Source: Cedecea neteri
GTDB taxonomy: Bacteria > Pseudomonadota > Gammaproteobacteria > Enterobacterales > Enterobacteriaceae
DNA: 64,000 nt
Reading direction: 5' to 3'
NCBI RefSeq assembly: GCF_000757825.1
Contig: NZ_CP009451.1
Coordinates: 4,588,001 to 4,652,000, forward strand
Made by a program: the position numbers and the translations under genes. Shown here piece by piece: positions 1 through 64,000 of this stretch; position 1 is the stretch's first letter, and the number at the start of each line of letters is the position of its first letter. The notes under the pieces are model-generated. The model made no database searches and was not told where the DNA came from. It saw nothing but the letters and a program-made list of their open reading frames with translations.

Positions 1-60
1 GGCGCCCTGCGCGAACAGCTTTCGGGCGCTGAACAAGGCGCAACCTGCATTAAATTTTAA
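1..60 (+). CDS. edd: phosphogluconate dehydratase, C-terminal end (partial)
   Basis: The first 19 codons in frame 1 end at a TAA (58-60) and read ...SGAEQGATCIKF. The gene is cut by the window edge. The identification rests mainly on position: it lies 57 bp upstream of eda in the same direction, as in the enterobacterial edd-eda operon. Edd dehydrates 6-phosphogluconate to KDPG, the substrate of the next gene product. Confidence 0.8.
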   Translation, partial: GALREQLSGAEQGATCIKF

Positions 61-117
61 GCCCGTGGCGGCAATGCCCCACGGAAAACAGATTAAAACT
101 GGCTAAGAGGCGCTCAG

Positions 118-759
118 ATGAAAAATTGGAAAACAACAGCAGAACAGATCCTGAAAACTGGCCCGGTCGTGCCGGTTATCGTCATTAACAAGCTGGAACA
201 TGCCGTGCCGATGGCAAAAGCGTTGGTTGCAGGTGGCGTTCGCGTGCTGGAAGTTACGCTGCGTACCGCCTGCGCTATCGATGCCATTCGCGCGATTGCG
301 AAAGAAGTGCCTGACGCGATTATCGGGGCGGGTACCGTGCTGAACCCACAGCAGCTGGCAGAAGTGACCGAAGCGGGCGCGCAGTTCGCCATCAGCCCGG
401 GGCTGACCGAGCCGCTGCTGAAAGCCGCTACCGAAGGCAGCATTCCGCTGATCCCGGGTATCAGCACCGTTTCTGAACTGATGCTGGGTATGGACTACGG
501 CCTGAAAGAGTTTAAATTCTTCCCTGCGGAAGCCAACGGCGGCACCAAAGCGCTGCAGGCTATTGCTGGCCCGTTCTCTCAGGTACGTTTCTGCCCAACC
601 GGCGGTATCTCACCGGCTAACTACCGTGACTACCTGGCGCTGAAAAGCGTGCTGTGCATCGGCGGCTCCTGGCTGGTGCCGGCAGACGCGCTGGAAGCGG
701 GCGACTATGATCGCATCACTAAGCTTGCCCGCGAAGCCGTGGAAGGCGCTAAGCTGTAA
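118..759 (+). CDS. eda: KDPG/KHG aldolase (Entner-Doudoroff)
   Basis: A 213-aa cytosolic class I aldolase that cleaves 2-keto-3-deoxy-6-phosphogluconate to pyruvate and glyceraldehyde-3-phosphate. Length and sequence match E. coli Eda almost throughout. The Schiff-base lysine lies in the EFKFFPAE motif (about residue 133), and the catalytic glutamate is in [10 protein letters not shown] Shine-Dalgarno-like AAGAGG precedes the ATG. The gene is second in the edd-eda operon. Its normal downstream terminator now lies beyond an IS insertion (782-2228), so its transcripts probably run into the transposase genes. Confidence 0.97.
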
Positions 760-769
760 GCCATAAAAA

Positions 770-775
770 AGCCCC
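770..775 (-). terminator. left half of a terminator hairpin split by an IS
   Basis: AGCCCC at 770-775 pairs with GGGGCT at 2236-2241. Without the IS and one copy of its GTTT duplication, the two halves form a 6-bp stem with a 9-nt loop, followed on the minus strand by six T residues. This would be a leftward (purT) terminator. The IS sits in the loop and separates the two arms by about 1.45 kb. Confidence 0.65.
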
Positions 776-832
776 ATGTTTTGGACTGCACCCCAAAAGT
801 TGGACACCCAACTGAGTAAGGTGCAGTTTTTT

Positions 833-1357
833 ATGGCAAAGCCAAAATATTCCCTCGAAACCAGATTAGCTGTAGTCAAACACTACCTTGCCGGAAAAGA
901 TGGAACACATCGTACCGCTGAACGTTTTGGTGTTGAAAGAACATCAGTGCGACGCTGGGTAAGAGCCTGGCAACTCCACGGTATTGATGGCATTACCTGG
1001 AAAAATGACCGCCATTCTCCGGCGTTCCGGATTGCTGTCGTACGCACGGTTCTCGCTGAAGAACTTTCGATGCGCGAAGCTGCCGCACGGTTTAATATCT
1101 CCACTGAAACCGTTGTCCGGCACTGGGTGAATGTCTACAAAGACGCAGGTGAAAAAGGACTTCTGAGCATAAAACCTGGCCGGAGCAAGGACATGACAAA
1201 ACCCAAAAAAACACCTCCACTTACCGATGCTGCGCTGGATAAGTTATCTCCCGAAGAGTTGCGGGCTGAACTTCGTTACCTGCGAGCAGAGAATGCCTAT
1301 CTAAAAAAGCTGAAGGCCTTAGTTCAAAGCGAGAAAAACGGCGGAAAGCCGCAATAA
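833..1357 (+). CDS. IS3-family transposase OrfA
   Basis: A 174-aa protein starting at MAKPKYS. It contains two successive helix-turn-helix units (roughly residues 10-60 and 65-120) that would bind the IS ends, followed by a leucine-rich C-terminal helix (ELRAELRYLRAENAYLKKL) typical of OrfA multimerisation. It ends at TAA 1355-1357. The A AAA AAG heptamer near its end lets a fraction of ribosomes shift into orfB. Confidence 0.93.
   Translation: MAKPKYSLETRLAVVKHYLAGKDGTHRTAERFGVERTSVRRWVRAWQLHGIDGITWKNDRHSPAFRIAVVRTVLAEELSMREAAARFNISTETVVRHWVNVYKDAGEKGLLSIKPGRSKDMTKPKKTPPLTDAALDKLSPEELRAELRYLRAENAYLKKLKALVQSEKNGGKPQ
1303..1309 (+). other. programmed -1 frameshift site (A AAA AAG) of the IS
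   Basis: The heptamer A-AAA-AAG is in register with the orfA codons (CTA AAA AAG). A -1 slip enters the orfB frame, which stays open from here through the annotated OrfB. This is the established way IS3-family elements make the OrfAB transposase. Confidence 0.85.
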
Positions 1358-1410
1358 TCAACGAACTAAGGCTGGAGTATGCGCTCAGTGATCTTCTTCG
1401 TGCAGCGGGC

Positions 1411-2196
1411 ATGTCCCGCAGTACGTGGTATCACAATATCAATGCGCTGAAGCGAGCAGACAGGCATGCCGGGCTGAAAGCCAAAATCAGAGAGATTTAT
1501 CACTATCACAAAGGGCGTTATGGCTACCGCAGGATCACGCTCTCGCTGAGAAGGCAGGGTCTGCTGGTGAACCATAAAACTGTACAGCGGCTGATGGCAG
1601 AACTGTCGCTCCGCTCTCTGATAAGGGTGAAGAAATATCGTGCCTGGAAAGGGGAAGTGGGCAAGGCTGCACCCAATATCCTGGGCCGGAACTTCGGGGC
1701 ATCGAAAGCCAACGAAAAATGGGTCACGGATGTCACCGAGTTCTCAGTACAGGGTAAAAAGCTGTATCTGTCGCCGGTTCTCGATCTGTTTAACCGGGAG
1801 ATTATCTCCTACAGCCTGTCGGAAAGGCCGGTGATGGAGATGGTTAATAGCATGCTGCGCGATGCGTTCCTGAAGCTCAGCCCGGAAGATAGCCCCTTGC
1901 TGCACACGGATCAGGGCTGGCAATATCGAATGGCAGGCTATCAGGCAAGGTTAAAGGCACAGGGCATGACACAAAGTATGTCGCGCAAAGGAAACTGTCT
2001 GGATAATGCGGTGATGGAGAACTTCTTCGGCACACTGAAATCGGAGTGTTTTTACCTGAACAGGTTCAGCGATCTGAATGAACTGAGGAAGGCGATAGAG
2101 GACTATATCCATTACTATAACAACGAGCGGATCAGTCTGAAATTAAAAGGCCTGAGTCCGGTAGAATACCGAACCCAGACCCCGATAGCCGCTTAA
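1411..2196 (+). CDS. IS3-family transposase OrfB (DDE integrase domain)
   Basis: A 261-aa reading frame from the first ATG. The natural product is probably the OrfAB fusion entered by frameshift at 1303-1309. An HTH_21-type region comes first (KIREIYHYHKGRYGYRR), then an rve integrase core. The DDE triad is visible: D107 (WVTDVTEF), D167 (LLHTDQGWQYR) and E203 (NAVMENFFGTLKSE), with 35 residues between the last two. No internal stop or shift is seen, so the transposase looks functional. Confidence 0.93.
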   Translation: MSRSTWYHNINALKRADRHAGLKAKIREIYHYHKGRYGYRRITLSLRRQGLLVNHKTVQRLMAELSLRSLIRVKKYRAWKGEVGKAAPNILGRNFGASKANEKWVTDVTEFSVQGKKLYLSPVLDLFNREIISYSLSERPVMEMVNSMLRDAFLKLSPEDSPLLHTDQGWQYRMAGYQARLKAQGMTQSMSRKGNCLDNAVMENFFGTLKSECFYLNRFSDLNELRKAIEDYIHYYNNERISLKLKGLSPVEYRTQTPIAA

Positions 2197-2249
2197 CATG
2201 AACTGTCCAACTTTATGGGGTCAGTCCAGTTTAGCGGGGCTCAATGATT

Positions 2250-2281
2250 AAATCGCTCTCACCTGGGGGCGATTTTTTTTT
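2250..2281 (+). terminator. intrinsic terminator after eda (now beyond the IS)
   Basis: AAATCGC (2250-2256) and GCGATTT (2269-2275) form a stem that runs into a T tract overlapping the purT stop codon. In the uninterrupted locus it would close the eda transcript. Confidence 0.75.
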
Positions 2282-3458
2282 AGCCTTCTACCTTCACCTG
2301 CGCGGCAGATGCCACGGCGCGGGCGATAGCTTCATCGACGTTGTTCCCGGTTGCCAGCGCCACGCCCATACGGCGTTTACCGGCGATTTCCGGCTTGCCA
2401 AACAGGCGAACCTGTAAACCCCCGCCCAGCGCAGCGCCCACGTTGCTGAACTTAACGTTGTCGCTGTGCAGTTCGGGCAGGATAACCGCCGACGCAGCCG
2501 GACCATACTGGCGAATCTCTCCGACGGGCAGGCCGAGGAAGGCGCGAACGTGCAGGGCAAACTCAGAGAGATCCTGCGAAATCAGCGTCACCATGCCGGT
2601 ATCGTGCGGGCGAGGGGAGACTTCGCTGAAAATCACCTCATCACCGCAAACGAACAGCTCAACGCCAAACAGACCGTGGCCGCCCAGCGCGGTGACCACT
2701 TTCTCCGCAATCTCTTTCGATCTTGCCAGCGCGATATCGCTCATCTGCTGTGGCTGCCATGACTCGCGGTAGTCGCCCTCTTCCTGTCGATGGCCAATTG
2801 GCGCGCAGAAATGCACGCCGTCGACGGCGCTGATGGTCAGCAGGGTGATTTCAAAATCAAAATTGACCACGCCTTCAACGATCACGCGGCCTTTACCGGC
2901 GCGCCCGCCAAGCTGCGCGTACTCCCATGCTTTCGCCAACTGGTCGGCGGTGCGAATAAAGCTTTGGCCTTTACCGGATGAACTCATCACCGGTTTGACA
3001 ATACAAGGCAGGCCAATCTCCTGGACGGCCTGCTGGAAAGCCTCTTCGCTATCGGCAAAGCGGTAGGAGGAGGTTGGCAACTGAAGCTCTTCTGCGGCCA
3101 GGCGGCGAATACCTTCGCGGTTCATGGTCAGCTTAGTCGCACGAGCGCAGGGCACCACGCGCTGACCCTGCGCTTCAAGTTCCAGCAGGGCATCGGTGGC
3201 AATGGCTTCAATTTCAGGAACGATAAAATCGGGCATTTCGGCGGCGACGAGCGCTTTTAATGCAGCGGCATCCAGCATATTGATGACATGGCTGCGGTGC
3301 GCAACGTGCATCGCAGGGGCATTCGCATAGCGGTCAACGGCGATAACTTCAACCCCGAGACGCTGACATTCAATGGCCACTTCTTTACCCAATTCACCGG
3401 AACCCAGCAGCATAACTCGCGTAGCTGCCGGGCGCAGAGCTGTTCCCAACGTTGACAT
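2280..3458 (-). CDS. purT: phosphoribosylglycinamide formyltransferase 2 (formate-dependent)
   Basis: A 392-aa ATP-grasp enzyme of purine synthesis. It makes formyl-GAR from GAR, formate and ATP. The start at [10 protein letters not shown] gives exactly the E. coli length; the frame is open 45 codons further upstream, but that extension is not conserved. An N-terminal Rossmann-like segment ([12 protein letters not shown]) precedes the ATP-grasp region ([31 protein letters not shown]). A perfect PurR operator lies 42 bp upstream. The leftward transcript now meets the split terminator and the IS. Confidence 0.97.
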
Positions 3459-3499
3459 GTGATTTAGCCTTAACAAAGAAAAAGACCGCGGCAGTATAA

Positions 3500-3515
3500 A
3501 CGAAAACGTTTGCGT
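3500..3515 (-). promoter_or_regulatory. PurR operator of purT
   Basis: On the minus strand the site reads ACGCAAACGTTTTCGT, which fits the PurR consensus ANGCAANCGNTTNCNT at every fixed base. Its place just upstream of purT fits repression by PurR with hypoxanthine or guanine. Confidence 0.9.
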
Positions 3516-3558
3516 TGGCAGCGGCTTTACGGCTTGTGTGATAAAATGATTGGCGATA

Positions 3559-3578
3559 TACTGGATAAATAAACAGGT
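3559..3578 (+). promoter_or_regulatory. LexA (SOS) box of yebG
   Basis: TACTGGATAAATAAACAGGT contains CTG-N10-CAG with an AT-rich centre, the LexA consensus form. It lies 17 bp before the yebG start codon. E. coli yebG is a known SOS gene. Confidence 0.88.
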
Positions 3579-3594
3579 GAAACGGAGCTGCAAA

Positions 3595-3945
3595 ATGGCG
3601 GTCGAGATTAAATACGTGGTGGTGAGAGAGGGACAAGAAAAAATGGCCTTTGCCAGTAAAAAGGACGCTGACGCTTACGACAAAATGCTGGATCTGGCCG
3701 AAGTGCTTGGCGAATGGCTGCAGCAAAGCCCGCTTACGCTTGAGGAAGGGCAAAACGATACCCTGGCAATGTGGATGGCGGAAAACAAGGATCTGCTGGC
3801 GGGCGTGCTGAAAAACGGCAAGCTACCGGAGCCACAGTTAAATCCGGCTGAGCCTGAAACAGAAGCTACTGAGGCTGAGCAAGTGCCGGCTGCGGAAGAT
3901 AACGTCAGCGAACACCCTGGACGTAAACGGACTAAAGCAGCGTAA
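3595..3945 (+). CDS. yebG: SOS-inducible protein YebG
   Basis: A 116-aa cytosolic protein of unknown molecular function, known in E. coli as a DNA-damage-inducible LexA target. The N-terminal 75 residues ([32 protein letters not shown]) match YebG. The acidic C-terminal tail (about 40 residues rich in E, P and A, then GRKRTKAA) is longer than in the 96-aa E. coli protein. The ATG at 3595 follows AACGGAG. The SOS box is directly upstream and a GC-rich terminator follows at once, so the gene is a single unit. yebF, its E. coli neighbour, is absent. Confidence 0.93.
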
Positions 3946-3957
3946 TTTTTGCTGCAT

Positions 3958-3985
3958 GCGCCGGGCCGCCGGCGCTATTCTTTTC
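3958..3985 (+). terminator. terminator after yebG
   Basis: A perfect 7-bp stem GCGCCGG/CCGGCGC (3958-3964 and 3969-3975) with loop GCCG is followed by the T-rich TATTCTTTTC. Confidence 0.75.
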
Positions 3986-4064
3986 CCATCTTTAGCGCTG
4001 ACCGACGTTTCTTGACGTCCCGTGGCCTACTCTCGACGAGTTAAGCCAACAAAAGGTACCCGTC

Positions 4065-4742
4065 ATGAATAACTGGTTACAGCAGCTTCAGTCTTTACTG
4101 GGGCAATCTACCTCCTCCCAACACTCTTCGCAGCCTGCGGCCGGTGCTGGCCCGGAAGGGCTTAGCAAGCTTCTGGTGCCGGGGGCGCTGGGCGGATTAG
4201 CCGGGTTACTGCTGGCAAGCAAATCCTCGCGCAAACTGCTAACTAAATACGGCACCAGCGCCTTATTGGTTGGCGGCGGGGCCGTCGCCGGTAGCGTGCT
4301 ATGGAACAAATACAAAGAGCGGGTTCGCCAGAATCAGCCTGCTACTGCGGGTTATAGCGAGCCGCACTCGTCGGTTGATGTTCGAACTGAACGGCTGATC
4401 ACGGCTTTGGTCTTTGCCGCCAAAAGCGACGGCCATATTGACGCGAAGGAGCGTCAGTTTATCGAACAGCAGCTGCGTGAAGTGGGCATCGAGGGTGAAG
4501 GCAAAGCGCTGGTCGAGCGGGCCATCGACAGGCCTTTAGATCCACAGCTGCTTGCTCAGGGCGTTAGAAACGAGGAAGAGGCGCTGGAGATTTATTACCT
4601 GAGCTGCACCGCCATCGATATCGATCACTTTATGGAGCGCAGCTATCTGAGCGCGTTGGGTGATGCGTTAAACATTCCTCAGGATGTCCGGGCAGGCATC
4701 GAGCAGGATCTTCAGCAGCAAAAACAGGCGCTCCCGGTTTAA
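4065..4742 (+). CDS. yebE: YebE, DUF533 inner-membrane-associated protein
   Basis: A 225-aa protein. An N-terminal Q/S-rich stretch is followed by two adjacent hydrophobic, glycine-rich helices (about residues 38-52 and 65-82, [14 protein letters not shown]). A soluble DUF533/TerB-like helical domain (about 100-225, [20 protein letters not shown]) follows. E. coli YebE is a Cpx envelope-stress target of unknown function. The domain resembles tellurite-resistance TerB folds, but no enzymatic residues are evident. A terminator follows at 4762. Confidence 0.93.
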
Positions 4743-4761
4743 TCCCTCTGATTCCCAATCT

Positions 4762-4788
4762 GCCGGGTTCTGCCCGGCTTTTTCTTTT
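4762..4788 (+). terminator. terminator after yebE
   Basis: GCCGGG/CCCGGC stem (4762-4767 and 4773-4778) with a 5-nt loop, followed by CTTTTTCTTTT. Confidence 0.8.
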
Positions 4789-4865
4789 AATCCTTCAGGT
4801 TCCGCTTGCAAGCTCGGCTGAATTTGCCACCCTTACGGGGTGTTAAACGGAAAATGTTGAAAGTG

Positions 4866-6923
4866 ATGCCACCCAAAGCCAAAAAAATTCCTCACGCTAT
4901 GACGCTTCATGGCGATACCCGCCTGGATAACTACTATTGGCTACGTGATGATGACCGTGCCGATCCCGAAGTCCTGGCGTACCTCGAACTGGAAAACGAC
5001 TACGGCAAAAAAATCATGGAGAGCCAGCGAGCCCTGCAGGATCAATTGCTCAAAGAGATGATAGCTCGTGTTCCACCTCACGATGTTTCTGCGCCCTATG
5101 TGAAAAACGGCTTCCGCTACCGTCAGGTTTACGAGAAGGGAAATGAGTACGCGATTTATCAACGGCAGTCTGCGGTTCGCGAAGAGTGGGAGGGCTGGGA
5201 AGTTCTGCTGGATGCCAACCAGCGCGCCGCCCACAGCGAGTTCTACACCATGGGCGGGCTTGCTATCACGGCGGATAATACCGTTATGGCGCTGGCGGAG
5301 GATTACCTGTCTCGCCGCCAGTTTGGTCTGCGCCTGCGCAATTTAAAAACCGGAAACTGGTATCCTGAGCTGCTTGAAAACGTCTCGACCAGTTTTGTCT
5401 GGGCAAATGACTCCGTCACGCTTTACTACGTGCGAAAACACCCCAAAACCTTGCTGCCTTATCAGGTCTGGCGGCACACGCCTGGCCACCCGGTTGCCGA
5501 CGATCAACTGGTGTATGAAGAGAAAGATGACGCTTTTTACGTCAGCCTGCATAAAACGACCTCGCAGCATTTTGTTGTCATCCATCTTGCCAGCGCGACG
5601 ACGAGTGAGGTTTTGTTGCTGGATGCAGAGCTTGCTGACGCCGAGCCTCACGTGTTTACGCCTCGCCGGAAAGATCATGAATATACGGTCGATCACTATC
5701 AGCACGGTTTCTACATTCGCTCTAACAAAGACGGCAAAAATTTCGGTCTTTACCGCAGCACCGTCCGGGATGAGAAGCAGTGGGAAACGCTTATTGCCGC
5801 GCGGGAGCAGGTCATGCTCGAGGACTTTACGCTGTTTCGCGACTGGCTGGTGGTTGAAGAGCGACAGCAGGGGCTAACCAGCCTGCGCCAGATTAATCGC
5901 CATACGCGCGAGTCCACCGGTATTGCTTTTGACGATCCGGCCTATGTCACCTGGCTTGGCTACAATCCCGAGCCCGAAACTTCTCACTTGCGTTACGGCT
6001 ACTCCTCAATGACTACGCCGGATACGCTCTTCGAGCTGGATATGGACAGCGGTGAACGGAAGGTCATCAAACAAACCCATGTTGCCGGTTTTGAGGCCAG
6101 CAACTACCGCAGTGAACATCTGTGGGTGACGGCCAGGGATGGGGTGCAGGTGCCGGTTTCGCTGGTTTACCACCGCAAGCATTTTCGCCGGGGGAAAAGT
6201 CCTCTGCTGGTCTATGGCTACGGGTCTTACGGCAGCAGCATGGATGCGGATTTCAGCGGCAGCCGTTTGAGCCTGCTGGACAGAGGTTTTGTGTATGCGA
6301 TAGCCCACGTTCGCGGCGGCGGCGAGCTGGGGCAGCAGTGGTACGAAGACGGTAAGTACCTGAAAAAAAATAACACCTTTAACGACTACCTGGACGTGTG
6401 TGACGAGCTGCTTAAGCAGGGCTATGGCGATGCGAAATTGCTTTATGGCATGGGCGGGAGCGCCGGCGGCCTGCTGATGGGGGCGGCAATCAATCTGCGT
6501 CCTGAATTATTCCATGGCGTGGTGGCCCAGGTGCCGTTTGTCGATGTCGTGACGACGATGCTTGATGAGTCGATCCCGCTCACAACCGGTGAATTTGAAG
6601 AGTGGGGCAATCCTCAGGACGAAGAGTATTATCACTACATGAAGCAATACAGCCCTTACGACCAGGTTCACGAGCAGGCTTATCCTCATCTGCTGGTGAC
6701 GACCGGGCTGCATGATTCACAGGTGCAGTACTGGGAGCCCGCGAAGTGGGTCGCCAAATTGCGAGACTACAAGCGGGGCGATACGCTATTGCTGCTTTGC
6801 ACGGACATGGACTCCGGGCACGGCGGCAAGTCGGGGCGCTTTAAAGCTTACGAAGGCGTGGCGCTGGAGTTTGCTTTCCTGATAGCCCTGGCGCAGGGGA
6901 CGCTGCCAGGGCGGGCACACTAG
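4866..6923 (+). CDS. ptrB: oligopeptidase B
   Basis: A 685-aa S9A serine peptidase that cleaves short peptides after Lys or Arg in the cytoplasm. An N-terminal seven-bladed beta-propeller (about 1-400) precedes the alpha/beta-hydrolase domain. The nucleophile is in [11 protein letters not shown], the aspartate in [14 protein letters not shown] and the histidine in [11 protein letters not shown]. The start [10 protein letters not shown] aligns with the E. coli N-terminus and gives the family length. ATGs at 4806 and 4854 would add unconserved residues. The stop overlaps the convergent exoX stop by a few bases. Confidence 0.95.
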
Positions 6924-7591
6924 TCAGCCGCGTTGGCGGCAAGATAATGTTTTAAGGTCATACGAAGATCCGGCGTTAGCTCCTTGATGTTGTTGAGCAT
7001 CCAGCGCAGATAACCCGGATCGTCTTCGGCGATTTCCGCGATAGGCTTACCGCGGTATTTACCAAACATCATAGTGGTCACCAGCGCCGGACGGCCGGTT
7101 ATCGTGACCATTTCTTCCGGCGTCCAGCCGGACACGTCCATAATTCTTAACAACAGGGCTGCGGTGATATAGCAGTCGAACAACGCTCGGTGATGATGCA
7201 GCCCGGCGGGCGTGTCCACGTGCAGCTTCAGCGACTTATACAGGCCCATGTTGCTGTATTTAATGCCCGGCCATAGGCGACGCGCCAGCTTCACGGTACA
7301 AATCCAGTCTCCCTGCATTTCAGGCAGCATGCGGCTATCAAAGCTGGCGTTGTGCGCAACATAATAACGGCTACCGTGATAGCGGGGGATCACGTCTTCA
7401 ATCCAGGGTTTATCGGCCACCATCTCTTCGGTAATTTTATGGATGGCCATCGCCTGATGGCTAATCGGGCGGTCTGGGCGAACAAGGTCGCTCATCGGGT
7501 TCACAATCTGGCCGTCGAGGATATCGACCGACGCCACTTCCACCACGCCACCCTGCAATCCACAGGTTTCCGTATCTATAATGCGCAGCAT
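6920..7591 (-). CDS. exoX: exodeoxyribonuclease X
   Basis: A 223-aa DEDDh 3'-5' exonuclease of the DnaQ superfamily, used in mismatch repair and repair of UV damage. Motifs are visible in order: ExoI (RIIDTETCG), ExoII ([11 protein letters not shown]) and ExoIII ([11 protein letters not shown]). The C-terminal part ([23 protein letters not shown]) is the conserved ExoX tail. The gene converges on ptrB with overlapping stops. yobB, between exoX and holE in E. coli, is absent; the 143-bp gap shows nothing recognisable. Confidence 0.96.
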
Positions 7592-7734
7592 TTCGGGCTC
7601 CGTTAACAGGCTTCAGGCACTAGCGTAAAGCAATGAACTTGTCATGCCAACCTCTTGTTCCGACGGATGGGCTAAAGCTAGTGGTGAACTGAGCAGGAAT
7701 TACTTTTATAAGCAGCGAGGGCAATATTAAGCTT

Positions 7735-7965
7735 TTATTTTTGCTTCGGTTCGTACGGCAAGCGGGATAAATTTACCGACGCCAGACGATGGGCAATCAG
7801 CCTTTCACGAAACCAGCCGCGAAGATGCTCCGGCTGTTCACGCTCTACCATTTCAGCCACGACGGGCATGTTATAGCGCTCTTTAAACGCAACCCCGGCG
7901 GCGGCGAGATCGACGTTAACTTTATCCATTTCTTCCTGGGGTAAATCGGCGAGATTGTAGCTCAT
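7735..7965 (-). CDS. holE: DNA polymerase III theta subunit
   Basis: A 76-aa helical protein that binds and stabilises the epsilon proofreading subunit in the Pol III core. Residues from [20 protein letters not shown] to SRLPYEPK match E. coli HolE closely. Two adjacent ATGs are possible. The second (7965) has AGGAGG five bases upstream and gives the 76-aa family length, so it was chosen. The longer open frame upstream is not conserved. Confidence 0.96.
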
Positions 7966-8106
7966 CATATCCTCCTGCAATGTCAGCGCAGAAGTTACTG
8001 TTTTGCGCCCCGGATGACAAGTAACAATAGCTTTTCCCGTCTCGACTTGATAACGGGCCGGGGTTATCCTTTCCGCCTTATCACATAACAAAAAGGAATA
8101 GTTAAT

Positions 8107-8481
8107 ATGGCGTTCATCTCCTCCCGCATCGCAACCGTCGCGGCATTTGTCGCTGCTATGGCCGTTTCTCCAGCCGTTTTCGCTCACGCCCACCTGAAGC
8201 AACAGTCTCCGGCCGCTGATTCTGCCGTGACCACGTCCCCGCAGGCGCTGACCCTGAGCTTCTCCGAAGGCGTTGAGCCTGGCTTCAGCGGCGTGGCCGT
8301 GACTGGCCCGCAGAAATCAGCGGTGAAGACCGGGAAAGTGAAGGTTGCCGAAGCCGACAATAAACAGCTGATTGTGCCGGTAGAAGAGGCCTTAAAGCCG
8401 GGTGACTATTCTGTTGACTGGCATGTCGTGTCGGTCGACGGGCACAAAACCAAGGGTAACTATCACTTCTCCGTGAAGTAA
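8107..8481 (+). CDS. yobA: YobA, CopC-like periplasmic copper protein
   Basis: A 124-aa protein with a clear Sec signal peptide ([20 protein letters not shown]). Cleavage would leave the N-terminal histidine that CopC proteins use to ligate Cu(II). The mature part is a CopC beta-sandwich ([30 protein letters not shown]). It probably hands copper to or from the next gene product, YebZ, which starts 5 bp downstream. A GGAATA box precedes the ATG. Confidence 0.94.
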
Positions 8482-8486
8482 GCGCC

Positions 8487-9362
8487 ATGCTGTCGGCGTT
8501 TTACATCGCGCTGCGTTTTGTCCATTTCACCGCATTGATGGTGCTGCTTGGCAGCGCCATCTGCTGTTCACTGCTGGCTCCGCAACGATTTAAACCCATT
8601 CTTGTACGCCGACTCAGGGCGCAGTGGCGGCCTGCCGTTTGGCTGTCGCTGGTCAGCGCTTGCCTGCTGTTTATGGCCCAGGCCGGGCTAATGGGCGACG
8701 GCTGGCGCGACGTGATTTCCCCGGACGTATGGCAGGCTGTACTGTCCACCCGCTTTGGATCCGTCTGGATATGGCAGCTGTTGCTGGCCGTGGTGACGCT
8801 GGCGGTGGTGCTTATTGGGCCACGCGCGATGCAGGGATTGCTGCTGCTGTTTGCCGCCGCACAGCTGATCGTTCTGGCCGGAGTAGGGCACGCCGCGATG
8901 CATGATGGCGCCCTTGGCGCGTTCCAGCGTATCAACCACGCCATTCACCTGCTGAGCGCGGCCTGGTGGGTTGGGGGCCTGCTTCCGCTGTTGGTGTGTA
9001 TGCATATGGCGCACAAGCCGCGCTGGCGCGGCCCGGCAATTACGGCGATGATGCGCTTTTCACGCTACGGGCACCTTGCCGTGGCGGCGGTGCTGGTGAC
9101 CGGGGTTGTTAACAGCCTGCTGATTCTGGGCTGGTCGCTGCCGCTGGAAAGCGGCTATTTACGATTACTGGCGCTGAAGGCTGGGCTGGTGCTGGTGATG
9201 GTGACGCTGGCGCTTATAAACCGCTATATGCTGGTACCTCGTTTTGACGCTGCGCAAGCCGGGGCGCAGCGGCGCTTTATTCAGCTGACCTGGCTGGAAG
9301 TGATTTTGTCGGTAGCGGTACTGCTGCTTGTCAGCATATTCGCCACCTGGGAGCCGTTCTGA
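8487..9362 (+). CDS. yebZ: YebZ, CopD-family copper transport membrane protein
   Basis: A 291-aa integral membrane protein with about eight hydrophobic segments and the CopD (PF05425) domain in its C-terminal half. Conserved histidines fall in or near membrane segments ([37 protein letters not shown]). It is second in the yobA-yebZ-yebY group and almost abuts yobA, so translation is probably coupled. The copper function is inferred from the family. Confidence 0.93.
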
Positions 9363-9390
9363 CGGCACAAATTGGTTATATGAGAGACTC

Positions 9391-9735
9391 ATGAAAAAGA
9401 GCATTTTGACTTTACTGCTGCTGGCCTGCGCGGGCTCTGCGCTTGCTGCCCCGCAAATTATCACCGTTAGTCGGTTTGAGGTGGGTAAAGACAATTGGGC
9501 ATTCAACCGTGAAGAGGTGATGCTGAGCTGCAGGGCGGGGAATGCGCTGTTTGCCATCAACCCAAGCACCCTGATGCAGTATCCGTTGAACGCCATTGCC
9601 GAACAGCAGATTAAGAGCGGTAAAACGAGCGGGCAGCCTATTAGCGTGATTCAGGTCGACGATCCGCAGCATCCTGGCCAGAAGATGAGTCTCGAACCCT
9701 TCATTGAACGTGCGCAAAAGCTGTGTAGCGAATAA
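9391..9735 (+). CDS. yebY: YebY, DUF2511 periplasmic protein
   Basis: A 114-aa secreted protein. The signal peptide [21 protein letters not shown] is followed by a DUF2511 domain ([20 protein letters not shown]) containing two cysteines (SCRAG and KLCSE), probably disulphide-bonded. The start at 9391 is set by the signal peptide; the upstream in-frame ATG overlaps yebZ. It is third in the copper cluster; the function is unknown. Confidence 0.92.
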
Positions 9736-9871
9736 AAACCACACAAATTTTTATCATAAAAAAACAGCAATAGCCTCAACGGGATATTGCTGTTTTTGCA
9801 TAAACAGTCACCTGAAACGCGGCTTTTTTCTGACCACTTTTGTTGCGGACTGGAAAACCTGCGTCGGTAAT

Positions 9872-9878
9872 CTATTCT
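9872..9878 (+). promoter_or_regulatory. SdsR -10 element (sigma-S type)
   Basis: CTATTCT lies 6 bp before the expected SdsR start, with no clear -35 hexamer. This resembles the sigma-S form (CTATACT) described for sdsR. Confidence 0.65.
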
Positions 9879-9884
9879 TAAGAG

Positions 9885-9987
9885 GCAAGGCGACTTAGCC
9901 TGCATTAATGCCAACTTTTAGCGCACGGCTCTCTCCCAAGAGCCATTTCCCTGGACCGAATACAGGAATCGTATTCGGTCTTTTTTT
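9885..9987 (+). ncRNA. sdsR: SdsR (RyeB) small regulatory RNA
   Basis: The sequence GCAAGGCGACTTAGCCTGCA and the rest, including ACGGCTCTCTCCCAAGAGCC and the final stem GACCGAATA...TATTCGGTC with a T run, follow the known enterobacterial SdsR almost base for base. SdsR is a sigma-S-dependent Hfq- and ProQ-binding RNA that represses mRNAs such as ompD, tolC and mutS. It is intact, but its terminator is the prophage attachment core, so the last bases and the downstream DNA are shared with the phage. The yebY neighbourhood is conserved. Confidence 0.93.
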
Positions 9988-9988
9988 A
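9961..9988. other. attL core
   Basis: TACAGGAATCGTATTCGGTC followed by seven T and an A is repeated at 49178-49206 with a single A/G change and one extra T. It lies in the SdsR terminator hairpin. The intact SdsR sequence on the left marks this side as host-derived. Confidence 0.9.
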
Positions 9989-10029
9989 TTTATAAGCCAT
10001 TACAAGCACTTACAGAGGCCGTTCCGAAA

Positions 10030-10049
10030 TTACTCGAAATTTACTCGAA
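10030..10049. repeat. likely integrase arm-type sites, left
   Basis: TTACTCGAA occurs at 10030-10038 and 10041-10049, 11 bp apart (one helical turn), between attL and int. A third copy lies by attR (49053-49061). The position and phasing fit Int arm sites; the role is inferred. Confidence 0.55.
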
Positions 10050-10120
10050 TTTCTATATTCCGGCCTTTTCCCGTTATACCACACTATTTTTTGATTTAAC
10101 ATTTTTCTAACCGAGAAAAT

Positions 10121-11194
10121 TTACAGCAAAACGTAACTTTTCTCGCGCGGGTCCAGGTACATTTTTGTCGTTTTTTCTGACGTGTGGCCCAGCAGCTTTT
10201 GAGCAAATTCTTCGCCATGCGATTTTTCATACAGTCGGCCAGCAAGGCTGCGTATCTCGTGAAAAGTCGGTGGATCCTCGTCGTCAATTCCGGCCAGTTT
10301 TCTTGCGGCCACAAATTTTTTAGTTAAGCCGTCCGGGTGTATATTTCCCTCCGGGCTGTTTTTCCTGATCCCTGCGCTGATGAGAAAGTCAGATCTGCTC
10401 ACCAGGCGGCAGCGGTCAATCACGGTACCGAGCCGCAGCTCAGCCGCCGGCAGAACGAGTGATAAAGGTAGGGCAATCATCATGCCTGTTTTCATCTGTG
10501 TTATGTGTAACCGGTCATCATAAATAGCGCTAAACCTCATCGCCGCAACATCCTCCCGGCGCTGCCCTGTGACCAGCGCAAGATCCATGGCCAGTGGGAA
10601 CCATGCCGGAAAATGCTCAGCAGCAGAGCTAACCGCCCTGAACGTATCTAGCTGCAGGCGCAACCGAGTTACTTCAATTTTCGGCGTCCTGGTTGGCTCA
10701 ACCGGGTTCTGCTTTATATGCCCTTCCACAATTGCCTCCCTGAACATGTCCGAAAGTACGGAACGCATTCCCGCCGCCATCGTGTTTTTACCCTCCGCTA
10801 TCCAAGGATCCAAAAATTCGGCAATATGCCGCGTCGATACATCGGCCAGGATCCTTCCCCCAATTCTTTCTTTAATGATTACCAACTGGTTTTTTCTCGT
10901 TTTGTATGTGTTGGCCGCCAGATCCCGGCGCTCAAGCAATGTGTAATACCGCTCACACCAGTCTTTAACTGTGAGCACGTCGGTACCTTTGATTTTTTCT
11001 ATCAGCGAGACGGGAGAGGACGTATTCGCAATATAATTGTTCGCTTCGATAGCCTGGGCTATCGCATCCCTGCGAGCTATTTGCCCCAGCGAAATCTCCT
11101 TTTTAGTGAGAGGATTCCGCCAGTAAAAAGACTTCCCTTTTTTACGATACGTCAGGTTTTTTGGAAGATTAGCATCGTAATTTTTTCGACTCAT
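10121..11194 (-). CDS. int: phage tyrosine integrase
   Basis: A 357-aa lambda-type integrase. An N-terminal arm-binding region (about 1-65) precedes the core-binding SAM-like domain (about 70-165) and the catalytic domain. The active residues sit where expected: R212 (TGQRRED), K235 (MKTG), H312 and R315 (HEIRS), H337 (LLGHTS) and Y346 (MYLD). It acts on the SdsR-terminator attachment core 130 bp away. The gene overlaps xis by 26 bp, as in lambda, so the two are translated from one leftward transcript. Confidence 0.96.
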   Translation of the reverse strand: MSRKNYDANLPKNLTYRKKGKSFYWRNPLTKKEISLGQIARRDAIAQAIEANNYIANTSSPVSLIEKIKGTDVLTVKDWCERYYTLLERRDLAANTYKTRKNQLVIIKERIGGRILADVSTRHIAEFLDPWIAEGKNTMAAGMRSVLSDMFREAIVEGHIKQNPVEPTRTPKIEVTRLRLQLDTFRAVSSAAEHFPAWFPLAMDLALVTGQRREDVAAMRFSAIYDDRLHITQMKTGMMIALPLSLVLPAAELRLGTVIDRCRLVSRSDFLISAGIRKNSPEGNIHPDGLTKKFVAARKLAGIDDEDPPTFHEIRSLAGRLYEKSHGEEFAQKLLGHTSEKTTKMYLDPREKSYVLL

Positions 11195-11441
11195 CGATCA
11201 GCTGCTCCAGCAGTGCGCTTCGCTTTCCGGTTCTGCCGTTAGGGTGGTGGTGTTCCAGTGAAACCCCGGCTTTGTTGGGCTTGATATAGAACGCCTCGGG
11301 ATCTACGCGATATTCCCTGCCGTGGAGCTGTGGTGGCGGATAGATATTCCCGTCGCGCGCCCACCGGCGTAAAGTTACGACTGCTGGCGGGTTGTCGTAA
11401 TACATCTCTGCCCAGGCGGTCAGTGTCACGAACTTAGCCAT
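11169..11441 (-). CDS. xis: excisionase (Xis-like)
   Basis: A 90-aa protein whose first 55 residues (LTAWAEMYYDNPPAVVTLRR, WARDGNIYPPPQLHGREYRV) form the winged-helix excisionase fold of lambda Xis, including the PPP-x4-GREY signature. The start MAKFVTL was chosen over an ATG six codons upstream because it fits the family N-terminus. It directs Int towards excision. The 3' end overlaps int. Confidence 0.9.
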   Translation of the reverse strand: MAKFVTLTAWAEMYYDNPPAVVTLRRWARDGNIYPPPQLHGREYRVDPEAFYIKPNKAGVSLEHHHPNGRTGKRSALLEQLIDESKKLRC

Positions 11442-11520
11442 AGTTACCTCGTCAATCATAAAGAAGTGGCCGGCATGAATTTGATAAACAAAAATCAGGC
11501 GCCAGGCCGGCGCCCGCTGA

Positions 11521-11724
11521 TCATCGTTTGCTCTTTGCTGGTGGCTTCACGCCGACGCACTTAAACTTCGTGAGCGTTACCGTTTCCTCTGCAGTTCTTC
11601 CTGCTTCTTTGCTGCGGGACAGCATGCGCGCGCATTGCTCCTGGGTGAGCTTGTCCTTGGACATACGCATCCATTCAACCGGGCCGCCGCCAGGTTTTTG
11701 AATCGTTGCGGTTATTCTGTACAT
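11521..11724 (-). CDS. DUF1187 family protein
   Basis: A 67-aa basic protein, MYRITATIQKPGGGPVEWMR onward, recognised as DUF1187. This is a small family common in the int-proximal leftward operon of enterobacterial prophages. Its function is unknown. The start overlaps the end of the Rrf2-like gene upstream by 13 bp, which points to coupled translation. The 62 bp before xis hold a GC-rich inverted repeat (GGCGCC...GGCGCC) that could be a weak terminator. Confidence 0.75.
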   Translation of the reverse strand: MYRITATIQKPGGGPVEWMRMSKDKLTQEQCARMLSRSKEAGRTAEETVTLTKFKCVGVKPPAKSKR

Positions 11725-12056
11725 GCTGATTCCCCCGCAAGCTCGCTAAGTGCCACGTTGTTCAAACGCCGGTGAATCTCATCAAAGAGGCCATAGCCGC
11801 GGCGTTTTGTTTCGGTACCGATAGCGCTAAAAATGTCACCTACCGTGATTTGGTTGTGAGGTCGGTTAAGCACATACCCACCGCCGTAACCATGGTAAGA
11901 ACTGATCAATCCGGCATTGCGGAGTTTGCGCGCCACCTTTTCCAGGTGGTTAGTTGAGGCGCCTGTGATAGACGCCGCTTTCGCTATAGATGTTTTCTTG
12001 TTGCTGAGGGCCAGCAGGAAAGCCAGGGCAACATCATGGGTGCTGGAGATTCTCAT
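11712..12056 (-). CDS. Rrf2-like winged-helix regulator
   Basis: A 114-aa protein that resembles the N-terminal DNA-binding part of Rrf2 regulators: TSIAKAASITGASTNHLEKV, then ARKLRNAGLISSYHGYGGGY with the typical GGY wing and ITVGDIFSAIG. The three-cysteine iron-sulphur ligand region of IscR-type proteins is absent; the only Cys is near the C-terminus. It probably regulates phage or host promoters by an unknown signal. It lies 3 bp after the RecE-like gene in one operon. Confidence 0.7.
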   Translation of the reverse strand: MRISSTHDVALAFLLALSNKKTSIAKAASITGASTNHLEKVARKLRNAGLISSYHGYGGGYVLNRPHNQITVGDIFSAIGTETKRRGYGLFDEIHRRLNNVALSELAGESACTE

Positions 12057-12059
12057 CTG

Positions 12060-14246
12060 TCATTCCTCATCGGTAGCCAGGCTTTCCGCTACGGCGCGGG
12101 CCATACTCGAAATATCATCAAAGCTGGTGGCGTAGGCCGGGTTAGCGCACAGGCCTTGCACGGCGGCCAGCAGCAACTGTTGCTTGAAGGTGAGATCGCT
12201 CGGGGTTGTCGGTTCGACTGCTGCTGGAGGCAGCTCAACTGCGCCCGGTTCAGGAGCTTTTTCTTTAGCCTTTTCTTTTGCGAGTTCCAGCATCTCTTTA
12301 CGCCACAGCACGATATCGTCCAGTGCGGTTTTCTGGCGCTTAGCTACGTCGTCGCCCCATGTTTCAAGGATGGTTGTCGTTACGCTGTGTATCTCTTCAT
12401 CGCTAAATTCTGGAGATATTAGAGACTCTGCCGATTCGATATCAGCAATCAGAAGTGGAATAAGCTCGCAGATCGGGTGATCGATAGTTGAAGTAAACTC
12501 GTCAATGTCATCTTTCCCGATAACACCAGTGCGACCGCTCAGTAGCTCGTTTATGGCGATGCAAATCTCTACCTGCCGATCACTCAGTTCATGGCGGTTA
12601 TCAACCGGCGCAGCAGCTGGCGCGTTGAGCAGTTCGGCCACACTGAAAATTGTACGGCCCGGTTTCACTTCCTCCGCTGGTTTGCGAGCGTCTGCTGCAG
12701 GCGCGACCACTGTCTGACCTTCTGAACCTGCATCATCCACGCTGCCTGTTGCGCTGTTCTGCGCCTGTTCTTCCTCATCTTCACTGGTTTCCCCCTCATC
12801 AAACACAACGGTTTCACCCAGCGCCTGGAGCGCGGTGCGGCGATACATCACGATGCCCTGCAGCGTGTTGAAGTCCACGGCGCGGACGGCGGTAAAAATC
12901 TCTTCATCGCTGTAATCGTTCAGCGAATCCGCGAGATACATCAGCGCTTTCTGAGCGCGAACGAATGCCGGTTCTTTACGCGAAAGCTCGTGCATCGCCG
13001 CTTCCAGAATTTCCACTGTGACTTCATCAGGGGTAACCGACGGGTCATACATTGCCACGGCAATTTTTTGACTCAGATCCAGCACCAGAGGGGGTGTGCT
13101 CGGTACTTCGTCAGATGCCGGTGTTTCCGGCTGCGCCATTTCGCCTGGCGTCATACCGCAGGCTGCAGCAACGATTTCAGGGGCAGGGTGTTCGTGGTCT
13201 GTTTCTGTCAGAATCTGGCGGAGATAGCTAAGCAACGCACCCGGTGCCAGCGGCTGAGCGTCAGGGGCGCATTTAACGGAATAAATAACTATCGCGCGTG
13301 AGTAATCCAGCCCGCCAGGCAGTGAACGCCAGGCGTCGTACCAGTCGATGAATGGCTTCTCTTTCTTGTCCACCATTTCACGGGCGCGGTTAACGGTAGA
13401 GGCAGGGGTGTTGTAAATGTCGAAGTCCATCGAGCGGCCCAGGACGCCCAGGGCAATTTCCACGGCCAGGGTTTCTTTTGTGTGATTGAACCCTTCGCCG
13501 CGGTCAGTTCGATTATTCCCGCCAGCTGTCGCGCCAGAAGATGTGCGATTTACAACGAAGTTCCGGTTGCCGTCTTTCCATGCGTTGACCATGAGCTTGC
13601 GGTCAAAATAGTCAGTTTCGATGTATTTCTTAACGAAAGCGCAAACGTCGGCCAGCAGCGGGGCTTGACCAGACAGCGGGAATACATCCCTAACCGCTGA
13701 CATCGCGGTCCAAAGGTTGTGGTCACTGAGCGTTTTGAGTTCGCTCTGGTCACAGGCAAGGATCAGGTTCTGACTGTATTTGTCGTCAGTGTCCAGCTCT
13801 CTGCTGTATGCCTGCTTTACAACTTCCTGATCGACGTTGTAGCTGTACTCATCGTTCCAGATATGAACAAGCAGACGCTGGCGCCAGGGCAGTTCCGCAA
13901 CCGTTTTAAGCACCGGCGTATTGCTGTGCCCAGGCAGCTGCGCCACAGCTTTTTCATCAATCGCAGGAGCGGTGACGGGTGAAATGGTCAGATCTTCATT
14001 CAGGGTGTAACGGTCAAAAAATTTATCATCAAGAACGTTGATTTCCGGTAAATCGTCAAAAGCACAATATTCAGTACGAGACGGTGAAAAATAATCTCCA
14101 CCTTTACCGGTCTCAATTTCTGCGTCATCCAGCGAAACCATTACTTTGCGTTCCGCTGCGATTTCATTCTTGGCCTCAACAATAATAAAAAGCATCGGTT
14201 TTTTTGAGGTCTTTTTTGCTTTTATGGCATATGAGAACTTATCCAT
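12060..14246 (-). CDS. RecE N-terminal-like protein lacking the exonuclease domain
   Basis: A 728-aa acidic protein. Residues of about 175-365 (GNRNFVVNRTSSGATAGG, NRTDRGEGF, MPGGLDYSRAI-like LPGGLDYSRAIVIYSV, LTETDHEHPAPEIVAAACG) match the non-catalytic N-terminal part of Rac-prophage RecE (exonuclease VIII). The PD-(D/E)XK nuclease domain at the RecE C-terminus is not present. Residues of about 370-728 are low-complexity acidic and helical sequence with repeated EXE and AP stretches. No recT, beta or other exonuclease gene is seen nearby. Database annotation as exonuclease VIII would be misleading. The start codon overlaps the upstream stop (TAATG). Confidence 0.75.
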   Translation of the reverse strand: MDKFSYAIKAKKTSKKPMLFIIVEAKNEIAAERKVMVSLDDAEIETGKGGDYFSPSRTEYCAFDDLPEINVLDDKFFDRYTLNEDLTISPVTAPAIDEKAVAQLPGHSNTPVLKTVAELPWRQRLLVHIWNDEYSYNVDQEVVKQAYSRELDTDDKYSQNLILACDQSELKTLSDHNLWTAMSAVRDVFPLSGQAPLLADVCAFVKKYIETDYFDRKLMVNAWKDGNRNFVVNRTSSGATAGGNNRTDRGEGFNHTKETLAVEIALGVLGRSMDFDIYNTPASTVNRAREMVDKKEKPFIDWYDAWRSLPGGLDYSRAIVIYSVKCAPDAQPLAPGALLSYLRQILTETDHEHPAPEIVAAACGMTPGEMAQPETPASDEVPSTPPLVLDLSQKIAVAMYDPSVTPDEVTVEILEAAMHELSRKEPAFVRAQKALMYLADSLNDYSDEEIFTAVRAVDFNTLQGIVMYRRTALQALGETVVFDEGETSEDEEEQAQNSATGSVDDAGSEGQTVVAPAADARKPAEEVKPGRTIFSVAELLNAPAAAPVDNRHELSDRQVEICIAINELLSGRTGVIGKDDIDEFTSTIDHPICELIPLLIADIESAESLISPEFSDEEIHSVTTTILETWGDDVAKRQKTALDDIVLWRKEMLELAKEKAKEKAPEPGAVELPPAAVEPTTPSDLTFKQQLLLAAVQGLCANPAYATSFDDISSMARAVAESLATDEE

Positions 14247-14455
14247 TATTTGAGTCCTGAATAACGTTGAAAATTACGGGAGTAAACGTTTTTACGGTAT
14301 GCGGTGCGAATGGTCTTGCTGGATAAATATTTCCCGTGGCAGTCGGTGTCACGGCAGAAATAAAGCTTAGACCTTCCACCTTTTTCACTTACGCACAGCA
14401 TTTCCTCTTCTTCATGCTGCTTAGAGCAACCGCGGCGGGAGCAGTAGCGTTTCAT
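14246..14455 (-). CDS. small cysteine-rich prophage protein
   Basis: A 69-aa basic protein with two CX4C-like pairs (YCSRRGCS and YFCRDTDC) that could bind zinc. The start MKRYCSRRG overlaps the stop of the upstream gene as ATGA, and its own stop overlaps the next start as TAATG, so the three genes form a tightly coupled set. Function unknown; a DNA-binding or protein-binding zinc finger is possible. Confidence 0.65.
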   Translation of the reverse strand: MKRYCSRRGCSKQHEEEEMLCVSEKGGRSKLYFCRDTDCHGKYLSSKTIRTAYRKNVYSRNFQRYSGLK

Positions 14456-14760
14456 TGCGCGGTCCCCGTCATGCTGATAACGGGGAGCATGGCTTTGCGG
14501 GCGCATAGGGCATGGAAAGCGTTTCGTTCTGCTGCAATGATCAGGTCCCAAACCCGCGCGATTTCATCAAGCGCATCAGCATTGCTGTCAAAGGTTCTGT
14601 GCGTGATACAGCCGCGAGAATTGCTGTCTGAGCCGGGGAATTTAACAGTCACGCTGTTATTTGGATTAATAACCGCGTAAGCAAAAACGTTTTCTTCTGC
14701 AATAATTTCTACGGAATCGTGGCTTATTTTATTTAGCGTGAAAATAGAAGTGTTAAACAT
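14452..14760 (-). CDS. hypothetical prophage protein
   Basis: A 102-aa protein without a recognised domain. The N-terminal half is beta-rich (VEIIAEENVFAYAVINPN) and the C-terminal half helical (ADALDEIARVWDLIIAAERN). It precedes the Cys-rich gene with an ATGA overlap. A purine-rich AAAAGGATAA lies just upstream of the ATG as ribosome-binding site. No function is proposed. Confidence 0.6.
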   Translation of the reverse strand: MFNTSIFTLNKISHDSVEIIAEENVFAYAVINPNNSVTVKFPGSDSNSRGCITHRTFDSNADALDEIARVWDLIIAAERNAFHALCARKAMLPVISMTGTAQ

Positions 14761-14825
14761 GGTTTATCCTTTTCAGGGTGAGCGAATCCCTGCCCGTTAG
14801 GGCATGAAATAAACTCAGTTAAAGA

Positions 14826-14945
14826 TTAATAAATTTCTGGGTTGCCTTTTTGGGCGAGGAAATAACAAACGCGACGCAGGAGTGCCATTGGCATAGACAA
14901 TTTCACAGCCTGAATTCTTGCTGGTTTTCTCATGAAGTCATTCAT
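14826..14945 (-). CDS. small basic protein, first gene of the leftward operon
   Basis: A 39-aa reading frame starting MNDFMRKPARIQAVKLS, with 9 basic residues and a hydrophobic C-terminal half (MALLRRVCYFLA). The ATG has GGTGA seven bases upstream. Its place at the start of the leftward operon is where lambdoid phages carry small genes such as kil or cIII, but the sequence is too short to assign. It could be spurious. Confidence 0.4.
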   Translation of the reverse strand: MNDFMRKPARIQAVKLSMPMALLRRVCYFLAQKGNPEIY

Positions 14946-15200
14946 AAATATCACCATCCTAATATCTAATCTCAAACAGGCTTTGTGGTGCGGTGCCGGG
15001 TGCCTCCCGGTGCTCACAACCAGCCGGTCATTGTGAGCGGTTACTCGTCACCTAACCAAAGTAAGGAAATCCTCCGCTGTACCGCGAGCGCTTAGCCGCA
15101 TTCACCGCACTACAAAGCCTGTTCTGTTGTTTGCCCTTAAGCCAGGCTGGCTGAACGTTTTAACCCTGACTGCTACGCTCTGTAGCTGTCGATGGATTAA
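14946..15200. other. leader of the leftward operon, no gene seen
   Basis: About 255 bp between the OL-like sites and the first leftward gene. It contains several inverted repeats (GTGCCGGGTGCCTCCCGGTGC near 14991-15012) and a 17-bp sequence (15162-15178) found again at 21946-21962. A nut-like antitermination region would be expected here, but none could be identified with confidence. Confidence 0.4.
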
Positions 15201-15242
15201 GTTTAATTCTAACTAAACATTTAAGTAAAGTAATAATTAAAC
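15201..15242 (-). promoter_or_regulatory. OL/PL-like operator-promoter
   Basis: The 18-bp palindrome GTTTAATTCTAACTAAAC (15201-15218) and a related sequence at 15225-15242 (GTAAAGTAATAATTAAAC) share half-sites with the operator in front of ydaS (15759-15776). On the minus strand a TTACTT / 16 bp / TAGAAT promoter overlaps them and would drive the operon toward int. Confidence 0.55.
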
Positions 15243-15281
15243 TTGTAGGTGAGCAAATGATTAACTGTCTGATTTGGAATG

Positions 15282-15310
15282 AAAAAAAAGCCAGCAAATT
15301 GCTGACTTTT
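15282..15310 (-). terminator. terminator after the repressor gene
   Basis: On the minus strand, AAAAGTCAGCAATTTGCTGG folds into a hairpin followed by CTTTTTTTT. It lies 24 bp past the repressor stop. Confidence 0.7.
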
Positions 15311-15333
15311 AGAGATGATATGGGGATGTGGGG

Positions 15334-15708
15334 TTATGGTTTTTTATCTATCTTGTTGATATTTCTAATTTTAAGCATTTCATCAAACAATCTTTCGTAT
15401 TCTGAAACCTTATCCTCAAGTGCATTTAAGTGATGCTTTTTTTCGCTCTCAGGGAGGCGAGAAAAGAGCTGTAATAACCGCTCTTCTTGGCTATTCAGGG
15501 CGTGTTTCGGTGGACTATCTCCATCAGGATCAGAATCCAGATAGTTAGAAGACATACCGTATTCACGCTCTAATCGGCGCGCCGCTCTCTCGCCAAATGA
15601 CGCTTTTCCATTTATCAGTTGAGAGATGTAGCTCTTCTCTCGCTCCGGGATTGCCTTGTCAGCAAACCACTCTTTTAGGCGCATGCGCCTGATCTCTTTC
15701 TTGTCCAT
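15334..15708 (-). CDS. phage repressor-like helix-turn-helix protein
   Basis: A 124-aa protein. A Cro/CI-type HTH (about residues 8-60: RLKEWFADKAIPEREKSYIS, NGKASFGERAARRLEREYGM) is followed by a helical, charged tail (LSRLPESEKKHHLNALEDKV type). It has no S24 peptidase domain, so RecA-driven self-cleavage is not expected. Its divergent position to ydaS, with operator-like palindromes on both sides, makes it the likely immunity repressor. The GC content is lower than in the structural genes. Confidence 0.75.
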   Translation of the reverse strand: MDKKEIRRMRLKEWFADKAIPEREKSYISQLINGKASFGERAARRLEREYGMSSNYLDSDPDGDSPPKHALNSQEERLLQLFSRLPESEKKHHLNALEDKVSEYERLFDEMLKIRNINKIDKKP

Positions 15709-15747
15709 ACCAGCAGTTTGATTAGTAAATTATAAACAAGCAAAAAC

Positions 15748-15776
15748 TTGACTGATGGGTTTAGTAATTATTAAAC
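15748..15776 (+). promoter_or_regulatory. PR-like promoter with an 18-bp operator
   Basis: A -35-like TTGACT (15748-15753) is followed by the palindrome GTTTAGTAATTATTAAAC (15759-15776), which covers the spacer and the presumed -10 (TATTAA or TTAAAC). Only two positions break its symmetry. Binding of the repressor or of YdaS here would block rightward transcription. A looser relative (GTTTGATTAGTAAATTATAAAC region, 15717-15738) is closer to the repressor start. Confidence 0.6.
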
Positions 15777-15804
15777 TGTTTGAAATTAACGAACAGGAGT
15801 ACCT

Positions 15805-16059
15805 ATGCGTCTCGACGATTACTTATCCACACAGCCTAGAGGAGCAGCAAGAGATCTGGCCGCTCAACTGGGTATTTCAAAATCGTACCTTTCGCAGATC
15901 GCTACGGGTAAATCACCAGCATCGCCGGCCCGCTGTATTGAGATTGAAAAGGCAACAGACAGCGAGGTTACCCGTATTGATATGCGCCCGAGTGACTGGC
16001 GGGAAATCTGGCCTGAATACACACCCCCTAATTTACCGTTGCAGCAGAAAGGAGTTTGA
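15805..16059 (+). CDS. YdaS-like HTH protein (Cro role)
   Basis: An 84-aa protein with an HTH of the YdaS type (MRLDDYLSTQPRGAARDLAA, QLGISKSYLSQIATGKSPAS). It is the first rightward gene and has AACAGGAG before the ATG. In related prophages YdaS acts as Cro, or as antitoxin to the adjacent YdaT. The next gene begins 3 bp later. Confidence 0.8.
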   Translation: MRLDDYLSTQPRGAARDLAAQLGISKSYLSQIATGKSPASPARCIEIEKATDSEVTRIDMRPSDWREIWPEYTPPNLPLQQKGV

Positions 16060-16062
16060 ACA

Positions 16063-16488
16063 ATGCAAATCAAACACGAATTGATCCGCGATGTTGTGCG
16101 CGCCTGGGCTATCGAAATCAACCGTGAAAACGTAGGCCGGGCAGTGGCCACCGAATATTTCCGCCTGGGGGGCACGGTACTGCGCCTGCTGCCTGCTGAC
16201 CAGCCGAACGCCGATCACGTTAACCAGCAAAATCTCTTCCGCTGGCTGGATGGTGATAGTGCATCTGCAAAAGCGAAGGTGCAGCAGCTGGTTCCCGCAA
16301 TTCTGAGCGCGTTGCCGCGTCCGTTAAGTGCTCGCCTGGTGCTGGCTGATTCCATTGAGTACCGCGCGCTGAAAATGGCAGAAGAGGCCGTAAAGAACGC
16401 TGCTGACGCATACGTTGCTGCCGCTGTCGTGGACGTGGTGAACAACTGCGGAAATGAGCCAGGCGCCGCGTCGATGATCCTGCATTGA
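16063..16488 (+). CDS. YdaT-like protein
   Basis: A 141-aa helical protein (MQIKHELIRDVVRAWAIEIN, FRLGGTVLRLLPADQPNADH) of the YdaT family found next to ydaS in Rac-like prophages. YdaT relatives have been described as growth-inhibitory and as tetrameric CII-like regulators. Either role fits the second gene after Cro. The alanine-rich C-terminus is not characterised. Confidence 0.75.
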   Translation: MQIKHELIRDVVRAWAIEINRENVGRAVATEYFRLGGTVLRLLPADQPNADHVNQQNLFRWLDGDSASAKAKVQQLVPAILSALPRPLSARLVLADSIEYRALKMAEEAVKNAADAYVAAAVVDVVNNCGNEPGAASMILH

Positions 16489-16504
16489 GTGAGGGGTATT
16501 CCGA

Positions 16505-16756
16505 ATGTCTCCGGATGAATTTTTAGCAAAGCAGATCCGCGCGCTACTGGTGGAGGGCGGAAAGGTCGATGAGAACCAGGCTAATGCGGCTGTGACTTAC
16601 GCACTCGAATACCGCCGGGCCAACCCTAACGCCACAACGGCGCAGGTGATCGAAAAAGCGAAGTTTTACGCAAAGCGCAACAACCGTCCGGCAACGCCGG
16701 ATCGTACTGAACCGATTAAAAAAGCCCGTCTGCCGGCCTGGCGCCAGCAGGGTTAA
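16505..16756 (+). CDS. hypothetical prophage protein
   Basis: An 83-aa soluble helical protein (EFLAKQIRALLVEGGKVDEN, then ANPNATTAQVIEKAKFYAKR). It lies between ydaT and the next small gene with short spacing. No domain is recognised and no function is proposed. Confidence 0.6.
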   Translation: MSPDEFLAKQIRALLVEGGKVDENQANAAVTYALEYRRANPNATTAQVIEKAKFYAKRNNRPATPDRTEPIKKARLPAWRQQG

Positions 16757-16769
16757 TCCGGAGGTAACC

Positions 16770-17009
16770 ATGTGTGATCAGCAGGAATTAACTGAACGTT
16801 TTCGCAGGATGTTACAGCGTAACGCGGCGGTACCGCGGCAGGAAGCTGAGATAGTCGGTGGTGAGCGTTATCAGGATGCCTATGGACACTGGGTTACCGT
16901 GATTAGCTCCTCGCGGATCAGGGTTTCATTCCGGCGCGATGGGTACGGAAATACGTGCGAGTTAAGCGCGGATAAATTCTTAAAAAAATTCACAAAGGTG
17001 AAGTCGTGA
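16770..17009 (+). CDS. DUF4222-like small protein
   Basis: A 79-aa protein. A helical N-terminus (ELTERFRRMLQRN) is followed by a small beta domain (RYQDAYGHWVTVISSSRIRV, FRRDGYGNTCELSADKFLKK) resembling DUF4222, a family of short proteins encoded just before phage replication genes. GGAGG lies 7 bp before its ATG. Function unknown. Confidence 0.6.
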   Translation: MCDQQELTERFRRMLQRNAAVPRQEAEIVGGERYQDAYGHWVTVISSSRIRVSFRRDGYGNTCELSADKFLKKFTKVKS

Positions 17010-17028
17010 GTTTTCGAGGTAGTCACGT

Positions 17029-18027
17029 ATGAGCATGACTCTGATGGCAAAGGCAATGGGGATCCGTGTCGGGCATCCGATACGGAAACTCGTACTCCTA
17101 AAGCTCGCAGACAACGCGAACGACAAGGGTGAGTGCTGGCCATCTACGCGGCACATCGCTGATCACTGTGAATGCAGCAAAAGCACGGTGCGTTCACACG
17201 TAGATGCGCTGGTAGAAATGGGGCTGGTTCAGAAAACAAATCGTATCGGCAGGAATAACGGCAAAGGCAATGCGTCGAACGTGTACCTGCTGACACTGGA
17301 CAACCCTATATCAGCTCTCGGCACAGGGGGTGATAAAGCCACCCCTATGCCTGCATCTGATATAGCCCCTATGCCTGGAGGCGGCATAGCTATGCCTGAT
17401 GCTGATAGCCCTATGCCTGGAGACGGCATAACCCCTATGCCGCCACACGGCACCAGAACCTATCACTCTTTTGAACCTGTCATAGAACCAGTCACAGAAC
17501 CAAAAGAATGTCAGGCAGACGAGCTGCCCGACGATATCGACGAGCCAGCTTTGAAAGTTTTAAACCATCTGAATAAAACCACTGGCGCCAGATTCCAGGA
17601 CGGACAAACCACGATGGGATTTATCAACGGGCTCCTGGTCGGGGAGTACGTTGCTGACGAGCTGATCCTGGTTATCGATCACCGCAACGAGATGTGGGGC
17701 GCTGACCAAAAAATGTCGCAGTACCTGAGGCCCAGCACAATTTTTGATTTCAAGGCTTTCGAGGAATACCTGCCACTGGCCCGGAAATGGGACGAAGAAG
17801 GGCGCCTGTCACTGCGAGAACCTGAGATTGATACAGCAGAGCGCGATGCCGCATACCGCAGGCTTTGGGCGAGAGGGACGTTTAAAACTCCGCTGGAGAT
17901 ACGGGTAAGAAAAGCCGCTGGCCAGGCAAATATCGGGCAGAAATCTCCAGAGGCTGCAAAGCGTGAATGGGATCGCTTGTGGATGGAGAACGCCAAAGCG
18001 ATGCAGTCCGAAGCCCGGAAAAGCTGA
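17029..18027 (+). CDS. phage replication initiator, O-like
   Basis: A 332-aa protein. The N-terminal winged HTH (HPIRKLVLLKLADNANDKGE, HCECSKSTVRSHVDALVEMG; about 15-80) would bind the origin. A linker rich in M, P and G (about 100-145) is encoded by the iteron array at 17346-17441. The C-terminal conserved phage domain (about 175-260, LNHLNKTTGARFQ, LRPSTIFDFKAFEEYL) occurs in replication proteins related to O. No helicase or loader gene is evident downstream except the double-HTH gene at 18040, so host DnaB/DnaC is probably recruited. Confidence 0.8.
   Translation: MSMTLMAKAMGIRVGHPIRKLVLLKLADNANDKGECWPSTRHIADHCECSKSTVRSHVDALVEMGLVQKTNRIGRNNGKGNASNVYLLTLDNPISALGTGGDKATPMPASDIAPMPGGGIAMPDADSPMPGDGITPMPPHGTRTYHSFEPVIEPVTEPKECQADELPDDIDEPALKVLNHLNKTTGARFQDGQTTMGFINGLLVGEYVADELILVIDHRNEMWGADQKMSQYLRPSTIFDFKAFEEYLPLARKWDEEGRLSLREPEIDTAERDAAYRRLWARGTFKTPLEIRVRKAAGQANIGQKSPEAAKREWDRLWMENAKAMQSEARKS
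17346..17441 (+). repeat. putative replication origin: five TATGCC iterons
   Basis: TATGCC starts at 17346, 17370, 17391, 17412 and 17436, with spacings of 24, 21, 21 and 24 bp, close to two helical turns. Two copies are full inverted repeats, TATGCC-N7-GGCATA (17370-17388 and 17412-17430), 42 bp apart. As in lambda O, the array lies within the initiator gene. Confidence 0.65.
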
Positions 18028-18039
18028 GAGGAAAAGTCG

Positions 18040-18435
18040 ATGGGAATAATTTTGGATGCACTTAAACAGCACGAAAAAATCACGGCGCGGGATCTGGCGC
18101 AAGTCAGCGGGATTGAACCGAAAGAAGTGATTTCTGTTCTGCAGCGCATGGAGCGGGCCGGGCGTGTTCGTCAGTGCAACGGATTCTGGCATTACAAATC
18201 TACCGCCGATCGCCGTGGCGCCACTGTCGAGAAAATTGGGCTCCATGAGCTTGTGAAGCTGGTGGCCTGCCTGGGGCCGGTAAGGGCAGGTGAGCTTGCC
18301 GATCTGGTTAACGCAAACCGCAAGGCCATAGGCACGGGGCTCTGCAATGCATTTGCCGCAGGTCAGTTATCACGAACAGGGAAACGCAGTTTTTACGTTT
18401 ACGAGAAAAAAATCGAGGGCCAGGCGAATGACTGA
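18040..18435 (+). CDS. double winged-helix protein, possibly replication-related
   Basis: A 131-aa protein with two HTH-like units: ILDALKQHEKITARDLAQVS with EVISVLQRMERAGRVRQ (about 5-55), and LVACLGPVRAGELADLVNAN with a following turn (about 70-115). It starts 12 bp after the O-like gene, where lambdoid phages carry the P or helicase-loader gene, but no AAA+ motif is present. It may be a DNA-binding partner of the initiator; this is inferred from position only. Confidence 0.65.
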   Translation: MGIILDALKQHEKITARDLAQVSGIEPKEVISVLQRMERAGRVRQCNGFWHYKSTADRRGATVEKIGLHELVKLVACLGPVRAGELADLVNANRKAIGTGLCNAFAAGQLSRTGKRSFYVYEKKIEGQAND

Positions 18436-18670
18436 GCAAACAAATGACGAAAGGGGTATTGCGTGCTGCCCGAAAGGCACCAGGCCTTACGAACAGACGC
18501 GCCGCATAGGCCAGTTCTACCGGAATCTCTTTTTGAAATGCAACTGCGGTTGCTTACGTGTTGAAAAATCATTTTTTGAGGGCAGCGAGGCCAAAAGAAT
18601 TGCCCGCGCTGCGGCGATTCAGGAATGGAACGAAAAGGCACAGCAACTGCGCAAGGAGCAAGGCAAATGA
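18428..18670 (+). CDS. small zinc-ribbon-like protein (Lar-like?)
   Basis: An 80-aa protein overlapping the preceding gene by 8 bp. Cysteines in CCPKG (about residue 15) and CNCGC (about 38), together with a C-terminal AIQEWNEKA, resemble the layout of Lar-type restriction-alleviation zinc ribbons. The similarity is weak. Its stop overlaps the next start (ATGA). Confidence 0.5.
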   Translation: MTEQTNDERGIACCPKGTRPYEQTRRIGQFYRNLFLKCNCGCLRVEKSFFEGSEAKRIARAAAIQEWNEKAQQLRKEQGK

Positions 18671-18870
18671 GCATGAAAATTAAAAACGATTACGCCAGAA
18701 CATTCCCTGATTTTGAAGTCACGCCAAAAGCTGTTGTTGCAGCAATAGCCATGAGCTTAGCCCTTCGTCTATGTGAAGATAATTTCGATGATGCTCAAAA
18801 GCTTATTTCTGATGAGTGGGCCTCTTTGCATACTGCTGAAATTGTGCCGCAAAAGCCGAAAAGGAGTTGA
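18667..18870 (+). CDS. hypothetical prophage protein
   Basis: A 67-aa protein (MSMKIKNDYARTFPDFEVTP) with a helical middle (VVAAIAMSLALRLCEDNFDD). It starts within the stop of the preceding gene (ATGA), so it is translationally coupled. No domain is recognised. Confidence 0.5.
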   Translation: MSMKIKNDYARTFPDFEVTPKAVVAAIAMSLALRLCEDNFDDAQKLISDEWASLHTAEIVPQKPKRS

Positions 18871-18873
18871 GCG

Positions 18874-19065
18874 ATGAGCAATAACACCGAAGCGCTGAAC
18901 TACGACCCAACCGACCCGGACAAAATGAGACTTCCGGTCAAGGTCACCTGTGGTGATTGTCGCCACATCCGCCGCTGTAAAGCCATTTTCGGCCATACGG
19001 AATCTGACACTTATTGTGACTGGTCACCATCTCGTTTTATTGCCCGGGAGGCCAGCAATGACTAA
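18874..19065 (+). CDS. small Cys-containing prophage protein
   Basis: A 63-aa protein with four cysteines (TCGDCRHIRRCKA and TYCDW), a likely zinc site. Its last codons (EASND, stop) lie in an 18-bp direct repeat that also ends the following methyltransferase gene. GGAG precedes the ATG. Function unknown. Confidence 0.55.
   Translation: MSNNTEALNYDPTDPDKMRLPVKVTCGDCRHIRRCKAIFGHTESDTYCDWSPSRFIAREASND
19048..19065 (+). repeat. 18-bp direct repeat, copy 1
   Basis: GAGGCCAGCAATGACTAA recurs exactly at 19532-19549. Each copy holds the last six codons of one gene and the start codon of the next, so the methyltransferase gene is framed by the repeats. Confidence 0.9.
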
Positions 19066-19549
19066 CACCCCGGCCATTCTCGATATGTGCTGCGGCTCGC
19101 GCATGTTCTGGCTCGATAAGCAGGACGAACGCGCCGTATTCAGCGATATCCGCGCAGAGCAGCACACGTTGTGCGACGGGAGAAAGTTGGTTATCAGCCC
19201 GGACGTGATTGCCGACTTCCGCGCGCTGCCGTTCGCCGACAGCTCTTTCCCGGTTGTTGTTTTCGACCCGCCGCACCTTGAGCGCGTTGTCGAAAACGCC
19301 TGGATGGGTAAAAAGTACGGGCGGCTCAACAAAGATACATGGCGCGATGACCTACGCGCCGGGTTTAAAGAGGCATTCCGCGTACTGCGGCCACAGGGCG
19401 TACTCATCTTCAAGTGGAACGAAACGCAGGTGCCGGTTAGCCAAGTAATAGCTCTTACCGATGAGAAGCCCGCCATCTGGCAGAGAACAGGCAAAGCCGA
19501 CAAAACCCACTGGATTATTTTTGTGAAAGCCGAGGCCAGCAATGACTAA
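19058..19549 (+). CDS. SAM-dependent methyltransferase
   Basis: A 163-aa protein with a short class I methyltransferase fold: motif I-like AILDMCCGSRMFW, a DPPH motif (VVVFDPPHLERV, motif IV) and a C-terminal strand region (VLIFKWNETQ). DPPH-type motifs occur in nucleic-acid N-methyltransferases, so DNA modification is possible. The target is unknown. The true start is the ATG in the repeat, preceded by GGGAGG; the long upstream extension is antisense to known codon patterns. The gene looks like an insertable cassette. Confidence 0.75.
   Translation: MTNTPAILDMCCGSRMFWLDKQDERAVFSDIRAEQHTLCDGRKLVISPDVIADFRALPFADSSFPVVVFDPPHLERVVENAWMGKKYGRLNKDTWRDDLRAGFKEAFRVLRPQGVLIFKWNETQVPVSQVIALTDEKPAIWQRTGKADKTHWIIFVKAEASND
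19532..19549 (+). repeat. 18-bp direct repeat, copy 2
   Basis: An exact copy of 19048-19065. It contains the methyltransferase stop and the ATG of the next gene. Confidence 0.9.
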
Positions 19550-20099
19550 ACAACTCGAAGCGCTGATTGCCAGAAAAGGCTGCGCGGTGACTGGGAATTA
19601 CTATCTGGCTGAATGTGGCAATTGTGGGGAAATGTTCACTAGTGAGCGCATGACTGGCGGCGAACCGATTGCCGACACCGGTGATTATGGCGACTGCTAT
19701 TGCCCGCATTGCGATACGGACGACTCCGACATCATTGATTGCGGCACGGCTAACTCAAGTGCTGCAGAGGCGTGGAATTATCAGCAAAAGCACATCGACG
19801 CACTGATAGCGGCGCTGGAGCAGTCGGATGGGCAGCGTGAATCTTGGCGGCAGGTTGCGCTGAATAACATTTCTGAGCGTGAAAAAGATATTGCCGCGCT
19901 AGATGCTGCCCGCAAGCGCATCGCAGAGCTGGAGGCCAGACCGGTTGCGGTGAAGCTGCCGCCAGAGATTAATCCAGGGCAAGCGCGCAGCCTGTTTAGT
20001 ATCGAAATTGATGAAGACCAAGCAGGTGCGGCGGCTGATGGTTGGAATTCCTGCCTGAAAGCAATCCGCGCCGCTGGCGGCCAGATGGAGGGGGAGTAG
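19542..20099 (+). CDS. Ead/Ea22-like mosaic protein
   Basis: A 185-aa protein. The N-terminal zinc-ribbon-like part (AECGNCGEMF ... CYCPHCDTD) is followed by a coiled coil (about 85-130, ISEREKDIAALDAARKRIAE) and a C-terminal motif (AGAAADGWNSCLKAIRAAGG) found in Ea22-like phage proteins. These mosaic proteins of the early region have no known function. It starts inside the second 18-bp repeat and ends one base before the HNH gene. Confidence 0.65.
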   Translation: MTKQLEALIARKGCAVTGNYYLAECGNCGEMFTSERMTGGEPIADTGDYGDCYCPHCDTDDSDIIDCGTANSSAAEAWNYQQKHIDALIAALEQSDGQRESWRQVALNNISEREKDIAALDAARKRIAELEARPVAVKLPPEINPGQARSLFSIEIDEDQAGAAADGWNSCLKAIRAAGGQMEGE

Positions 20100-20468
20100 A
20101 TGGCACTGACGAAAAAGCAACGCGCTGTGCTGCGTATGAAGTTTGGTGGCCGCTGCGCGTACTGTGGATGTGAACTTGGCGATAAGTGGCACGCTGACCA
20201 TGTAAAGCCCGTCCTGAGGCATATGAATGGCAGCGGCATGATTCACGCCGAAAACGACACCGAAGAAAATATGGTTCCGGCCTGCCATCCATGCAACCTG
20301 CACAAGCACTGCAACAGCCTGGAGGATTATCGGCGAATTATCGGGGATGGTAGACGGGAGTTTCTTGTGTCCGGCAAGGGTAAGGCACTTGTTCGAATGG
20401 GGTTGGTCGATATGAAGCCCGACCCGGTGGTTTTCTGGTTCGAACGCTATCAGCAGGAGGCTTTATGA
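20100..20468 (+). CDS. HNH endonuclease
   Basis: A 122-aa nuclease with the HNH layout: a first zinc pair CAYCGCEL, then HADHVKPV, and finally PACHPCNLHK with the conserved Asn (about 70). It is a free-standing early-region enzyme, not next to the terminase, so a role in recombination or homing is as likely as packaging. It abuts the preceding gene and overlaps the next by 4 bp. Confidence 0.8.
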   Translation: MALTKKQRAVLRMKFGGRCAYCGCELGDKWHADHVKPVLRHMNGSGMIHAENDTEENMVPACHPCNLHKHCNSLEDYRRIIGDGRREFLVSGKGKALVRMGLVDMKPDPVVFWFERYQQEAL

Positions 20469-20764
20469 ATAACCTGAGCATCGAAGCTTTGCTGCAGCAC
20501 CAGGCCGATCAACTAGCAGCTGTCGCAGACCGTCAGATGAAAGACCTCGAGCTTATTCTGGCCGGTCACCGCTTCAAGATGGCGGAGATTGCATTGCAAC
20601 AAAGTCCCGCACCGTTTGTTCGCGAAGTGTTTGAGGCGCTGCGCCGGGGATTTGAAGATACAGCTAAGCTCGAGGCTGGCACCGTAGATGCAGAAGAAGC
20701 CAGCTCTCTGCTACGCATTATGAAGCGGATAGAAAAAGAGTTTATGGAGACCGGAAAGCTATGA
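20465..20764 (+). CDS. hypothetical prophage protein
   Basis: A 99-aa all-helical protein (MNNLSIEALLQHQADQLAAV) in a tightly packed run of early genes; it overlaps both neighbours by 4 bp. No domain is recognised and no function is proposed. Confidence 0.55.
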   Translation: MNNLSIEALLQHQADQLAAVADRQMKDLELILAGHRFKMAEIALQQSPAPFVREVFEALRRGFEDTAKLEAGTVDAEEASSLLRIMKRIEKEFMETGKL

Positions 20765-21222
20765 AGAACCTTAGCAGCGATCGTCTGTTGCAGCGCCTGC
20801 AGCAATTTGATGCCGCCGGAGCAGAGGCGCGGGCAATTGGAGATGATGAGTTTGCCGAAGAGTGCGAAGACGTTGCGCGCGCACTCCGCGAGCTACTTGC
20901 ATTGCGGGACGCGGGGAAAGAGCCAGTGGCCTGGCTGTGGCGTTGGTCAGATGACGCCGAAGGCAGCTGGCGTTACTCAGAAGACAAAAAGGAAACTCAC
21001 TGCAGTGTAACAGCGAAACTTCTCTACGCAGCGCCGCAGCTGCCTGCTGTGCCTGATGAGCGAGAAGCGTTCGAAATATTCATGGTCCAGCGCTTTGGCG
21101 AAAGCATTGACCAGCGCAGGGCTAAGAACGGCGATAACGAGTACATGGCTTGGGATAAGGCTGTTGCTTGGACTGTTTGGCAGCACCGCGCCGCGATAGC
21201 CGCAGCACCAAAGCCGGACTAA
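20761..21222 (+). CDS. Ead/Ea22-like protein
   Basis: A 153-aa protein with an N-terminal helical part and the segment EPVAWLWRW...LLYAAPQLPAVP, which recurs in Ead-type phage proteins. The C-terminal region (AWDKAVAWTVWQHRAAIAAA) is a second element shared by such mosaics. It is the last gene before a terminator. Function unknown. Confidence 0.6.
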   Translation: MKNLSSDRLLQRLQQFDAAGAEARAIGDDEFAEECEDVARALRELLALRDAGKEPVAWLWRWSDDAEGSWRYSEDKKETHCSVTAKLLYAAPQLPAVPDEREAFEIFMVQRFGESIDQRRAKNGDNEYMAWDKAVAWTVWQHRAAIAAAPKPD

Positions 21223-21227
21223 AACCA

Positions 21228-21255
21228 AACCCGCTACGGCGGGTTTCCCCTTTTC
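21228..21255 (+). terminator. terminator ending the early gene run
   Basis: AACCCGC-TACG-GCGGGTT (21228-21245) followed by TCCCCTTTTC. It separates the 18-21 kb gene run from the genes before the Q-like gene. Confidence 0.75.
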
Positions 21256-21321
21256 TGGTTGATCAAAAAAACATCTGAATTATACTGGTTAAATATACAG
21301 TGTTTCTTTTGGGGTGAGGTC

Positions 21322-21591
21322 ATGGGGAGTGATGCTGGCTTTTTTGTCGTTTACCGTGGTTACGTGCAGCCGTACTTCATGCCGGGCTCATTCGTTTTTA
21401 TTGAGCGGCTTAAAGAATACGGTGGCGGATACTGGCTTGGGCGTGTGTACGACAATTTCTATGAGTTCTGCATCGAGAGGCCCGTCTCAATGCGTGAAGG
21501 AATGGAAATGCTTTTGCTCATAAAAGGCGTTGAAAGCAACGCACATAAGTTTGTTGATGACTTTCATCTGGAACCGCCGGAAAACCACTAA
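21322..21591 (+). CDS. hypothetical prophage protein
   Basis: An 89-aa protein, beta-rich and aromatic (FFVVYRGYVQPYFMPGSFVF; GGGYWLGRVYDNFYEF). The ATG at 21322 has GGGGTGAGG four bases upstream and was preferred to an upstream in-frame ATG with no ribosome site. The gene stands alone between a terminator and a 128-bp gap, and its AT content is higher than that of its neighbours. No family is recognised. Confidence 0.5.
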   Translation: MGSDAGFFVVYRGYVQPYFMPGSFVFIERLKEYGGGYWLGRVYDNFYEFCIERPVSMREGMEMLLLIKGVESNAHKFVDDFHLEPPENH

Positions 21592-21719
21592 AATTGGTAG
21601 TTTTGATCAACTGAGCTCTAAATGCTCAGCCCTGGTATTTGTAACGCCAGTTAAGTCACTTTAGCCTGAGTGCGCGCGCAGGGAGAAAAAGGACGGCCCC
21701 TGATAAATCAGGGATATAC

Positions 21720-21914
21720 ATGCCAGATGGATTATCAAAAATGACTATAGAAGAGTTGGCCGAGTTTTTACCAGAAGATGGGCGCGTCTTGGTTACCTGC
21801 GCAAGAGGCCAGATAAATTCTTACGAAGTGCTAAGAAGCGATCAGTACGTTGCCTCATTGGAAACATTGATAGAATTACTGCGTGATGCCGGGTACGCAG
21901 TAGCCAAAAATTGA
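21720..21914 (+). CDS. hypothetical prophage protein
   Basis: A 64-aa acidic protein (MTIEELAEFLPEDGRVLVTC ... LETLIELLRDAGYAVA). No convincing ribosome site is seen before the ATG at 21720; an ATG seven codons in (21741) is an alternative. Function unknown. Confidence 0.45.
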   Translation: MPDGLSKMTIEELAEFLPEDGRVLVTCARGQINSYEVLRSDQYVASLETLIELLRDAGYAVAKN

Positions 21915-21975
21915 TTTATAATCATCAATACAGCCTGAACAGCTGAACCCTGACTGCTACGCCATCGGAGACAAG

Positions 21976-22074
21976 ATGGCGTATTTTATTGAATCCATAT
22001 CATCCTTTTCACTGACGACGAAAGCCGCCAGTGATTTTCTGCATTCAACGTTTGCCCCTGGGGGTGAGCTGTGA
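21976..22074 (+). CDS. possible 32-aa leader-type gene
   Basis: The reading frame MAYFIESISSFSLTTKAASD ... APGGEL has GGAG six bases before its ATG, and its TGA overlaps the GTG start of the Ref-like gene (GTGA). That arrangement suggests translational coupling. It is too short to be sure. Confidence 0.35.
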   Translation: MAYFIESISSFSLTTKAASDFLHSTFAPGGEL

Positions 22075-22361
22075 AGAAAGCAGAGCGCGAACACCTTTCC
22101 CGTGTTGCGGCCCTCGGCTGCATCGTTTGCCGCAATCTTGGTTTCGGTGAGACACCGGCAGAAATCCACCACATCAGAATCGGCCAGGGCGTTGCCCAGC
22201 GCGCTGACAACTATTCATCGATCCCTCTTTGCCATCCTCATCACCGAACTGGCGGGCACGGTGTCGCTGTGCATGCCGGAAAGCAGACATGGGAGAATAA
22301 TTTCGGCACTGAGCTGGAATTGCTGGAGCAGGTTAATAACGAACTGGGGGTATCGGTATGA
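22071..22361 (+). CDS. Ref-like HNH nuclease
   Basis: A 96-aa protein similar to the C-terminal nuclease part of P1 Ref (recombination-enhancement, RecA-dependent nuclease): HLSRVAALGCIVCRNLGFGE, ETPAEIHHIRIGQG and IPLCHPHHRTG with the His/Cys metal ligands. The start is GTG. In lambdoid phages such genes sit in the nin region just before Q, as here. It overlaps the Q-like gene by 4 bp. Confidence 0.8.
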   Translation: MKKAEREHLSRVAALGCIVCRNLGFGETPAEIHHIRIGQGVAQRADNYSSIPLCHPHHRTGGHGVAVHAGKQTWENNFGTELELLEQVNNELGVSV

Positions 22362-22966
22362 CGCCACGCCAACGTAGAGCGCAGAAAACGGCTTTTGAAC
22401 GTGCAGCAGCTGCGCCACGCAAAAGCTACCTCGGACGGTTCACGCCTCTCAGCGACATTCAGTCCGGATGGATAAAATCGCTCTTAACGACATGGGGCGA
22501 GATTGTCGGCGGGAAAACAACGGCACAGTACCGGCTGGAGAACTGCAATCGGCTTGTTTCGTCAGCGAAGGATGAGGGCTGGTCTGATGGTCAGTTGTCG
22601 CGTATCACCGAAGCACTCAAGCAGGCGAAAAAAGAAGGATTCAAAGGCCACCAGGCTGTTGCACGGGCGCATACCATTCTGTGGTCGATCAGCCTTAGCG
22701 AAATGATGGAGCAAACCGGGCGCCGGGATGATGCCGACTGTATCGAGCAGGCAGCGCTGCAGGCGTTTAAAATTGACGATCCGGTTTATATCGTTGGCGT
22801 TCGCTATTACACCACCAGGACAAAAATTGCAGACATTACGCGAGAATTGCAGCTGGTGGCACCATGGCTTACTGACGGGGAGGGGCGTAAGCGTGTTCGC
22901 TGGTGCCTGGAAATTTTCAGGGCGAGAATATTTCTTGCGGTGAAAAGGGGTGAGGGAAAATCATAA
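22358..22966 (+). CDS. DUF1133 Q-like antitermination protein
   Basis: A 202-aa basic protein of the DUF1133 family (KSYLGRFTPLSDIQSGWIKS; LTTWGEIVGGKTTAQYRLEN). It lies at the end of the rightward early run and directly before a promoter-terminator pair, which is the position of lambda Q. It probably lets RNA polymerase read through the terminator at 23095 to express lysis and structural genes. Confidence 0.8.
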   Translation: MTPRQRRAQKTAFERAAAAPRKSYLGRFTPLSDIQSGWIKSLLTTWGEIVGGKTTAQYRLENCNRLVSSAKDEGWSDGQLSRITEALKQAKKEGFKGHQAVARAHTILWSISLSEMMEQTGRRDDADCIEQAALQAFKIDDPVYIVGVRYYTTRTKIADITRELQLVAPWLTDGEGRKRVRWCLEIFRARIFLAVKRGEGKS

Positions 22967-23000
22967 AATTAGCAAAAAGTGCTGTTTTTTATGTTGTGCA

Positions 23001-23028
23001 TTGAAAACGGGCCAGAAAAGTAAATAAT
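23001..23028 (+). promoter_or_regulatory. pR'-like late promoter
   Basis: TTGAAA (23001-23006), a 16-bp spacer, and AATAAT (23023-23028), 35 bp after the Q-like gene. Transcription from here meets a terminator about 65-90 nt later, as at lambda pR'/tR'. Confidence 0.5.
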
Positions 23029-23094
23029 TCATTCATGCTTGGCAGAGCTGCGCCACGATGGCAGCGTCGATAAGCACCCACAAAAAACAGAGGA

Positions 23095-23119
23095 ACCTCG
23101 CTACGGCGGGGTTTCTTCG
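23095..23119 (+). terminator. tR'-like terminator in the late leader
   Basis: AACCTCGC-TACG-GCGGGGTT stem followed by TCTTCGTTTTT. It lies between the proposed late promoter and the first late gene. Confidence 0.6.
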
Positions 23120-23140
23120 TTTTTACCTCCGGAGAAGTGA

Positions 23141-23681
23141 ATGGCAACTGTCATCATCTGCGCCTCTGGACCCCTCCCTGACTCATAGCGATTGCCTGGA
23201 TGCAACAGCATCTGGTTTTCCCGTTATCGCGGTTAACTCGTCCTGGCGCGCGGTCCCGGACTGCTCACTCATCTACGCAGGCGATCTGGGCTGGTGGGAT
23301 TTAAATATCCCTGCGCTGCCTGAACGTCCGGCGCGTTGGACCTGCAATTACCGGGCTCATAAGCGTTTTGGACTGGAGTTATTCGAAACCGACACAACCG
23401 GCACCTTTAATTCAGGGCAGCGAGCGATTTTACTGGCTAAGCATCTGGGGGCCAGTCGGATAATTTTGCTCGGCTATGACTGTTCCATTGCCGATGGAAG
23501 TCACTGGCACGGCGACCACACTCTTTTAGATAACCCGACAGCAGCAAATATTGCTCGCTGGCATGGGGAGTTTGAGAAGGTTTCCAGCGAGCTGGCCGGG
23601 CATGTGGAAATAATCAACTGCAGCAGGAAAACAGCGTTGACGTGCTTTCGTCGAATGCCGCTTGCTGACGCTCTCAGGTAG
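23141..23681 (+). pseudogene. DUF115-like phage protein, split by a +1 frameshift
   Basis: The ATG at 23141 follows CCGGAGAAG and reads MATVIICASGP, a typical Rossmann-type G-rich start, but meets TAG after 15 codons. The next frame continues SLTHSDCLDATASGFPVIAV ... YAGDLGWWD ... ILLGYDCSIADGSHWHGDH up to 23681. One surplus C in the CCCC run at 23171-23174 would explain the break. The rejoined protein of about 180 aa resembles DUF115/MptE-like proteins encoded beside phage glycosyltransferases. The alternatives are a sequencing slip or ribosomal frameshifting. Confidence 0.7.
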
Positions 23682-23685
23682 CCAA

Positions 23686-24579
23686 ATGAATACGCCACTT
23701 TTAATCGACGGCATGCTGGGGATGGGTGACACCATTTACCAGCGAGCTTTTGTGAAGCAGCTCCCGGCGGGAACCTACATCAAAACGGCGTGGCCGGAGT
23801 TGTACGAGGATTTACCTGTTAACCCGGTTCGCAGCTGCACGACGTTACGCACGCAGCGAAAAAACGAGCATCGCACCAAAATAGAGTTCTTGCCGCCGCC
23901 GTCGCCGCGTGAAACGAAGCGAATTTTTTATGGCCCCGCAGAACTGGCGCGAGGCTCGATATTCGATGCCATGCGTGAGCAGTTCGGCGTCAACCCGGCA
24001 GAGTTAGATTTGCCATCATTCGGCCCTGCGCAGTACACCCACAAGAAACCAATCGCGGTAATCCGCCCGGCCACTGTTCGTGCGGAATGGCGTAGTGATT
24101 CACGCAATCCCGATCCTGACTATTTGCTGCAGGCGTCCCGCATACTGCGCAAAAATTTCTGCGTGATAAGCGTGGCTGACCTGCAGGAGGGTGAAGAGTG
24201 GTTGGTGGGTGAGGCTCCCGAATGTGACCTGCAGCTGCACGCTGGCGAGCTGGGTATCAAAGAGTTAATGCGCCTGGTTGAACATGCCGCCGTGGTCGTC
24301 ACTCCAGTTGGTTGGGCGATCCCGGCGGCCATTGCCTATAAAACACCGGTTTTCGTTGTCGCTGGTGGTCGTGGAGCGCACAACGCGCCTGAAATAGTCA
24401 CCGCCCCGGAAATGGACTTGCGCCGCGTTGGTTGGGCTATTCCAGAAAATTACTGCCGCTGTCACGAGTGGAATCACCAATGCGACAAGCGGATCGTCAA
24501 TTTCGACTCAAAATTTGAGGCCTGGCTGAATGAAGTCGTTTTATCAGGAATTAAACAGCGGGCTGGTATTCCTTCCTGA
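23686..24579 (+). CDS. glycosyltransferase family 9-like protein
   Basis: A 297-aa protein starting MNTPLLIDGMLGMGDTIYQR. It looks like the GT-B fold of heptosyltransferase-type GT9 enzymes: an N-terminal GMGD loop, a middle segment (KKPIAVIRPATVRAEWR) and a C-terminal nucleotide-sugar-like region (LMRLVEHAAVVVTPVGWAIP, IAYKTPVFVVAGG). A cysteine/histidine cluster near the end (YCRCHEWNHQCDKR) may bind metal. The acceptor is unknown; DNA, capsid or cell surface are all possible. The start was chosen at 23686; an upstream ATG lies in the preceding gene. Confidence 0.7.
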   Translation: MNTPLLIDGMLGMGDTIYQRAFVKQLPAGTYIKTAWPELYEDLPVNPVRSCTTLRTQRKNEHRTKIEFLPPPSPRETKRIFYGPAELARGSIFDAMREQFGVNPAELDLPSFGPAQYTHKKPIAVIRPATVRAEWRSDSRNPDPDYLLQASRILRKNFCVISVADLQEGEEWLVGEAPECDLQLHAGELGIKELMRLVEHAAVVVTPVGWAIPAAIAYKTPVFVVAGGRGAHNAPEIVTAPEMDLRRVGWAIPENYCRCHEWNHQCDKRIVNFDSKFEAWLNEVVLSGIKQRAGIPS

Positions 24580-25144
24580 GCTGGGGATAGGCCGCTATCC
24601 GGTACCTAAAAACCGGCCGTACGACGAGAGCTATTTCGCCAACTATCAAAAGCTGGCTAATACAGAAATGGGACACGAGCTTACACAGGCGCGGATCCAT
24701 CTGGTTAAACGTCACTATAAAGGGCCGGTGCTTGATGTTGGCATAGGCGCCGGCCAGTTTGTTGACTCTCGTCCTGACACCCTCGGCTTTGATGTGAATC
24801 CGGTGGGTGTGGCTTGGTTGAATGAGCGCGGGTGCTATGCTGACCTGTACGCCAAAAAATGGCCGGTTCTAACGATGTGGGATGTGCTCGAGCATATCGA
24901 CGAACCCGACCTGGCGGTGCAGCAGGCTACAAAATTTGTTTTCGTTTCGATCCCCATATTCGCTGACGCTGGCGACATAGTGCGGTCGCATCATTTCAGA
25001 AAAACAGAGCACATCTGGTATTTCACTGACGACGGCATTAAACGCTGGTTTGCTGAGCAGGGCTTTGAATGCGTCGAACAGAACACCCTCGAATGCCATT
25101 TAGGGCGTAAAGGCGTCGCTTCGTACGCTTTCCGTCGAATTTAA
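24530..25144 (+). CDS. class I SAM-dependent methyltransferase
   Basis: A 204-aa protein. An N-terminal segment (YDESYFANYQKLANTEMGHE) is followed by motif I (GPVLDVGIGAGQFVDSRPDT), LGFDVNP, and the motif-IV-like LTMWDVLEHIDEPD, the Methyltransf_11/23 type common in small-molecule and sugar methylation. A helix near the end (HHFRKTEHIWYFTDDGIKRW) matches polysaccharide-type methyltransferases. It overlaps the glycosyltransferase gene by 50 bp, so the two are likely one functional unit. Confidence 0.75.
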   Translation: MKSFYQELNSGLVFLPELGIGRYPVPKNRPYDESYFANYQKLANTEMGHELTQARIHLVKRHYKGPVLDVGIGAGQFVDSRPDTLGFDVNPVGVAWLNERGCYADLYAKKWPVLTMWDVLEHIDEPDLAVQQATKFVFVSIPIFADAGDIVRSHHFRKTEHIWYFTDDGIKRWFAEQGFECVEQNTLECHLGRKGVASYAFRRI

Positions 25145-25187
25145 CTTTTTCCCTTCACACACAGCACCCCGAACCCGGAGGTGTGGA

Positions 25188-25436
25188 ATGCACAGAACTA
25201 TGCCTGACAAACTCGCATCGATAGCGGGGTACTGTACATCCGGCGGCCTCATTTGTTGGGGGGGTATAGCTCAATGGATACATGACCTCGACTGGAACCT
25301 TGTTGCAGTTGTTGGCGGCTTCGTTATTGGCCTGCTGACATTCTTCGTTAACTTTTACTTCAAACGTCGCCAGACAAAAGCCTATGAGGCAGCGCTGGCG
25401 CGTGGCTATGTAACTCCACCTCCGCAGGACAACTAA
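25188..25436 (+). CDS. phage holin
   Basis: An 82-aa membrane protein. Two hydrophobic segments (about 11-28, IAGYCTSGGLICWGGIAQWI, and 38-57, LVAVVGGFVIGLLTFFVNFY) are followed by a basic C-terminus (FKRRQTKAY), the class II holin layout. It precedes the endolysin by 2 bp. GGAGGTG lies upstream of the ATG; a second Met four codons in could give a dual-start holin/antiholin. Confidence 0.85.
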   Translation: MHRTMPDKLASIAGYCTSGGLICWGGIAQWIHDLDWNLVAVVGGFVIGLLTFFVNFYFKRRQTKAYEAALARGYVTPPPQDN

Positions 25437-25438
25437 TC

Positions 25439-25969
25439 ATGGCATCAACGAAAAGCAAACTCAGCGCGGCCATGCTTGGGCTGTTAGCTGCTGGTGCCAC
25501 TGCACCGGTGCTCATGAGCCAGTTTCAGGATGAAAAAGAGGGAACCAGCCTTGTCGCTTACCCTGATGCTGGCGGCGTGTGGACGATTTGCGGCGGTGTA
25601 ACTCGCGTTGACGGTAAACCCGTAGTTAAGGGCATGCAGCTGACGCGTCAGCAGTGCGACAAAATCGACAAAGCAGAGCAGGCAAAGGCTTTGGCCTGGG
25701 TGGAAAAAAATGTTCGAGTGCCGCTGACCGAGCCTCAAAAAGTCGGTATCGCTTCTTTCTGTCCCTGGAATATTGGCCCCGGAAAATGTCTGCCATCCAC
25801 GTTCTGGCGAAAGCTTAATGCTGGTGACCGGCACGGCGCATGCGCTGAGATAAAACGCTGGACGTATGACCGCGGGCGAGATTGCCGGATCCGTTCGAAT
25901 AACTGCTATGGGCAGGTTCTACGACGTGACCAGGAATCTGAGCTGGCATGCTGGGGGATAGACCAGTGA
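25439..25969 (+). CDS. SAR endolysin (GH24 lysozyme)
   Basis: A 176-aa muramidase with an N-terminal signal-arrest-release segment (about 9-28, SAAMLGLLAAGATAPVLMSQ), weakly hydrophobic and rich in Ala and Gly. The GH24 catalytic triad fits E34-x8-D43-x5-T49 (EGTSLVAYPDAGGVWT). Several cysteines may control activation after release. The holin next to it would trigger release by depolarising the membrane. It overlaps the spanin gene by 22 bp. Confidence 0.9.
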   Translation: MASTKSKLSAAMLGLLAAGATAPVLMSQFQDEKEGTSLVAYPDAGGVWTICGGVTRVDGKPVVKGMQLTRQQCDKIDKAEQAKALAWVEKNVRVPLTEPQKVGIASFCPWNIGPGKCLPSTFWRKLNAGDRHGACAEIKRWTYDRGRDCRIRSNNCYGQVLRRDQESELACWGIDQ

Positions 25970-26493
25970 AAAGCTCATTCTGGCTAATTCTGGCAGTTTT
26001 TGTGGCTTGCCTGGCTGGTGGCCTTATCTGGTCTGCAAATCACTACCACGGCAAGTATCTGGCAGAGCAAAAGCGTGCTGATACAGCGGAAAAGGAAGTC
26101 GATGGCCAACGGTTGGTGATAGCTACCCAGGCTTTCAATATGAACCGTTTTAATCAGATCGCCGACTACACCAACCGGAACAATTCACTGATTGATGCCG
26201 GCGCAGAAAAAACGGTAATCGAATATCGGGAGATTTTACGCCGTGACAAAACCTGTGATCTGCCTGTTCCTGCTGACGTTGCTGGTGGGCTGCTCGACTA
26301 CACGAACAGTTTACGTGCCAGCGCAATGCACGCCGATACCGGCCAGCCTGACCCAACCGGTGCTACCTCCACTGCCACCGGCGGACTAACGTATTGCCAG
26401 GCGGTGCTTTGGATTAAGCCACTGTTAGCGACTATCGACAAAGCTAATAACCAGTTTGTTGGAATACGACAAATTGAGAGGGATCGGCAATGA
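25948..26493 (+). CDS. inner-membrane spanin (Rz-like)
   Basis: A 181-aa protein. One N-terminal membrane segment (SSFWLILAVFVACLAGGLIW) is followed by a long helical periplasmic part (about 40-100). It would join with the Rz1 lipoprotein to fuse inner and outer membranes at lysis. The start may be ATG 25948 or, more likely, GTG 25966 (VKSSFW). It contains the whole Rz1 gene in the +1 frame. Confidence 0.85.
   Translation: MLGDRPVKSSFWLILAVFVACLAGGLIWSANHYHGKYLAEQKRADTAEKEVDGQRLVIATQAFNMNRFNQIADYTNRNNSLIDAGAEKTVIEYREILRRDKTCDLPVPADVAGGLLDYTNSLRASAMHADTGQPDPTGATSTATGGLTYCQAVLWIKPLLATIDKANNQFVGIRQIERDRQ
26243..26389 (+). CDS. outer-membrane spanin lipoprotein Rz1, embedded in Rz
   Basis: A 48-aa frame from GTG 26243 to TAA 26389, read +1 relative to Rz: MTKPVICLFLLTLLVGCSTT, then a proline-rich tail (PIPASLTQPVLPPLPPAD). 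The lipobox LLVGC gives acylation at Cys17 and a mature peptide of about 32 residues with seven prolines, the classic Rz1 form. It is easily missed because it is short and starts with GTG. Confidence 0.88.
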   Translation: MTKPVICLFLLTLLVGCSTTRTVYVPAQCTPIPASLTQPVLPPLPPAD

Positions 26494-26600
26494 CACTAAT
26501 CCCCCGCAGAGCTTTGATAGTGCTATTGAATTATGATTTGTTACCCCAATATGTTTTCTCAGGCCCTGTCATTCCGACAGGCATATAAAAGGGAAATACT

Positions 26601-26819
26601 ATGCTTGAAGGTTATTTTGCAAACGCAGCTAAATCACAAGAAGAAGCTGTCAAAATGAATCAACGCTTACTGGCCGTACAGGCTGCATTAGAGATTGCTA
26701 AGGCATCAGCTAGTGGTGGTTCAGGAGCAGTGCATAACAATTTGAACCAGACATCTGATTATGTCGAGAAGCTGGCGGACACAATTCAGGCTGCTTTAAA
26801 AAGAAATATTGAGGTATAA
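26601..26819 (+). CDS. hypothetical protein, moron-like
   Basis: A 72-aa helical protein (MLEGYFANAAKSQEEAVKMN ... EKLADTIQAALKRN) with GGGAAA before its ATG. It lies between lysis and terminase genes, is AT-richer than both, and is followed by its own terminator at 26862. This independent unit resembles a moron. No function is proposed. Confidence 0.55.
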   Translation: MLEGYFANAAKSQEEAVKMNQRLLAVQAALEIAKASASGGSGAVHNNLNQTSDYVEKLADTIQAALKRNIEV

Positions 26820-26861
26820 AAATAAGCCCATCCCCGAGGGTTTGTTTATCGCCATCACAAA

Positions 26862-26887
26862 GGCCACCAAAAAGGTGGTTTTTTTAA
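26862..26887 (+). terminator. terminator after the moron-like gene
   Basis: CCACC-AAAAA-GGTGG (26864-26878) followed by seven T. It stands 25 bp before the terminase small-subunit gene. Confidence 0.7.
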
Positions 26888-26911
26888 TGGCTATAACAAC
26901 AGGAACAGAGC

Positions 26912-27910
26912 ATGGCAAAACCGGACTGGGGAGCGCTGCAATACCAGTTCCTCGCCGAACATGCCAAAACTGGTATCTCCCCGAAAGAGTGGTGTGAGGC
27001 GCGGGGATTAAACTACACATCTGCGCGTCGCTACATCAAAAAGCCAGCTGCGCAGAGTGCGCAAAAAACTGCGCAGAAAAAAGTGCGCAGCGCGCAAGCG
27101 GAAAGCGCTGTACCGGGTGTACAGCAAGGGTTGCAAACTTCACCTGCGCAGCAGAGTAGTAATGCAGATGCGCAATCCATAGATCCGGGCAGTTACGGGC
27201 TAAACGATATGCAGTGGAAGTTTGTGACTGAGTATCTTATCGACCTGGATAAGACAGCGGCTTACAAGCGCGCGGGTTATAAAAGCCATGGGGAAACAGC
27301 AGCCGCGGCAGCTCGCCGGCTGTATCGAAATGTATCGGTAAACCGGGCAATCAGGGATGCACTTGATCTGCGAGCGCAGCGCACGGCCATCACACAGGAT
27401 TCTGTTCTGCAGTGGTGGTGGGATATTGCTACCGCCGACGCTACGCAGTTGACAGAACATCACCGGGCCTGCTGCCGTTACTGCTGGGGATTCGGCCATA
27501 ACTATCAGTGGCGTGATGCGGTGGAGTTTGAAGAGCGAAGCACAGAGGCTCGGGAGAAAAAGCGCCGCGAACCGGAAGATGCCGGTGGTTATGGTTTTGA
27601 CGCGACGATGGATCCAAACCCTGAATGCCCTCGTTGCAACGGCGCTGGCCTGAGCCGAACAGTATTTCACGACACACGCGATATAACAGGCCCGGCACGA
27701 CGTTTATTTGCGGGAGTGAAAGAAGGGAAGTTTGGGCTCGAAGTGATCACCCGCAATCAGGATGAGGCAATGAAGTTGGTTGCTCAGCACCTGGGCATGC
27801 TCAAGAACAAGACGGAATTGAGCGGACCGGATGGTGGACCTGTGCAGACCGAGACAACAAACCTCACCCCTCAGGAAGCTGCAGACGTCTATAAAAAGAT
27901 GATGGGCTAA
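26912..27910 (+). CDS. terminase small subunit
   Basis: A 332-aa protein. An N-terminal HTH-like part (WGALQYQFLAEHAKTGISPK) and a Q/A-rich linker (about 50-90) precede a Terminase_2 domain (LNDMQWKFVTEYLIDLDKTA, AAAARRLYRNVSVNRAI). An inserted zinc ribbon (CCRYCWGFGH ... CPRCNGAG, about 188-250) follows. It would recognise pac or cos DNA and regulate TerL. It is longer than the usual 160-200 aa because of the linker and zinc ribbon. Confidence 0.85.
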   Translation: MAKPDWGALQYQFLAEHAKTGISPKEWCEARGLNYTSARRYIKKPAAQSAQKTAQKKVRSAQAESAVPGVQQGLQTSPAQQSSNADAQSIDPGSYGLNDMQWKFVTEYLIDLDKTAAYKRAGYKSHGETAAAAARRLYRNVSVNRAIRDALDLRAQRTAITQDSVLQWWWDIATADATQLTEHHRACCRYCWGFGHNYQWRDAVEFEERSTEAREKKRREPEDAGGYGFDATMDPNPECPRCNGAGLSRTVFHDTRDITGPARRLFAGVKEGKFGLEVITRNQDEAMKLVAQHLGMLKNKTELSGPDGGPVQTETTNLTPQEAADVYKKMMG

Positions 27911-28025
27911 ATCTGTGAAAATGAGCGTTTCACCCATTATTTCCGCTATGCATTTTTCGGCCTGTTTTATGCACGATTTATTCATGCCATTTTCAGCACT
28001 TTATCCGTAGAAATAAGCCTCTCAG

Positions 28026-28100
28026 GGACATTTTGAAATGGGCGGTGTTACCGTGGTACGGATAACAGTCATTATGTTAAAAAGTCCCGTTTTTGAGTAA
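28026..28100 (+). repeat. noncoding repeat element, copy 1
   Basis: A sequence of about 75 bp beginning GACATTTTGAAATG and containing CCGTGGTACGG and CATTATGTTAAAAAG. It aligns over its length with 31928-32000. It fills the end of the 198-bp gap between the terminase subunits. The rest of the gap shows no gene. Confidence 0.7.
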
Positions 28101-28108
28101 TTTTCGCC

Positions 28109-29725
28109 ATGCCAATTCCTTTCCCGTTCGACTTCAAGGACCCTGATTATCAGATGGTTTTTGAATGGCGTATGGAACGCCTGCAGCGCATTAGGGAAAA
28201 CCCTGGCGTACTCCCGGCGCTTAAAGAGTTTTACCGCACCAACCCCGCCCAGTTCATTATCGACTGGGGTATGACAACTGACCCACGAAACCTCGATTTC
28301 GGATTACCTGCGACCATTCCTTTTTTACTGTTCCCAAAACAGGAGGAGTGGATTAACTGGATCATGGAGCGGCGATCTGGTCGGGAGAATGGCCTGACAG
28401 AAAAAAGCCGTGAAATGGGACTCAGTTGGACGTCTATAGGTATGGCCTGTTCGCTTTGCCTGTTTAACAAAGAAATGGTGATTGGTTTCGGTTCACGTAA
28501 AGAAGAGTACGTGGACAGCACCGGCGATCCCAAAGCGCTTTTCTGGAAAGCACGGAAATTTGTTGAGCTGTTACCGATTGAATTCCGTGGTGCCTGGAGC
28601 GAAAAAAAACACGCTCCTTACATGCGCGTTGAGTTCCCCAGCACAGGAGCTGTTATCAAAGGGGAGGCAGGCGACAACATTGGGCGTGGTGACCGTACGA
28701 CGCTTTATTTCGTGGATGAGGCTGCATTCCTTATGCGGCCGCAACTCATCGACGCGGCGTTGTCACAAACTACCCGCTGCCGTATCGATCTCTCATCTGT
28801 GAATGGGATGAATAACCCGTTCGCTCAGAAACGCCACGGCGGCAAAATCCCGGTATTCACTTTCCACTGGCGCAGCGACCCCCGAAAGGATGATGCCTGG
28901 TACCGGAAAGAGTGCGAGAAAATCGATAATCCGGTGATTGTGGCGCAGGAGCTGGATCTTAATTATCAGGCGTCAGCCGAAGGTATTCTGATCCCGAATG
29001 AATGGGTACAGGCCGCTGTAGACGCACACATTAAGTTAGGCATAGAGCCCAGCGGTCAGCGACTCGGGGCAATGGATATTGCCGATGAGGGGAAAGACAA
29101 AAACGGGTTCTCCGCGCGCTACGGCTTTCTCCTGCAGGAAGTTCACGAATGGTCTGGGGAAGGGAGCGATATTTATGCCTCCGTCGTTAAAGCGTTTGGC
29201 TACTGCGACGATTACGGGCTGGATGAGTTCCGTTTCGATGAAGATGGCCTGGGCGCTGGGGCTCGCGGTGATGCACGCGTTATTAACGAACTAAGGCATA
29301 CCGAAGGGGGCGGGATGATTACCGCAACGCCCTTCCGTGGGAGTGGTGGCGTATTCGATCCGGAAGATGAAGCGGTGCCGGGCGATAACGGTAAGGCCGC
29401 CCGCTTAAATAAAGACTTCTTCGCTAACGCCAAAGCCCAGAGCTGGTGGCACCTTCGCAAGCTGTTCCGTAATACCTTCCGCGCGCTGAACGGCATGGAA
29501 TACAACCCGGACGAAATTATTTCTATCAGCAGCACGCTGGAGAATAAGGATCGTCTCCTCATGGAGCTATCACAACCCACATGGTCAAAAAACGCTGTCG
29601 GTAAAATTCTGGTTGATAAGCAACCGGACGGTACCAAATCGCCTAACCTGGCCGATGCGGTAATGATTAATTACGCGCCGATGGATTCCTCTCTCGATAT
29701 TTGGGCCTCGCTGGCCGGAGTGTGA
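28109..29725 (+). CDS. terminase large subunit
   Basis: A 538-aa packaging ATPase/nuclease. The N-terminal ATPase has an adenine-binding region ([17 protein letters not shown]), a deviant Walker A-like loop ([12 protein letters not shown]) and Walker B ([11 protein letters not shown]). The C-terminal RNase H-like nuclease contains [13 protein letters not shown] and [12 protein letters not shown] acidic residues. The type matches Mu-like/Terminase_6 proteins. It is followed 1 bp later by the portal gene. Confidence 0.92.
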
Positions 29726-29726
29726 T

Positions 29727-31202
29727 ATGGCAAAACGGCCACGCAATACAGGCGGCAAGAAGCCCGTCAGGACGGCTGACGGGTATAACAACTTCCCGGC
29801 AAAGCTCGGCGCACAGACACAAAACATTCAAACCGGCGGCACTTATCTGCCGGGTTATCTCACCCGTAACCGCGTAGAGCTGGAATTTGCCTACCGGTCA
29901 TCATTCCTCGTTGGCGCAGCAGTTGACGCAATGGCCGATGATATGACCCGCAAGGGCGTAAACATCAGCTCAAAGCTCAAGCCTGGGCAAAAAGGGAAGG
30001 TAGAGACATTCTGGGATGAGGCTGCTATCTGGGATGGACTGAACGACACGATTAAATGGTCGCGTCTTTATGGCGGTGCAATTCTGGTTGTGCTCATCGA
30101 GGGGCAGGACATGTCAACGCCTCTCAGGCTGGACCGCATTAAACAGGGGCAGTTTAAAGGCGTAATCAGCCTTGACCGCTGGATGGTCAAGCCCTCGTAT
30201 GTGGATCTGGTCACCGATTACGGGCCGGAATTTGGCAAACCAAAATATTACCGGGTGGTGACCAATCAGCAGGGCATTCCACCCTGGAAGATTCACCACT
30301 CGCGCATTATCCGCATGGAGGGTGATTCTCTGCCTTTCCAGCAGGCGCAGACAGAGAACGGCTGGGGAATGTCAGTGGTAGAGCGTATTTTCGAGCGAAT
30401 TCAGGCGTTCGATACGGCGACTGTTGGCACCACACAGCTGATTCACAAAGCGCACCTGAGAACGTACAGCATTGAGGACCTTCGCAAGATTCTGGCTATG
30501 CCGGAAGGCAGCCCGATGGTGGCCGGTCTGATGAAGCATATGGACATGATCCGCGAGTTTCAGACCATCGAGGGTATGACCCTGATGGATAAGAAGGACG
30601 AATTCGCAACACACAGCTATTCGTTCGCGGGTATTGCAGATGTGATCCTTCGCTTTGCCGAGCAGGTCTCAGGTGCAACCGGTATACCCCTGGTCCGTTT
30701 ATTCGGGCAGTCACCTGCTGGATTCAGTACCGGCGATGGTGACCTGGAAAACTACTACAGCCGTGTTAACTCGCTGCAGGAGCGCCGACTACGCCGCCAC
30801 ATTCGCTGGCTGATGGATATCTCCTGGCGTTCGCTGTTTGGCGAGGAGCTGCCGGAGGACTTCACCTTTGAGTTTAATAAGCTCTGGGAAATGTCGGACA
30901 CCGACCGCTCGACAATGGCGAACAACGTTGTTACCGCGCTTGCTACTGCTGTGCGTGACGTTGGCATGACACCAGCCGCCGCGCTGAATGACCTCCGCAA
31001 TATGTCCGACGTAATCGGGATCGGCGGCTCAATCACTGATGAGGACATAGAAAATGCGAAAGCCCAGTGGGAGGAGGATGAATCTCAAACCAGCCCTCCG
31101 CCGTCGTTCAGAGAAGCAGTACAGCCAAAGCCTGTTGGCGATAGCAAACCAGATCGGGGAAATCGTCGGTGGTACTTACGATGGTTCCCAGTCTGGAGCT
31201 GA
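29727..31202 (+). CDS. portal protein (DUF1073 type)
   Basis: A 491-aa protein of the DUF1073/phage_portal family (ELEFAYRSSFLVGAAVDAMA, DDMTRKG; IKWSRLYGGAILVVLIEGQD; LVRLFGQSPAGFSTGDGD). It forms the dodecameric vertex through which DNA passes. Databases may label DUF1073 proteins as anti-CBASS Acb1 relatives, but the paired HXT motifs of that phosphoesterase are not evident. The C-terminus is read in two frames because the head-morphogenesis gene overlaps it by 149 bp. Confidence 0.85.
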   Translation: MAKRPRNTGGKKPVRTADGYNNFPAKLGAQTQNIQTGGTYLPGYLTRNRVELEFAYRSSFLVGAAVDAMADDMTRKGVNISSKLKPGQKGKVETFWDEAAIWDGLNDTIKWSRLYGGAILVVLIEGQDMSTPLRLDRIKQGQFKGVISLDRWMVKPSYVDLVTDYGPEFGKPKYYRVVTNQQGIPPWKIHHSRIIRMEGDSLPFQQAQTENGWGMSVVERIFERIQAFDTATVGTTQLIHKAHLRTYSIEDLRKILAMPEGSPMVAGLMKHMDMIREFQTIEGMTLMDKKDEFATHSYSFAGIADVILRFAEQVSGATGIPLVRLFGQSPAGFSTGDGDLENYYSRVNSLQERRLRRHIRWLMDISWRSLFGEELPEDFTFEFNKLWEMSDTDRSTMANNVVTALATAVRDVGMTPAAALNDLRNMSDVIGIGGSITDEDIENAKAQWEEDESQTSPPPSFREAVQPKPVGDSKPDRGNRRWYLRWFPVWS

Positions 31203-31806
31203 TAAAACAGAGCTGGTGCTGATCGACTACTCGGAGCTGATCAGCACCTGGGCTGAGAGCGTCGGGCATAAGATGTTCGAGCAGGTAGAGCGCGAAGAGT
31301 GGAATCAGTGGCGTTCTGCATCGGAGGAAATCGGGGCTGGTCTGCGCGAGGTTGTGGGCAATACGCCAGTCGGCCAGGTTGCGCAGGATATCGTTTATCG
31401 TCAGATCCAGTTGATGAAGTCGCTACCCATCGAGGCCGCTGACCGGGTGAGGGAAATCCAGACCCGCGCTATGCAGGCCGTGGTTAATGGCGAGCGACCG
31501 GATCAGCTCTACGAAATGATAATGCAATCCGGTGACGTGGCCGCCGGCAGGGCAAGGATGATAGCGCGTACTGAGATAGGGCGGGCAACTGGTGCTCTCA
31601 CTCAGGCGAGGGCGCTGGCGGTTGGATCAGAGGGTTACTGGTGGCGCATTGAGGGTATAGGCACCCGTCCATCACATCGACGCATGAAAGATAAATTTGT
31701 GCGCTGGGATAACCCACCGACGCTGGATAGCATGACCGGCCACGCGGGTTGTCTGCCGAACTGCAAATGCTATCCGGAAGTGGATATTCCTGCCCCGAGA
31801 AAGTGA
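31054..31806 (+). CDS. head morphogenesis protein (Mu F / SPP1 gp7 type)
   Basis: A 250-aa minor head protein. The helical N-terminal half is followed by the conserved gp7-like C-terminal domain (ARMIARTEIGRATGALTQAR; GTRPSHRRMKDKFVRWDNPP; GHAGCLPNCKCYPEV). The cysteine/histidine motif at the end is the family signature. The start could be ATG 31054 or 31078 (MNLKPALRR), both within the portal gene. Confidence 0.85.
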   Translation: MRKPSGRRMNLKPALRRRSEKQYSQSLLAIANQIGEIVGGTYDGSQSGADKTELVLIDYSELISTWAESVGHKMFEQVEREEWNQWRSASEEIGAGLREVVGNTPVGQVAQDIVYRQIQLMKSLPIEAADRVREIQTRAMQAVVNGERPDQLYEMIMQSGDVAAGRARMIARTEIGRATGALTQARALAVGSEGYWWRIEGIGTRPSHRRMKDKFVRWDNPPTLDSMTGHAGCLPNCKCYPEVDIPAPRK

Positions 31807-31927
31807 AAAATACGGCTTATGGCATGTGTTTGCGCTCAACCCTCAGAGTGGCGAAATGTTATCAAAATGTTGTTACCTGAAAATGGCAAAAACAGCCGAC
31901 AAAACCACGACTTTTAAGCCGCTAAGG

Positions 31928-32000
31928 TGACATTTTAAATGAGTGCATTTTCCGTGGTGCGCTAAATGACCATTATGTTAAATAGCCCGTAATTCTGAAC
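31928..32000 (+). repeat. noncoding repeat element, copy 2
   Basis: It begins GACATTTTAAATGAG and contains CCGTGGTGCG and CATTATGTTAAATAG. It matches 28026-28100 at roughly 70 percent. It lies in the 254-bp gap after the head-morphogenesis gene, in the same strand sense. Confidence 0.7.
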
Positions 32001-32017
32001 AATTATCCCACCCTAAG

Positions 32018-32042
32018 AGGTCGCCACTGTGCGGCCTTTTTT
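32018..32042 (+). terminator. terminator in the head gene region
   Basis: AGGTCGC/GCGGCCT stem (one G-T pair) with a 6-nt loop, followed by six T. It stands 18 bp after repeat copy 2. Confidence 0.65.
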
Positions 32043-32060
32043 ATTGCCTGAGGTTCATGC

Positions 32061-32255
32061 ATGAAAAAGGTTTTTATCGACGCGAAGCGAGCGGGAGACC
32101 GAAAGGTTATCGAAATGTCTGTTGGCAGCATCACTGCCGTCTACCGCTGTGTTGGAGATTTATCCCAGCTCAAGGCTACGGGTAGGGGAAACGTCAGGCA
32201 GGTAAAAGCGCTGCTCAGAGAGTTCGTCCGTAACTCTGACCCCGCGACTATCTAG
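32061..32255 (+). CDS. hypothetical small basic protein
   Basis: A 64-aa basic protein (MKKVFIDAKRAGDRKVIEMS ... VRQVKALLREFVRN) between a terminator and the prohead gene. CCTGAGG lies upstream of the ATG. No family is recognised. Its isolation after a terminator suggests that it may be accessory. Confidence 0.5.
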   Translation: MKKVFIDAKRAGDRKVIEMSVGSITAVYRCVGDLSQLKATGRGNVRQVKALLREFVRNSDPATI

Positions 32256-32264
32256 CGAGGCACC

Positions 32265-33536
32265 ATGAAATATTTCTTCACTACACGCCTGGGCGAAACC
32301 CGCTATCTACAGGCTGATGGTTCTTTGCTGTGTAAAGACGTGCCAATCGCCCGAACGGGAACGCAGGTTTATCTACCGGAAGAAATCGACCTTGAACCGG
32401 ATGCCAGCGGCACAGTGACCGTATGGCGTACGGAGGATGAGGTTTTCTCCGTTGAGACGATGGCGAGCTTTGAGGGTGTGGCGGTCACGCTGGGCCATCC
32501 GGAGGACGACGAGGGGAATATCGTTTTCGTCAACCCGGCGAACTTCCGCGATCTGGCCCACGGACACATTCAGAACGTCCGGCGCGGTACCGGCGACAAA
32601 TCAGACCTGCTTATTGCCGATGTGCTGATTAAGCGACAGGAAGCCATCGACGCCGTGCAGGCCGGGCTTACTGACGTCAGCTGCGGCTACGACGCGCAAT
32701 ACAAGCAGCTGGCGCCCGGCAAGGGCAAACAATACCAAATCACAGGTAATCACCTGGCGGTCGGCATCGACCGGGGCCGGGCTGGTGGCCGTTGTGCTAT
32801 CGGGGACTCCATCCCATCTAATCGAAAAAAGGAAAAACCAATGATTTCGTGGTTAAAAAACGTGGCTAAGGCCATTAAGACGAAAGATGAGGATGCACTG
32901 GCAAAACTCATCGACGAAGCGCCGGACCTGCCATCTGATGGCCTGGGTTCGATCCCCGGCTCAACTATCAACATCAACATTCCATCGCAGGCTACGGCGC
33001 TCCCGACGGAGAACCGCACGACTACCGATGAAACGCCTGGTGCGGAGGCGGGTAAAGAAAAAACAGGCGACGATGACGTACCAGATTGGGCTAAAACTCT
33101 GCTTTCCCGTATCGAAAAGCTGGAAGGTAAAACCACTGATTCTGACCCGGACAACATCCAGACCGGCGATGAGGACGAGGAAGAGGATAAGAAGGTAACC
33201 GCGGACGCAGCCTTTAAGCGCAGCATCATTGCGGATGCCGAAATTATCTGTCCTGGCTTCCAGCCTACCGGCGATAAGGGTCTGAAACGTCAGGTTCTCA
33301 ATCAGGCCGTGCGTACCGGTGACAGCCTGAAAGGATTCGGGATTACCGACTTTAGCAAAGCACCAAAGTCTACCGTAGACGCCGCCTTTACCGCTGCCGT
33401 GGAAATCCATAAGGCAAAAAATCACCTGGCACCACTGAGCAGCATCCGTACTGCTGACCACGGCGTTAGTACCAAAAACCTTTCACCGGCTGAGCTAAAC
33501 AAGATCAACGCCGAATTCTGGAAAAACCGTAAATAA
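32265..33536 (+). CDS. DUF2213 prohead protease/scaffold-like protein
   Basis: A 423-aa protein. The N-terminal DUF2213 domain (about 1-185) is protease-like, with conserved TLGHPEDD, AHGHIQNVRRG and GYDAQYKQL, and GNHLAVGIDRGRAGGRC. An acidic disordered segment (about 230-315) follows and then a helical scaffold-like C-terminus. The layout suggests a capsid maturation protease fused to a scaffold, as in other phages of this head type. Confidence 0.8.
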   Translation: MKYFFTTRLGETRYLQADGSLLCKDVPIARTGTQVYLPEEIDLEPDASGTVTVWRTEDEVFSVETMASFEGVAVTLGHPEDDEGNIVFVNPANFRDLAHGHIQNVRRGTGDKSDLLIADVLIKRQEAIDAVQAGLTDVSCGYDAQYKQLAPGKGKQYQITGNHLAVGIDRGRAGGRCAIGDSIPSNRKKEKPMISWLKNVAKAIKTKDEDALAKLIDEAPDLPSDGLGSIPGSTININIPSQATALPTENRTTTDETPGAEAGKEKTGDDDVPDWAKTLLSRIEKLEGKTTDSDPDNIQTGDEDEEEDKKVTADAAFKRSIIADAEIICPGFQPTGDKGLKRQVLNQAVRTGDSLKGFGITDFSKAPKSTVDAAFTAAVEIHKAKNHLAPLSSIRTADHGVSTKNLSPAELNKINAEFWKNRK

Positions 33537-33547
33537 GGTAATCACTC

Positions 33548-34051
33548 ATGGCTGGAACAGCATATTTAGACCGCATGCCGATTGGCATTGTGGGGGCAGT
33601 AACGCGCCCGCGTGACCTCACTATCGAACCCGTAACACTTGATCTCCAAAAACCTTTCAGCGGCTACGGTCTGCCAGGTAAATACGTCAGCAATAAATTT
33701 GTACCGCTGGAGTCTGGCGACACGATCGACAAAGTACAGGGGATTTTCGTTCGTCCTTATCCAATCACCTCTGCTGCTGATTTGGCCTATCTCGGTGTGA
33801 AGGTTAATCAGGTCGCAGACGAGCTGAAACGCGGCTACATCTGTGTGAAAGCAACCGTGGGCAGCGCAGTGACGGCACAAAAGGGTGACCCGGTCTATGT
33901 GCGTGTTGCTGGTGGTACCTCTGGCAGCCCAGTAGGCACTTTTGTGCTCTCTCCCGACTCTACAGCGGATAACACCCCTCAGTTGAAAAATGCCCAGGTC
34001 ATGGGGCCGGGTGAAGCTGATGGCCGTATTGAAATCGCATTTAACATCTGA
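33548..34051 (+). CDS. capsid cement/decoration protein
   Basis: A 167-aa beta-rich protein (GYGLPGKYVSNKFVPLESGD, IFVRPYPITSAADLAYLGVK). It lies between the protease/scaffold and major capsid genes, where phages of this kind encode the head decoration (DUF2190/Gp24-like) protein. The assignment is by fold-like features and position. Confidence 0.7.
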   Translation: MAGTAYLDRMPIGIVGAVTRPRDLTIEPVTLDLQKPFSGYGLPGKYVSNKFVPLESGDTIDKVQGIFVRPYPITSAADLAYLGVKVNQVADELKRGYICVKATVGSAVTAQKGDPVYVRVAGGTSGSPVGTFVLSPDSTADNTPQLKNAQVMGPGEADGRIEIAFNI

Positions 34052-34061
34052 GGAAGAATGA

Positions 34062-35009
34062 ATGTTTACAGTTGACAGAGCGACGATCGACTCTACCGGC
34101 GCACTTGTTGTCGGTGAGCTGGAGCGCATGGACCAATCGCTGAATATGCCGCTGGTGTCCGTTAAATGGACCCGCGATATGCCGCTGCGCAGCGATATTT
34201 CCATTGCAGATGAAGTGTCATCCTTCACCAATACCGATTTTGTCAGCGTGGGTGGCCCAAACCCTCACGGTAAAAACTGGATGGGGAAAAAAGGGACTGC
34301 CACACCGGGGCCTGAACTGGATATTACGCCTACCCGTAATAACCTCACTCCGTGGGCTACGGAGGTGTCCTGGAATGTGCTGGAACTGGCATCGGCTCAA
34401 CAGCTGGGCCGACCAATCGACACCCAGAAATACGAAGCAATGAAAACAAAATGGAACATGGACACCGACGAGCAGGTTTATATCGGTGACAAGGATCTGG
34501 GCGTTGCGGGCTTGCTTAACCTGCCTGATGTGGTTCCGCTGGCAGCTGCTGCTGCGTGGACGGCGACCACTGACCCAGATGTTATGCTGCAGGACGTTAA
34601 CCTGCTGCTGACGGATGTCTGGATGCGTTCCGGTTATGCGGTTTGCCCGGCCAAAATCGGGGTGGCGCCGGAGTTGTTTGGCTTGATGACTATTAAAAAG
34701 GTTTCCTCTGCGGGCAATATTTCCGTGCTGGAGTACATCAAAATTAACAGCATCGCCTACCAGGAAAACGGCGAACCGCTGGAAATCGTCTCCATCAAAT
34801 GGGCATCAAAGCGTGGCGCTGCGAATGCTCACCGCATCGTGGCTTACACCCAGGATGAAAAATATGTTCGCTTCCCTATGGTTCCACTGCTGAGCACGCC
34901 GCTGGAATACCGCAGCATGCAGCAGCTCACCGTCTATTACGGAAAGCTGGGGCAGGTTGAGGCGCCATATTCGAACACGATTTCTTACCTGGACGTTCCA
35001 TCGTCCTGA
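34062..35009 (+). CDS. major capsid protein (DUF2184)
   Basis: A 315-aa protein of the DUF2184 family, an HK97-fold coat protein (TPWATEVSWNVLELASAQQL; MDTDEQVYIGDKDLGVAGLL; YPMVPLL-like VRFPMVPLLSTPLEYRSMQQ). No N-terminal scaffold delta domain is present. A terminator-like hairpin follows at 35017, often seen after coat genes. Confidence 0.85.
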   Translation: MFTVDRATIDSTGALVVGELERMDQSLNMPLVSVKWTRDMPLRSDISIADEVSSFTNTDFVSVGGPNPHGKNWMGKKGTATPGPELDITPTRNNLTPWATEVSWNVLELASAQQLGRPIDTQKYEAMKTKWNMDTDEQVYIGDKDLGVAGLLNLPDVVPLAAAAAWTATTDPDVMLQDVNLLLTDVWMRSGYAVCPAKIGVAPELFGLMTIKKVSSAGNISVLEYIKINSIAYQENGEPLEIVSIKWASKRGAANAHRIVAYTQDEKYVRFPMVPLLSTPLEYRSMQQLTVYYGKLGQVEAPYSNTISYLDVPSS

Positions 35010-35016
35010 TAACTGC

Positions 35017-35038
35017 GGCGGGGAAACCCGCCCTTTTC
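35017..35038 (+). terminator. hairpin after the major capsid gene
   Basis: GGCGGG-GAAA-CCCGCC followed by CTTTTCC. It is probably a partial terminator that sets capsid versus tail gene expression. Confidence 0.65.
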
Positions 35039-35051
35039 CTGGAGCAGGCAA

Positions 35052-35435
35052 ATGAAATATCACGTAGCTGCAGCTGCAACCTTGAGCTTTGCTGACGGTA
35101 CCAAAGTAGAGCTAACCCCCGGCATTCACGATTCCAAAAATTTTACTGATGCTGCTAAAAAACATTGGGCATTTAGCGCTTACGTCAAACCGCTAGATGA
35201 AGCTGATTTACTCAAAGAGCAGGAGGCTAGTAATAACGCCGCCCGCGTTGCGCTGCTGGAGACGGAAAACACCGACCTGAAAGCGCAGCTGGAAAACCGG
35301 GATGAATCTGTCAGTAACCTGACTAATGAAGTGCTGGCCCTGAAAGCGCAGCTGGTGGAGAAGGATAGCGCTATCGAAACGCTGAATTCCGAGCTGGCCG
35401 CGTTGAAGGATCCGAAAAATGGCAAAAAACAGTAA
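35052..35435 (+). CDS. phage protein with coiled-coil tail (STY1053-like)
   Basis: A 127-aa protein. A short beta N-terminus (MKYHVAAAATLSFADGTKVE ... KHWAFSAYVKPL) resembles the STY1053 group of phage-associated proteins. It is followed by a coiled coil (about 60-120, LLETENTDLKAQLENRDESV). It overlaps the DUF4054 gene by 17 bp and is probably a head-completion factor. Confidence 0.65.
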   Translation: MKYHVAAAATLSFADGTKVELTPGIHDSKNFTDAAKKHWAFSAYVKPLDEADLLKEQEASNNAARVALLETENTDLKAQLENRDESVSNLTNEVLALKAQLVEKDSAIETLNSELAALKDPKNGKKQ

Positions 35436-35829
35436 CCTCCCGACAGTTGAAAAATTCCGCGAAGATTTCCCCGAGTTCTCAGACGTAACACGCTATCCAA
35501 ACGCCTCAATCACCTTCTACCTCGGCCAGGCTGATTCTTTACTGGATCAGGACCGACTGGGCGACCAGTTCGTGTATCTGGCCGAATTGTTCACGGCGCA
35601 TTACACCGAGTTACGCGGAAAGAGCCTGGCAGGTGCGAAAACTGGAGCGGTTAACAGTAGCGCTTCTGCTGGGGTGGCAACGTCTAAATCCGTGGATAAA
35701 GTCTCCGTCAGCTATGACGTGTCGGGGATTATCAATCCGGATGCCGGTTTCTGGAATAACACCGCCTACGGGCGAGAGTTCTTCTGGTGGTGGGAAATGT
35801 CCGGTGCTGGTGGCAGGCAGCTGCTTTGA
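35419..35829 (+). CDS. DUF4054 head-tail connector protein
   Basis: A 136-aa protein of the DUF4054 family (PTVEKFREDFPEFSDVTRYP; YLGQADSLLDQDRLGD ... LAELFTAHYTEL). These are adaptor-type connectors attached to the portal. The conserved C-terminus (NTAYGREFFWWW) is present. Its TGA overlaps a TTG start of the next gene. Confidence 0.8.
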   Translation: MAKNSNLPTVEKFREDFPEFSDVTRYPNASITFYLGQADSLLDQDRLGDQFVYLAELFTAHYTELRGKSLAGAKTGAVNSSASAGVATSKSVDKVSVSYDVSGIINPDAGFWNNTAYGREFFWWWEMSGAGGRQLL

Positions 35830-36329
35830 AAAGCGGCGTTACGGTGCGATCCGATAATGCCGCGGATATCCTGGAGTCACTCAAGGCGCTGTCCGGTATG
35901 GATGTGCTGGTGGGGATTCCAGCCGATAAAGCGGCGCGTGAGGGCTCACCAATCAATAACGCCGAGCTGGGTTACATCCAGTCTACGGGCGGCACGGTGG
36001 AAATTGATGGCGAGGTTGTCACGCTGCCACCACGCCCGTTTCTCGACATGGGTATTGAGGACACTAAACCCCGCACGACAGCACATTTAAAGGCCGCTGC
36101 CGTGGCCGCGCTTAACGGCAAAAAAGATGCGGCGTTGCGGGAGCTGGAGAGCGCTGGCCAGATAGCCCGCGACGGTGCCAAAAACGTTATTGGTGCCGGT
36201 GACCGTCTTACCCCGCTTTCAGAGAAAACCCTTCTAAAACGCCGCGCCGCAGGAATACCAGGCGAGAAACCGCTATACGCGCATGGCTACCTGCTGCGTT
36301 CCATTAACTACGTGGTGAGGACGAAATAA
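35826..36329 (+). CDS. head-tail joining/tail completion protein (gp10-like)
   Basis: A 167-aa protein (KSGVTVRSDNAADILESLKA; LVGIPADKAAREGSPINNAE; LPPRPFLDMGIEDTKP), like HK97 gp10-type neck and tail-completion proteins. The start is taken at TTG 35826, which overlaps the previous stop (TTGA) and matches the family N-terminus. The in-frame ATG at 35787 would extend it into the preceding gene. Confidence 0.7.
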   Translation: MKSGVTVRSDNAADILESLKALSGMDVLVGIPADKAAREGSPINNAELGYIQSTGGTVEIDGEVVTLPPRPFLDMGIEDTKPRTTAHLKAAAVAALNGKKDAALRELESAGQIARDGAKNVIGAGDRLTPLSEKTLLKRRAAGIPGEKPLYAHGYLLRSINYVVRTK

Positions 36330-36721
36330 TGCCGCTTCTCGATGTATCAGAGGTGCTGCTAGATCCGGATTTTATGGACGATTCGCTGGTATGCCACCGA
36401 CAGACGCAGACCCTGGATGAGGATAATTTTGCACAGAATACCGTGCAGGATATCCCGTTTTCCGGCGTGGTGACGGTAGACCGTTCGCTGGAAGCTCGTC
36501 GCATGATGGCCGGGCAAAACATTAACGGCGCGATACTGATTGTGACGTCGTTCAGGTTGACTCAGGGGGTACGCAAGGACAGCAGCGGCAGAGCGCTGGA
36601 CGCAGATATCGTGACCTATAACGGCTACGACTACCGGGTGACATTTGTTGACCCTTACGAGCGCTATGGCGCGGGATTCGTGCAGGCACACTGCGAGCTG
36701 TTGGAGGAGAGCGCAACGTGA
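36329..36721 (+). CDS. neck/head-tail joining protein
   Basis: A 130-aa beta-rich protein (VLLDPDFMDDSLVCHRQTQT; NGYDYRVTFVDPYERYGAGF). It sits in the connector gene cluster and overlaps both neighbours (start within the preceding TAATG, end within ATG). It may be a stopper protein. Its function is by position only. Confidence 0.6.
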   Translation: MPLLDVSEVLLDPDFMDDSLVCHRQTQTLDEDNFAQNTVQDIPFSGVVTVDRSLEARRMMAGQNINGAILIVTSFRLTQGVRKDSSGRALDADIVTYNGYDYRVTFVDPYERYGAGFVQAHCELLEESAT

Positions 36722-37263
36722 ACAACGACAGCACCACGGCAGGTTACCTGACACCCGTCGGCGACTTGCCGAAATATGACGAAGCGCTGGAACGGGAAAT
36801 CAGTCGCTGGATCCGTGGTGTTTCCGGCCTAGCTAAAGAGTTTGTGTTTTCCCGCTGGACTGATCCGCAGCCGCAAATACCGAAGAACGGTATCAACTGG
36901 TGCGGTTTCGGTATCACGTCAATGCCGCGCCCGGTCACCCTGGCAAACATCCAGACCACAGAGGAAGAGTCCGAACAATGGTCATGGGAAACCGTGGTGG
37001 TGATTTGTTGCTTCTACGGGCCACAGGGCGCGTCGATTGCCGCCACGTTCCGGGAGGGGATTTACGTCGCCCAGAACAACGCAGAGCTGAATAAAACGGG
37101 CCTGTCGTTGGTGGACACGTCACCGCTGATTTCAGCCCCCGAGCTTATCAATAACCAGTGGGTGAGGCGCTATGACCTTACCGCCACACTTTCCCGCAAA
37201 AATATCCGCACCTACAACATCCGGACGATCCAATCTGCGCCGGTCACCTTTTTTGGAGAATAA
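36718..37263 (+). CDS. neck terminator-like protein (gp12 type)
   Basis: A 181-aa protein similar to phage neck terminator Gp12/LIC_12616 proteins (EISRWIRGVSGLAKEFVFSR; INWCGFGITSMPRP; VRRYDLTATLSRKNIRTYNI). It would cap the tail tube end that joins the head. It precedes the sheath gene by 3 bp. Confidence 0.7.
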   Translation: MNNDSTTAGYLTPVGDLPKYDEALEREISRWIRGVSGLAKEFVFSRWTDPQPQIPKNGINWCGFGITSMPRPVTLANIQTTEEESEQWSWETVVVICCFYGPQGASIAATFREGIYVAQNNAELNKTGLSLVDTSPLISAPELINNQWVRRYDLTATLSRKNIRTYNIRTIQSAPVTFFGE

Positions 37264-37266
37264 GCC

Positions 37267-38424
37267 ATGCAGGGATTACCTGTATCTAACGTCGTTAACG
37301 TAGACGTGATCATGTCGCCGACGGCGGCCACTGGTCGAAATTTCGGTTCCCTGCTAATTCTGGGAACGTCCACTGTCATTCCTGTTACTGAGCGCATTCG
37401 TCTTTATGCTGCGATTGAAGATATTGCTGATGATTTCGGCGTGGACAGCCCGGAATATGAAGCCGCGCTGGTCTATTTCGGTCAGTCACCAAAACCAACT
37501 CAAGTATTTATCGGCCGCTGGGCTAAAACGCTGACCTCTTCGGAAGCTGGTGATGCAGAGACTGCGGTTCAGGCCGTTACTGCGTGCCTGCAGTATACGA
37601 ACTGGTACGGGCTTGTGGCCGCTGATGATGCGGTGGCTGATGCAGATGTGCTGACGGCTGCTGATGTGATTGCCGTGGCGAAGGTCATCGAGGCGGCTGG
37701 CGTTTCCCGTATCTTTGGTGTGACGTCGCGGGAACCGGGCATTATCGACAGTGCTTCCACAACGGATATTGCATCACAGCTCAAAGCAGGCAAGTACGCC
37801 AGAACCTTCATCCAGTATTCCACCAAAAATCACTACGCGGCTGTGTCGGCATTTGGCCGGGCGTTTACCGTGAACTTTAACGGCAGCAACACCACGATCA
37901 CCCTGAAATTTAAGCAGGAGCCGACGGTACCTTACGAAACGCTCACTGTTTCGCAATCTGCTGCGGTCGATGCGAAGAAAGCGAACGTGTACGTGTACTA
38001 CGCGAACGACACCGCCATTCTGCAGCAGGGCGTGATGAGCAACGGTGATTTCTTCGATGAGCGCCACGGCCTCGACTGGCTGCAAAACTACGTGCAAAAC
38101 AATCTCTATAACCTGCTGTACACCAGCACGACCAAAATCCCGCAAACCGATGCCGGTATTACCCGTCTGCTGAGCAACGTCGAACAGTCGATGGATCAGG
38201 CCGTCACTAACGGGCTGGTGGCTGCTGGCTTGTGGAACGGTGGCCCGATTGGGCAGCTTTCTCCTGGTGACGCGCTGACGAAGGGTTATTACGTGTATGC
38301 GCAGCCGCTGGTGCAGCAGGCGCAGGCAGACCGCGAAGCGCGCAAAGCCCCACTGATGCAAGTGGCCTGCAAACTGGCCGGGGCCGTCCACTACGCCGAC
38401 GTTCAGATCAACGTTGTTCGCTAA
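37267..38424 (+). CDS. contractile tail sheath protein (DUF3383)
   Basis: A 385-aa protein of the DUF3383 family ([40 protein letters not shown]; [40 protein letters not shown]). It forms the contractile sheath around the tail tube and shows that the phage is a myovirus type. Confidence 0.85.
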
Positions 38425-38434
38425 GGAGCGATAA

Positions 38435-38875
38435 ATGGCAACATATTCTTTTCTTGATGTAACCGCATCGCTCACTGGCCCGACGGGCGTTATTGATCTT
38501 GGCCAGGGCTCCGCGAACTCCGAAGAGGGGATCACGATGACGATGGCCGGGAACAAAAACACCATGACTGTTGGCGCTGACGGTGAAGTGATGCACAGCC
38601 TGCACGCTGACAAATCCGGCACCATCACCGTTACGCTACTGAAAACCTCCCCGGTGAACAAAAAGCTGTCGCTGGCGTACAACGCGCAAAGCCAGTCCTC
38701 TGCCACCTGGGGCAATAACGTGATTGTCATCCGTAACACCGCCAGCGGCGATATCTCCACGGCCCGCTCCTGTGCGTTCCAGAAACAGCCGGACCACAAC
38801 AACGCCAAAGAGGGCGGCACGGTGGCCTGGGTATTCGACTGCGGAAAGATTGACCAACTGCTTGGGGAGTTTTAA
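38435..38875 (+). CDS. tail tube protein (DUF3277)
   Basis: A 146-aa protein of the DUF3277 family (TYSFLDVTASLTGPTGVIDL; SGTITVTLLKTSPVNKKLSL; FQKQPDHNNAKEGGTVAWVF). It makes the inner tube. The sheath-tube-chaperone-tape measure order is standard. Confidence 0.85.
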   Translation: MATYSFLDVTASLTGPTGVIDLGQGSANSEEGITMTMAGNKNTMTVGADGEVMHSLHADKSGTITVTLLKTSPVNKKLSLAYNAQSQSSATWGNNVIVIRNTASGDISTARSCAFQKQPDHNNAKEGGTVAWVFDCGKIDQLLGEF

Positions 38876-38878
38876 TCG

Positions 38879-39304
38879 ATGGAATTCGAAATTAAAGGTG
38901 TGACATACCGCACCGCCAAAATGGGCGTTTTTGAACAGTTGAAAGTTTCGCGCAAGCTGTTGCCGGTGCTGGCCGGGATGGTGTCGGAATTTCGCAGTGT
39001 GCAGGAAAAAATTCAGAGCAAGGATACCGAGGGCGCTATGTCGTCCATCCTGCCGCGTATCGCTGACGCTGTGTCGAACATGAGTGATGAGGACGTGAAC
39101 GCGATCCTTTTCCCGTGCCTCTCCGTGGTATCTCGCCAGCACGGTAAAAACTGGGTGCCGGTCTGCCAGCACAGCGAGATGGCATTTGATGATATCGACC
39201 TGTTCACCATGCTGCAGCTGGTGGCGCGGGTGGTCGCCGATTCTCTGGGAAATTTTTTGCAAGAACTCCCTACGTCAGAGACGGACACCCAGCCAGCAGC
39301 TTAA
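38879..39304 (+). CDS. tail assembly chaperone, short product
   Basis: A 141-aa protein (MEFEIKGVTYRTAKMGVFEQ; AVSNMSDEDVNAILFPCLSV; LQLVARVVADSLGNFLQELP), the G-like chaperone that coats the tape measure protein during tail assembly. A slippery run G GGA AAT TTT TTG lies 45 bp before its stop and would give a longer frameshifted form. Confidence 0.75.
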   Translation: MEFEIKGVTYRTAKMGVFEQLKVSRKLLPVLAGMVSEFRSVQEKIQSKDTEGAMSSILPRIADAVSNMSDEDVNAILFPCLSVVSRQHGKNWVPVCQHSEMAFDDIDLFTMLQLVARVVADSLGNFLQELPTSETDTQPAA

Positions 39305-39492
39305 CCCTCAACAGTCTACCGGGCGGTGAGGATTTTATTCTTCGCCCGGCACTGGCCTTTCACCTCGATCAAAAAGACCTCGACAGCGGCGCGGTGGACC
39401 TCGCCCGCATAGCGCTGCTGAACGACTACCTCGACGTTCGGGAGGATAACGACGCCCGCATAGACAAATGGAGAGCCGAGAATGAGCGGTAG
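38879..39492 (+). CDS. tail assembly chaperone, -1 frameshift product (GT-like)
   Basis: After a -1 slip at T TTT TTG (39253-39259), the frame stays open to TAG 39490-39492. It encodes ARTPYVRDGHPASSLTLNSL, then an acidic helical segment (ALAFHLDQKDLDSGAVDLAR). The fusion is about 204 aa and overlaps the tape-measure start by 11 bp. This parallels G/GT in lambda and tail chaperones of many phages. The extension shows no ATG of its own near the junction. Confidence 0.75.
39247..39259 (+). other. programmed -1 frameshift signal
   Basis: GGGAAATTTTTTG holds two overlapping heptamers in register with the zero frame, G GGA AAT and T TTT TTG. The second is a canonical X XXY YYZ slippery site. Confidence 0.75.
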
Positions 39493-41491
39493 CGCAGATA
39501 CCATCAAAGATTTCCTGGTCTCGCTGGGATTCGATATCGATAACGCCGGGGCGAACAAGTTTGAGGCTGTGGTTAAGGGCGTCACAGCTAATGTGCTCAA
39601 ACTGGGGGCGACGGTGGAGGGGGCGGCAGCTTCTGTGCTGCTGTTCACGACAAAGATTGCCGACGGGCTGGATAAGCTCTACTGGGCATCACAGCGCACC
39701 GGGGCAACGGTGGCAGGCATCAAAGCCCTGGGCTATGCGGCATCACAAACCGGCGGCAGTGCGCAGGCGGCGCTATCTTCCCTCGAGGGGCTGGCCAGCT
39801 TTATGCGTAACAATCCGGGGGCCGAAGGTTTCCTGAACCGGCTTGGCGTGCAGACCCGAGACGCCAGCGGGAAAATGCGCGACACCGCCGCCATTTTTAC
39901 GGGCGTAGGGCAGAAGCTCAACAGCATGCCTTACTACCGGGCGCGGCAGTATGCCCAGATGCTGGGCATTGATGAAAACACCCTGCAGTCAATGCGCCGG
40001 GGGCTGGCCGGGTTCACATCCGATTATCAGTCGATGATGCAGAAAACCGGCTTTAACGCCGACAAGGCCGCGCAGCAGTCCAATAAGTTCATGACCTCAA
40101 TGAGAGGGCTCACCGGGCTGCTGGGTATCCTGCGCGATAAAATTGGCTCTAACCTTGCCGGCGGCCTGGCCGGTTCGCTGGACAGCCTGCGTAAGCGTAT
40201 TCTCGACAATTTCCCGAAAATTGAAGAAACGCTAACCCGGCTGATTAAAGGCATTCTCTGGTTTGCTGATGCGTTCGCCCGGATGGGGTACCGGCTTATT
40301 CAGGGGGCGGGCGCTGTTATTGACTGGTGGAAGCGTCTGGACGATGGCAGCAAAAGCCTGCTGAAAGTATTCGGCGCGTTGCTGGTGGCCTGGCGGCTGC
40401 TGAACAGCTCATTCCTTATGTCGCCCATTGGCTTTATCACTGCGCTTATTGTTGGCCTGGCGCTGCTGTGGGATGACTACCAGACATGGAAAGAGGGCGG
40501 TAAAAGCCTGATCGACTGGTCGAAATGGCAGCCTGATATTGAGCTGGCGAAAAAAGCCATCGTCTGGATCCGTGACAAACTCCTTGAGCTGAAAGATGCT
40601 GTGGGCGGCTGGCAAAATGTCCTGGCGATTGCTGCGACGTTCATCGCAGGTGCCTGGCTGACAAAAATCCTCGGAGCATTCTCTAAAATCGCCAAAATTC
40701 CTGGGCCGCCGTGGTTAATGGCGTTAATGGCTTACGGTGGGTATGTCGCCAGCGACCACGAAAATATTACCGCCGCGGCGGAATCCTCCTGGGATTACAC
40801 AAAGCGGAACGTAGGTGATGCACTCCGCTGGATGGGAATTAACACCGATCTGGGCCGTAAAAATACGATGATGGGTATTCCGGATGCCGCTTACGACATT
40901 CCCGGTAATTTCCCTGATCAGCAGGCGCAATCTGTTAAACGTCCCCAGGCGTCTGCAGCAGGCAAACGGCTGCTGGGCTGGATGGGACCGCTGTTTAGCA
41001 AGCTGGAGACGCTCTATCAACTTCCTGCAGGGCTGCTGAATAGCGTTGCTACCGCAGAGTCGGGCGGCAATCAGTTCGCCATGTCCGGCGCGGGGGCGAA
41101 AGGGCTGTTTCAGTTCATGGACGGTACCGCTAAAGATATGGGGCTGCGCGGCAATGACGTTTTCGATCCCGAGAAGTCAGCGCAGGCGGCCGCAAAATAT
41201 CTTAGCCAGTTGCTGCGGCAGAACGGCGGCAATCTGGATAAAGCGCTGGCGTCGTATAACTGGGGGATCGGGAACGTGCAGCGTTACGGTATGGGCCTGA
41301 TGCCTGCCGAAACACGGAATTATATTCCGAAGGTTCGCAGCAACATGCCCGGCGGTGGCCCGCAAGTTCAGCAGGAAACGATCATCAACATTCACGGCGT
41401 TAACGACCCGCGAGAAGCCGCACGACTTACTGCTGAAAAGCAGATCAGCGTTAACGCTCAAACCGTTCAACAACTCATGGTGCCGCGCTAA
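39482..41491 (+). CDS. tape measure protein with lytic transglycosylase domain
   Basis: A 669-aa protein. A long helical region (about 1-300) is followed by hydrophobic segments (about 325-355, LLVAWRLLNSSFLMSPIGFI, and 430-455), then a C-terminal SLT domain (about 500-620) with the catalytic Glu in ATAESGGNQF, then GLFQFM and ALASYNWGIGNVQRYG. It sets tail length and cuts peptidoglycan at DNA entry. The length predicts a short tail of about 100 nm (inferred from the usual residue-to-length ratio). Confidence 0.88.
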   Translation: MSGSADTIKDFLVSLGFDIDNAGANKFEAVVKGVTANVLKLGATVEGAAASVLLFTTKIADGLDKLYWASQRTGATVAGIKALGYAASQTGGSAQAALSSLEGLASFMRNNPGAEGFLNRLGVQTRDASGKMRDTAAIFTGVGQKLNSMPYYRARQYAQMLGIDENTLQSMRRGLAGFTSDYQSMMQKTGFNADKAAQQSNKFMTSMRGLTGLLGILRDKIGSNLAGGLAGSLDSLRKRILDNFPKIEETLTRLIKGILWFADAFARMGYRLIQGAGAVIDWWKRLDDGSKSLLKVFGALLVAWRLLNSSFLMSPIGFITALIVGLALLWDDYQTWKEGGKSLIDWSKWQPDIELAKKAIVWIRDKLLELKDAVGGWQNVLAIAATFIAGAWLTKILGAFSKIAKIPGPPWLMALMAYGGYVASDHENITAAAESSWDYTKRNVGDALRWMGINTDLGRKNTMMGIPDAAYDIPGNFPDQQAQSVKRPQASAAGKRLLGWMGPLFSKLETLYQLPAGLLNSVATAESGGNQFAMSGAGAKGLFQFMDGTAKDMGLRGNDVFDPEKSAQAAAKYLSQLLRQNGGNLDKALASYNWGIGNVQRYGMGLMPAETRNYIPKVRSNMPGGGPQVQQETIINIHGVNDPREAARLTAEKQISVNAQTVQQLMVPR

Positions 41492-42090
41492 TGGATATTT
41501 TATCAGCCATTTTTCGCCAGCAGACGCGGAAAATTGACATCCTCGTGCCGAGTGTCGTCGTTTCAGAAAAGCACTCGGATACGCTGGAAATCACGGAGCA
41601 CCCGGTTGAGAAGCCGACAAGTGGCAGCAATGCAGGTTACATCGCCGATCATGCATTTAAGCGCCCGAGCGAGGTCACGATGGAATGTGGCTTTGCCGGA
41701 GGTGGCGCATTGCTGGATTTTGCCAGCAACCTGACAGCCACGAGCATCCTTGGCAAGAGCCCAAAAGAGACGTATCAACAGCTGCTGGACCTGCAAAGCT
41801 CAAGGGTACCGTTCGACGTTGTGACCGGGAAACGGACGTACAACAACATGCTGGTACGTGCAATTGAAGTCACGACCGACAAAACCACTGAGAACGTGCT
41901 CAGCTGCACGCTCACGCTGCGCGAAGTCATCATGTCCGAAACCTTTAGTGTGAAGGTGGCCGATAAGTCAGATATGGCGCAGGGGGCCAGCACATCAGCC
42001 GTGCAGAACACCGGCACGAAGTCTACCACGCCCCCGAATGAGTCCATTCTCAGCCAGGCGGGCAGTTTCTTTGCCAGCCTGGGGAGATAG
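41491..42090 (+). CDS. baseplate protein
   Basis: A 199-aa protein (DILVPSVVVSEKHSDTLEIT; GSNAGYIADHAFKRPSEVTM; ENVLSCTLTLREV) of a phage baseplate family that follows tape measure genes in DUF3383-sheath phages. The C-terminal 40 residues are S/T/Q-rich and flexible. The start overlaps the tape-measure stop (TAATG). Confidence 0.7.
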   Translation: MDILSAIFRQQTRKIDILVPSVVVSEKHSDTLEITEHPVEKPTSGSNAGYIADHAFKRPSEVTMECGFAGGGALLDFASNLTATSILGKSPKETYQQLLDLQSSRVPFDVVTGKRTYNNMLVRAIEVTTDKTTENVLSCTLTLREVIMSETFSVKVADKSDMAQGASTSAVQNTGTKSTTPPNESILSQAGSFFASLGR

Positions 42091-42091
42091 G

Positions 42092-42397
42092 ATGCAAATC
42101 AATGAAATTCCGTTAGCACCGGATAACCAGCTATTCCGTATTCAGCTTGGCGGTACCACCTACACGCTGCGCATTATCTGGCGCGATGCCGCCGGCTGGA
42201 TTATGGATGTGCAAGACAGCGGCGGCGCTCCGCTTCTTTCCGGCGTGCCATTGGTCACCGGCCTTAATCTGCTCGAGCAATACCCGCAACTGGGCATTAA
42301 CGGGGCACTCGCGGTTATCACGGATAACGGCGCGCCAGTGGAACCCACAAAAACCAACCTCGGCACATACAGCCATCTCATTTTTGTTCAGGGCTAA
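42092..42397 (+). CDS. baseplate plug-like protein
   Basis: A 101-aa beta-rich protein (MQINEIPLAPDNQLFRIQLG; GVPLVTGLNLLEQYPQLGIN) resembling the DUF6983/baseplate plug group. The start at 42092 follows TAGG and was preferred to an upstream ATG inside the preceding gene. Confidence 0.65.
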   Translation: MQINEIPLAPDNQLFRIQLGGTTYTLRIIWRDAAGWIMDVQDSGGAPLLSGVPLVTGLNLLEQYPQLGINGALAVITDNGAPVEPTKTNLGTYSHLIFVQG

Positions 42398-42400
42398 CTC

Positions 42401-43462
42401 ATGTCAAAAAACTGGATGCGGCATTTTGAGCTGCAGCTTCTGGATCAGAATGGCCAGGGCGTTTCCCTGTCGGATTTTAAAGTCACGTTCCAGATCACCT
42501 GGGCAGATACGCGCTGGCCGCGTGTGGCGAACGTGAGGATCTACAACCTCTCTCCCGACACGACAAACCGTATAACCGGCCAGGAGTTTGCGAAGCTGCG
42601 AATTATTGCCGGTTATAGCGGCCAGGCTGCGCCGGTTGATGCCAGCGAGGTAGGTACTGCCAAAGTTATTCCGGATGATAAAATCGGGCAGACTGACGGC
42701 CAGAACTACGGGCTGATTTTTAGCGGTGACATTCGCTTTACGGTGACCGGTAAGGACAATATCACCGATTCCTGGGTGCTGGTGCAGGCGGTGGGCGATC
42801 ATGAAGCGTTTCTCTACGCTAACACCATCACCACGCTGGCCGCGGGCTATACCGTGGCAGACCTGCACCGTGCGGTGATGCAGGACTTTAACCCGTTTGG
42901 TGTCACGCAGGGCATTACCGGAGATTTTCCAAATACTGTTTTTCCGCGTGGCCGCGCAATCTATAACGCTTCACGCAACGTCATGGACAACATCGCCGCA
43001 CAGTGTAAAGCCACCTGGCAGCTGGTGGATGGGCAACTGCAGATAGTTCCGGAGGACAAGTATATCCATGAAGCAATCGTGCTTAACGCTAACACCGGAT
43101 TGATTGGGATGCCTCAGCAAACAATGGGAGCCGGTGTTAACGTACGCTGCCTGATTAACCCGAACATCCGGATTAACGGCCTTATTCAGCTGGATCAGGC
43201 TTCGGTGTACCGGGCAACTTTGGGCGACAGCGAAATAGCGCAATCCCCTGGCCCCATTAGCGAAACGGAAGATAACGGCAACCGTACGCTGACAGGCACA
43301 ACGTCACAGGCCGCGAGCATTGCGACCGATGGCGTTTATATCGTCAAGTCCATAGACTATACTGGCGACACCAGAGGGCAGGCGTGGTACATGGATTTGA
43401 TGTGCTTTGCACGCGGCGCTCGTGATTTGCAAAGTGCTTCAACGTTGAACAAGGCGCAATAA
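42401..43462 (+). CDS. baseplate hub protein
   Basis: A 353-aa protein (VTFQITWADTRWPRVANVRI; GLIFSGDIRFTVTGKDNITD; DNIAAQCKATWQLVDGQLQI) with the layout of gp27/gpD-type hub proteins, which hold the spike. In most phages of this type the spike gene would follow directly. Here a secreted-protein gene and a terminator have been placed in between. Confidence 0.75.
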   Translation: MSKNWMRHFELQLLDQNGQGVSLSDFKVTFQITWADTRWPRVANVRIYNLSPDTTNRITGQEFAKLRIIAGYSGQAAPVDASEVGTAKVIPDDKIGQTDGQNYGLIFSGDIRFTVTGKDNITDSWVLVQAVGDHEAFLYANTITTLAAGYTVADLHRAVMQDFNPFGVTQGITGDFPNTVFPRGRAIYNASRNVMDNIAAQCKATWQLVDGQLQIVPEDKYIHEAIVLNANTGLIGMPQQTMGAGVNVRCLINPNIRINGLIQLDQASVYRATLGDSEIAQSPGPISETEDNGNRTLTGTTSQAASIATDGVYIVKSIDYTGDTRGQAWYMDLMCFARGARDLQSASTLNKAQ

Positions 43463-43463
43463 A

Positions 43464-43808
43464 ATGATTTTTCCACGCTTAGCTATCGTAACCTTAATGT
43501 TGCTTTCAACCAGCGTACTGGCTGATGTTCGCTGTGGTGATTTTATCCTGACGTCCAGTAATGATGGGTTTATGCATATCAATGGAGTTCGTCCTGAGTC
43601 GCAAAAATTTACTTTCCTGAAAGGCGATGGGAATTATGACAACATCAAATATGAATGGATGGTAAAGACAAATCAGCCAGGCAAATGGTTAGGCATGGAA
43701 TATATCAAGCGCAATGGTAATAAGCGGATATTGAATGTTCAGCTTGCTCAAGCGAATATGGACGCACCACGGCAGTACGTATCTTATGACTGTGTGAAGG
43801 TCAAATAG
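43464..43808 (+). CDS. secreted moron-like protein
   Basis: A 114-aa protein. A signal peptide (PRLAIVTLMLLSTSVLA|DVR) is followed by a mature beta-rich domain with two cysteines (RCGDF and YDCVKV) and many aromatic and lysine residues (DNIKYEWMVKTNQPGKWLGM). The AT content is higher than in the flanking baseplate genes, and a strong terminator follows. It is not a lipoprotein. Such insertions in tail operons often alter the lysogen's envelope; the function is unknown. Confidence 0.75.
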   Translation: MIFPRLAIVTLMLLSTSVLADVRCGDFILTSSNDGFMHINGVRPESQKFTFLKGDGNYDNIKYEWMVKTNQPGKWLGMEYIKRNGNKRILNVQLAQANMDAPRQYVSYDCVKVK

Positions 43809-43830
43809 TTGCCTAACCTGAATTACAAGA

Positions 43831-43852
43831 ACCCGCTTCGGCGGGTTTTTTT
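43831..43852 (+). terminator. terminator inside the baseplate operon
   Basis: ACCCGC-TTCG-GCGGGT followed by seven T, placed between the secreted-protein gene and the spike gene. Confidence 0.85.
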
Positions 43853-43863
43853 ATGGAGTTTGT

Positions 43864-44604
43864 ATGCCAGTTTCTACTCAATCCCAAATAGGCGGTGAAC
43901 AGCAGACCGCCCAGGCAATTGCCGATTCCGTTTCTTCTCAAATCCGTGTAGCGATGCCCGGCATCATCCAGTCATTTGATCCGGATGCCGTGACCTGCAC
44001 TGTTCAGGTGGCACTTCGCGGCGTGGCAGGTGATGAGTCTGTCGAACTGAAACCGCTGGTGGATGTACCAGTGATTTTCCCGCGTGGTGGTGGCTGCACG
44101 CTGACATTCCCAGTTAAAGCAGGTGACGAATGCCTGCTTATTTTTGCCGACCGCTGCATTGATTTTTGGTGGCAGGCCGGCGGCGTTCAGGAAACGGTAG
44201 ATCCTCGGCAACACGATTTCAGCGATGCTTTCGCCATTGTCGGCCCGCAGTCACAGGCGCAGAAAATTTCCGGTATCAGCATGGCCGCCGCGCAGCTGCG
44301 CACCGACGACGGCGCCGCGTTCGTAGAAGTGGCCGCCGGGCATGACGTTACTGTGCAAACGCCTGGCAAACTAACCGCTATCGCAGAGGGAGGTACCGTC
44401 ATTACATCGCCCACTATCGTGCTAAACGGCGCGGTGACCATTAACGGCACGCTCAGCCAGGGCATGGGCGAGGGCGGAGGTGGAGCAACGATGCTGGGGC
44501 CGATTATTGTTACCAACGATGTGACCGCAGGCGGCGTTAGTCTCAAAAATCACACGCATAAAGGCGTTGAGCCTGGCAGTGGCAACAGCGGAGGGCCGAA
44601 CTGA
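43864..44604 (+). CDS. membrane-puncturing tail spike (Gp138 type)
   Basis: A 246-aa protein. An N-terminal OB-like domain (about 30-120, GIIQSFDPDAVTCTVQVALR; RGGGCTLTFPVKAGDECLLI) is followed by a beta-helical repeat region (about 150-225). The C-terminal HTHKGVEPGSGNSGGPN has the HXH metal-binding apex of Gp138/gpV spikes. It overlaps the next gene by one base (ATGATG junction). Confidence 0.85.
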   Translation: MPVSTQSQIGGEQQTAQAIADSVSSQIRVAMPGIIQSFDPDAVTCTVQVALRGVAGDESVELKPLVDVPVIFPRGGGCTLTFPVKAGDECLLIFADRCIDFWWQAGGVQETVDPRQHDFSDAFAIVGPQSQAQKISGISMAAAQLRTDDGAAFVEVAAGHDVTVQTPGKLTAIAEGGTVITSPTIVLNGAVTINGTLSQGMGEGGGGATMLGPIIVTNDVTAGGVSLKNHTHKGVEPGSGNSGGPN

Positions 44605-44957
44605 TGCGATACCGACGAGAGGATAGCGGAGGGGATTACACCTTCGGCAAGGGTGATAACACCTTTCTGGTGAACAGCCCGGAGTGTGTCACCCAGGCGG
44701 TTAAAACCCGTTTTGAACTTTGGCGCGGCCAGTGGTTCCTCGACTTAACAGAGGGAACACCTTACGTGCAATCTGTGCTGGGAAAGCAGCGTTCCGATGT
44801 TTATATCCTGGCTATCCGAGAACGCCTGCAGGCGACGTCCGGCGTTAAAAGTATTATTTCCTTCGACACGAACAACGACGGCACCACGCGCCGCGTTACC
44901 TTCACCGCAACAATCGACACTATCTACGGCCAGACGACTGTAACTAGCGAGGCATAA
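44604..44957 (+). CDS. baseplate wedge protein (gp25/gpW-like)
   Basis: A 117-aa protein (NTFLVNSPECVTQAVKTRFE; RGQWFLDLTEGTPYVQSVLG; SDVYILAIRERLQATSGVKS) of the gp25-like wedge group. It lies between spike and J as expected. Confidence 0.78.
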   Translation: MRYRREDSGGDYTFGKGDNTFLVNSPECVTQAVKTRFELWRGQWFLDLTEGTPYVQSVLGKQRSDVYILAIRERLQATSGVKSIISFDTNNDGTTRRVTFTATIDTIYGQTTVTSEA

Positions 44958-46157
44958 ATGGCATTGAACCTCGACACGCTGGGGTTATCGGCAACGGTAA
45001 CCGCCCAGGGCATAACCGCGCCTGATTATCAGCTGGTGTTGAGCACCATCACTGGCTATTTCCGGCAGATTTATGGGGCTGATGCTTATCTGGAACCAGA
45101 CAGCAAAGACGGCCAGATGGTGGCGCTGGTGGCGCTGGCCATCCACGACGCGAACAACACGGCCATTCAGATTTATAACTCCTTTTCCCCGGCAACAGGC
45201 CAGGCGGCCGCGCTGAGCAGCAACGTTAAAATCAACGGTATCACGCGAAAGATTGCGACCAATTCAACGGTTGATCTGCTGCTGGGCGGCACGGCTGGAA
45301 CAGCCATCAATAATGGCTCGGTAAGGGACCAGAACGGCGTGATCTGGAATCTGCCCGCAGCGGTGACGATCGGCGTCGCCGGTACGGTGCTGGTCACTGC
45401 CACATGTGCAACGAGCGGTGCTATTGCAGCGTTGGCCAGCACGATAACCTCTATCAACACGCCTACACGAGGATGGACGTCAGCGACAAACCCGACGGCG
45501 GCCACGGTGGGGCAATCGGGGGAAACTGACGCCGAGCTACGAATCAGGCAGGCGCAGAGCGTCGCGCTCCCCGCGCTGACGCCGTTTGAAGCAGTAGACG
45601 GTGCCATTGCCAATATTGCAGGCGTGAGCCGTCACAAGCTCTATGAGAATGACCGGGGAGTACCAGACAGCAACGGGCTGCCGGCACATTCCATTTCAGC
45701 GATTGTGGACGGCGGCGATGTGAACCAGATAGCCCAGGTTATCCGGGGCAAAAAGGGGCAGGGCGTGGCAACGTACGGCACAACGTCCATTGTGGTACCG
45801 GACACCTACGGCAACCCGCATACCATTTCATTCTCCCGCCCGCAGAACGTCCCTGTGTTTGTTGATATCACACTCCGGGTGTTCACCGGCTACACGTCGC
45901 AGATCGGTGAGCAAATCAAACAGGCAGTAGCGGAGTACATCAACAGCCTGAAAATCGGTGATAGCGTGCTGCTGAGCCGCGTTTACTCCCCGGCCAACCT
46001 GGGTGTGGTAAGCGGTGGCAACGCCCGTTATTACGACATCACAGAGCTGCTGATTGGTACATCTGCCGGATCAGTGTCTGCGGCCAACGTCAATATTGCT
46101 TATGACGGGGCAGCGGCCTGCAGCACGGATAACGTAAAAATCACGGTGAGCTCATGA
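44958..46157 (+). CDS. baseplate J-like protein
   Basis: A 399-aa protein of the baseplate J family (TGYFRQIYGADAYLEPDSKD; LPALTPFEAVDGAIANIAGV; VNQIAQVIRGKKGQGVATYG). It is a wedge component linking the baseplate to the fibres. It starts at the stop of the preceding gene and overlaps the next by 4 bp. Confidence 0.9.
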   Translation: MALNLDTLGLSATVTAQGITAPDYQLVLSTITGYFRQIYGADAYLEPDSKDGQMVALVALAIHDANNTAIQIYNSFSPATGQAAALSSNVKINGITRKIATNSTVDLLLGGTAGTAINNGSVRDQNGVIWNLPAAVTIGVAGTVLVTATCATSGAIAALASTITSINTPTRGWTSATNPTAATVGQSGETDAELRIRQAQSVALPALTPFEAVDGAIANIAGVSRHKLYENDRGVPDSNGLPAHSISAIVDGGDVNQIAQVIRGKKGQGVATYGTTSIVVPDTYGNPHTISFSRPQNVPVFVDITLRVFTGYTSQIGEQIKQAVAEYINSLKIGDSVLLSRVYSPANLGVVSGGNARYYDITELLIGTSAGSVSAANVNIAYDGAAACSTDNVKITVSS

Positions 46158-46834
46158 GCAAGTACACCGAGCTAATCACGAACTACCACGCGACTAAACC
46201 GCTTTTCCTGACTCACGTCGATCTCAGTACCCGCCCGCTGATAGATGTTTCAAACACGCTGGGTGGCCTGATTACAGCTTTTGATATTGATCATGCCGTC
46301 GGCGTGCAGCTCGATACCCTGGGGCTGTGGATCGGGCGTAGTAGCATTGTTAGCCAGCCCATTTCTGGCGTCTATTTTTCGTGGGATACCGACGGGCTGG
46401 GTTATGACCAGGGCGTGTGGCAAGGGCCTTACGATCCGGACTCCGGTTACACCACGCTAAGCGATGACACCTACCGCATCATTCTCAAAGCAAAAATCGC
46501 TATCAACAACTGGAACGGGCAGAACGACACGCTGCCCGCCATCCTCGATGCTGCGACGGCAGGATCCGGACTCAAAATGCAGATCGTCGATAACCAGGAC
46601 ATGACCATTTCGGTTTGGGTATTTCCCGAGACGGATATAGCGAATGTTTCACGCGAACTTATTGCGGCGATAAAGCAGGGCTATCTGACCGTGAAAGCGG
46701 CTGGTGTGTGGGCCGGTGATATTCAAACGCCATCGGTGGAAACCCCATCTGAGGGCAATAAATTTTTTGGTTTCGACTTAAACAACGAATACATCGCCGG
46801 TTTTGACGACGGTGCATGGGAGATGAAACTTTAA
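46154..46834 (+). CDS. baseplate/tail protein (DUF2612)
   Basis: A 226-aa protein of the DUF2612 family (SNTLGGLITAFDIDHAVGVQ; LDTLGLWIGRSS; YRIILKAKIAINNWNGQNDT), the counterpart of tail protein I that connects J to the fibre. The fibre ATG overlaps its stop (TAATG). Confidence 0.8.
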   Translation: MSKYTELITNYHATKPLFLTHVDLSTRPLIDVSNTLGGLITAFDIDHAVGVQLDTLGLWIGRSSIVSQPISGVYFSWDTDGLGYDQGVWQGPYDPDSGYTTLSDDTYRIILKAKIAINNWNGQNDTLPAILDAATAGSGLKMQIVDNQDMTISVWVFPETDIANVSRELIAAIKQGYLTVKAAGVWAGDIQTPSVETPSEGNKFFGFDLNNEYIAGFDDGAWEMKL

Positions 46835-47637
46835 TGGCTACGAACGAATTTAAACCCTTTGCCACAGGCGCTGGCGCAAATGTCATGAGCCAGGCTGATT
46901 GGGAAGCTTTACCGGCATTGCTGACTGGTTTTCAGTCCGGTAAGGCATCCAGTGCGCAGGTAAACAAGGCTATCCGCCAGGCTTCATTTGTGGCGGCGGC
47001 GCTGGCGCAGTTTATTGCTAACCAGTCCGGGAATGATGTACACGACGACGGCAACTTGACAACGCTGGTGGCCAGCCTCCTTTCTGCCATCAACAAAACA
47101 TCACAGCCGCTGGACGCAACACTAACCGCGCTTGCCGCCCTGACAACTGGCGCAAACAAGCTGCCTTACTTCACCGGGACGGATGCCGCCAGCCAGACAG
47201 ATTTAACCCAGGTTGGTCGGGATATTATAGGCAAATCTGCTATCGCTGACGTTCTCACATACCTTGGTTTGGGAACAGCGGCAAAAAAGGATGTAGGGAC
47301 CGGCACAGGGCAGATCCCTGACATGTCGACATTTTCTCTTGCGAGGATTTCTGCATCGTCGGGATATCAGAAATTGCCGAGCGGCTTGATATTCCAATGG
47401 ACAATAGGCCCGTCGACAACAGTAGAGACGTTAACAACCATCACGTTACCAATTCCTTTCCCCACCGCGATGATGGCTGGCATGGTGTCTACTAATGCAA
47501 ATTCCGGCAACACATCGGACATTATGTATCAGACAGTGGCGTCCACAGCATCTTCTATTACATTGCAATCGCAGATATTCACGACATCGGCGGGCGCTGG
47601 TTCCGTGTCACCCGTTGTGCTTGCCATAGGATATTAA
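46834..47637 (+). CDS. tail fibre protein, expressed version
   Basis: A 267-aa fibre. The constant N-terminal half (about 1-145, NEFKPFATGAGANVMSQADW; TLTALAALTTGANKLPYFTG) is followed by the junction GLGTAAKKDVGTGTGQIPDM at about 145-165 and a variable beta-rich tip. The junction is encoded by an inverted repeat (47264 onward) whose partner is at 48820. Inversion would exchange the last 100 or so residues. The matching chaperone gene follows 1 bp later. Confidence 0.85.
   Translation: MATNEFKPFATGAGANVMSQADWEALPALLTGFQSGKASSAQVNKAIRQASFVAAALAQFIANQSGNDVHDDGNLTTLVASLLSAINKTSQPLDATLTALAALTTGANKLPYFTGTDAASQTDLTQVGRDIIGKSAIADVLTYLGLGTAAKKDVGTGTGQIPDMSTFSLARISASSGYQKLPSGLIFQWTIGPSTTVETLTTITLPIPFPTAMMAGMVSTNANSGNTSDIMYQTVASTASSITLQSQIFTTSAGAGSVSPVVLAIGY
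47252..47277 (+). repeat. invertase crossover-like site 1 (fibre gene)
   Basis: TTCTCACATACC-TT-GGTTTGGGAACA: two 12-bp half-sites around a 2-bp core, the layout of Gin/Hin/Pin sites. The right half and the bases beyond it (to about 47327) recur inverted at 48820-48757. Confidence 0.7.
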
Positions 47638-47638
47638 T

Positions 47639-48055
47639 ATGTACGCATACGCTAAAAATAATTTCTATCCATTTGATCTTCGCGAGAGCTATGAGGCTGC
47701 AGGAACATGGCCGGAAAGCTTTGTTGAAGTCGAAGATGAAGTGTTTGGGATGTATTCAGGTTTGCCACCGGAAGGAAAAATGCGGGGCGCTGATGCGGAA
47801 GGGAAACCTGTATGGGTTGATATACCGGCTCCCACAGCGGAGGAAATAATCGCGGCTGCAGAACGCAAGAAAAAAGCTCTGCTTTCCGAAGCCGATTCGA
47901 TTACAGCAGACTGGCGCACGGAACTGGCGCTAAACATCATCGACGATAGTGATAAAGCGAAGCTAACAGCATGGATGGTGTACATCAAAGCGGTGAAAGC
48001 GGTAGACACGTCCACCGCACCTGATGTCAGTTGGCCGGAGAAACCGGCAGTGTAG
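47639..48055 (+). CDS. tail fibre assembly protein (Tfa), expressed version
   Basis: A 138-aa protein of the Tfa/caudo-TAP family (YAYAKNNFYPFDLRESYEAA; LPPEGKMRGADAEGKPVWVD; AVDTSTAPDVSWPEKP). It is a chaperone that folds or caps the fibre tip. It converges with the silent Tfa gene, overlapping it by 29 bp. Confidence 0.85.
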   Translation: MYAYAKNNFYPFDLRESYEAAGTWPESFVEVEDEVFGMYSGLPPEGKMRGADAEGKPVWVDIPAPTAEEIIAAAERKKKALLSEADSITADWRTELALNIIDDSDKAKLTAWMVYIKAVKAVDTSTAPDVSWPEKPAV

Positions 48056-48470
48056 GCCATTGGATATCTGGTGCACTGGTAGTGTCAACGGCTTCCAGTG
48101 CATCCAGATAATCCAGCCACAGGTTATATTTTGCAAAATCGTCAGAACTCAGTCTCTTCATGGCTGCTTTTCCCGGCCACTGCCTGCTGTTCATATAGGC
48201 GTTAGCCTGGTCAATCAGCAATTGTTTTTGTGCATTGGCTATCGCAACCAGTTCTTCATGAGTCGCGGGCGGAATATCAGCCCATGCAGGATAACCATCA
48301 TCCCCTGCCACCCTCATTTTTCCGGGAGGCGGTGCCTGATACTCCTTAAACGTATCCTCATCCACCTCTACACCTTGCTCGGGCCACATATTCACGGCCT
48401 CGTAGTCGTCCTGCATTACAAGGGGATAAAACGCATTGGTTTTGGCGTCATACAGATATTTATTCATCAT
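48027..48470 (-). CDS. tail fibre assembly protein, silent inverted version
   Basis: A 147-aa Tfa-family protein (YLYDAKTNAFYPLVMQDDYE; APPPGKMRVAGDDGYPAWAD; AVDTTSAPDIQWPTLPVSP), different from the + strand copy over most of its length. It lies in reverse behind the silent fibre end (no gap between them) and would be expressed after inversion. Confidence 0.8.
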   Translation of the reverse strand: MMNKYLYDAKTNAFYPLVMQDDYEAVNMWPEQGVEVDEDTFKEYQAPPPGKMRVAGDDGYPAWADIPPATHEELVAIANAQKQLLIDQANAYMNSRQWPGKAAMKRLSSDDFAKYNLWLDYLDALEAVDTTSAPDIQWPTLPVSPAN

Positions 48471-48839
48471 TTATTCTCCTACCGCAATCCAGTTAGCACC
48501 TGCACCAGTACCACCACCTGTGCGTGAACTCATCAGATAAAAACCGCCAAGACCGATAGGTGTTGTCGCAAATGGCGGGCAATCAGTCACTCCATTCTTC
48601 GCTGAGTCAAAAGACGTAGTGACAGTGAAACTGGAAGTGAATGAAATGGGTAAACTGATAGCGGTTGGGAATCCCAGCGGGCCTGATATAGACGTGCCGC
48701 GCTGAATGATCGTGCCGTTGGGAAATCTCGCCCACCCCGGGCCAGATGTGAAATTTGACATTGTAGGAATCTGCCCTGGACCTGTGCCTACATCTTTTTT
48801 TGCCGCTGTTCCCAAACCAACGTTTAAGAATATGCACAT
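48471..48839 (-). pseudogene. silent tail fibre C-terminal cassette
   Basis: It encodes GLGTAAKKDVGTGPGQIPTM, then a variable tip (NFTSGPGWARFPNGTIIQRG ... GGFYLMSSRTGGGTGAGANW) with no fibre N-terminus or plausible start. The shared GLGTAAKKDVG segment lines up with the expressed fibre at the inverted repeat. Inversion of 47264-48820 would fuse it in frame to the constant half. Confidence 0.8.
48807..48832 (-). repeat. invertase crossover-like site 2
   Basis: On the minus strand TATTCTTAAACG-TT-GGTTTGGGAACA. Its second half and core equal those of site 1, in inverted orientation. It lies just upstream of the invertase remnant, as gixR lies beside gin in Mu. Confidence 0.7.
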
Positions 48840-48871
48840 TCAGATACCAGATGGCATGTTCTCAGCCTTTT

Positions 48872-49009
48872 ATGAGGGAAAAGTTCGTGCTCGTGGTCTA
48901 TTACAGGGTGACAACAAATGAGCAAAACACTAAGCCGCAGAAAAACCACTCTGAACGCTCAGAATATGAACTGTTTTTTAATCCAGAAAAATTGGAAAAA
49001 ATAAGTTAG
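48872..49009 (+). pseudogene. remnant of a Gin/Pin-type DNA invertase
   Basis: Of 45 codons, residues 5-37 (LVVYYRVTTNEQNTKPQKN, then YELFF and EKLEKIS) align with the start of Gin/Pin/Hin serine invertases (LIGYVRVSTNDQNTDLQRN...). The catalytic serine position reads Thr (RVTTNE in place of RVSTND). The rest of the catalytic domain and the HTH are absent before attR. It is therefore a dead fragment. Confidence 0.75.
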
Positions 49010-49052
49010 GACAGGAATAAAACGCTTGGGATAGCTCGAACTTTTTACGAAT

Positions 49053-49061
49053 TTACTCGAA
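49053..49061. repeat. likely integrase arm-type site, right
   Basis: TTACTCGAA, identical to the two copies beside attL, 117 bp inside attR. Confidence 0.5.
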
Positions 49062-49177
49062 AAAAGTGATATGTATTTGATTGTTTTGGTGTGTTTAGGG
49101 TTGTGTTTTTGACTGAAAATAAATCGAAGTTTATTTTAGTATGTTGATTTGAAAGGTTTTTGTTGATTACTTGCGAT

Positions 49178-49206
49178 TACAGGAATCGTGTTCGGTCTTT
49201 TTTTTA
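49178..49206. other. attR core
   Basis: TACAGGAATCGTGTTCGGTC followed by eight T and an A. It matches attL except for one base (G for A at 49190) and one T. Sequence to the right is host DNA. Confidence 0.9.
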
Positions 49207-49493
49207 TTCGGGAACCCGTCAGCCCGCTTGCGCGTAAAGCGTTTCCCATAACGCTTTGGCTCGACCAGTGCGCTAAAACCATACCACACCTTGATAGCTC
49301 GCCGTCCAGCGTTTTTTGCTTAATTTGTTAATTATTTGTTGCGCAAACGACGGGGTCAGGCCATGGCTGGCCTGTAACAGGTGATGTCGGTCACAAAAAT
49401 TCGCATCAGTATGGCGACAAGGCTACAATTCCGGCCTCTTTGACCGCGTTCCGTGAGAGACGCGGCATCCATGACAATAAGCCTGCATCCACT
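49207..49493. other. host DNA right of attR, with a possible RyeA promoter
   Basis: No gene is seen in these 287 bp. By analogy with E. coli, the RyeA start should lie about 35-40 bp right of the core. A -10-like TTATGG (minus strand, 49252-49247) sits at about the right place. A leftward transcript from here would enter the prophage, not the SdsR complement. Confidence 0.35.
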
Positions 49494-50990
49494 ATGACAA
49501 ATCAAACCGAGCCTGCCGCTCAACATGCCCACGAGAATAGCCTGCGCGCCGTGCTCCGTTCACCCCGGCTGTTCCAGCGCGAAGTGCTTGCCGGGGTCGT
49601 AACCGCGCTGGCGCTGATCCCCGAAGTTATCTCCTTTTCGCTGATTGCGGGCGTCGACCCGAAAGTCAGCCTGATCGCCTCCATCGTGCTCTGTTTTGCC
49701 ATGTCTGTCCTGGGCGGCCGCCCGGCGATGGTCACCGCCGCGGCAGGATCGGTAGCTTTGGTGATTGGGCCGATGGTTCACCAGTACGGCATCGGCTATA
49801 TCCTGCCTGCGGTGGTGCTGGCCGGGGGGATCCAAATCCTGTTCGGCGTGACCGGGCTGGCGCGTATGATGCGTTATATACCGCTTTCGGTGATGACCGG
49901 TTTTGTTAACGCCCTGGGCATACTTATTTTCTTCGCTCAGGTGCCTCATGTCTGGGGGCAATCGCCGTTGGTTTGGGGGCTGTTTGTCGTGACGCTTAGC
50001 GTGGTGCTGCTGCTACCGAAGGTGCTGAAATCAGTGCCTTCACCGCTGGTGGCTATCGTGCTGGTGACCGGCCTGAGTGCTGCCATGGGCTGGACGTTGC
50101 CGACGGTCGGCGACAGTGGGCCAATGAAGGCAGGGTTGCCTGGATTAACGGAGCTAATGGTGCCGCTGAACCTTGAGACGCTGCAAATTATCTGGCCCTG
50201 TGCGCTGAGTATTGCCTTCGTTGGGCTGATGGAATCGCTGCTGACCGCGAAGCTGGTGGATGACCTGACCGACACGCCGTCCAGTAAGCGCCGTGAGTGC
50301 TGGGGGCTTGGCGTTTCAAATATCTTCGCCGGTTTTTATGGCGGTATTGCCGGCTGCGCAATGATCGGGCAAACCATCGTCAACGTCGAGCTGGGAAGAG
50401 GGCGTACGCGGCTTTCGACGGTGGCGGCTGCGCTGGTGTTATTGCTATTGGTGACCGCGCTGAGCGAGGTGATGGCCAAAATCCCAATGGTGGTGCTGGC
50501 CGGGATTATGATGATTGTGGCGGTGAAAACGTTGAACTGGCACAGCATCTCGCCCGCCACGCTGCGACGCATGCCGCTTCCGGAAACGCTGGTGATGCTC
50601 ACCACCGTCGCCGTAACGGTTTATACCGATAACCTGGCGCTTGGCGTGCTCGGCGGCGCTATCTTCGCGATGATGCTGTTTGCTCGCCGCATTGCCCACG
50701 TAGTGCGCGCCGAACGGCAGCTTGCTGAGAATGGGAGCGAAGTGACTTACCTGGTGCGCGGGCCGCTGTTCTTCGCCAGCAGTAATGACCTCGTGGAACA
50801 TTTTCACTATGCCGACGATCCGCCGCGGGTGATTATCGATCTTACCTATGCGCAAATTTGGGATGCCTCCACCGTTGCCGTGCTCGACGCCATTGAAACG
50901 CGTTATCAGCGCTACCAGACGCGCGTTGAGATTGTTGGCCTGGATACCCACAGCGCGGATTTCCATCAACGATTGAGCGGCAAACTTTAG
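49494..50990 (+). CDS. SulP-family anion transporter with STAS domain
   Basis: A 498-aa membrane protein. A SulP domain with about 12-14 hydrophobic segments (VVTALALIPEVISFSLIAGV; GRPAMVTAAAGSVALVIGPM; IAGCAMIGQTIVNVELG, the SulP signature region) is followed by a cytosolic STAS domain (about 400-498, VIIDLTYAQIWDASTVAVLD). The substrate is unknown; sulphate, bicarbonate or dicarboxylate are known for relatives. The start at MTNQTE was chosen by protein shape, as no good ribosome site is visible. It occupies the place of pphA in E. coli. Confidence 0.85.
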   Translation: MTNQTEPAAQHAHENSLRAVLRSPRLFQREVLAGVVTALALIPEVISFSLIAGVDPKVSLIASIVLCFAMSVLGGRPAMVTAAAGSVALVIGPMVHQYGIGYILPAVVLAGGIQILFGVTGLARMMRYIPLSVMTGFVNALGILIFFAQVPHVWGQSPLVWGLFVVTLSVVLLLPKVLKSVPSPLVAIVLVTGLSAAMGWTLPTVGDSGPMKAGLPGLTELMVPLNLETLQIIWPCALSIAFVGLMESLLTAKLVDDLTDTPSSKRRECWGLGVSNIFAGFYGGIAGCAMIGQTIVNVELGRGRTRLSTVAAALVLLLLVTALSEVMAKIPMVVLAGIMMIVAVKTLNWHSISPATLRRMPLPETLVMLTTVAVTVYTDNLALGVLGGAIFAMMLFARRIAHVVRAERQLAENGSEVTYLVRGPLFFASSNDLVEHFHYADDPPRVIIDLTYAQIWDASTVAVLDAIETRYQRYQTRVEIVGLDTHSADFHQRLSGKL

Positions 50991-51245
50991 TCTTTTTTCC
51001 GGCAGCGTCAGGCTGCCGGCTACTGCCGATCTCTCTCAGCATGAAATGCCGCTTTTTGAGCGCGCGATCACAATTTCCCACTACTTTACGCTGCCCGGCT
51101 GGCTGTTTAAATTATAAGCTGGGGAAATAAACATTTCTGCAACATTTCCGTTGCCAGCCATTACGGAATAACTTATTACTATTTAACCGCTTAGTGATAT
51201 TGAGCGGCCCCGCCTCCACAATAACGATAAATAACAGGACACTTT

Positions 51246-52493
51246 ATGACGACAAACGATGCCGTCCGGGAGGACGCTGTGCGCGGCTTTTGGCCGACGG
51301 TCAAAACCTTCCCGGCGACGGTGATTGCGCTGCTGTTTTTCACCCTGGTCATCCGCTTCAGCTATTTTATGGCCTGGCCGTTTATGACGGTGATCATGAC
51401 CCGTAATTACCATCTTTCGCCCATCTCGGTTGGGATAGCGATGACCAGTAGCGCGCTTTTAGCCGTAATGCTGGGGATGTATGGCGGACAGCTGTCGGAT
51501 AAATTAGGCCGCCGGGGCGTGCTTTCCCTTGGTTGTGCGCTGTCGTTCGTGGGATATGCGCTGCTCGGGCTGGCGACAGGAATGACGTTGTTTATCATTG
51601 GCCTGATGATCGTTGGCGTCTGTTTTGCGTGGGTTGAGCCGCCAACTCGTGCCCTGATGAGTGACCTCCTGGGCGATCGCCGTCGCCGCGCCCTGGCGCT
51701 GCAGATTCGTTACTATCTGGTGAACGTCGCGGCGGTTACCGGGCCGGTGGTCGGCATTGCTTTTGGGCTGACGTCGCAAAAAGGGACGTTCGTGATAACC
51801 GCCATCAGCTATTTGCCGCTGCTGGTTTATACCTTACTGTTTATTCCTGTCGGAAAGCTGGTGGCCAATGGAAGCGAACATAAATCGGCAGTGAGATTGC
51901 GCGACGTTATGCTGATTATCGCTCGCGATAAACTGTTTGTCGCGGCACTGTTGTGCAGCACGTTGTGCGCCGTGGTCTTCGTTCATTATGAATCCGTGGT
52001 GCCGCTTTATTTGCTGACCCTGGACGCGGAAGCCGCGGTGAAACTGATTACGCTGATTCTGGTGTCCAACGCCTGTACGGTGTTGATAGCCCAGCTGTTC
52101 CTGGTTCGCTTTCTGGCGCAGGTTAGCCTGCCTGACCGTATTTTGCTGGGTGGCGCTATTTTTGCGATTTCACAGCTTCTGTTCTGGTCCGTGCGGACGC
52201 CGGATGCGCTGCTGTGGGTGAGCGTCACGATTATTTTCAGCATCGGTGAGGCGATTCTGTTGCCTAACCTGAATATCCTGTTGGATCAGCTTGCGCCGGA
52301 TGAGCACCGGGGAGCTTATCTTGGGGCTTCTACGCTGACCACGCTGGGCGTTGCGCTGGGGCCGCTGATTGGCGGCGTAATGCTGACCCTGACGGGAGCC
52401 GGCGTCTTTTTGGCCACAATGCTGTTTAGCCTGCTGCTGTGCGCTATTATCTACGCCTGCAAATCCGGCCTTACACAACGATTACAAGAGTAA
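51246..52493 (+). CDS. MFS transporter (drug-efflux type)
   Basis: A 415-aa protein with 12 predicted membrane segments and the MFS loop motif GGQLSDKLGRRGVL after segment 2 (about 85). A second motif follows (CFAWVEPPTRALMSDLLGDR). It most resembles the MdtG/MdtH-like proton-driven exporters. AACAGGACAC lies before the ATG. It is followed 14 bp later by an acetyltransferase gene, probably in one operon. The substrate is unknown. Confidence 0.85.
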   Translation: MTTNDAVREDAVRGFWPTVKTFPATVIALLFFTLVIRFSYFMAWPFMTVIMTRNYHLSPISVGIAMTSSALLAVMLGMYGGQLSDKLGRRGVLSLGCALSFVGYALLGLATGMTLFIIGLMIVGVCFAWVEPPTRALMSDLLGDRRRRALALQIRYYLVNVAAVTGPVVGIAFGLTSQKGTFVITAISYLPLLVYTLLFIPVGKLVANGSEHKSAVRLRDVMLIIARDKLFVAALLCSTLCAVVFVHYESVVPLYLLTLDAEAAVKLITLILVSNACTVLIAQLFLVRFLAQVSLPDRILLGGAIFAISQLLFWSVRTPDALLWVSVTIIFSIGEAILLPNLNILLDQLAPDEHRGAYLGASTLTTLGVALGPLIGGVMLTLTGAGVFLATMLFSLLLCAIIYACKSGLTQRLQE

Positions 52494-52510
52494 AACTGAG
52501 CGGAGTCATG

Positions 52511-53041
52511 ATGGTTACTGAAGCACCACGCCTTGAAACGGAACGCCTCGTTCTGCGCCACTTCACGCTGAGCGACTACGAGGCGCTGGTCGCCTGCTGG
52601 GCCGATCCGGAAATGGTCAAATTTATCGGCGGCGGGAAGCCGCAGGACGGCGAGATGAGCTGGGGACGGCTGATGCGCTACATCGGCCACTGGCAGGCGC
52701 TGGGCTATGGCTACTGGGCTTTGTTTGAGAAACAGAGTGGGCGATTTGTCGGGTCGTTCGGTTTCCAGGAAGCTAAACGCAACCTCACGCCAGCGCTGGA
52801 GCACCCTGAGGCGGGCTGGTCGCTGATTCCGGCCGTACACGGTAAAGGGTATGCGGCTGAAGCGCTCAGCGCGGTTTTAGGCTGGGCGGATGAAAACTTC
52901 GACGGGCCGGTGTGCTGCATTATCGACGACGATAATCAACGTTCCATTGGGTTGGCGGAACGTTTCGGCTTTGTTTTCCAGCACTATGTGGAGTACCACG
53001 GTAAACCGATCAGAATGTTGGTGCGCCCGCTTAGCCGCTAG
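52511..53041 (+). CDS. GNAT acetyltransferase (RimJ/RimL type)
   Basis: A 176-aa enzyme with the Acetyltransf_3 layout: ETERLVLRHFTLSDYEALVA, then the acetyl-CoA loop region (WSLIPAVHGKGYAAEALSAV; V-x-G-K-G-Y-A) and the C-terminal DDDNQRSIGLAERFGF. The second of two adjacent ATGs was chosen because GGAG is then five bases upstream. The acceptor may be a protein N-terminus or a small molecule. Confidence 0.85.
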   Translation: MVTEAPRLETERLVLRHFTLSDYEALVACWADPEMVKFIGGGKPQDGEMSWGRLMRYIGHWQALGYGYWALFEKQSGRFVGSFGFQEAKRNLTPALEHPEAGWSLIPAVHGKGYAAEALSAVLGWADENFDGPVCCIIDDDNQRSIGLAERFGFVFQHYVEYHGKPIRMLVRPLSR

Positions 53042-53058
53042 TCTTCACTGGCTCCTGC

Positions 53059-53250
53059 TCAGAAGTCGCTGTACTGCTGGGCAGGCTGCCAGAACCCATC
53101 GATAAAATCCTCTACCGGGTAACATCCACCGTGGCGCATGCGCTGTTCACTCATCGCGCTCAGGCACTGGCGTTCGCTGGTAAACACCTCAAGCACCAAA
53201 TCGTCGCAGCCGCCGTCCAGGTAACAAACAAATAAAACCAAAGCAAACAT
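53059..53250 (-). CDS. yebW: YebW, small conserved protein
   Basis: A 63-aa protein (MFALVLFVCYLDGGCDDLVL ... GGCYPVEDFIDGFWQPAQQY) closely matching E. coli YebW. It has four cysteines and a hydrophobic N-terminus. Its function is unknown. It keeps its conserved position before yebV. Confidence 0.9.
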   Translation of the reverse strand: MFALVLFVCYLDGGCDDLVLEVFTSERQCLSAMSEQRMRHGGCYPVEDFIDGFWQPAQQYSDF

Positions 53251-53489
53251 TAGCGCCTCAGAACCGCTTCGTTTGGTTTAAGTGTAGGGGAGCAAAAGGG
53301 AGTGGGGGAAATAAATAATCCGTCCCGTGGACGGAGAACGTGCTGGCAAAAATCATTGATTTAAATAATGCACTTTGGTCTAAGAAAACAATGAATGATG
53401 TTCTCTGGTTTACTCCAAACAGCTGAAAACCACGTTTTTCGGCTGTTTGTCATCTATGTAACCCGTCTCGTGGACGGGTTCATCTTGAG
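53251..53489. other. yebW-yebV gap with three hairpins
   Basis: It holds two related short palindromes, CCGTCCCGTGGACGG (53320-53334) and CCGTCTCGTGGACGG (53463-53477). Between them is a 15-bp-arm hairpin (53416-53430 with 53435-53449, CAAACAGC...GCTGTTTG). One could end the yebV transcript; no ORF is seen. A small RNA is possible. Confidence 0.5.
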
Positions 53490-53729
53490 TTATGCAAGGC
53501 GCATCACCCAGGCATCACGGTGCTGGTCGTAATGTTGTAGGTAAAGGACGGAGTGTTCGCCGTCCAGCACGGCGGGAATCGAGGTTTCGTCATCCCAGGC
53601 ATCAAGCTGCATGCACAGGTCAGGGTCGGACTTGCAGGGGATGCTTAACGTTCGATCCCCCTGTTGTTCACCGTGTAATTCGGCATCGTCAATTTCGAAG
53701 ATGCCGATCCGGACGTTGGTTTTTGTCAT
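53490..53729 (-). CDS. yebV: YebV, small conserved protein
   Basis: A 79-aa acidic protein (MTKTNVRIGIFEIDDAELHG; CKSDPDLCMQLDAWDDETSI) almost identical to E. coli YebV in the core. A beta-rich fold is likely; the function is unknown. AAGGAG precedes the ATG. Confidence 0.92.
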   Translation of the reverse strand: MTKTNVRIGIFEIDDAELHGEQQGDRTLSIPCKSDPDLCMQLDAWDDETSIPAVLDGEHSVLYLQHYDQHRDAWVMRLA

Positions 53730-53834
53730 CTTTGGCTCCTTGTTATCTGCGGCAGGTGGTATGACCAGTAAGTCACCCCATTTTCAGCGTAGTCAAGGCA
53801 GCACAAATTGCCAACTTAAAACGTGCTTATTTCT

Positions 53835-55283
53835 TCAGCCAGCCTGCGGTGCGGCGAAAAGCTTGCCGTCACGGACCAGCTCTCTCGGATAGCTGTTCTT
53901 CAGGCGTGAGCCGACTTTACGCGCGAGGCCAAGCGGTTGCCCCTGGAAAGTGACAACAACCTCATCACGTGACGGTGTCACTTCTGGGTAGATATCCCGC
54001 CCACGGTACCACTCTTCGGCCTCTGCTTCGCTCAGCGGGAAACAAAGCGAGTTGTCACTTTTTACCAACGCGACCACGGCTTCATGCTGCCAGCGAAAGC
54101 CTTTGTTGTGCTGTTCGGCAAGCTTCAGGCCAATACGGGAGAAACGAACTTTGCCGATAAGGGGCTCTATTTCGGTCGGGAACAGCCAGATTTCTTTATC
54201 ACGCTGCCACAGACGGAGTTCATCGCCCCAGGTAAGACCCGATTTTTCCGCGGCGGCGGTGACTTCTGCCGCCGATTTTCCCTTCATAGGCACGAAGGGG
54301 AATTTTCCCACTTTATAGCCGGGAGCTGGAAGCGGCTCGATGGAGGCCGTTTTGCGTAAACGTGCGACGAAAAAGCCTTCACAGTCGTAAATCTGCGGGA
54401 AGACGTGCAGGAAGCCTTCCGGCGTCAGCGCGCGAGCTGCTTCAGGGAAAAGCTCGTCGAGAGGCGCAATTTCTACCGCGTCCGGCCAGGTATCCAGCAG
54501 CCACTGGCAGATTTCCTGATTTTCCTGGCGATTAAGCGTGCAGGTTGAGTAGATCAGGGTGCCGCCTGGGCGCAGAGCGTGAAAAGCGCTTTCGATCAGT
54601 TCACGTTGGGTATTGGCTATCTCAGCCGTGCTTTCAGGTGACCAGTTGCGCAGGGCGTCCGGATCTTTACGCACCACGCCTTCGCCCGAGCAGGGCGCAT
54701 CCAGCAGAATGGCGTCGAAGGATTCCGGCAGGGCGGCACCAAATACGCGGCCGTCAAAATGGGTAAGTGCCACGTTGCTGATACCGCAACGGCTGATGTT
54801 TGCGTGCAGGACTTTCACCCGGCTGGCAGAGTATTCGTTCGCCAGAATTGCGCCAGTATTACCCATACGAGCGGCTATCTGGGTCGTTTTTGAGCCTGGG
54901 GCGGCGGCGACGTCCATCACGCGCTGCGGTTCATTGCCGTCGGCAAACAGGGCGGCGACGGGCAGCATCGAGCTGGCTTCCTGAATGTAGAACAGGCCGC
55001 TCAGGTGTTCGGCCGTACTGCCCAGCGGCAGGGTTTCTTCATCATCTCGCTCAATCCAGAAACCTTCTTCACACCACGGCACCGGCGTCAGGCGCCAGTG
55101 ATAAGGGGCGACGAGCGTGAGAAACTCGGCCACGGAGATCTTCAGCGTATTTACGCGCAGGCTGCGGCGCAGCGGCAGCTGGCAGTATTCGATAAAGCTT
55201 TCCAGCGTCTGGTCTGCGGGAAGCGCATCGCGAATAGCGTCGAGGAAAGGTTGCGGAAGATAAACGGCAGTAGATTGAGCCAT
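53835..55283 (-). CDS. rsmF: 16S rRNA m5C1407 methyltransferase RsmF
   Basis: A 482-aa NSUN/Sun-family enzyme that methylates C1407 in the 30S decoding region. The SAM motif is [19 protein letters not shown]. The two catalytic cysteines lie in [10 protein letters not shown] (motif IV) and [10 protein letters not shown] (motif VI). The C-terminal third is an RNA-binding PUA-like domain. The start at [10 protein letters not shown] matches the family; the open frame extends 67 codons further upstream toward letB but is not conserved. Confidence 0.96.
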
Positions 55284-55362
55284 GAAAAACGCCCCTGGAA
55301 AAATTAAGGGGCGCAGTTTAACACGGAATTGCCCGGGCGGCGCACCGCTCCGGGCTTGAGGG

Positions 55363-57996
55363 TTAGCGTGGCAGGGCGGTTCCCCACTGGCGCCACTCTT
55401 TCGGCTCGCTTTCCAGCAGCAGGAAGTGTTTGCCCGTTTCGGCCTTCGGCGAGAGCGGGATCCCCGGTGGGGTGGCAAACGCAATGCCGCCGCGAATAAA
55501 CTGGTTAAAGGTCCCGGTTTTCACCACGCCACCGGTTAAGCCAAAGTCCAGGCTGTAGCCGGAAGCCAGCCAGAATACCGAACTCTCACGCACCAGATGC
55601 TGGTAGCGCTTGCTGATGCGCAGGCCAACCATTACGCGATCTGAGAGGTTGCCAAGCGTCATGCCGGTCACCGTACCAACTTCAATCCCTCGGAACAGCA
55701 CCGGAGTGCCGATGCTCAGAGAACCGGCTTCCGGCACCTCGAGCACGATGTTCAGGCCGTCGGAATAACGGGAGTCGGTGATTGACGCCTCCTGTAGCTC
55801 GAAATCACGGCGTGGGTTGCCGTTGCCTGGCTCAACGTTGATGTAAGGCTGGAAAATCGTATCAAGATGATCGACGCCCGCCGCCGAGATTTGCGGCGTC
55901 ACAACGGAGAAGCGGGTGCCGCCCCGTGCAAAGGTGGAAACATATTCCGGGTACAGGACCGCCTTCGCCTCAACTTCGTTACGCGACTGCGTCAGGTTCA
56001 GCGATTCAAGCTGACCAATATCGATACCCAGATAGCGGATTGGCATGCCTGCTGAAAGCTTCCCGGCATCAAACGTGTGCAGCGTTATCTGGCTGCCTAC
56101 CGCCCGTGCTGCGGTTTCTGAAGCATAAAGTACGCGTTTTTCGCCTTTCACCTGACCTACGCTCGCACCGCTCATATTGTCAAAGCTGATGGCACCTTTC
56201 AGGGCACGAGAAAGCGGAGAAGCCTGAACGGTAAGCCCGCTGCCGTTAAGCTGCACGCGCGCACCGCCTTCAGCCCAGAACACGGTGTTTGGCGTCAGCA
56301 GCTTGCGGTATTCCGGCTTGATATGGACATCAATATCAAAGTTATTGGCGCGAGGGCGAATGGAGATAATTTCCCCCACCTGGAATTTGCGGTACAGCAC
56401 CACGGAGCCTGTCTGGATATCGGGCAGGCTGGAGGCGGTGAGCGTTAAGGTGGTGGTGGGGATGTCGCTCAGGCTGTTTTCGATGGCCTTTTCCATGTTG
56501 GCGTAAAGCGGATAGCTGCTTTTCATCTCGCCTTTGCTGCCCGGCAACACGCGGATACCGCCGTTTACCCATTCACTGGCGCTGGCACCAAGTAACTCAA
56601 CGCCGTCCATGCCGAGCTTCACGTCAATGCGGCTGTTGACGACAAACTTGCTGTCGCCCTGCAGCAGGTGGCGATACTGCGGTTCAATGGCAACGGAGAA
56701 GGTGACACCCTTCGCCGACAGATTGCGCTCGACCACCTGGCCGATTTGTATTCCGTGCAGGATAATGGGCTGCCCGGCGTCGATGCCGTAGCTCTCCGGC
56801 GCGCTCAGGGAAAGCGTCAGCACGTCAGGCTGCTGTAGCGGCGTTTTGTCGCTTGGTACTACGGTAAATTTAGCCTGCGGCTCGCCCTCGCCTGGAACGA
56901 GCTCAAAAGTGCTGCCCGTCAGCAGGCTACTGATGCTCGGATTATCGAGCGAGATTTTAGGGCTGCGTAGCTCGATACGCGTTCCGCTGCGCATCAGGCT
57001 AACAACGCCAGGGTCTACGGTCATCTCACCGGTGACGGCGCCGCCTGGGTTAAGGTTTAGCTTAGTTAATGAGCCAACTTCCAGCCCCTGATACATCAGC
57101 TTTGTCGAGCCAGCCTTGAGGCCATCGCCGCTCGGGAGGTCAAGATTAATGATGACGCCGCGCTGGCTGTGGGCCAGGTCTTCATACAGCCCAAATTCGT
57201 CATCCGCTTTTGCGGGGGCAGAGTTATCGGGGGAGTCGAAGGCTATCGCGCCATTCACCAGGGCTGCCAGGCTTTCAAGCTGAACTTTCGCCCCGCTCAG
57301 GCCTACATCCGCCTTAACGCCGGACACGTTCCAGAAGCGGCTGCCTTTTTTCACCAGGTTCGTGAAGCGGCGATCGATCAGCACGTCGACGGTCACGCCC
57401 TGTTTGTTCTGATTGATGGCGTAGTCGTACACGCGGCCAACCGGAATCTTACGGAAATAGACCAGCGAACCGCTGTTCAGCGAGCCCAGATCCGGGGCAT
57501 GCAGGTGAATCATCAGCTCGCCGTTATCAAGGCGATATTTAGGCTGGGTATCGAGCGCGGTGAAATGATCGCTCGGCTCGCCTTTGCCCGGCATCATGCC
57601 GATATAGTTCCCGCCAACCAGTGCATCAAGCCCGGATACCCCGGCGAGAGAGGCCTTCGGCGTGACCAGCCAGAACTGAGTATCCTCCCGCAAAGCGTCC
57701 TTCATGTCGCTTTTGATGCTGACTTTGACTTCGATTTTACGCAGATCGTCGCTCAGGCTAATGTTCTGCACGGTACCGACTTCAACCCCCTGGTAACGCA
57801 CGGGCGTACGGCCGGCAACAATGCCGTCGGCAGAGATAAAATCGATGGTAACGGTGTTACCGCGCTCCTGATAAGTCGTCCAGATCAGCCAGCCGGCGAT
57901 CAGCAACGCAATAATAGGTAACAGCCAGAAAGGGGAGATCCGGCGTTTTGTTTTAATTCGCGCCTCAGTCGGTGAAGCGGGCGTTTCCTGACTCAT
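55363..57996 (-). CDS. letB: LetB, MCE-domain lipid transport tunnel
   Basis: An 877-aa inner-membrane-anchored periplasmic protein (formerly YebT/MAM-7), with the same length as E. coli LetB. One N-terminal membrane helix ([20 protein letters not shown]) is followed by seven MCE repeats. Each begins with a pattern like [53 protein letters not shown] and VLFRGIEVG. Hexamers form a tunnel for phospholipids between membranes. The start at MSQETP lies 32 bp inside letA. Confidence 0.97.
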
Positions 57997-59251
57997 GTGC
58001 GTCCCAAAGTAGTCGGCTATCCAGCCATTCGACGGCAAGAATAGTTAATATAACCGCCGCGCCAAAGAAGACCGCGGCGGGACCCATCGTAAAAGCTAAC
58101 AGCTGGTCACGATTAACCAGTGACATCATCAATGCAATGACAAACAGATCGAGCATAGACCAGCGGCCAATCCAGGTGACAAAGCGCAGCAGCAAAATAC
58201 GGGTTCTTAGTCCCTGCTGGCATTTGAAATGAATGCTGATAAGAAGCGTAATCAATACAATAACTTTAGTAAACGGCACCAGGATACTGGCAATAAATAC
58301 CACCGCGGCGACGGCAATATTGCTGTGCGCCAGAGAGATAATGCCCGACATAATGGTGTCTTCCTGGCGTGCTCCGTTCACGTAGATAATCGAAATAGGC
58401 AGCAGGTTAGCCGGCAGCAGAAAGACCAGGGAAGCAATCAGCGCCGCCCAGGATTTTTGTAAGCTTTGTTTACGGCGATGGTACAGCGGCACGTGGCAAC
58501 GAGGGCAGCGGCCTCGCTCGTCCGGCACGCCGGTGAAATGGCAGCCGAGGCAAACTCGCAGCTGGGCGTTAAAGGCGCGCGCCGGGCGCTGCGGATAGAA
58601 ACGCTCCCAAAGCTGCTCAATATTCAGGTGGATCATCGTCAGCAGGCTCAGGACCACCAGAACGATAAAGGCGATGAGGCCGGGACCTGGCTGTATAAAA
58701 GCGTACTCGCGAACCTTAATACAGGCCACGCCAATCCCCACCAGGTAGATATCCAGCATTACCCATTCTTTGAGCTTATCCAGCATCAGCAGCACCGGGC
58801 GAAGGTTCATTCCCAGAATGTTGCCAAAACAAAGGTAAGCGATAGCCGCGACCAGCGTCGCTGGGGCGCCGACAACGCAGAAGAGCACCACGGCGGCGGT
58901 AAGCACGTCCCCCTGGCTCGCCATCTGCCAGATCCCCTGCATAACGTTCGCATCAATCTTTGAACCCAGCAGGTAAATGCGCAGCAGCGGATCGGAGAAG
59001 GCGACCGGCATCAGCACCAGCATCGCCACGGCCATTGCCCCCAGGCGAGTTAATGACCAGTCGCGGCCATTGTGTACTTTTGCCTCACAGCAGGGGCAGT
59101 AGGCGCTTTGTGTCGATTTGACCGGCGGCAGTGAGAAAAGGGTATCGCATTGGGGACAACGCTGATAACGTGCCTGAGGCAGGGCCTGACTAATGGCGTG
59201 TATTTTCATAGTGCGTCGTAAGCCGGGAGCGTTGTTATCTGAATTATTCAT
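57965..59251 (-). CDS. letA: LetA, inner-membrane partner of LetB
   Basis: A 428-aa membrane protein (PqiA-like, formerly YebS). It has two zinc ribbons (CPQCDTLF...CPCC at about 32-54; CLGCHFTG...CPRC at about 230-255), each followed by a set of about four membrane segments. It is thought to load lipids into LetB. The first 14 codons ([14 protein letters not shown]) are not conserved; a start at MKIHAISQ (59209) is possible. It is divergent to msrC with a 104-bp gap. Confidence 0.95.
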
Positions 59252-59355
59252 TTAGCCTATCGTAATTCATAAAATGATACACCTTGTGGCACGGCGCATT
59301 TAATGCTTATTTTAGTATGCTACGAAGTAAAGTAAGACAACATAACGGTTATTTA

Positions 59356-59844
59356 ATGAACAAAGAACAATTTTACGCGGATCTCAACCGCGATTTTAGT
59401 GCGTTAATGGCAGGTGAAACCAGCTTCCTCGCAACGCTGGCAAATACCAGTGCTTTGCTGTTTGAACGTCTGGACGGTGTTAACTGGGCAGGATTCTATC
59501 TTCTTGAGGCACAAACGCTAGTCCTGGGACCCTTCCAGGGCAAAATTGCCTGCGTGCGTATTCCTGTAGGTAAGGGCGTATGCGGTACTGCTGTCTCCAC
59601 AGGAACGATCCAACGTGTCGAAGACGTGCACGCCTTTGATGGGCATATCGCCTGCGATGCAGCCAGCAATTCTGAAATCGTTTTGCCGTTGACGGTTGAT
59701 GGTCAGACGATCGGCGTCCTGGATATCGACAGCACCGAGTACGGCCGTTTTTCAGAAGAAGACGAAATCGGTTTAAAAACCTTGGTTTCGCGGCTTTCAG
59801 ACGTGCTAAGCGGCACTGATTTTAAAAAATTCTTCCCTCGATAG
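59356..59844 (+). CDS. msrC: free methionine-(R)-sulfoxide reductase
   Basis: A 162-aa GAF-domain enzyme that reduces free Met-R-sulfoxide. The three redox cysteines are visible: ACVRIPVG, KGVCGTAV and HIACDAASNSE. The start at MNKEQFYADLN matches E. coli MsrC; earlier in-frame codons lie in the divergent promoter region. Confidence 0.95.
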   Translation: MNKEQFYADLNRDFSALMAGETSFLATLANTSALLFERLDGVNWAGFYLLEAQTLVLGPFQGKIACVRIPVGKGVCGTAVSTGTIQRVEDVHAFDGHIACDAASNSEIVLPLTVDGQTIGVLDIDSTEYGRFSEEDEIGLKTLVSRLSDVLSGTDFKKFFPR

Positions 59845-59948
59845 CATGATAAGCAACGGATAACGTGGCATTTAGCGATGGCGTCATTATAATGTCGCCT
59901 GTTCATGCCTGCGACTTATTGGCAACTCCGTTGTAATCAGGAAATTTC

Positions 59949-60632
59949 ATGGAAAATCAACCTAAGTTGAATAGTAGTAAAGAAGTCATCGCATTTTTGG
60001 CCGAGCGTTTTCCACGCTGTTTTAGCGCTGAAGGTGAAGCCCGTCCGTTGAAGATTGGTATCTTCCAGGATTTAGTTTCTCGTGTTGAAGGCGAAATGAG
60101 CCTCAGCAAAACTCAGCTTCGCTCGGCATTACGCCTTTATACATCAAGCTGGCGTTACCTGTACGGCATCAAAGCTGGCGCGACTCGCGTAGATCTTGAT
60201 GGCAACCCGTGCGGTGAGCTGGACGAACAGCATGTAGAACATGCTCGCCAGCAGCTTGAGGAAGCAAAAGCCCGCGTTCAGGCCCAGCGCGCTGAACAGC
60301 AGGCGAAGAAACGCGAAGCAGCCGCCGCCGCTGGCGGAACGGAAGAGGCTCCGCGCCGCGAACGTAAACCTCGCCCGGCCGCAGCACCTCGTCGTAAAGA
60401 AGCCGCTGAGCGCAAACCTCGGACGGAAAAACCGGCACCTAAGGCACCTCGCGAAGAGCGTCGTACCCCGGTTACGGATATTACCGCTCTGCAGGTTGGA
60501 CAGGCCATTAAAGTTAAAGCCGGTAACAACGCAATGGATGCTACCGTACTGGAAATTACCAAAGATGGCGTCCGTGTACAGCTGACTTCTGGTATGGCAA
60601 TGATCGTACGCGCAGAACACTTGCAGTTCTGA
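59949..60632 (+). CDS. proQ: RNA chaperone ProQ
   Basis: A 227-aa protein. The N-terminal FinO-like RNA-binding domain (about 1-125, [40 protein letters not shown]) is followed by a basic, disordered K/R/A/E linker (about 125-175) and a C-terminal Tudor-like domain (about 178-227, [20 protein letters not shown]). It binds many sRNAs, including SdsR in Salmonella, whose gene is in this window. It is followed by prc in one operon. Confidence 0.96.
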
Positions 60633-60652
60633 AACGGAGGCCTGACTCAGGC

Positions 60653-62701
60653 ATGAACAAACTCTTTAAGCTTACGGCTATCGCCAGCCTGCTGTTCGTG
60701 GCAGGCAGTGCCCTGGCCCTGGACAACATTACTCGTGCTGACCAGATTCCGCAGTTGAAGGAAGAAGCTCAGCACGCAACCGTAAGCGAGCGCGTGACGT
60801 CTCGCTTTACGCGCTCGCACTACCGTCAGTTCGATCTTGACGCTAACTTCTCGGCAAAAATCTTCGATCGCTACCTGAACCTGCTGGACTACAGCCATAA
60901 CGTGCTGCTGGCAAGTGACGTTGCGCAATTTGCCGCGAAGAAAGGGCAGATTGGTGACGAGCTGCGTAGCGGTAAGCTCGACGTATTTTATGATTTATAC
61001 AATCTGGGTCAGAAGCGCCGTTTTGAACGCTATCAGTACGCGTTGAAGGTGCTGGCGAAGCCAATGGACTTCACCGGCAACGACACCATTAATCTGGATC
61101 GCAGCAAGTCGCCGTGGCCGACAAGCGTTGATGAGCTGGACAAGCTCTGGGACGCAAAAGTTAAGTACGACGAGCTGAGCCTGAAGCTGGCCGGTAAAAC
61201 CGAGCAGGAAATTCGTGAAACGCTGACCAAACGCTATCAGTTTGCGATCCGCCGTCTGGCGCAAAGCAACAGCGAAGATGTGTTCTCGCTGGCGATGACC
61301 GCGTTTGCGCATGAGATAGATCCTCACACCAACTATCTTTCCCCGCGCAGCACCGAACAGTTCAACACCGAAATGAGCCTTTCTCTGGAAGGCATCGGCG
61401 CGGTTCTGCAGATGGACGATGACTACACGCTGATCAATTCGATGGTTGCGGGCGGTCCTGCGGCGAAAAGCAAGGCCATTACCGTAGGCGATCGCATCGT
61501 TGGCGTAGGCCAGACGGGTAAACCGATGGTTGACGTTATCGGCTGGCGTCTGGACGACGTCGTGGCGCTGATTAAAGGGCCAAAAGGCAGCAAAGTTCGC
61601 CTTGAGATCCTGCCTGCGGGCAAAGGGACCAAAACGCGTACCGTGACGCTGACCCGTGAGCGTATCCGTCTGGAAGACCGTGCGGTCAAAATGTCGGTGA
61701 AAACGGTCGGTAAAGATAAAGTCGGCGTGCTGGATATTCCTGGCTTCTACGTTGGCCTCACCGATGACGTGAAGGTTCAGCTGCAGAAGCTGGAAAAACA
61801 GAACGTCAAGAGCGTGATTATCGATCTGCGTTCTAACGGCGGCGGCGCGTTGACCGAAGCGGTTTCTCTATCCGGCCTGTTTATTCCAAGTGGTCCGGTA
61901 GTTCAAGTTCGCGACAACAACGGTAAAGTCCGTGAAGATAGCGATACCGACGGCGTGGTTTACTACAAAGGCCCGCTGGTCGTGCTGGTTGACCGCTTTA
62001 GCGCCTCGGCCTCTGAAATCTTTGCTGCGGCAATGCAGGATTACGGCCGTGCGCTGATTGTCGGCGAGCCGACCTTCGGGAAAGGCACCGTCCAGCAGTA
62101 TCGCTCTTTGAACCGCATCTACGATCAGATGCTGCGCCCTGAGTGGCCAGCGCTGGGGTCCGTGCAGTACACCATTCAGAAGTTCTACCGCATCAACGGC
62201 GGCAGTACCCAGCGTAAAGGTGTAACTCCAGACATCATGATGCCGACCGGGACCGAGCAAACGGAAACCGGCGAGAAGTTCGAAGACAATGCGTTGCCTT
62301 GGGACAGCATCAATGCGGCGACCTACGTGAAGACCGGTGATTTAACGCCGTTCGAGCCGGAGCTGCTGAAGCTGCATCAGGAGCGCATCGCAAAAGATCC
62401 GGAGTTCCAGTACATCATGAAGGACATTGCGCGTTTCAATGCCCTGAAAGAAAAACGTAATATCGTTTCCCTCAATTACGCCCAGCGCGAAAAAGAGAAT
62501 CAGGAAGACGATGCTACGCGCCTGGCCCGAATAAACGATCGCTTCAAACGTGAAGGCAAAGCGCCGATTAAGAAACTCGACGACCTGCCGAAGGACTATC
62601 AGGAAGCCGATCCGTATCTGGACGAAACGGTTCACATTGCCGTCGACCTGGCCGGCATAGAGCAGGACAGGCCGGCGGAGCAGCCGGCTCCGGCGAAATA
62701 A
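60653..62701 (+). CDS. prc: carboxy-terminal processing protease Prc (Tsp)
   Basis: A 682-aa periplasmic protease. A signal peptide (LTAIASLLFVAGSALA|LD) is followed by an N-terminal domain, a PDZ domain (about 235-320, LEGIGAVLQMDDDYTLINSM) and an S41 catalytic domain. Ser and Lys of the dyad lie in DRFSASASEIFAA and EPTFGKGTVQQY. It trims FtsI, cuts SsrA-tagged proteins and, with NlpI, MepS. It starts 20 bp after proQ; a strong terminator follows. Confidence 0.96.
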   Translation: MNKLFKLTAIASLLFVAGSALALDNITRADQIPQLKEEAQHATVSERVTSRFTRSHYRQFDLDANFSAKIFDRYLNLLDYSHNVLLASDVAQFAAKKGQIGDELRSGKLDVFYDLYNLGQKRRFERYQYALKVLAKPMDFTGNDTINLDRSKSPWPTSVDELDKLWDAKVKYDELSLKLAGKTEQEIRETLTKRYQFAIRRLAQSNSEDVFSLAMTAFAHEIDPHTNYLSPRSTEQFNTEMSLSLEGIGAVLQMDDDYTLINSMVAGGPAAKSKAITVGDRIVGVGQTGKPMVDVIGWRLDDVVALIKGPKGSKVRLEILPAGKGTKTRTVTLTRERIRLEDRAVKMSVKTVGKDKVGVLDIPGFYVGLTDDVKVQLQKLEKQNVKSVIIDLRSNGGGALTEAVSLSGLFIPSGPVVQVRDNNGKVREDSDTDGVVYYKGPLVVLVDRFSASASEIFAAAMQDYGRALIVGEPTFGKGTVQQYRSLNRIYDQMLRPEWPALGSVQYTIQKFYRINGGSTQRKGVTPDIMMPTGTEQTETGEKFEDNALPWDSINAATYVKTGDLTPFEPELLKLHQERIAKDPEFQYIMKDIARFNALKEKRNIVSLNYAQREKENQEDDATRLARINDRFKREGKAPIKKLDDLPKDYQEADPYLDETVHIAVDLAGIEQDRPAEQPAPAK

Positions 62702-62710
62702 CTCTCCCGG

Positions 62711-62740
62711 ATGGGCACCCGAAACGGTGCCCATTTTTTT
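62711..62740 (+). terminator. terminator after prc
   Basis: ATGGGCACC-CGAAAC-GGTGCCCAT, then a run of T. The stem is 9 bp. Confidence 0.9.
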
Positions 62741-62818
62741 ACCTGTCTCCAGCGATGTAAGACAAATGCATACAAAATGTAAAGTTATGTATTATTAATC
62801 ACTTGGCGGCGTCAGATG

Positions 62819-62845
62819 CTTGAAAATAGGCGGCGCGCCCCTACG
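62819..62845 (+). promoter_or_regulatory. sigma-32-type promoter of htpX
   Basis: CTTGAAA (62819-62825), a 12-bp spacer, and CCCCTACG (62838-62845), close to the heat-shock consensus CTTGAAA/CCCCATNT. It lies 51 bp before the htpX start. E. coli htpX is a heat-shock gene also under Cpx control. Confidence 0.8.
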
Positions 62846-62895
62846 ATGTTGTGGAGCGCAAAGAGCGTGTTTTTAACCGAGGTAAAAAGAAAATT

Positions 62896-63777
62896 ATGAT
62901 GCGTATCGGGCTTTTCCTGCTGACCAACCTTGCGGTAATGGTCGTTTTCGGGCTGGTGCTAAGCCTGACGGGGATCCAGTCAAGCAGCGTTCAGGGTCTG
63001 ATGATCATGGCGGTGCTGTTTGGCTTTGGCGGCTCAATTATTTCCCTGCTGATGTCAAAATGGATGGCGTTACGTTCAGTAGGCGGTGAGGTGATTGAGC
63101 AGCCTCGTAACGAAACTGAGCGCTGGTTAATCGAAACCGTGCGCCAGCAGTCGCAGCAGGCGGGGATCGCGATGCCGCAGGTGGCGATTTATCATGCGCC
63201 GGACATCAATGCGTTTGCTACCGGGGCGCGACGTAACGCTTCTCTGGTGGCGGTCAGTACGGGTCTGTTGCAGAACATGAGCCGTGACGAAGCCGAAGCG
63301 GTTATCGCCCACGAAATTAGCCACATCGCCAACGGCGACATGGTGACGATGACCCTGATTCAGGGCGTGGTGAACACCTTCGTTATCTTTATTTCCCGCA
63401 TCATCGCTCAGGTAGCTTCCGGCTTCCTGTCCGGGAACCGTGATGAAAACGAAAGCAGCAACGGTAACCCGCTGATTTACTTTGCGGTCGCTACGGTGCT
63501 GGAGCTGGTGTTTGGTATTCTGGCGAGCATCATCACCATGTGGTTCTCACGTCACCGTGAATTCCACGCCGATGCCGGTTCTGCGAAACTGGTGGGTCGC
63601 GAGAAGATGATTGCTGCGCTGCAGCGTTTGAAAACCAGCTATGAGCCGCAGGAAGCCAGCAGCATGATGGCGTTTTGCATCAACGGGAAGGCTAAGTCAA
63701 TGAGCGAACTGTTCATGACCCACCCGCCGCTGGACAAACGTATCGAAGCGCTGCGCAGCGGTGAATACCTGAAGTAA
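62896..63777 (+). CDS. htpX: heat-shock membrane protease HtpX
   Basis: A 293-aa M48 zinc metalloprotease of the inner membrane. Two N-terminal membrane segments ([38 protein letters not shown]) precede the HEXXH motif ([13 protein letters not shown], about 139-143). Two more hydrophobic stretches and the third zinc ligand ([15 protein letters not shown]) follow. It shares quality control of membrane proteins with FtsH. The start MMRIG gives the exact E. coli length. Confidence 0.97.
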
Positions 63778-63796
63778 CGGAAACATTGAACTGAAA

Positions 63797-63824
63797 AAGC
63801 GTGCCCTGGCGGCACGCTTTTTTT
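63797..63824. terminator. bidirectional terminator between htpX and yebQ
   Basis: AAAGCGTGCC-CTGGC-GGCACGCTTT with T or A runs on both sides. It can serve htpX and the convergent yebQ. Confidence 0.85.
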
Positions 63825-64000
63825 ATGCCTGCGCCCGAGGCTGGGACATTCTGAGCCCGCTGACAACGGCGGCCACGGTGGCAAAGATCCCCGCCAGTAT
63901 CAGCGAGGCATGGGTGCCGCTCGCGCCAAACAGGTTAAACATTAGCGCCACCAGCGCGGCCCCGCAGCTTTGGCCCAGCAGGCGGGCGGTGCCCAACATG
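63823..64000 (-). CDS. yebQ: MFS transporter YebQ, C-terminal end (partial)
   Basis: The minus strand from the window end reads MLGTARLLGQSCGAALVALM, then a last hydrophobic segment (LILAGIFATVAAVVSGL) and a TAA at 63823-63825. It is the C-terminal two helices of a DHA2-type MFS protein. The name rests on the conserved place next to htpX. The rest lies outside the window. Confidence 0.75.
   Translation of the reverse strand, partial: MLGTARLLGQSCGAALVALMFNLFGASGTHASLILAGIFATVAAVVSGLRMSQPRAQA

Follow-up and report, generated by a model that had tools for sequence, protein, structure and literature searches.

Hin-type DNA invertases depend on an enhancer, a 65-bp segment that carries two Fis sites and lies about 100 bp from one of the crossover sites, and wild-type Hin is inactive without it, according to the sections of PMC3798978 that deal with this element. 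In the annotation of phage P1 (NC_005856) the cis-acting enhancer lies inside the invertase gene itself, at nt 19-90 of cin, and in P7 it is placed at nt 19-86. P1 cin, Mu gin and Salmonella hin each encode a full-length invertase of their own, but service in trans, by the enzyme of another element, is already known. The precedent is prophage Phi4 of E. coli EC958, where the invertase (EC958_1582) is severely truncated and PacBio reads were nonetheless assembled into the alternative orientation; the relevant passages of PMC4134206 propose action in trans, possibly by the enzyme of prophage Phi1, the sites being near-identical. In E. coli K-12 the P segment of e14 is inverted by PinQ and PinR of other prophages, and the same portion of that account (PMC12529663) reports that a pinE deletion locks the segment although PinQ is intact, so trans service is not automatic.

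The locus considered here lies in a stretch of 64,000 nucleotides of the Cedecea neteri chromosome (NZ_CP009451.1, positions 4,588,001 to 4,652,000), hereafter the window, to whose first letter positions refer unless stated otherwise. A prophage extends from attL (9957-9987) to attR (49174-49204, plus strand), the attR core pairing with attL at the 3' end of the SdsR/RyeB sRNA as recognised by Rfam, and its integrase gene (10121-11194, minus strand) encodes a tyrosine recombinase (PF00589, E 2e-17). The sRNA, recognised in the stretch 9847-9991, lies opposite SraC/RyeA, and the prophage is integrated at its 3' end; this locus is an insertion hot spot in Salmonella. A AATTTACTCGAA repeat, which resembles an integrase arm site, is present on both attachment sides (49050-49061 and 10038-10049). 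Just outside the prophage, at 776-2196, lies a transposase pair consisting of a helix-turn-helix protein and an rve integrase-core protein.

As in switches of the Mu/P1/e14 type, the prophage carries two alternative fibre C-termini with their Tfa (tail fibre assembly) genes in opposite orientation. The expressed cassette comprises a tail fibre gene with a Gp53-like C-terminus (46816-47637, plus strand; recognised as an ORF and by Pfam and PHROG) and a Tfa gene (47639-48055, plus strand; PF02413, E 5e-35). On the minus strand, the silent cassette holds a fibre C-terminal part (48471-48839; PF21882, E 1.3e-6) and a second Tfa gene (48027-48470; PF02413, E 1.2e-31); these frames, of 122 and 147 aa and 813 nt together, are both open and both match their families. 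Two inverted crossover sites with an identical TT core accompany the cassettes, namely site 1 inside the fibre gene (TTCTCACATACC TT GGTTTGGGAACA, 47252-47277, plus strand, 37.1 bits) and site 2 beside the invertase remnant described below (TATTCTTAAACG TT GGTTTGGGAACA, 48807-48832, minus strand, 29.8 bits). The scores derive from a weight matrix built on 29 distinct sites from loci with intact invertases, with a threshold of 11, against a maximum of 10.1 bits in shuffles of three loci. Both prophage sites score within the range of sites that stand beside intact invertases, and to judge by their sequence both look uneroded. We considered erosion of site 2, whose outer half reads AAACG against AAAGG in genus relatives, and rejected it, as AAACG also occurs beside intact invertases (L052, from E. 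coli TUM1880, and L164, a viral record).

Between site 2 and attR, at 48872-49009 on the plus strand, lies a short frame whose translation reads MREKFVLVVYYRVTTNEQNTKPQKN... and which the frame itself, PHROG profiles and DNA and protein homology identify as the 5' remnant of a Gin/Pin-type DNA invertase gene. Counted from the ATG at 48872 to the TAG at 49007-49009 it has 45 codons, and 40 if counted from the GTG at 48887, which corresponds to the start codon position in intact relatives; the in-frame ATG 15 nt upstream of that start is common to the remnant and the intact copy in its own genome. An ungapped alignment with intact invertases from this genus extends over about 34 codons of the frame. 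In profile searches PHROG 8275 ('DNA invertase') matches it with an E value of 3.7e-6 and PHROG 125 with 0.007, while Pfam returns no family for the frame, even at E 10, and NCBIfam none either. At the DNA level, 48811-48979 is 74% identical over 169 nt (E 8e-23) to the locus of the intact invertase in the same genome, and the remnant reaches 82% over 94 nt against genus relatives. A search of 5.8 billion proteins, able to detect those that are close to it in length and have exact words in common with it, returned no relatives of the remnant; the named phages gave no match to its region, nor did the viral_contigs set contain the exact patterns of the remnant or of crossover site 2.

Where seven intact relatives read YVRVS the remnant reads YYRVT, so that serine at protein position 9, which we take to be the catalytic serine of the YxRVS motif, is replaced by threonine. 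Homology can be followed to about nt 102 of the gene (48988). Over nt 103-150 only 12-13 of 48 nucleotides are identical to four relatives, which is chance level, and the rest of the gene was not detectable in the AT-rich DNA at 48989-49173, where the scores of four relatives on two strands were reached by 37 to 200 of 200 shuffles. The right-hand AATTTACTCGAA repeat begins within this interval, some 60 nt past the end of the invertase homology. The remnant retains the N-terminal resolvase-domain homology of the Gin/Hin/Pin invertases (small serine recombinases) for some 34 codons; the complete catalytic domain, helix E and helix-turn-helix of the family are absent, and what is left amounts to the first part of the catalytic domain, without the dimerisation helix and the DNA-binding domain. 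The prophage encodes no invertase in cis.

The pattern of substitution is that of a sequence released from coding constraint. Against five comparison sequences (the intact copy of the same genome, L022, L033, L096 and P1) the remnant differs at 33-41 of 102 nt, a divergence of about 0.33, and the differences fall on first, second and third codon positions as 11-16, 9-10 and 12-15, with 16-17 of 34 residues kept; for the intact copy of the same genome the figures are 11, 9 and 13, with 17 of 34 residues kept. Over their first 41 codons, six genus copies, own genome included, differ among themselves by 0-1, 0 and 1-6, and from L033 by 3-4, 1 and 13-18, almost all at third positions. Since the differences of the remnant are spread evenly over codon positions, it is, on the evidence of its sequence, dead as a protein. 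In this the preliminary description is borne out: it had read the short frame as the N-terminus of Gin/Pin, as the PHROG 8275 match and the DNA homology confirm, had taken the active-site serine to be threonine and the rest of the gene to be missing before attR, and had called the invertase dead.

Its further claim, that the fibre switch is locked unless an invertase of another element acts in trans, directs attention to the rest of the genome. The search proposed there for Gin, Pin or Hin genes finds a single intact invertase, at 3709157-3709699 of the same chromosome and 0.93 Mb away, which is the only match to PF00239 in the genome (E 1.8e-51) and the only full-length one; searched with this protein up to E 10, the whole genome yields two places, the intact gene and the remnant (E 0.003). 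The gene stands at the end of a block of about 15 kb (3694084-3709699). The first part of this block encodes a CI-like repressor, an antiterminator-like protein, a holin, an endolysin, an Rz-like protein and an alpha/beta-hydrolase; then follow sheath, structural proteins, tail assembly chaperone, tape measure, baseplate hub and wedges and a DUF2612 protein, and finally fibre, Tfa, an inverted ORF and the invertase. The inverted ORF, which takes the place of a silent fibre part, has no PHROG match. When 22 block proteins were scanned against PHROGs, the best match was in no case to a terminase, portal or major capsid family, and none is an integrase, save for the match of the invertase itself, a serine recombinase, to an integrase-class PHROG. 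Three block proteins do match PHROGs classed as 'head and packaging' (280, 349 and 587), which are named only structural protein, and the match to PHROG 587 is the DUF2612 gene, which adjoins a baseplate gene. ORFs were listed over 3693100-3719999 with length cut-offs of 100, 150 and 55 aa, so that small genes of the block may be missed. Regulatory, lysis and tail genes in the company of neither capsid, terminase nor integrase are what is expected of a tailocin, and we call the block, known here from its genes, tailocin-like.

The block is flanked on one side by an acpS-like gene and a ferredoxin-like ORF and on the other by a MurR/RpiR regulator and a tadA-like gene (names read from sequence). 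Six of eight genomes of the genus, the present one included, have this invertase at 98-100% identity, followed by the same MurR/RpiR gene; one of these genomes has two invertase copies near contig ends, probably an assembly overlap. The alpha/beta-hydrolase, which is lipase-like (G000:C1:3696876-3697754; PF00561, E 3.3e-21), lies between the lysis and the tail genes.

The crossover sites of the two loci correspond. Those of the tailocin-like locus read CTCTCGCAAACC TT GGTTTGGGGGAG and TTTTCTTAAAGG TT GGTTTGGGGGAG, and in all four sites the TT core is followed by GGTTTGGG, the core and one half-site being common to both elements. Prophage site 1 matches tailocin site 1 at 19 of 26 positions and prophage site 2 matches tailocin site 2 at 20 of 26, which compares with 20 of 26 within the prophage pair, 20 of 26 within the tailocin pair and 16 when the sites are compared crosswise. 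An intact invertase with matching sites is thus available elsewhere in the genome, as in the trans-served switch of EC958 Phi4.

What the remnant does retain is the part of the gene that in P1 contains the enhancer: nt 19-90 of cin correspond to 48905-48976 (plus strand; mapped from P1 and P7). In this segment we recognise two Fis-like sites on the plus strand, TGACAACAAATGAGC at 48909-48923 (centre 48916, about 96 bp from the core of crossover site 2) and GCTCAGAATATGAAC at 48957-48971 (centre 48964, 48 bp from the first). They were scored with a general Fis consensus, the tests being post hoc and the threshold of 20 being the remnant's own score. In 17 of 19 sequences, P1, P7 and Mu included, the best Fis-like pair with 48-bp spacing has its centres at nt 30 and 78 of the gene; the exceptions, L054 and L091, belong to another invertase lineage and lack a pair of this kind at that position, and in L137, from the same lineage as these two, the pair is weak (score 16). 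The pair in the remnant scores highest of the 19, with 20 of a possible 26, and its sites meet 6 and 7 of 7 key positions, likewise 6 and 7 in P1; site 1 is without the leading G, as it is in P1 and Mu. When both strands of the 64-kb window were scanned, the remnant was the only place to score 20; four others reached 19 but had fewer key positions, and at six more the key positions were present with scores of 12-16. When neutral change was simulated from five ancestors, with as many changes as observed, a score of at least 20 together with the key positions arose in 0.1-0.5% of runs, and the key positions alone were kept in 1-7%. Enrichment of conserved positions in the Fis cores is uneven across the five ancestors (Fisher p 0.153, 0.153, 0.009, 0.039 and 0.020, post hoc). 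This predicted pair, at the P1-equivalent position near site 2 and with the 48-bp spacing of P1, P7 and Mu, suggests that the remnant probably is an enhancer.

The locus resembles P1 cin, Mu gin and Salmonella hin in its pair of sites, and P1, P7 and Mu in a Fis-like pair 48 bp apart within the first 90 nt of the gene; its distance of about 96 bp from site core to first Fis-like centre compares with the roughly 100 bp between enhancer and hix site in the section of PMC3798978 on Hin; it differs in encoding no full-length invertase of its own. With EC958 Phi4, as far as the pertinent part of PMC4134206 describes it, it shares an invertible fibre segment, both 26-bp sites, an invertase cut short and an intact invertase in another element, but the donor proposed there is another prophage (Phi1), whereas here it is a tailocin-like locus. 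The 5' Fis-like pair is present in the Phi4 remnant too, which is annotated as 180 nt; the remnant of the window is shorter and heavily diverged in comparison, and evidence on orientation comes from reads in Phi4 but from one assembly here. The e14 case is alike in that the fibre segment of one element is flipped by the serine invertase of another and unlike in that e14 keeps its own pinE, PinQ being only 38% identical to PinE (PMC12529663, in the part on e14). In the open-licence literature we found no paper describing an invertase remnant kept as enhancer or a tailocin invertase that serves a prophage; the tailocin-like donor and the enhancer-keeping remnant are what is new.

A survey of 126 related loci, none of which was dropped, places the remnant among other broken invertases. 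It comprised 41 loci from genome_contigs and the best 80 of 331 from viral_contigs, all anchored on DUF2612, together with three hand-picked E. coli loci, the tailocin-like locus and the window; some of the viral records are redundant. By tblastn, 31 loci have an intact invertase, 13 a partial one (the window included) and 82 none, where 'none' is not equal to absence from the phage because many viral records stop a short way past the fibre gene. A site pair accompanies 27 of the 31 intact genes, eight of the 13 partial ones and one of the 82 loci without invertase. The partial copies divide cleanly: all eight that keep the 5' end, through truncations and frameshifts (the window, L054, L096, L137, L159, L162, L165 and L168), have the site pair, and none of the five without a normal 5' end (L059, L068, L070, L169 and L171) has it. 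As site 2 adjoins the 5' end of the gene, a deletion from that side removes both, and the pattern is only partly informative. We make no claim of significance for the retention of the enhancer in five of five N-terminal truncations (p about 0.40 with uniform breakpoints, by hand arithmetic), nor do we claim that genomes with a broken invertase usually hold an intact one, a check that covered two bacterial genomes (L059 and L070) and five viral records; in the genomes of L059 and L070, whose broken copies have no site pair, no other close invertase was found. Across the family, at least 197 of 392 genomes gave a match.

Several individual loci of the survey deserve mention in their own right. 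In L162 (4657-6286) and L159 (8935-10099) the invertase gene breaks off after about codon 35 and codon 89, respectively, and ORFs to which Pfam assigns no family come next, as if other genes had been inserted at the invertase 3' end. In Pseudescherichia vulneris (L070, 8307-8633) an open frame of 108 aa joins invertase codons 5-22 to 114-180, and no crossover site 2 was found at that locus. L101 has a crossover-like pair, at 7103 and 8856, and no invertase sequence detected at the locus, the sole such case of the 82. L054 (5597-6159, E. coli ECONIH5) carries an invertase of the second lineage, annotated as frameshifted, beside a complete two-cassette switch; it is 83% identical to that of L091 and about half identical to that of the tailocin-like locus.

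How should a dead invertase beside an apparently sound switch be understood? We consider it rather probable that the tailocin-like locus supplies, in trans, the invertase that still operates the fibre switch and that is predicted to use both prophage sites and the presumed Fis-enhancer DNA. Coding function has been lost, with the serine at the catalytic position and everything past about codon 34 gone; the DNA parts have been kept, namely both crossover sites, the open silent cassette and, in the remnant, the presumed enhancer. The tailocin-locus invertase would have to be expressed and to bind the prophage sites, Fis would bind the remnant, and the prophage fibre segment would then invert. 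The preliminary description had called the switch locked, through the truncation of its invertase, and had spoken of phase variation lost or outsourced. That the invertase died and left its sites unserved, with the erosion of sites, cassette and Fis-like motifs still to come, agrees with the missing cis gene, with the single orientation of the fibre segment (47264-48820) in the one assembly and with the locking of e14 by pinE deletion despite PinQ, as given in the e14 part of PMC12529663. Yet the remnant has changed at all codon positions alike while the 813 nt of the silent cassette have stayed open, the prophage sites score like those beside intact invertases, and an intact invertase with matching sites is present in the genome. 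Under neutral change without indels both silent frames would stay open with probability 0.23 at a divergence of 0.05 and 0.067 at 0.1, and with indels they did so in none of 1000 trials at 0.1; set beside the remnant's own divergence, this argues against an old lock, unless the cassette was imported later. Omega for the silent cassette is 0.15-0.28 where computable (the best six of the nearest homologues for each frame; dS could not be computed in three of 12 comparisons), but these comparisons are deep (dS 1.2-2.3, near saturation) and do not date a recent loss. With normal sites, an open silent cassette, enhancer-equivalent DNA and an intact invertase, the locked state is not supported and seems to us unlikely; outsourcing, to the tailocin-like locus, is the better half of the earlier alternative, and its escape clause of action in trans applies.

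A recent import of the silent cassette is a real, if doubtful, possibility, and one compatible with either reading, the open cassette having been swapped in beside a remnant that was already old and decayed; the contrast in decay would then say nothing about current inversion. It is suggested by the nearest prophage relative found, L096 (IMG/VR 2910669440_000005), which carries the same expressed cassette (dS 0.11 and 0.16) and, as far as the end of that cassette, matches the window prophage at 93.8% identity over 4,059 nt. Like the window prophage L096 has a truncated invertase, but the cut lies after codon 46, the serine is intact, the silent cassette is different, and its remnant differs from that of the window at 35 of 102 nt. 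The same expressed cassette beside different remnants indicates that the end from cassette to attR is probably mosaic and that decay of the remnant may predate its present place. Such an import leaves unexplained why both Fis-like sites stand at the right spacing in the remnant. We regard it as highly improbable that the remnant encodes a functional small peptide, for instance one that inhibits the intact invertase: the frame is still open and has a purine-rich leader, but a coding role fits poorly with changes that are even over codon positions, with a product confined to the first part of the catalytic domain, and with a protein search that returned no relatives. Returning to service in trans, a more specific version is put forward tentatively, as less probable than trans service itself though still a serious candidate: the remnant may be a protein gene turned into a pure cis-acting DNA element, its first 90 nt kept as a Fis recombinational enhancer, with the choice of fibre run by the invertase of the bacterium's tailocin, resident in six of the eight genomes compared from the genus.

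If the switch is indeed served in trans, a phage fibre switch would survive the loss of its invertase, since the DNA parts would lie within the gene's first 90 nt and the enzyme would be a resource shared between elements. The prediction would then be that a broken invertase retains its 5' end wherever the switch has been retained, in line with the eight of eight against none of five in our survey, a difference partly explained by adjacency to site 2. To annotate such prophages as locked, or to drop the fragment, would be to misread which fibres they are able to display, and the receptor choice of a temperate phage would be tied to the regulation of its host's tailocin.
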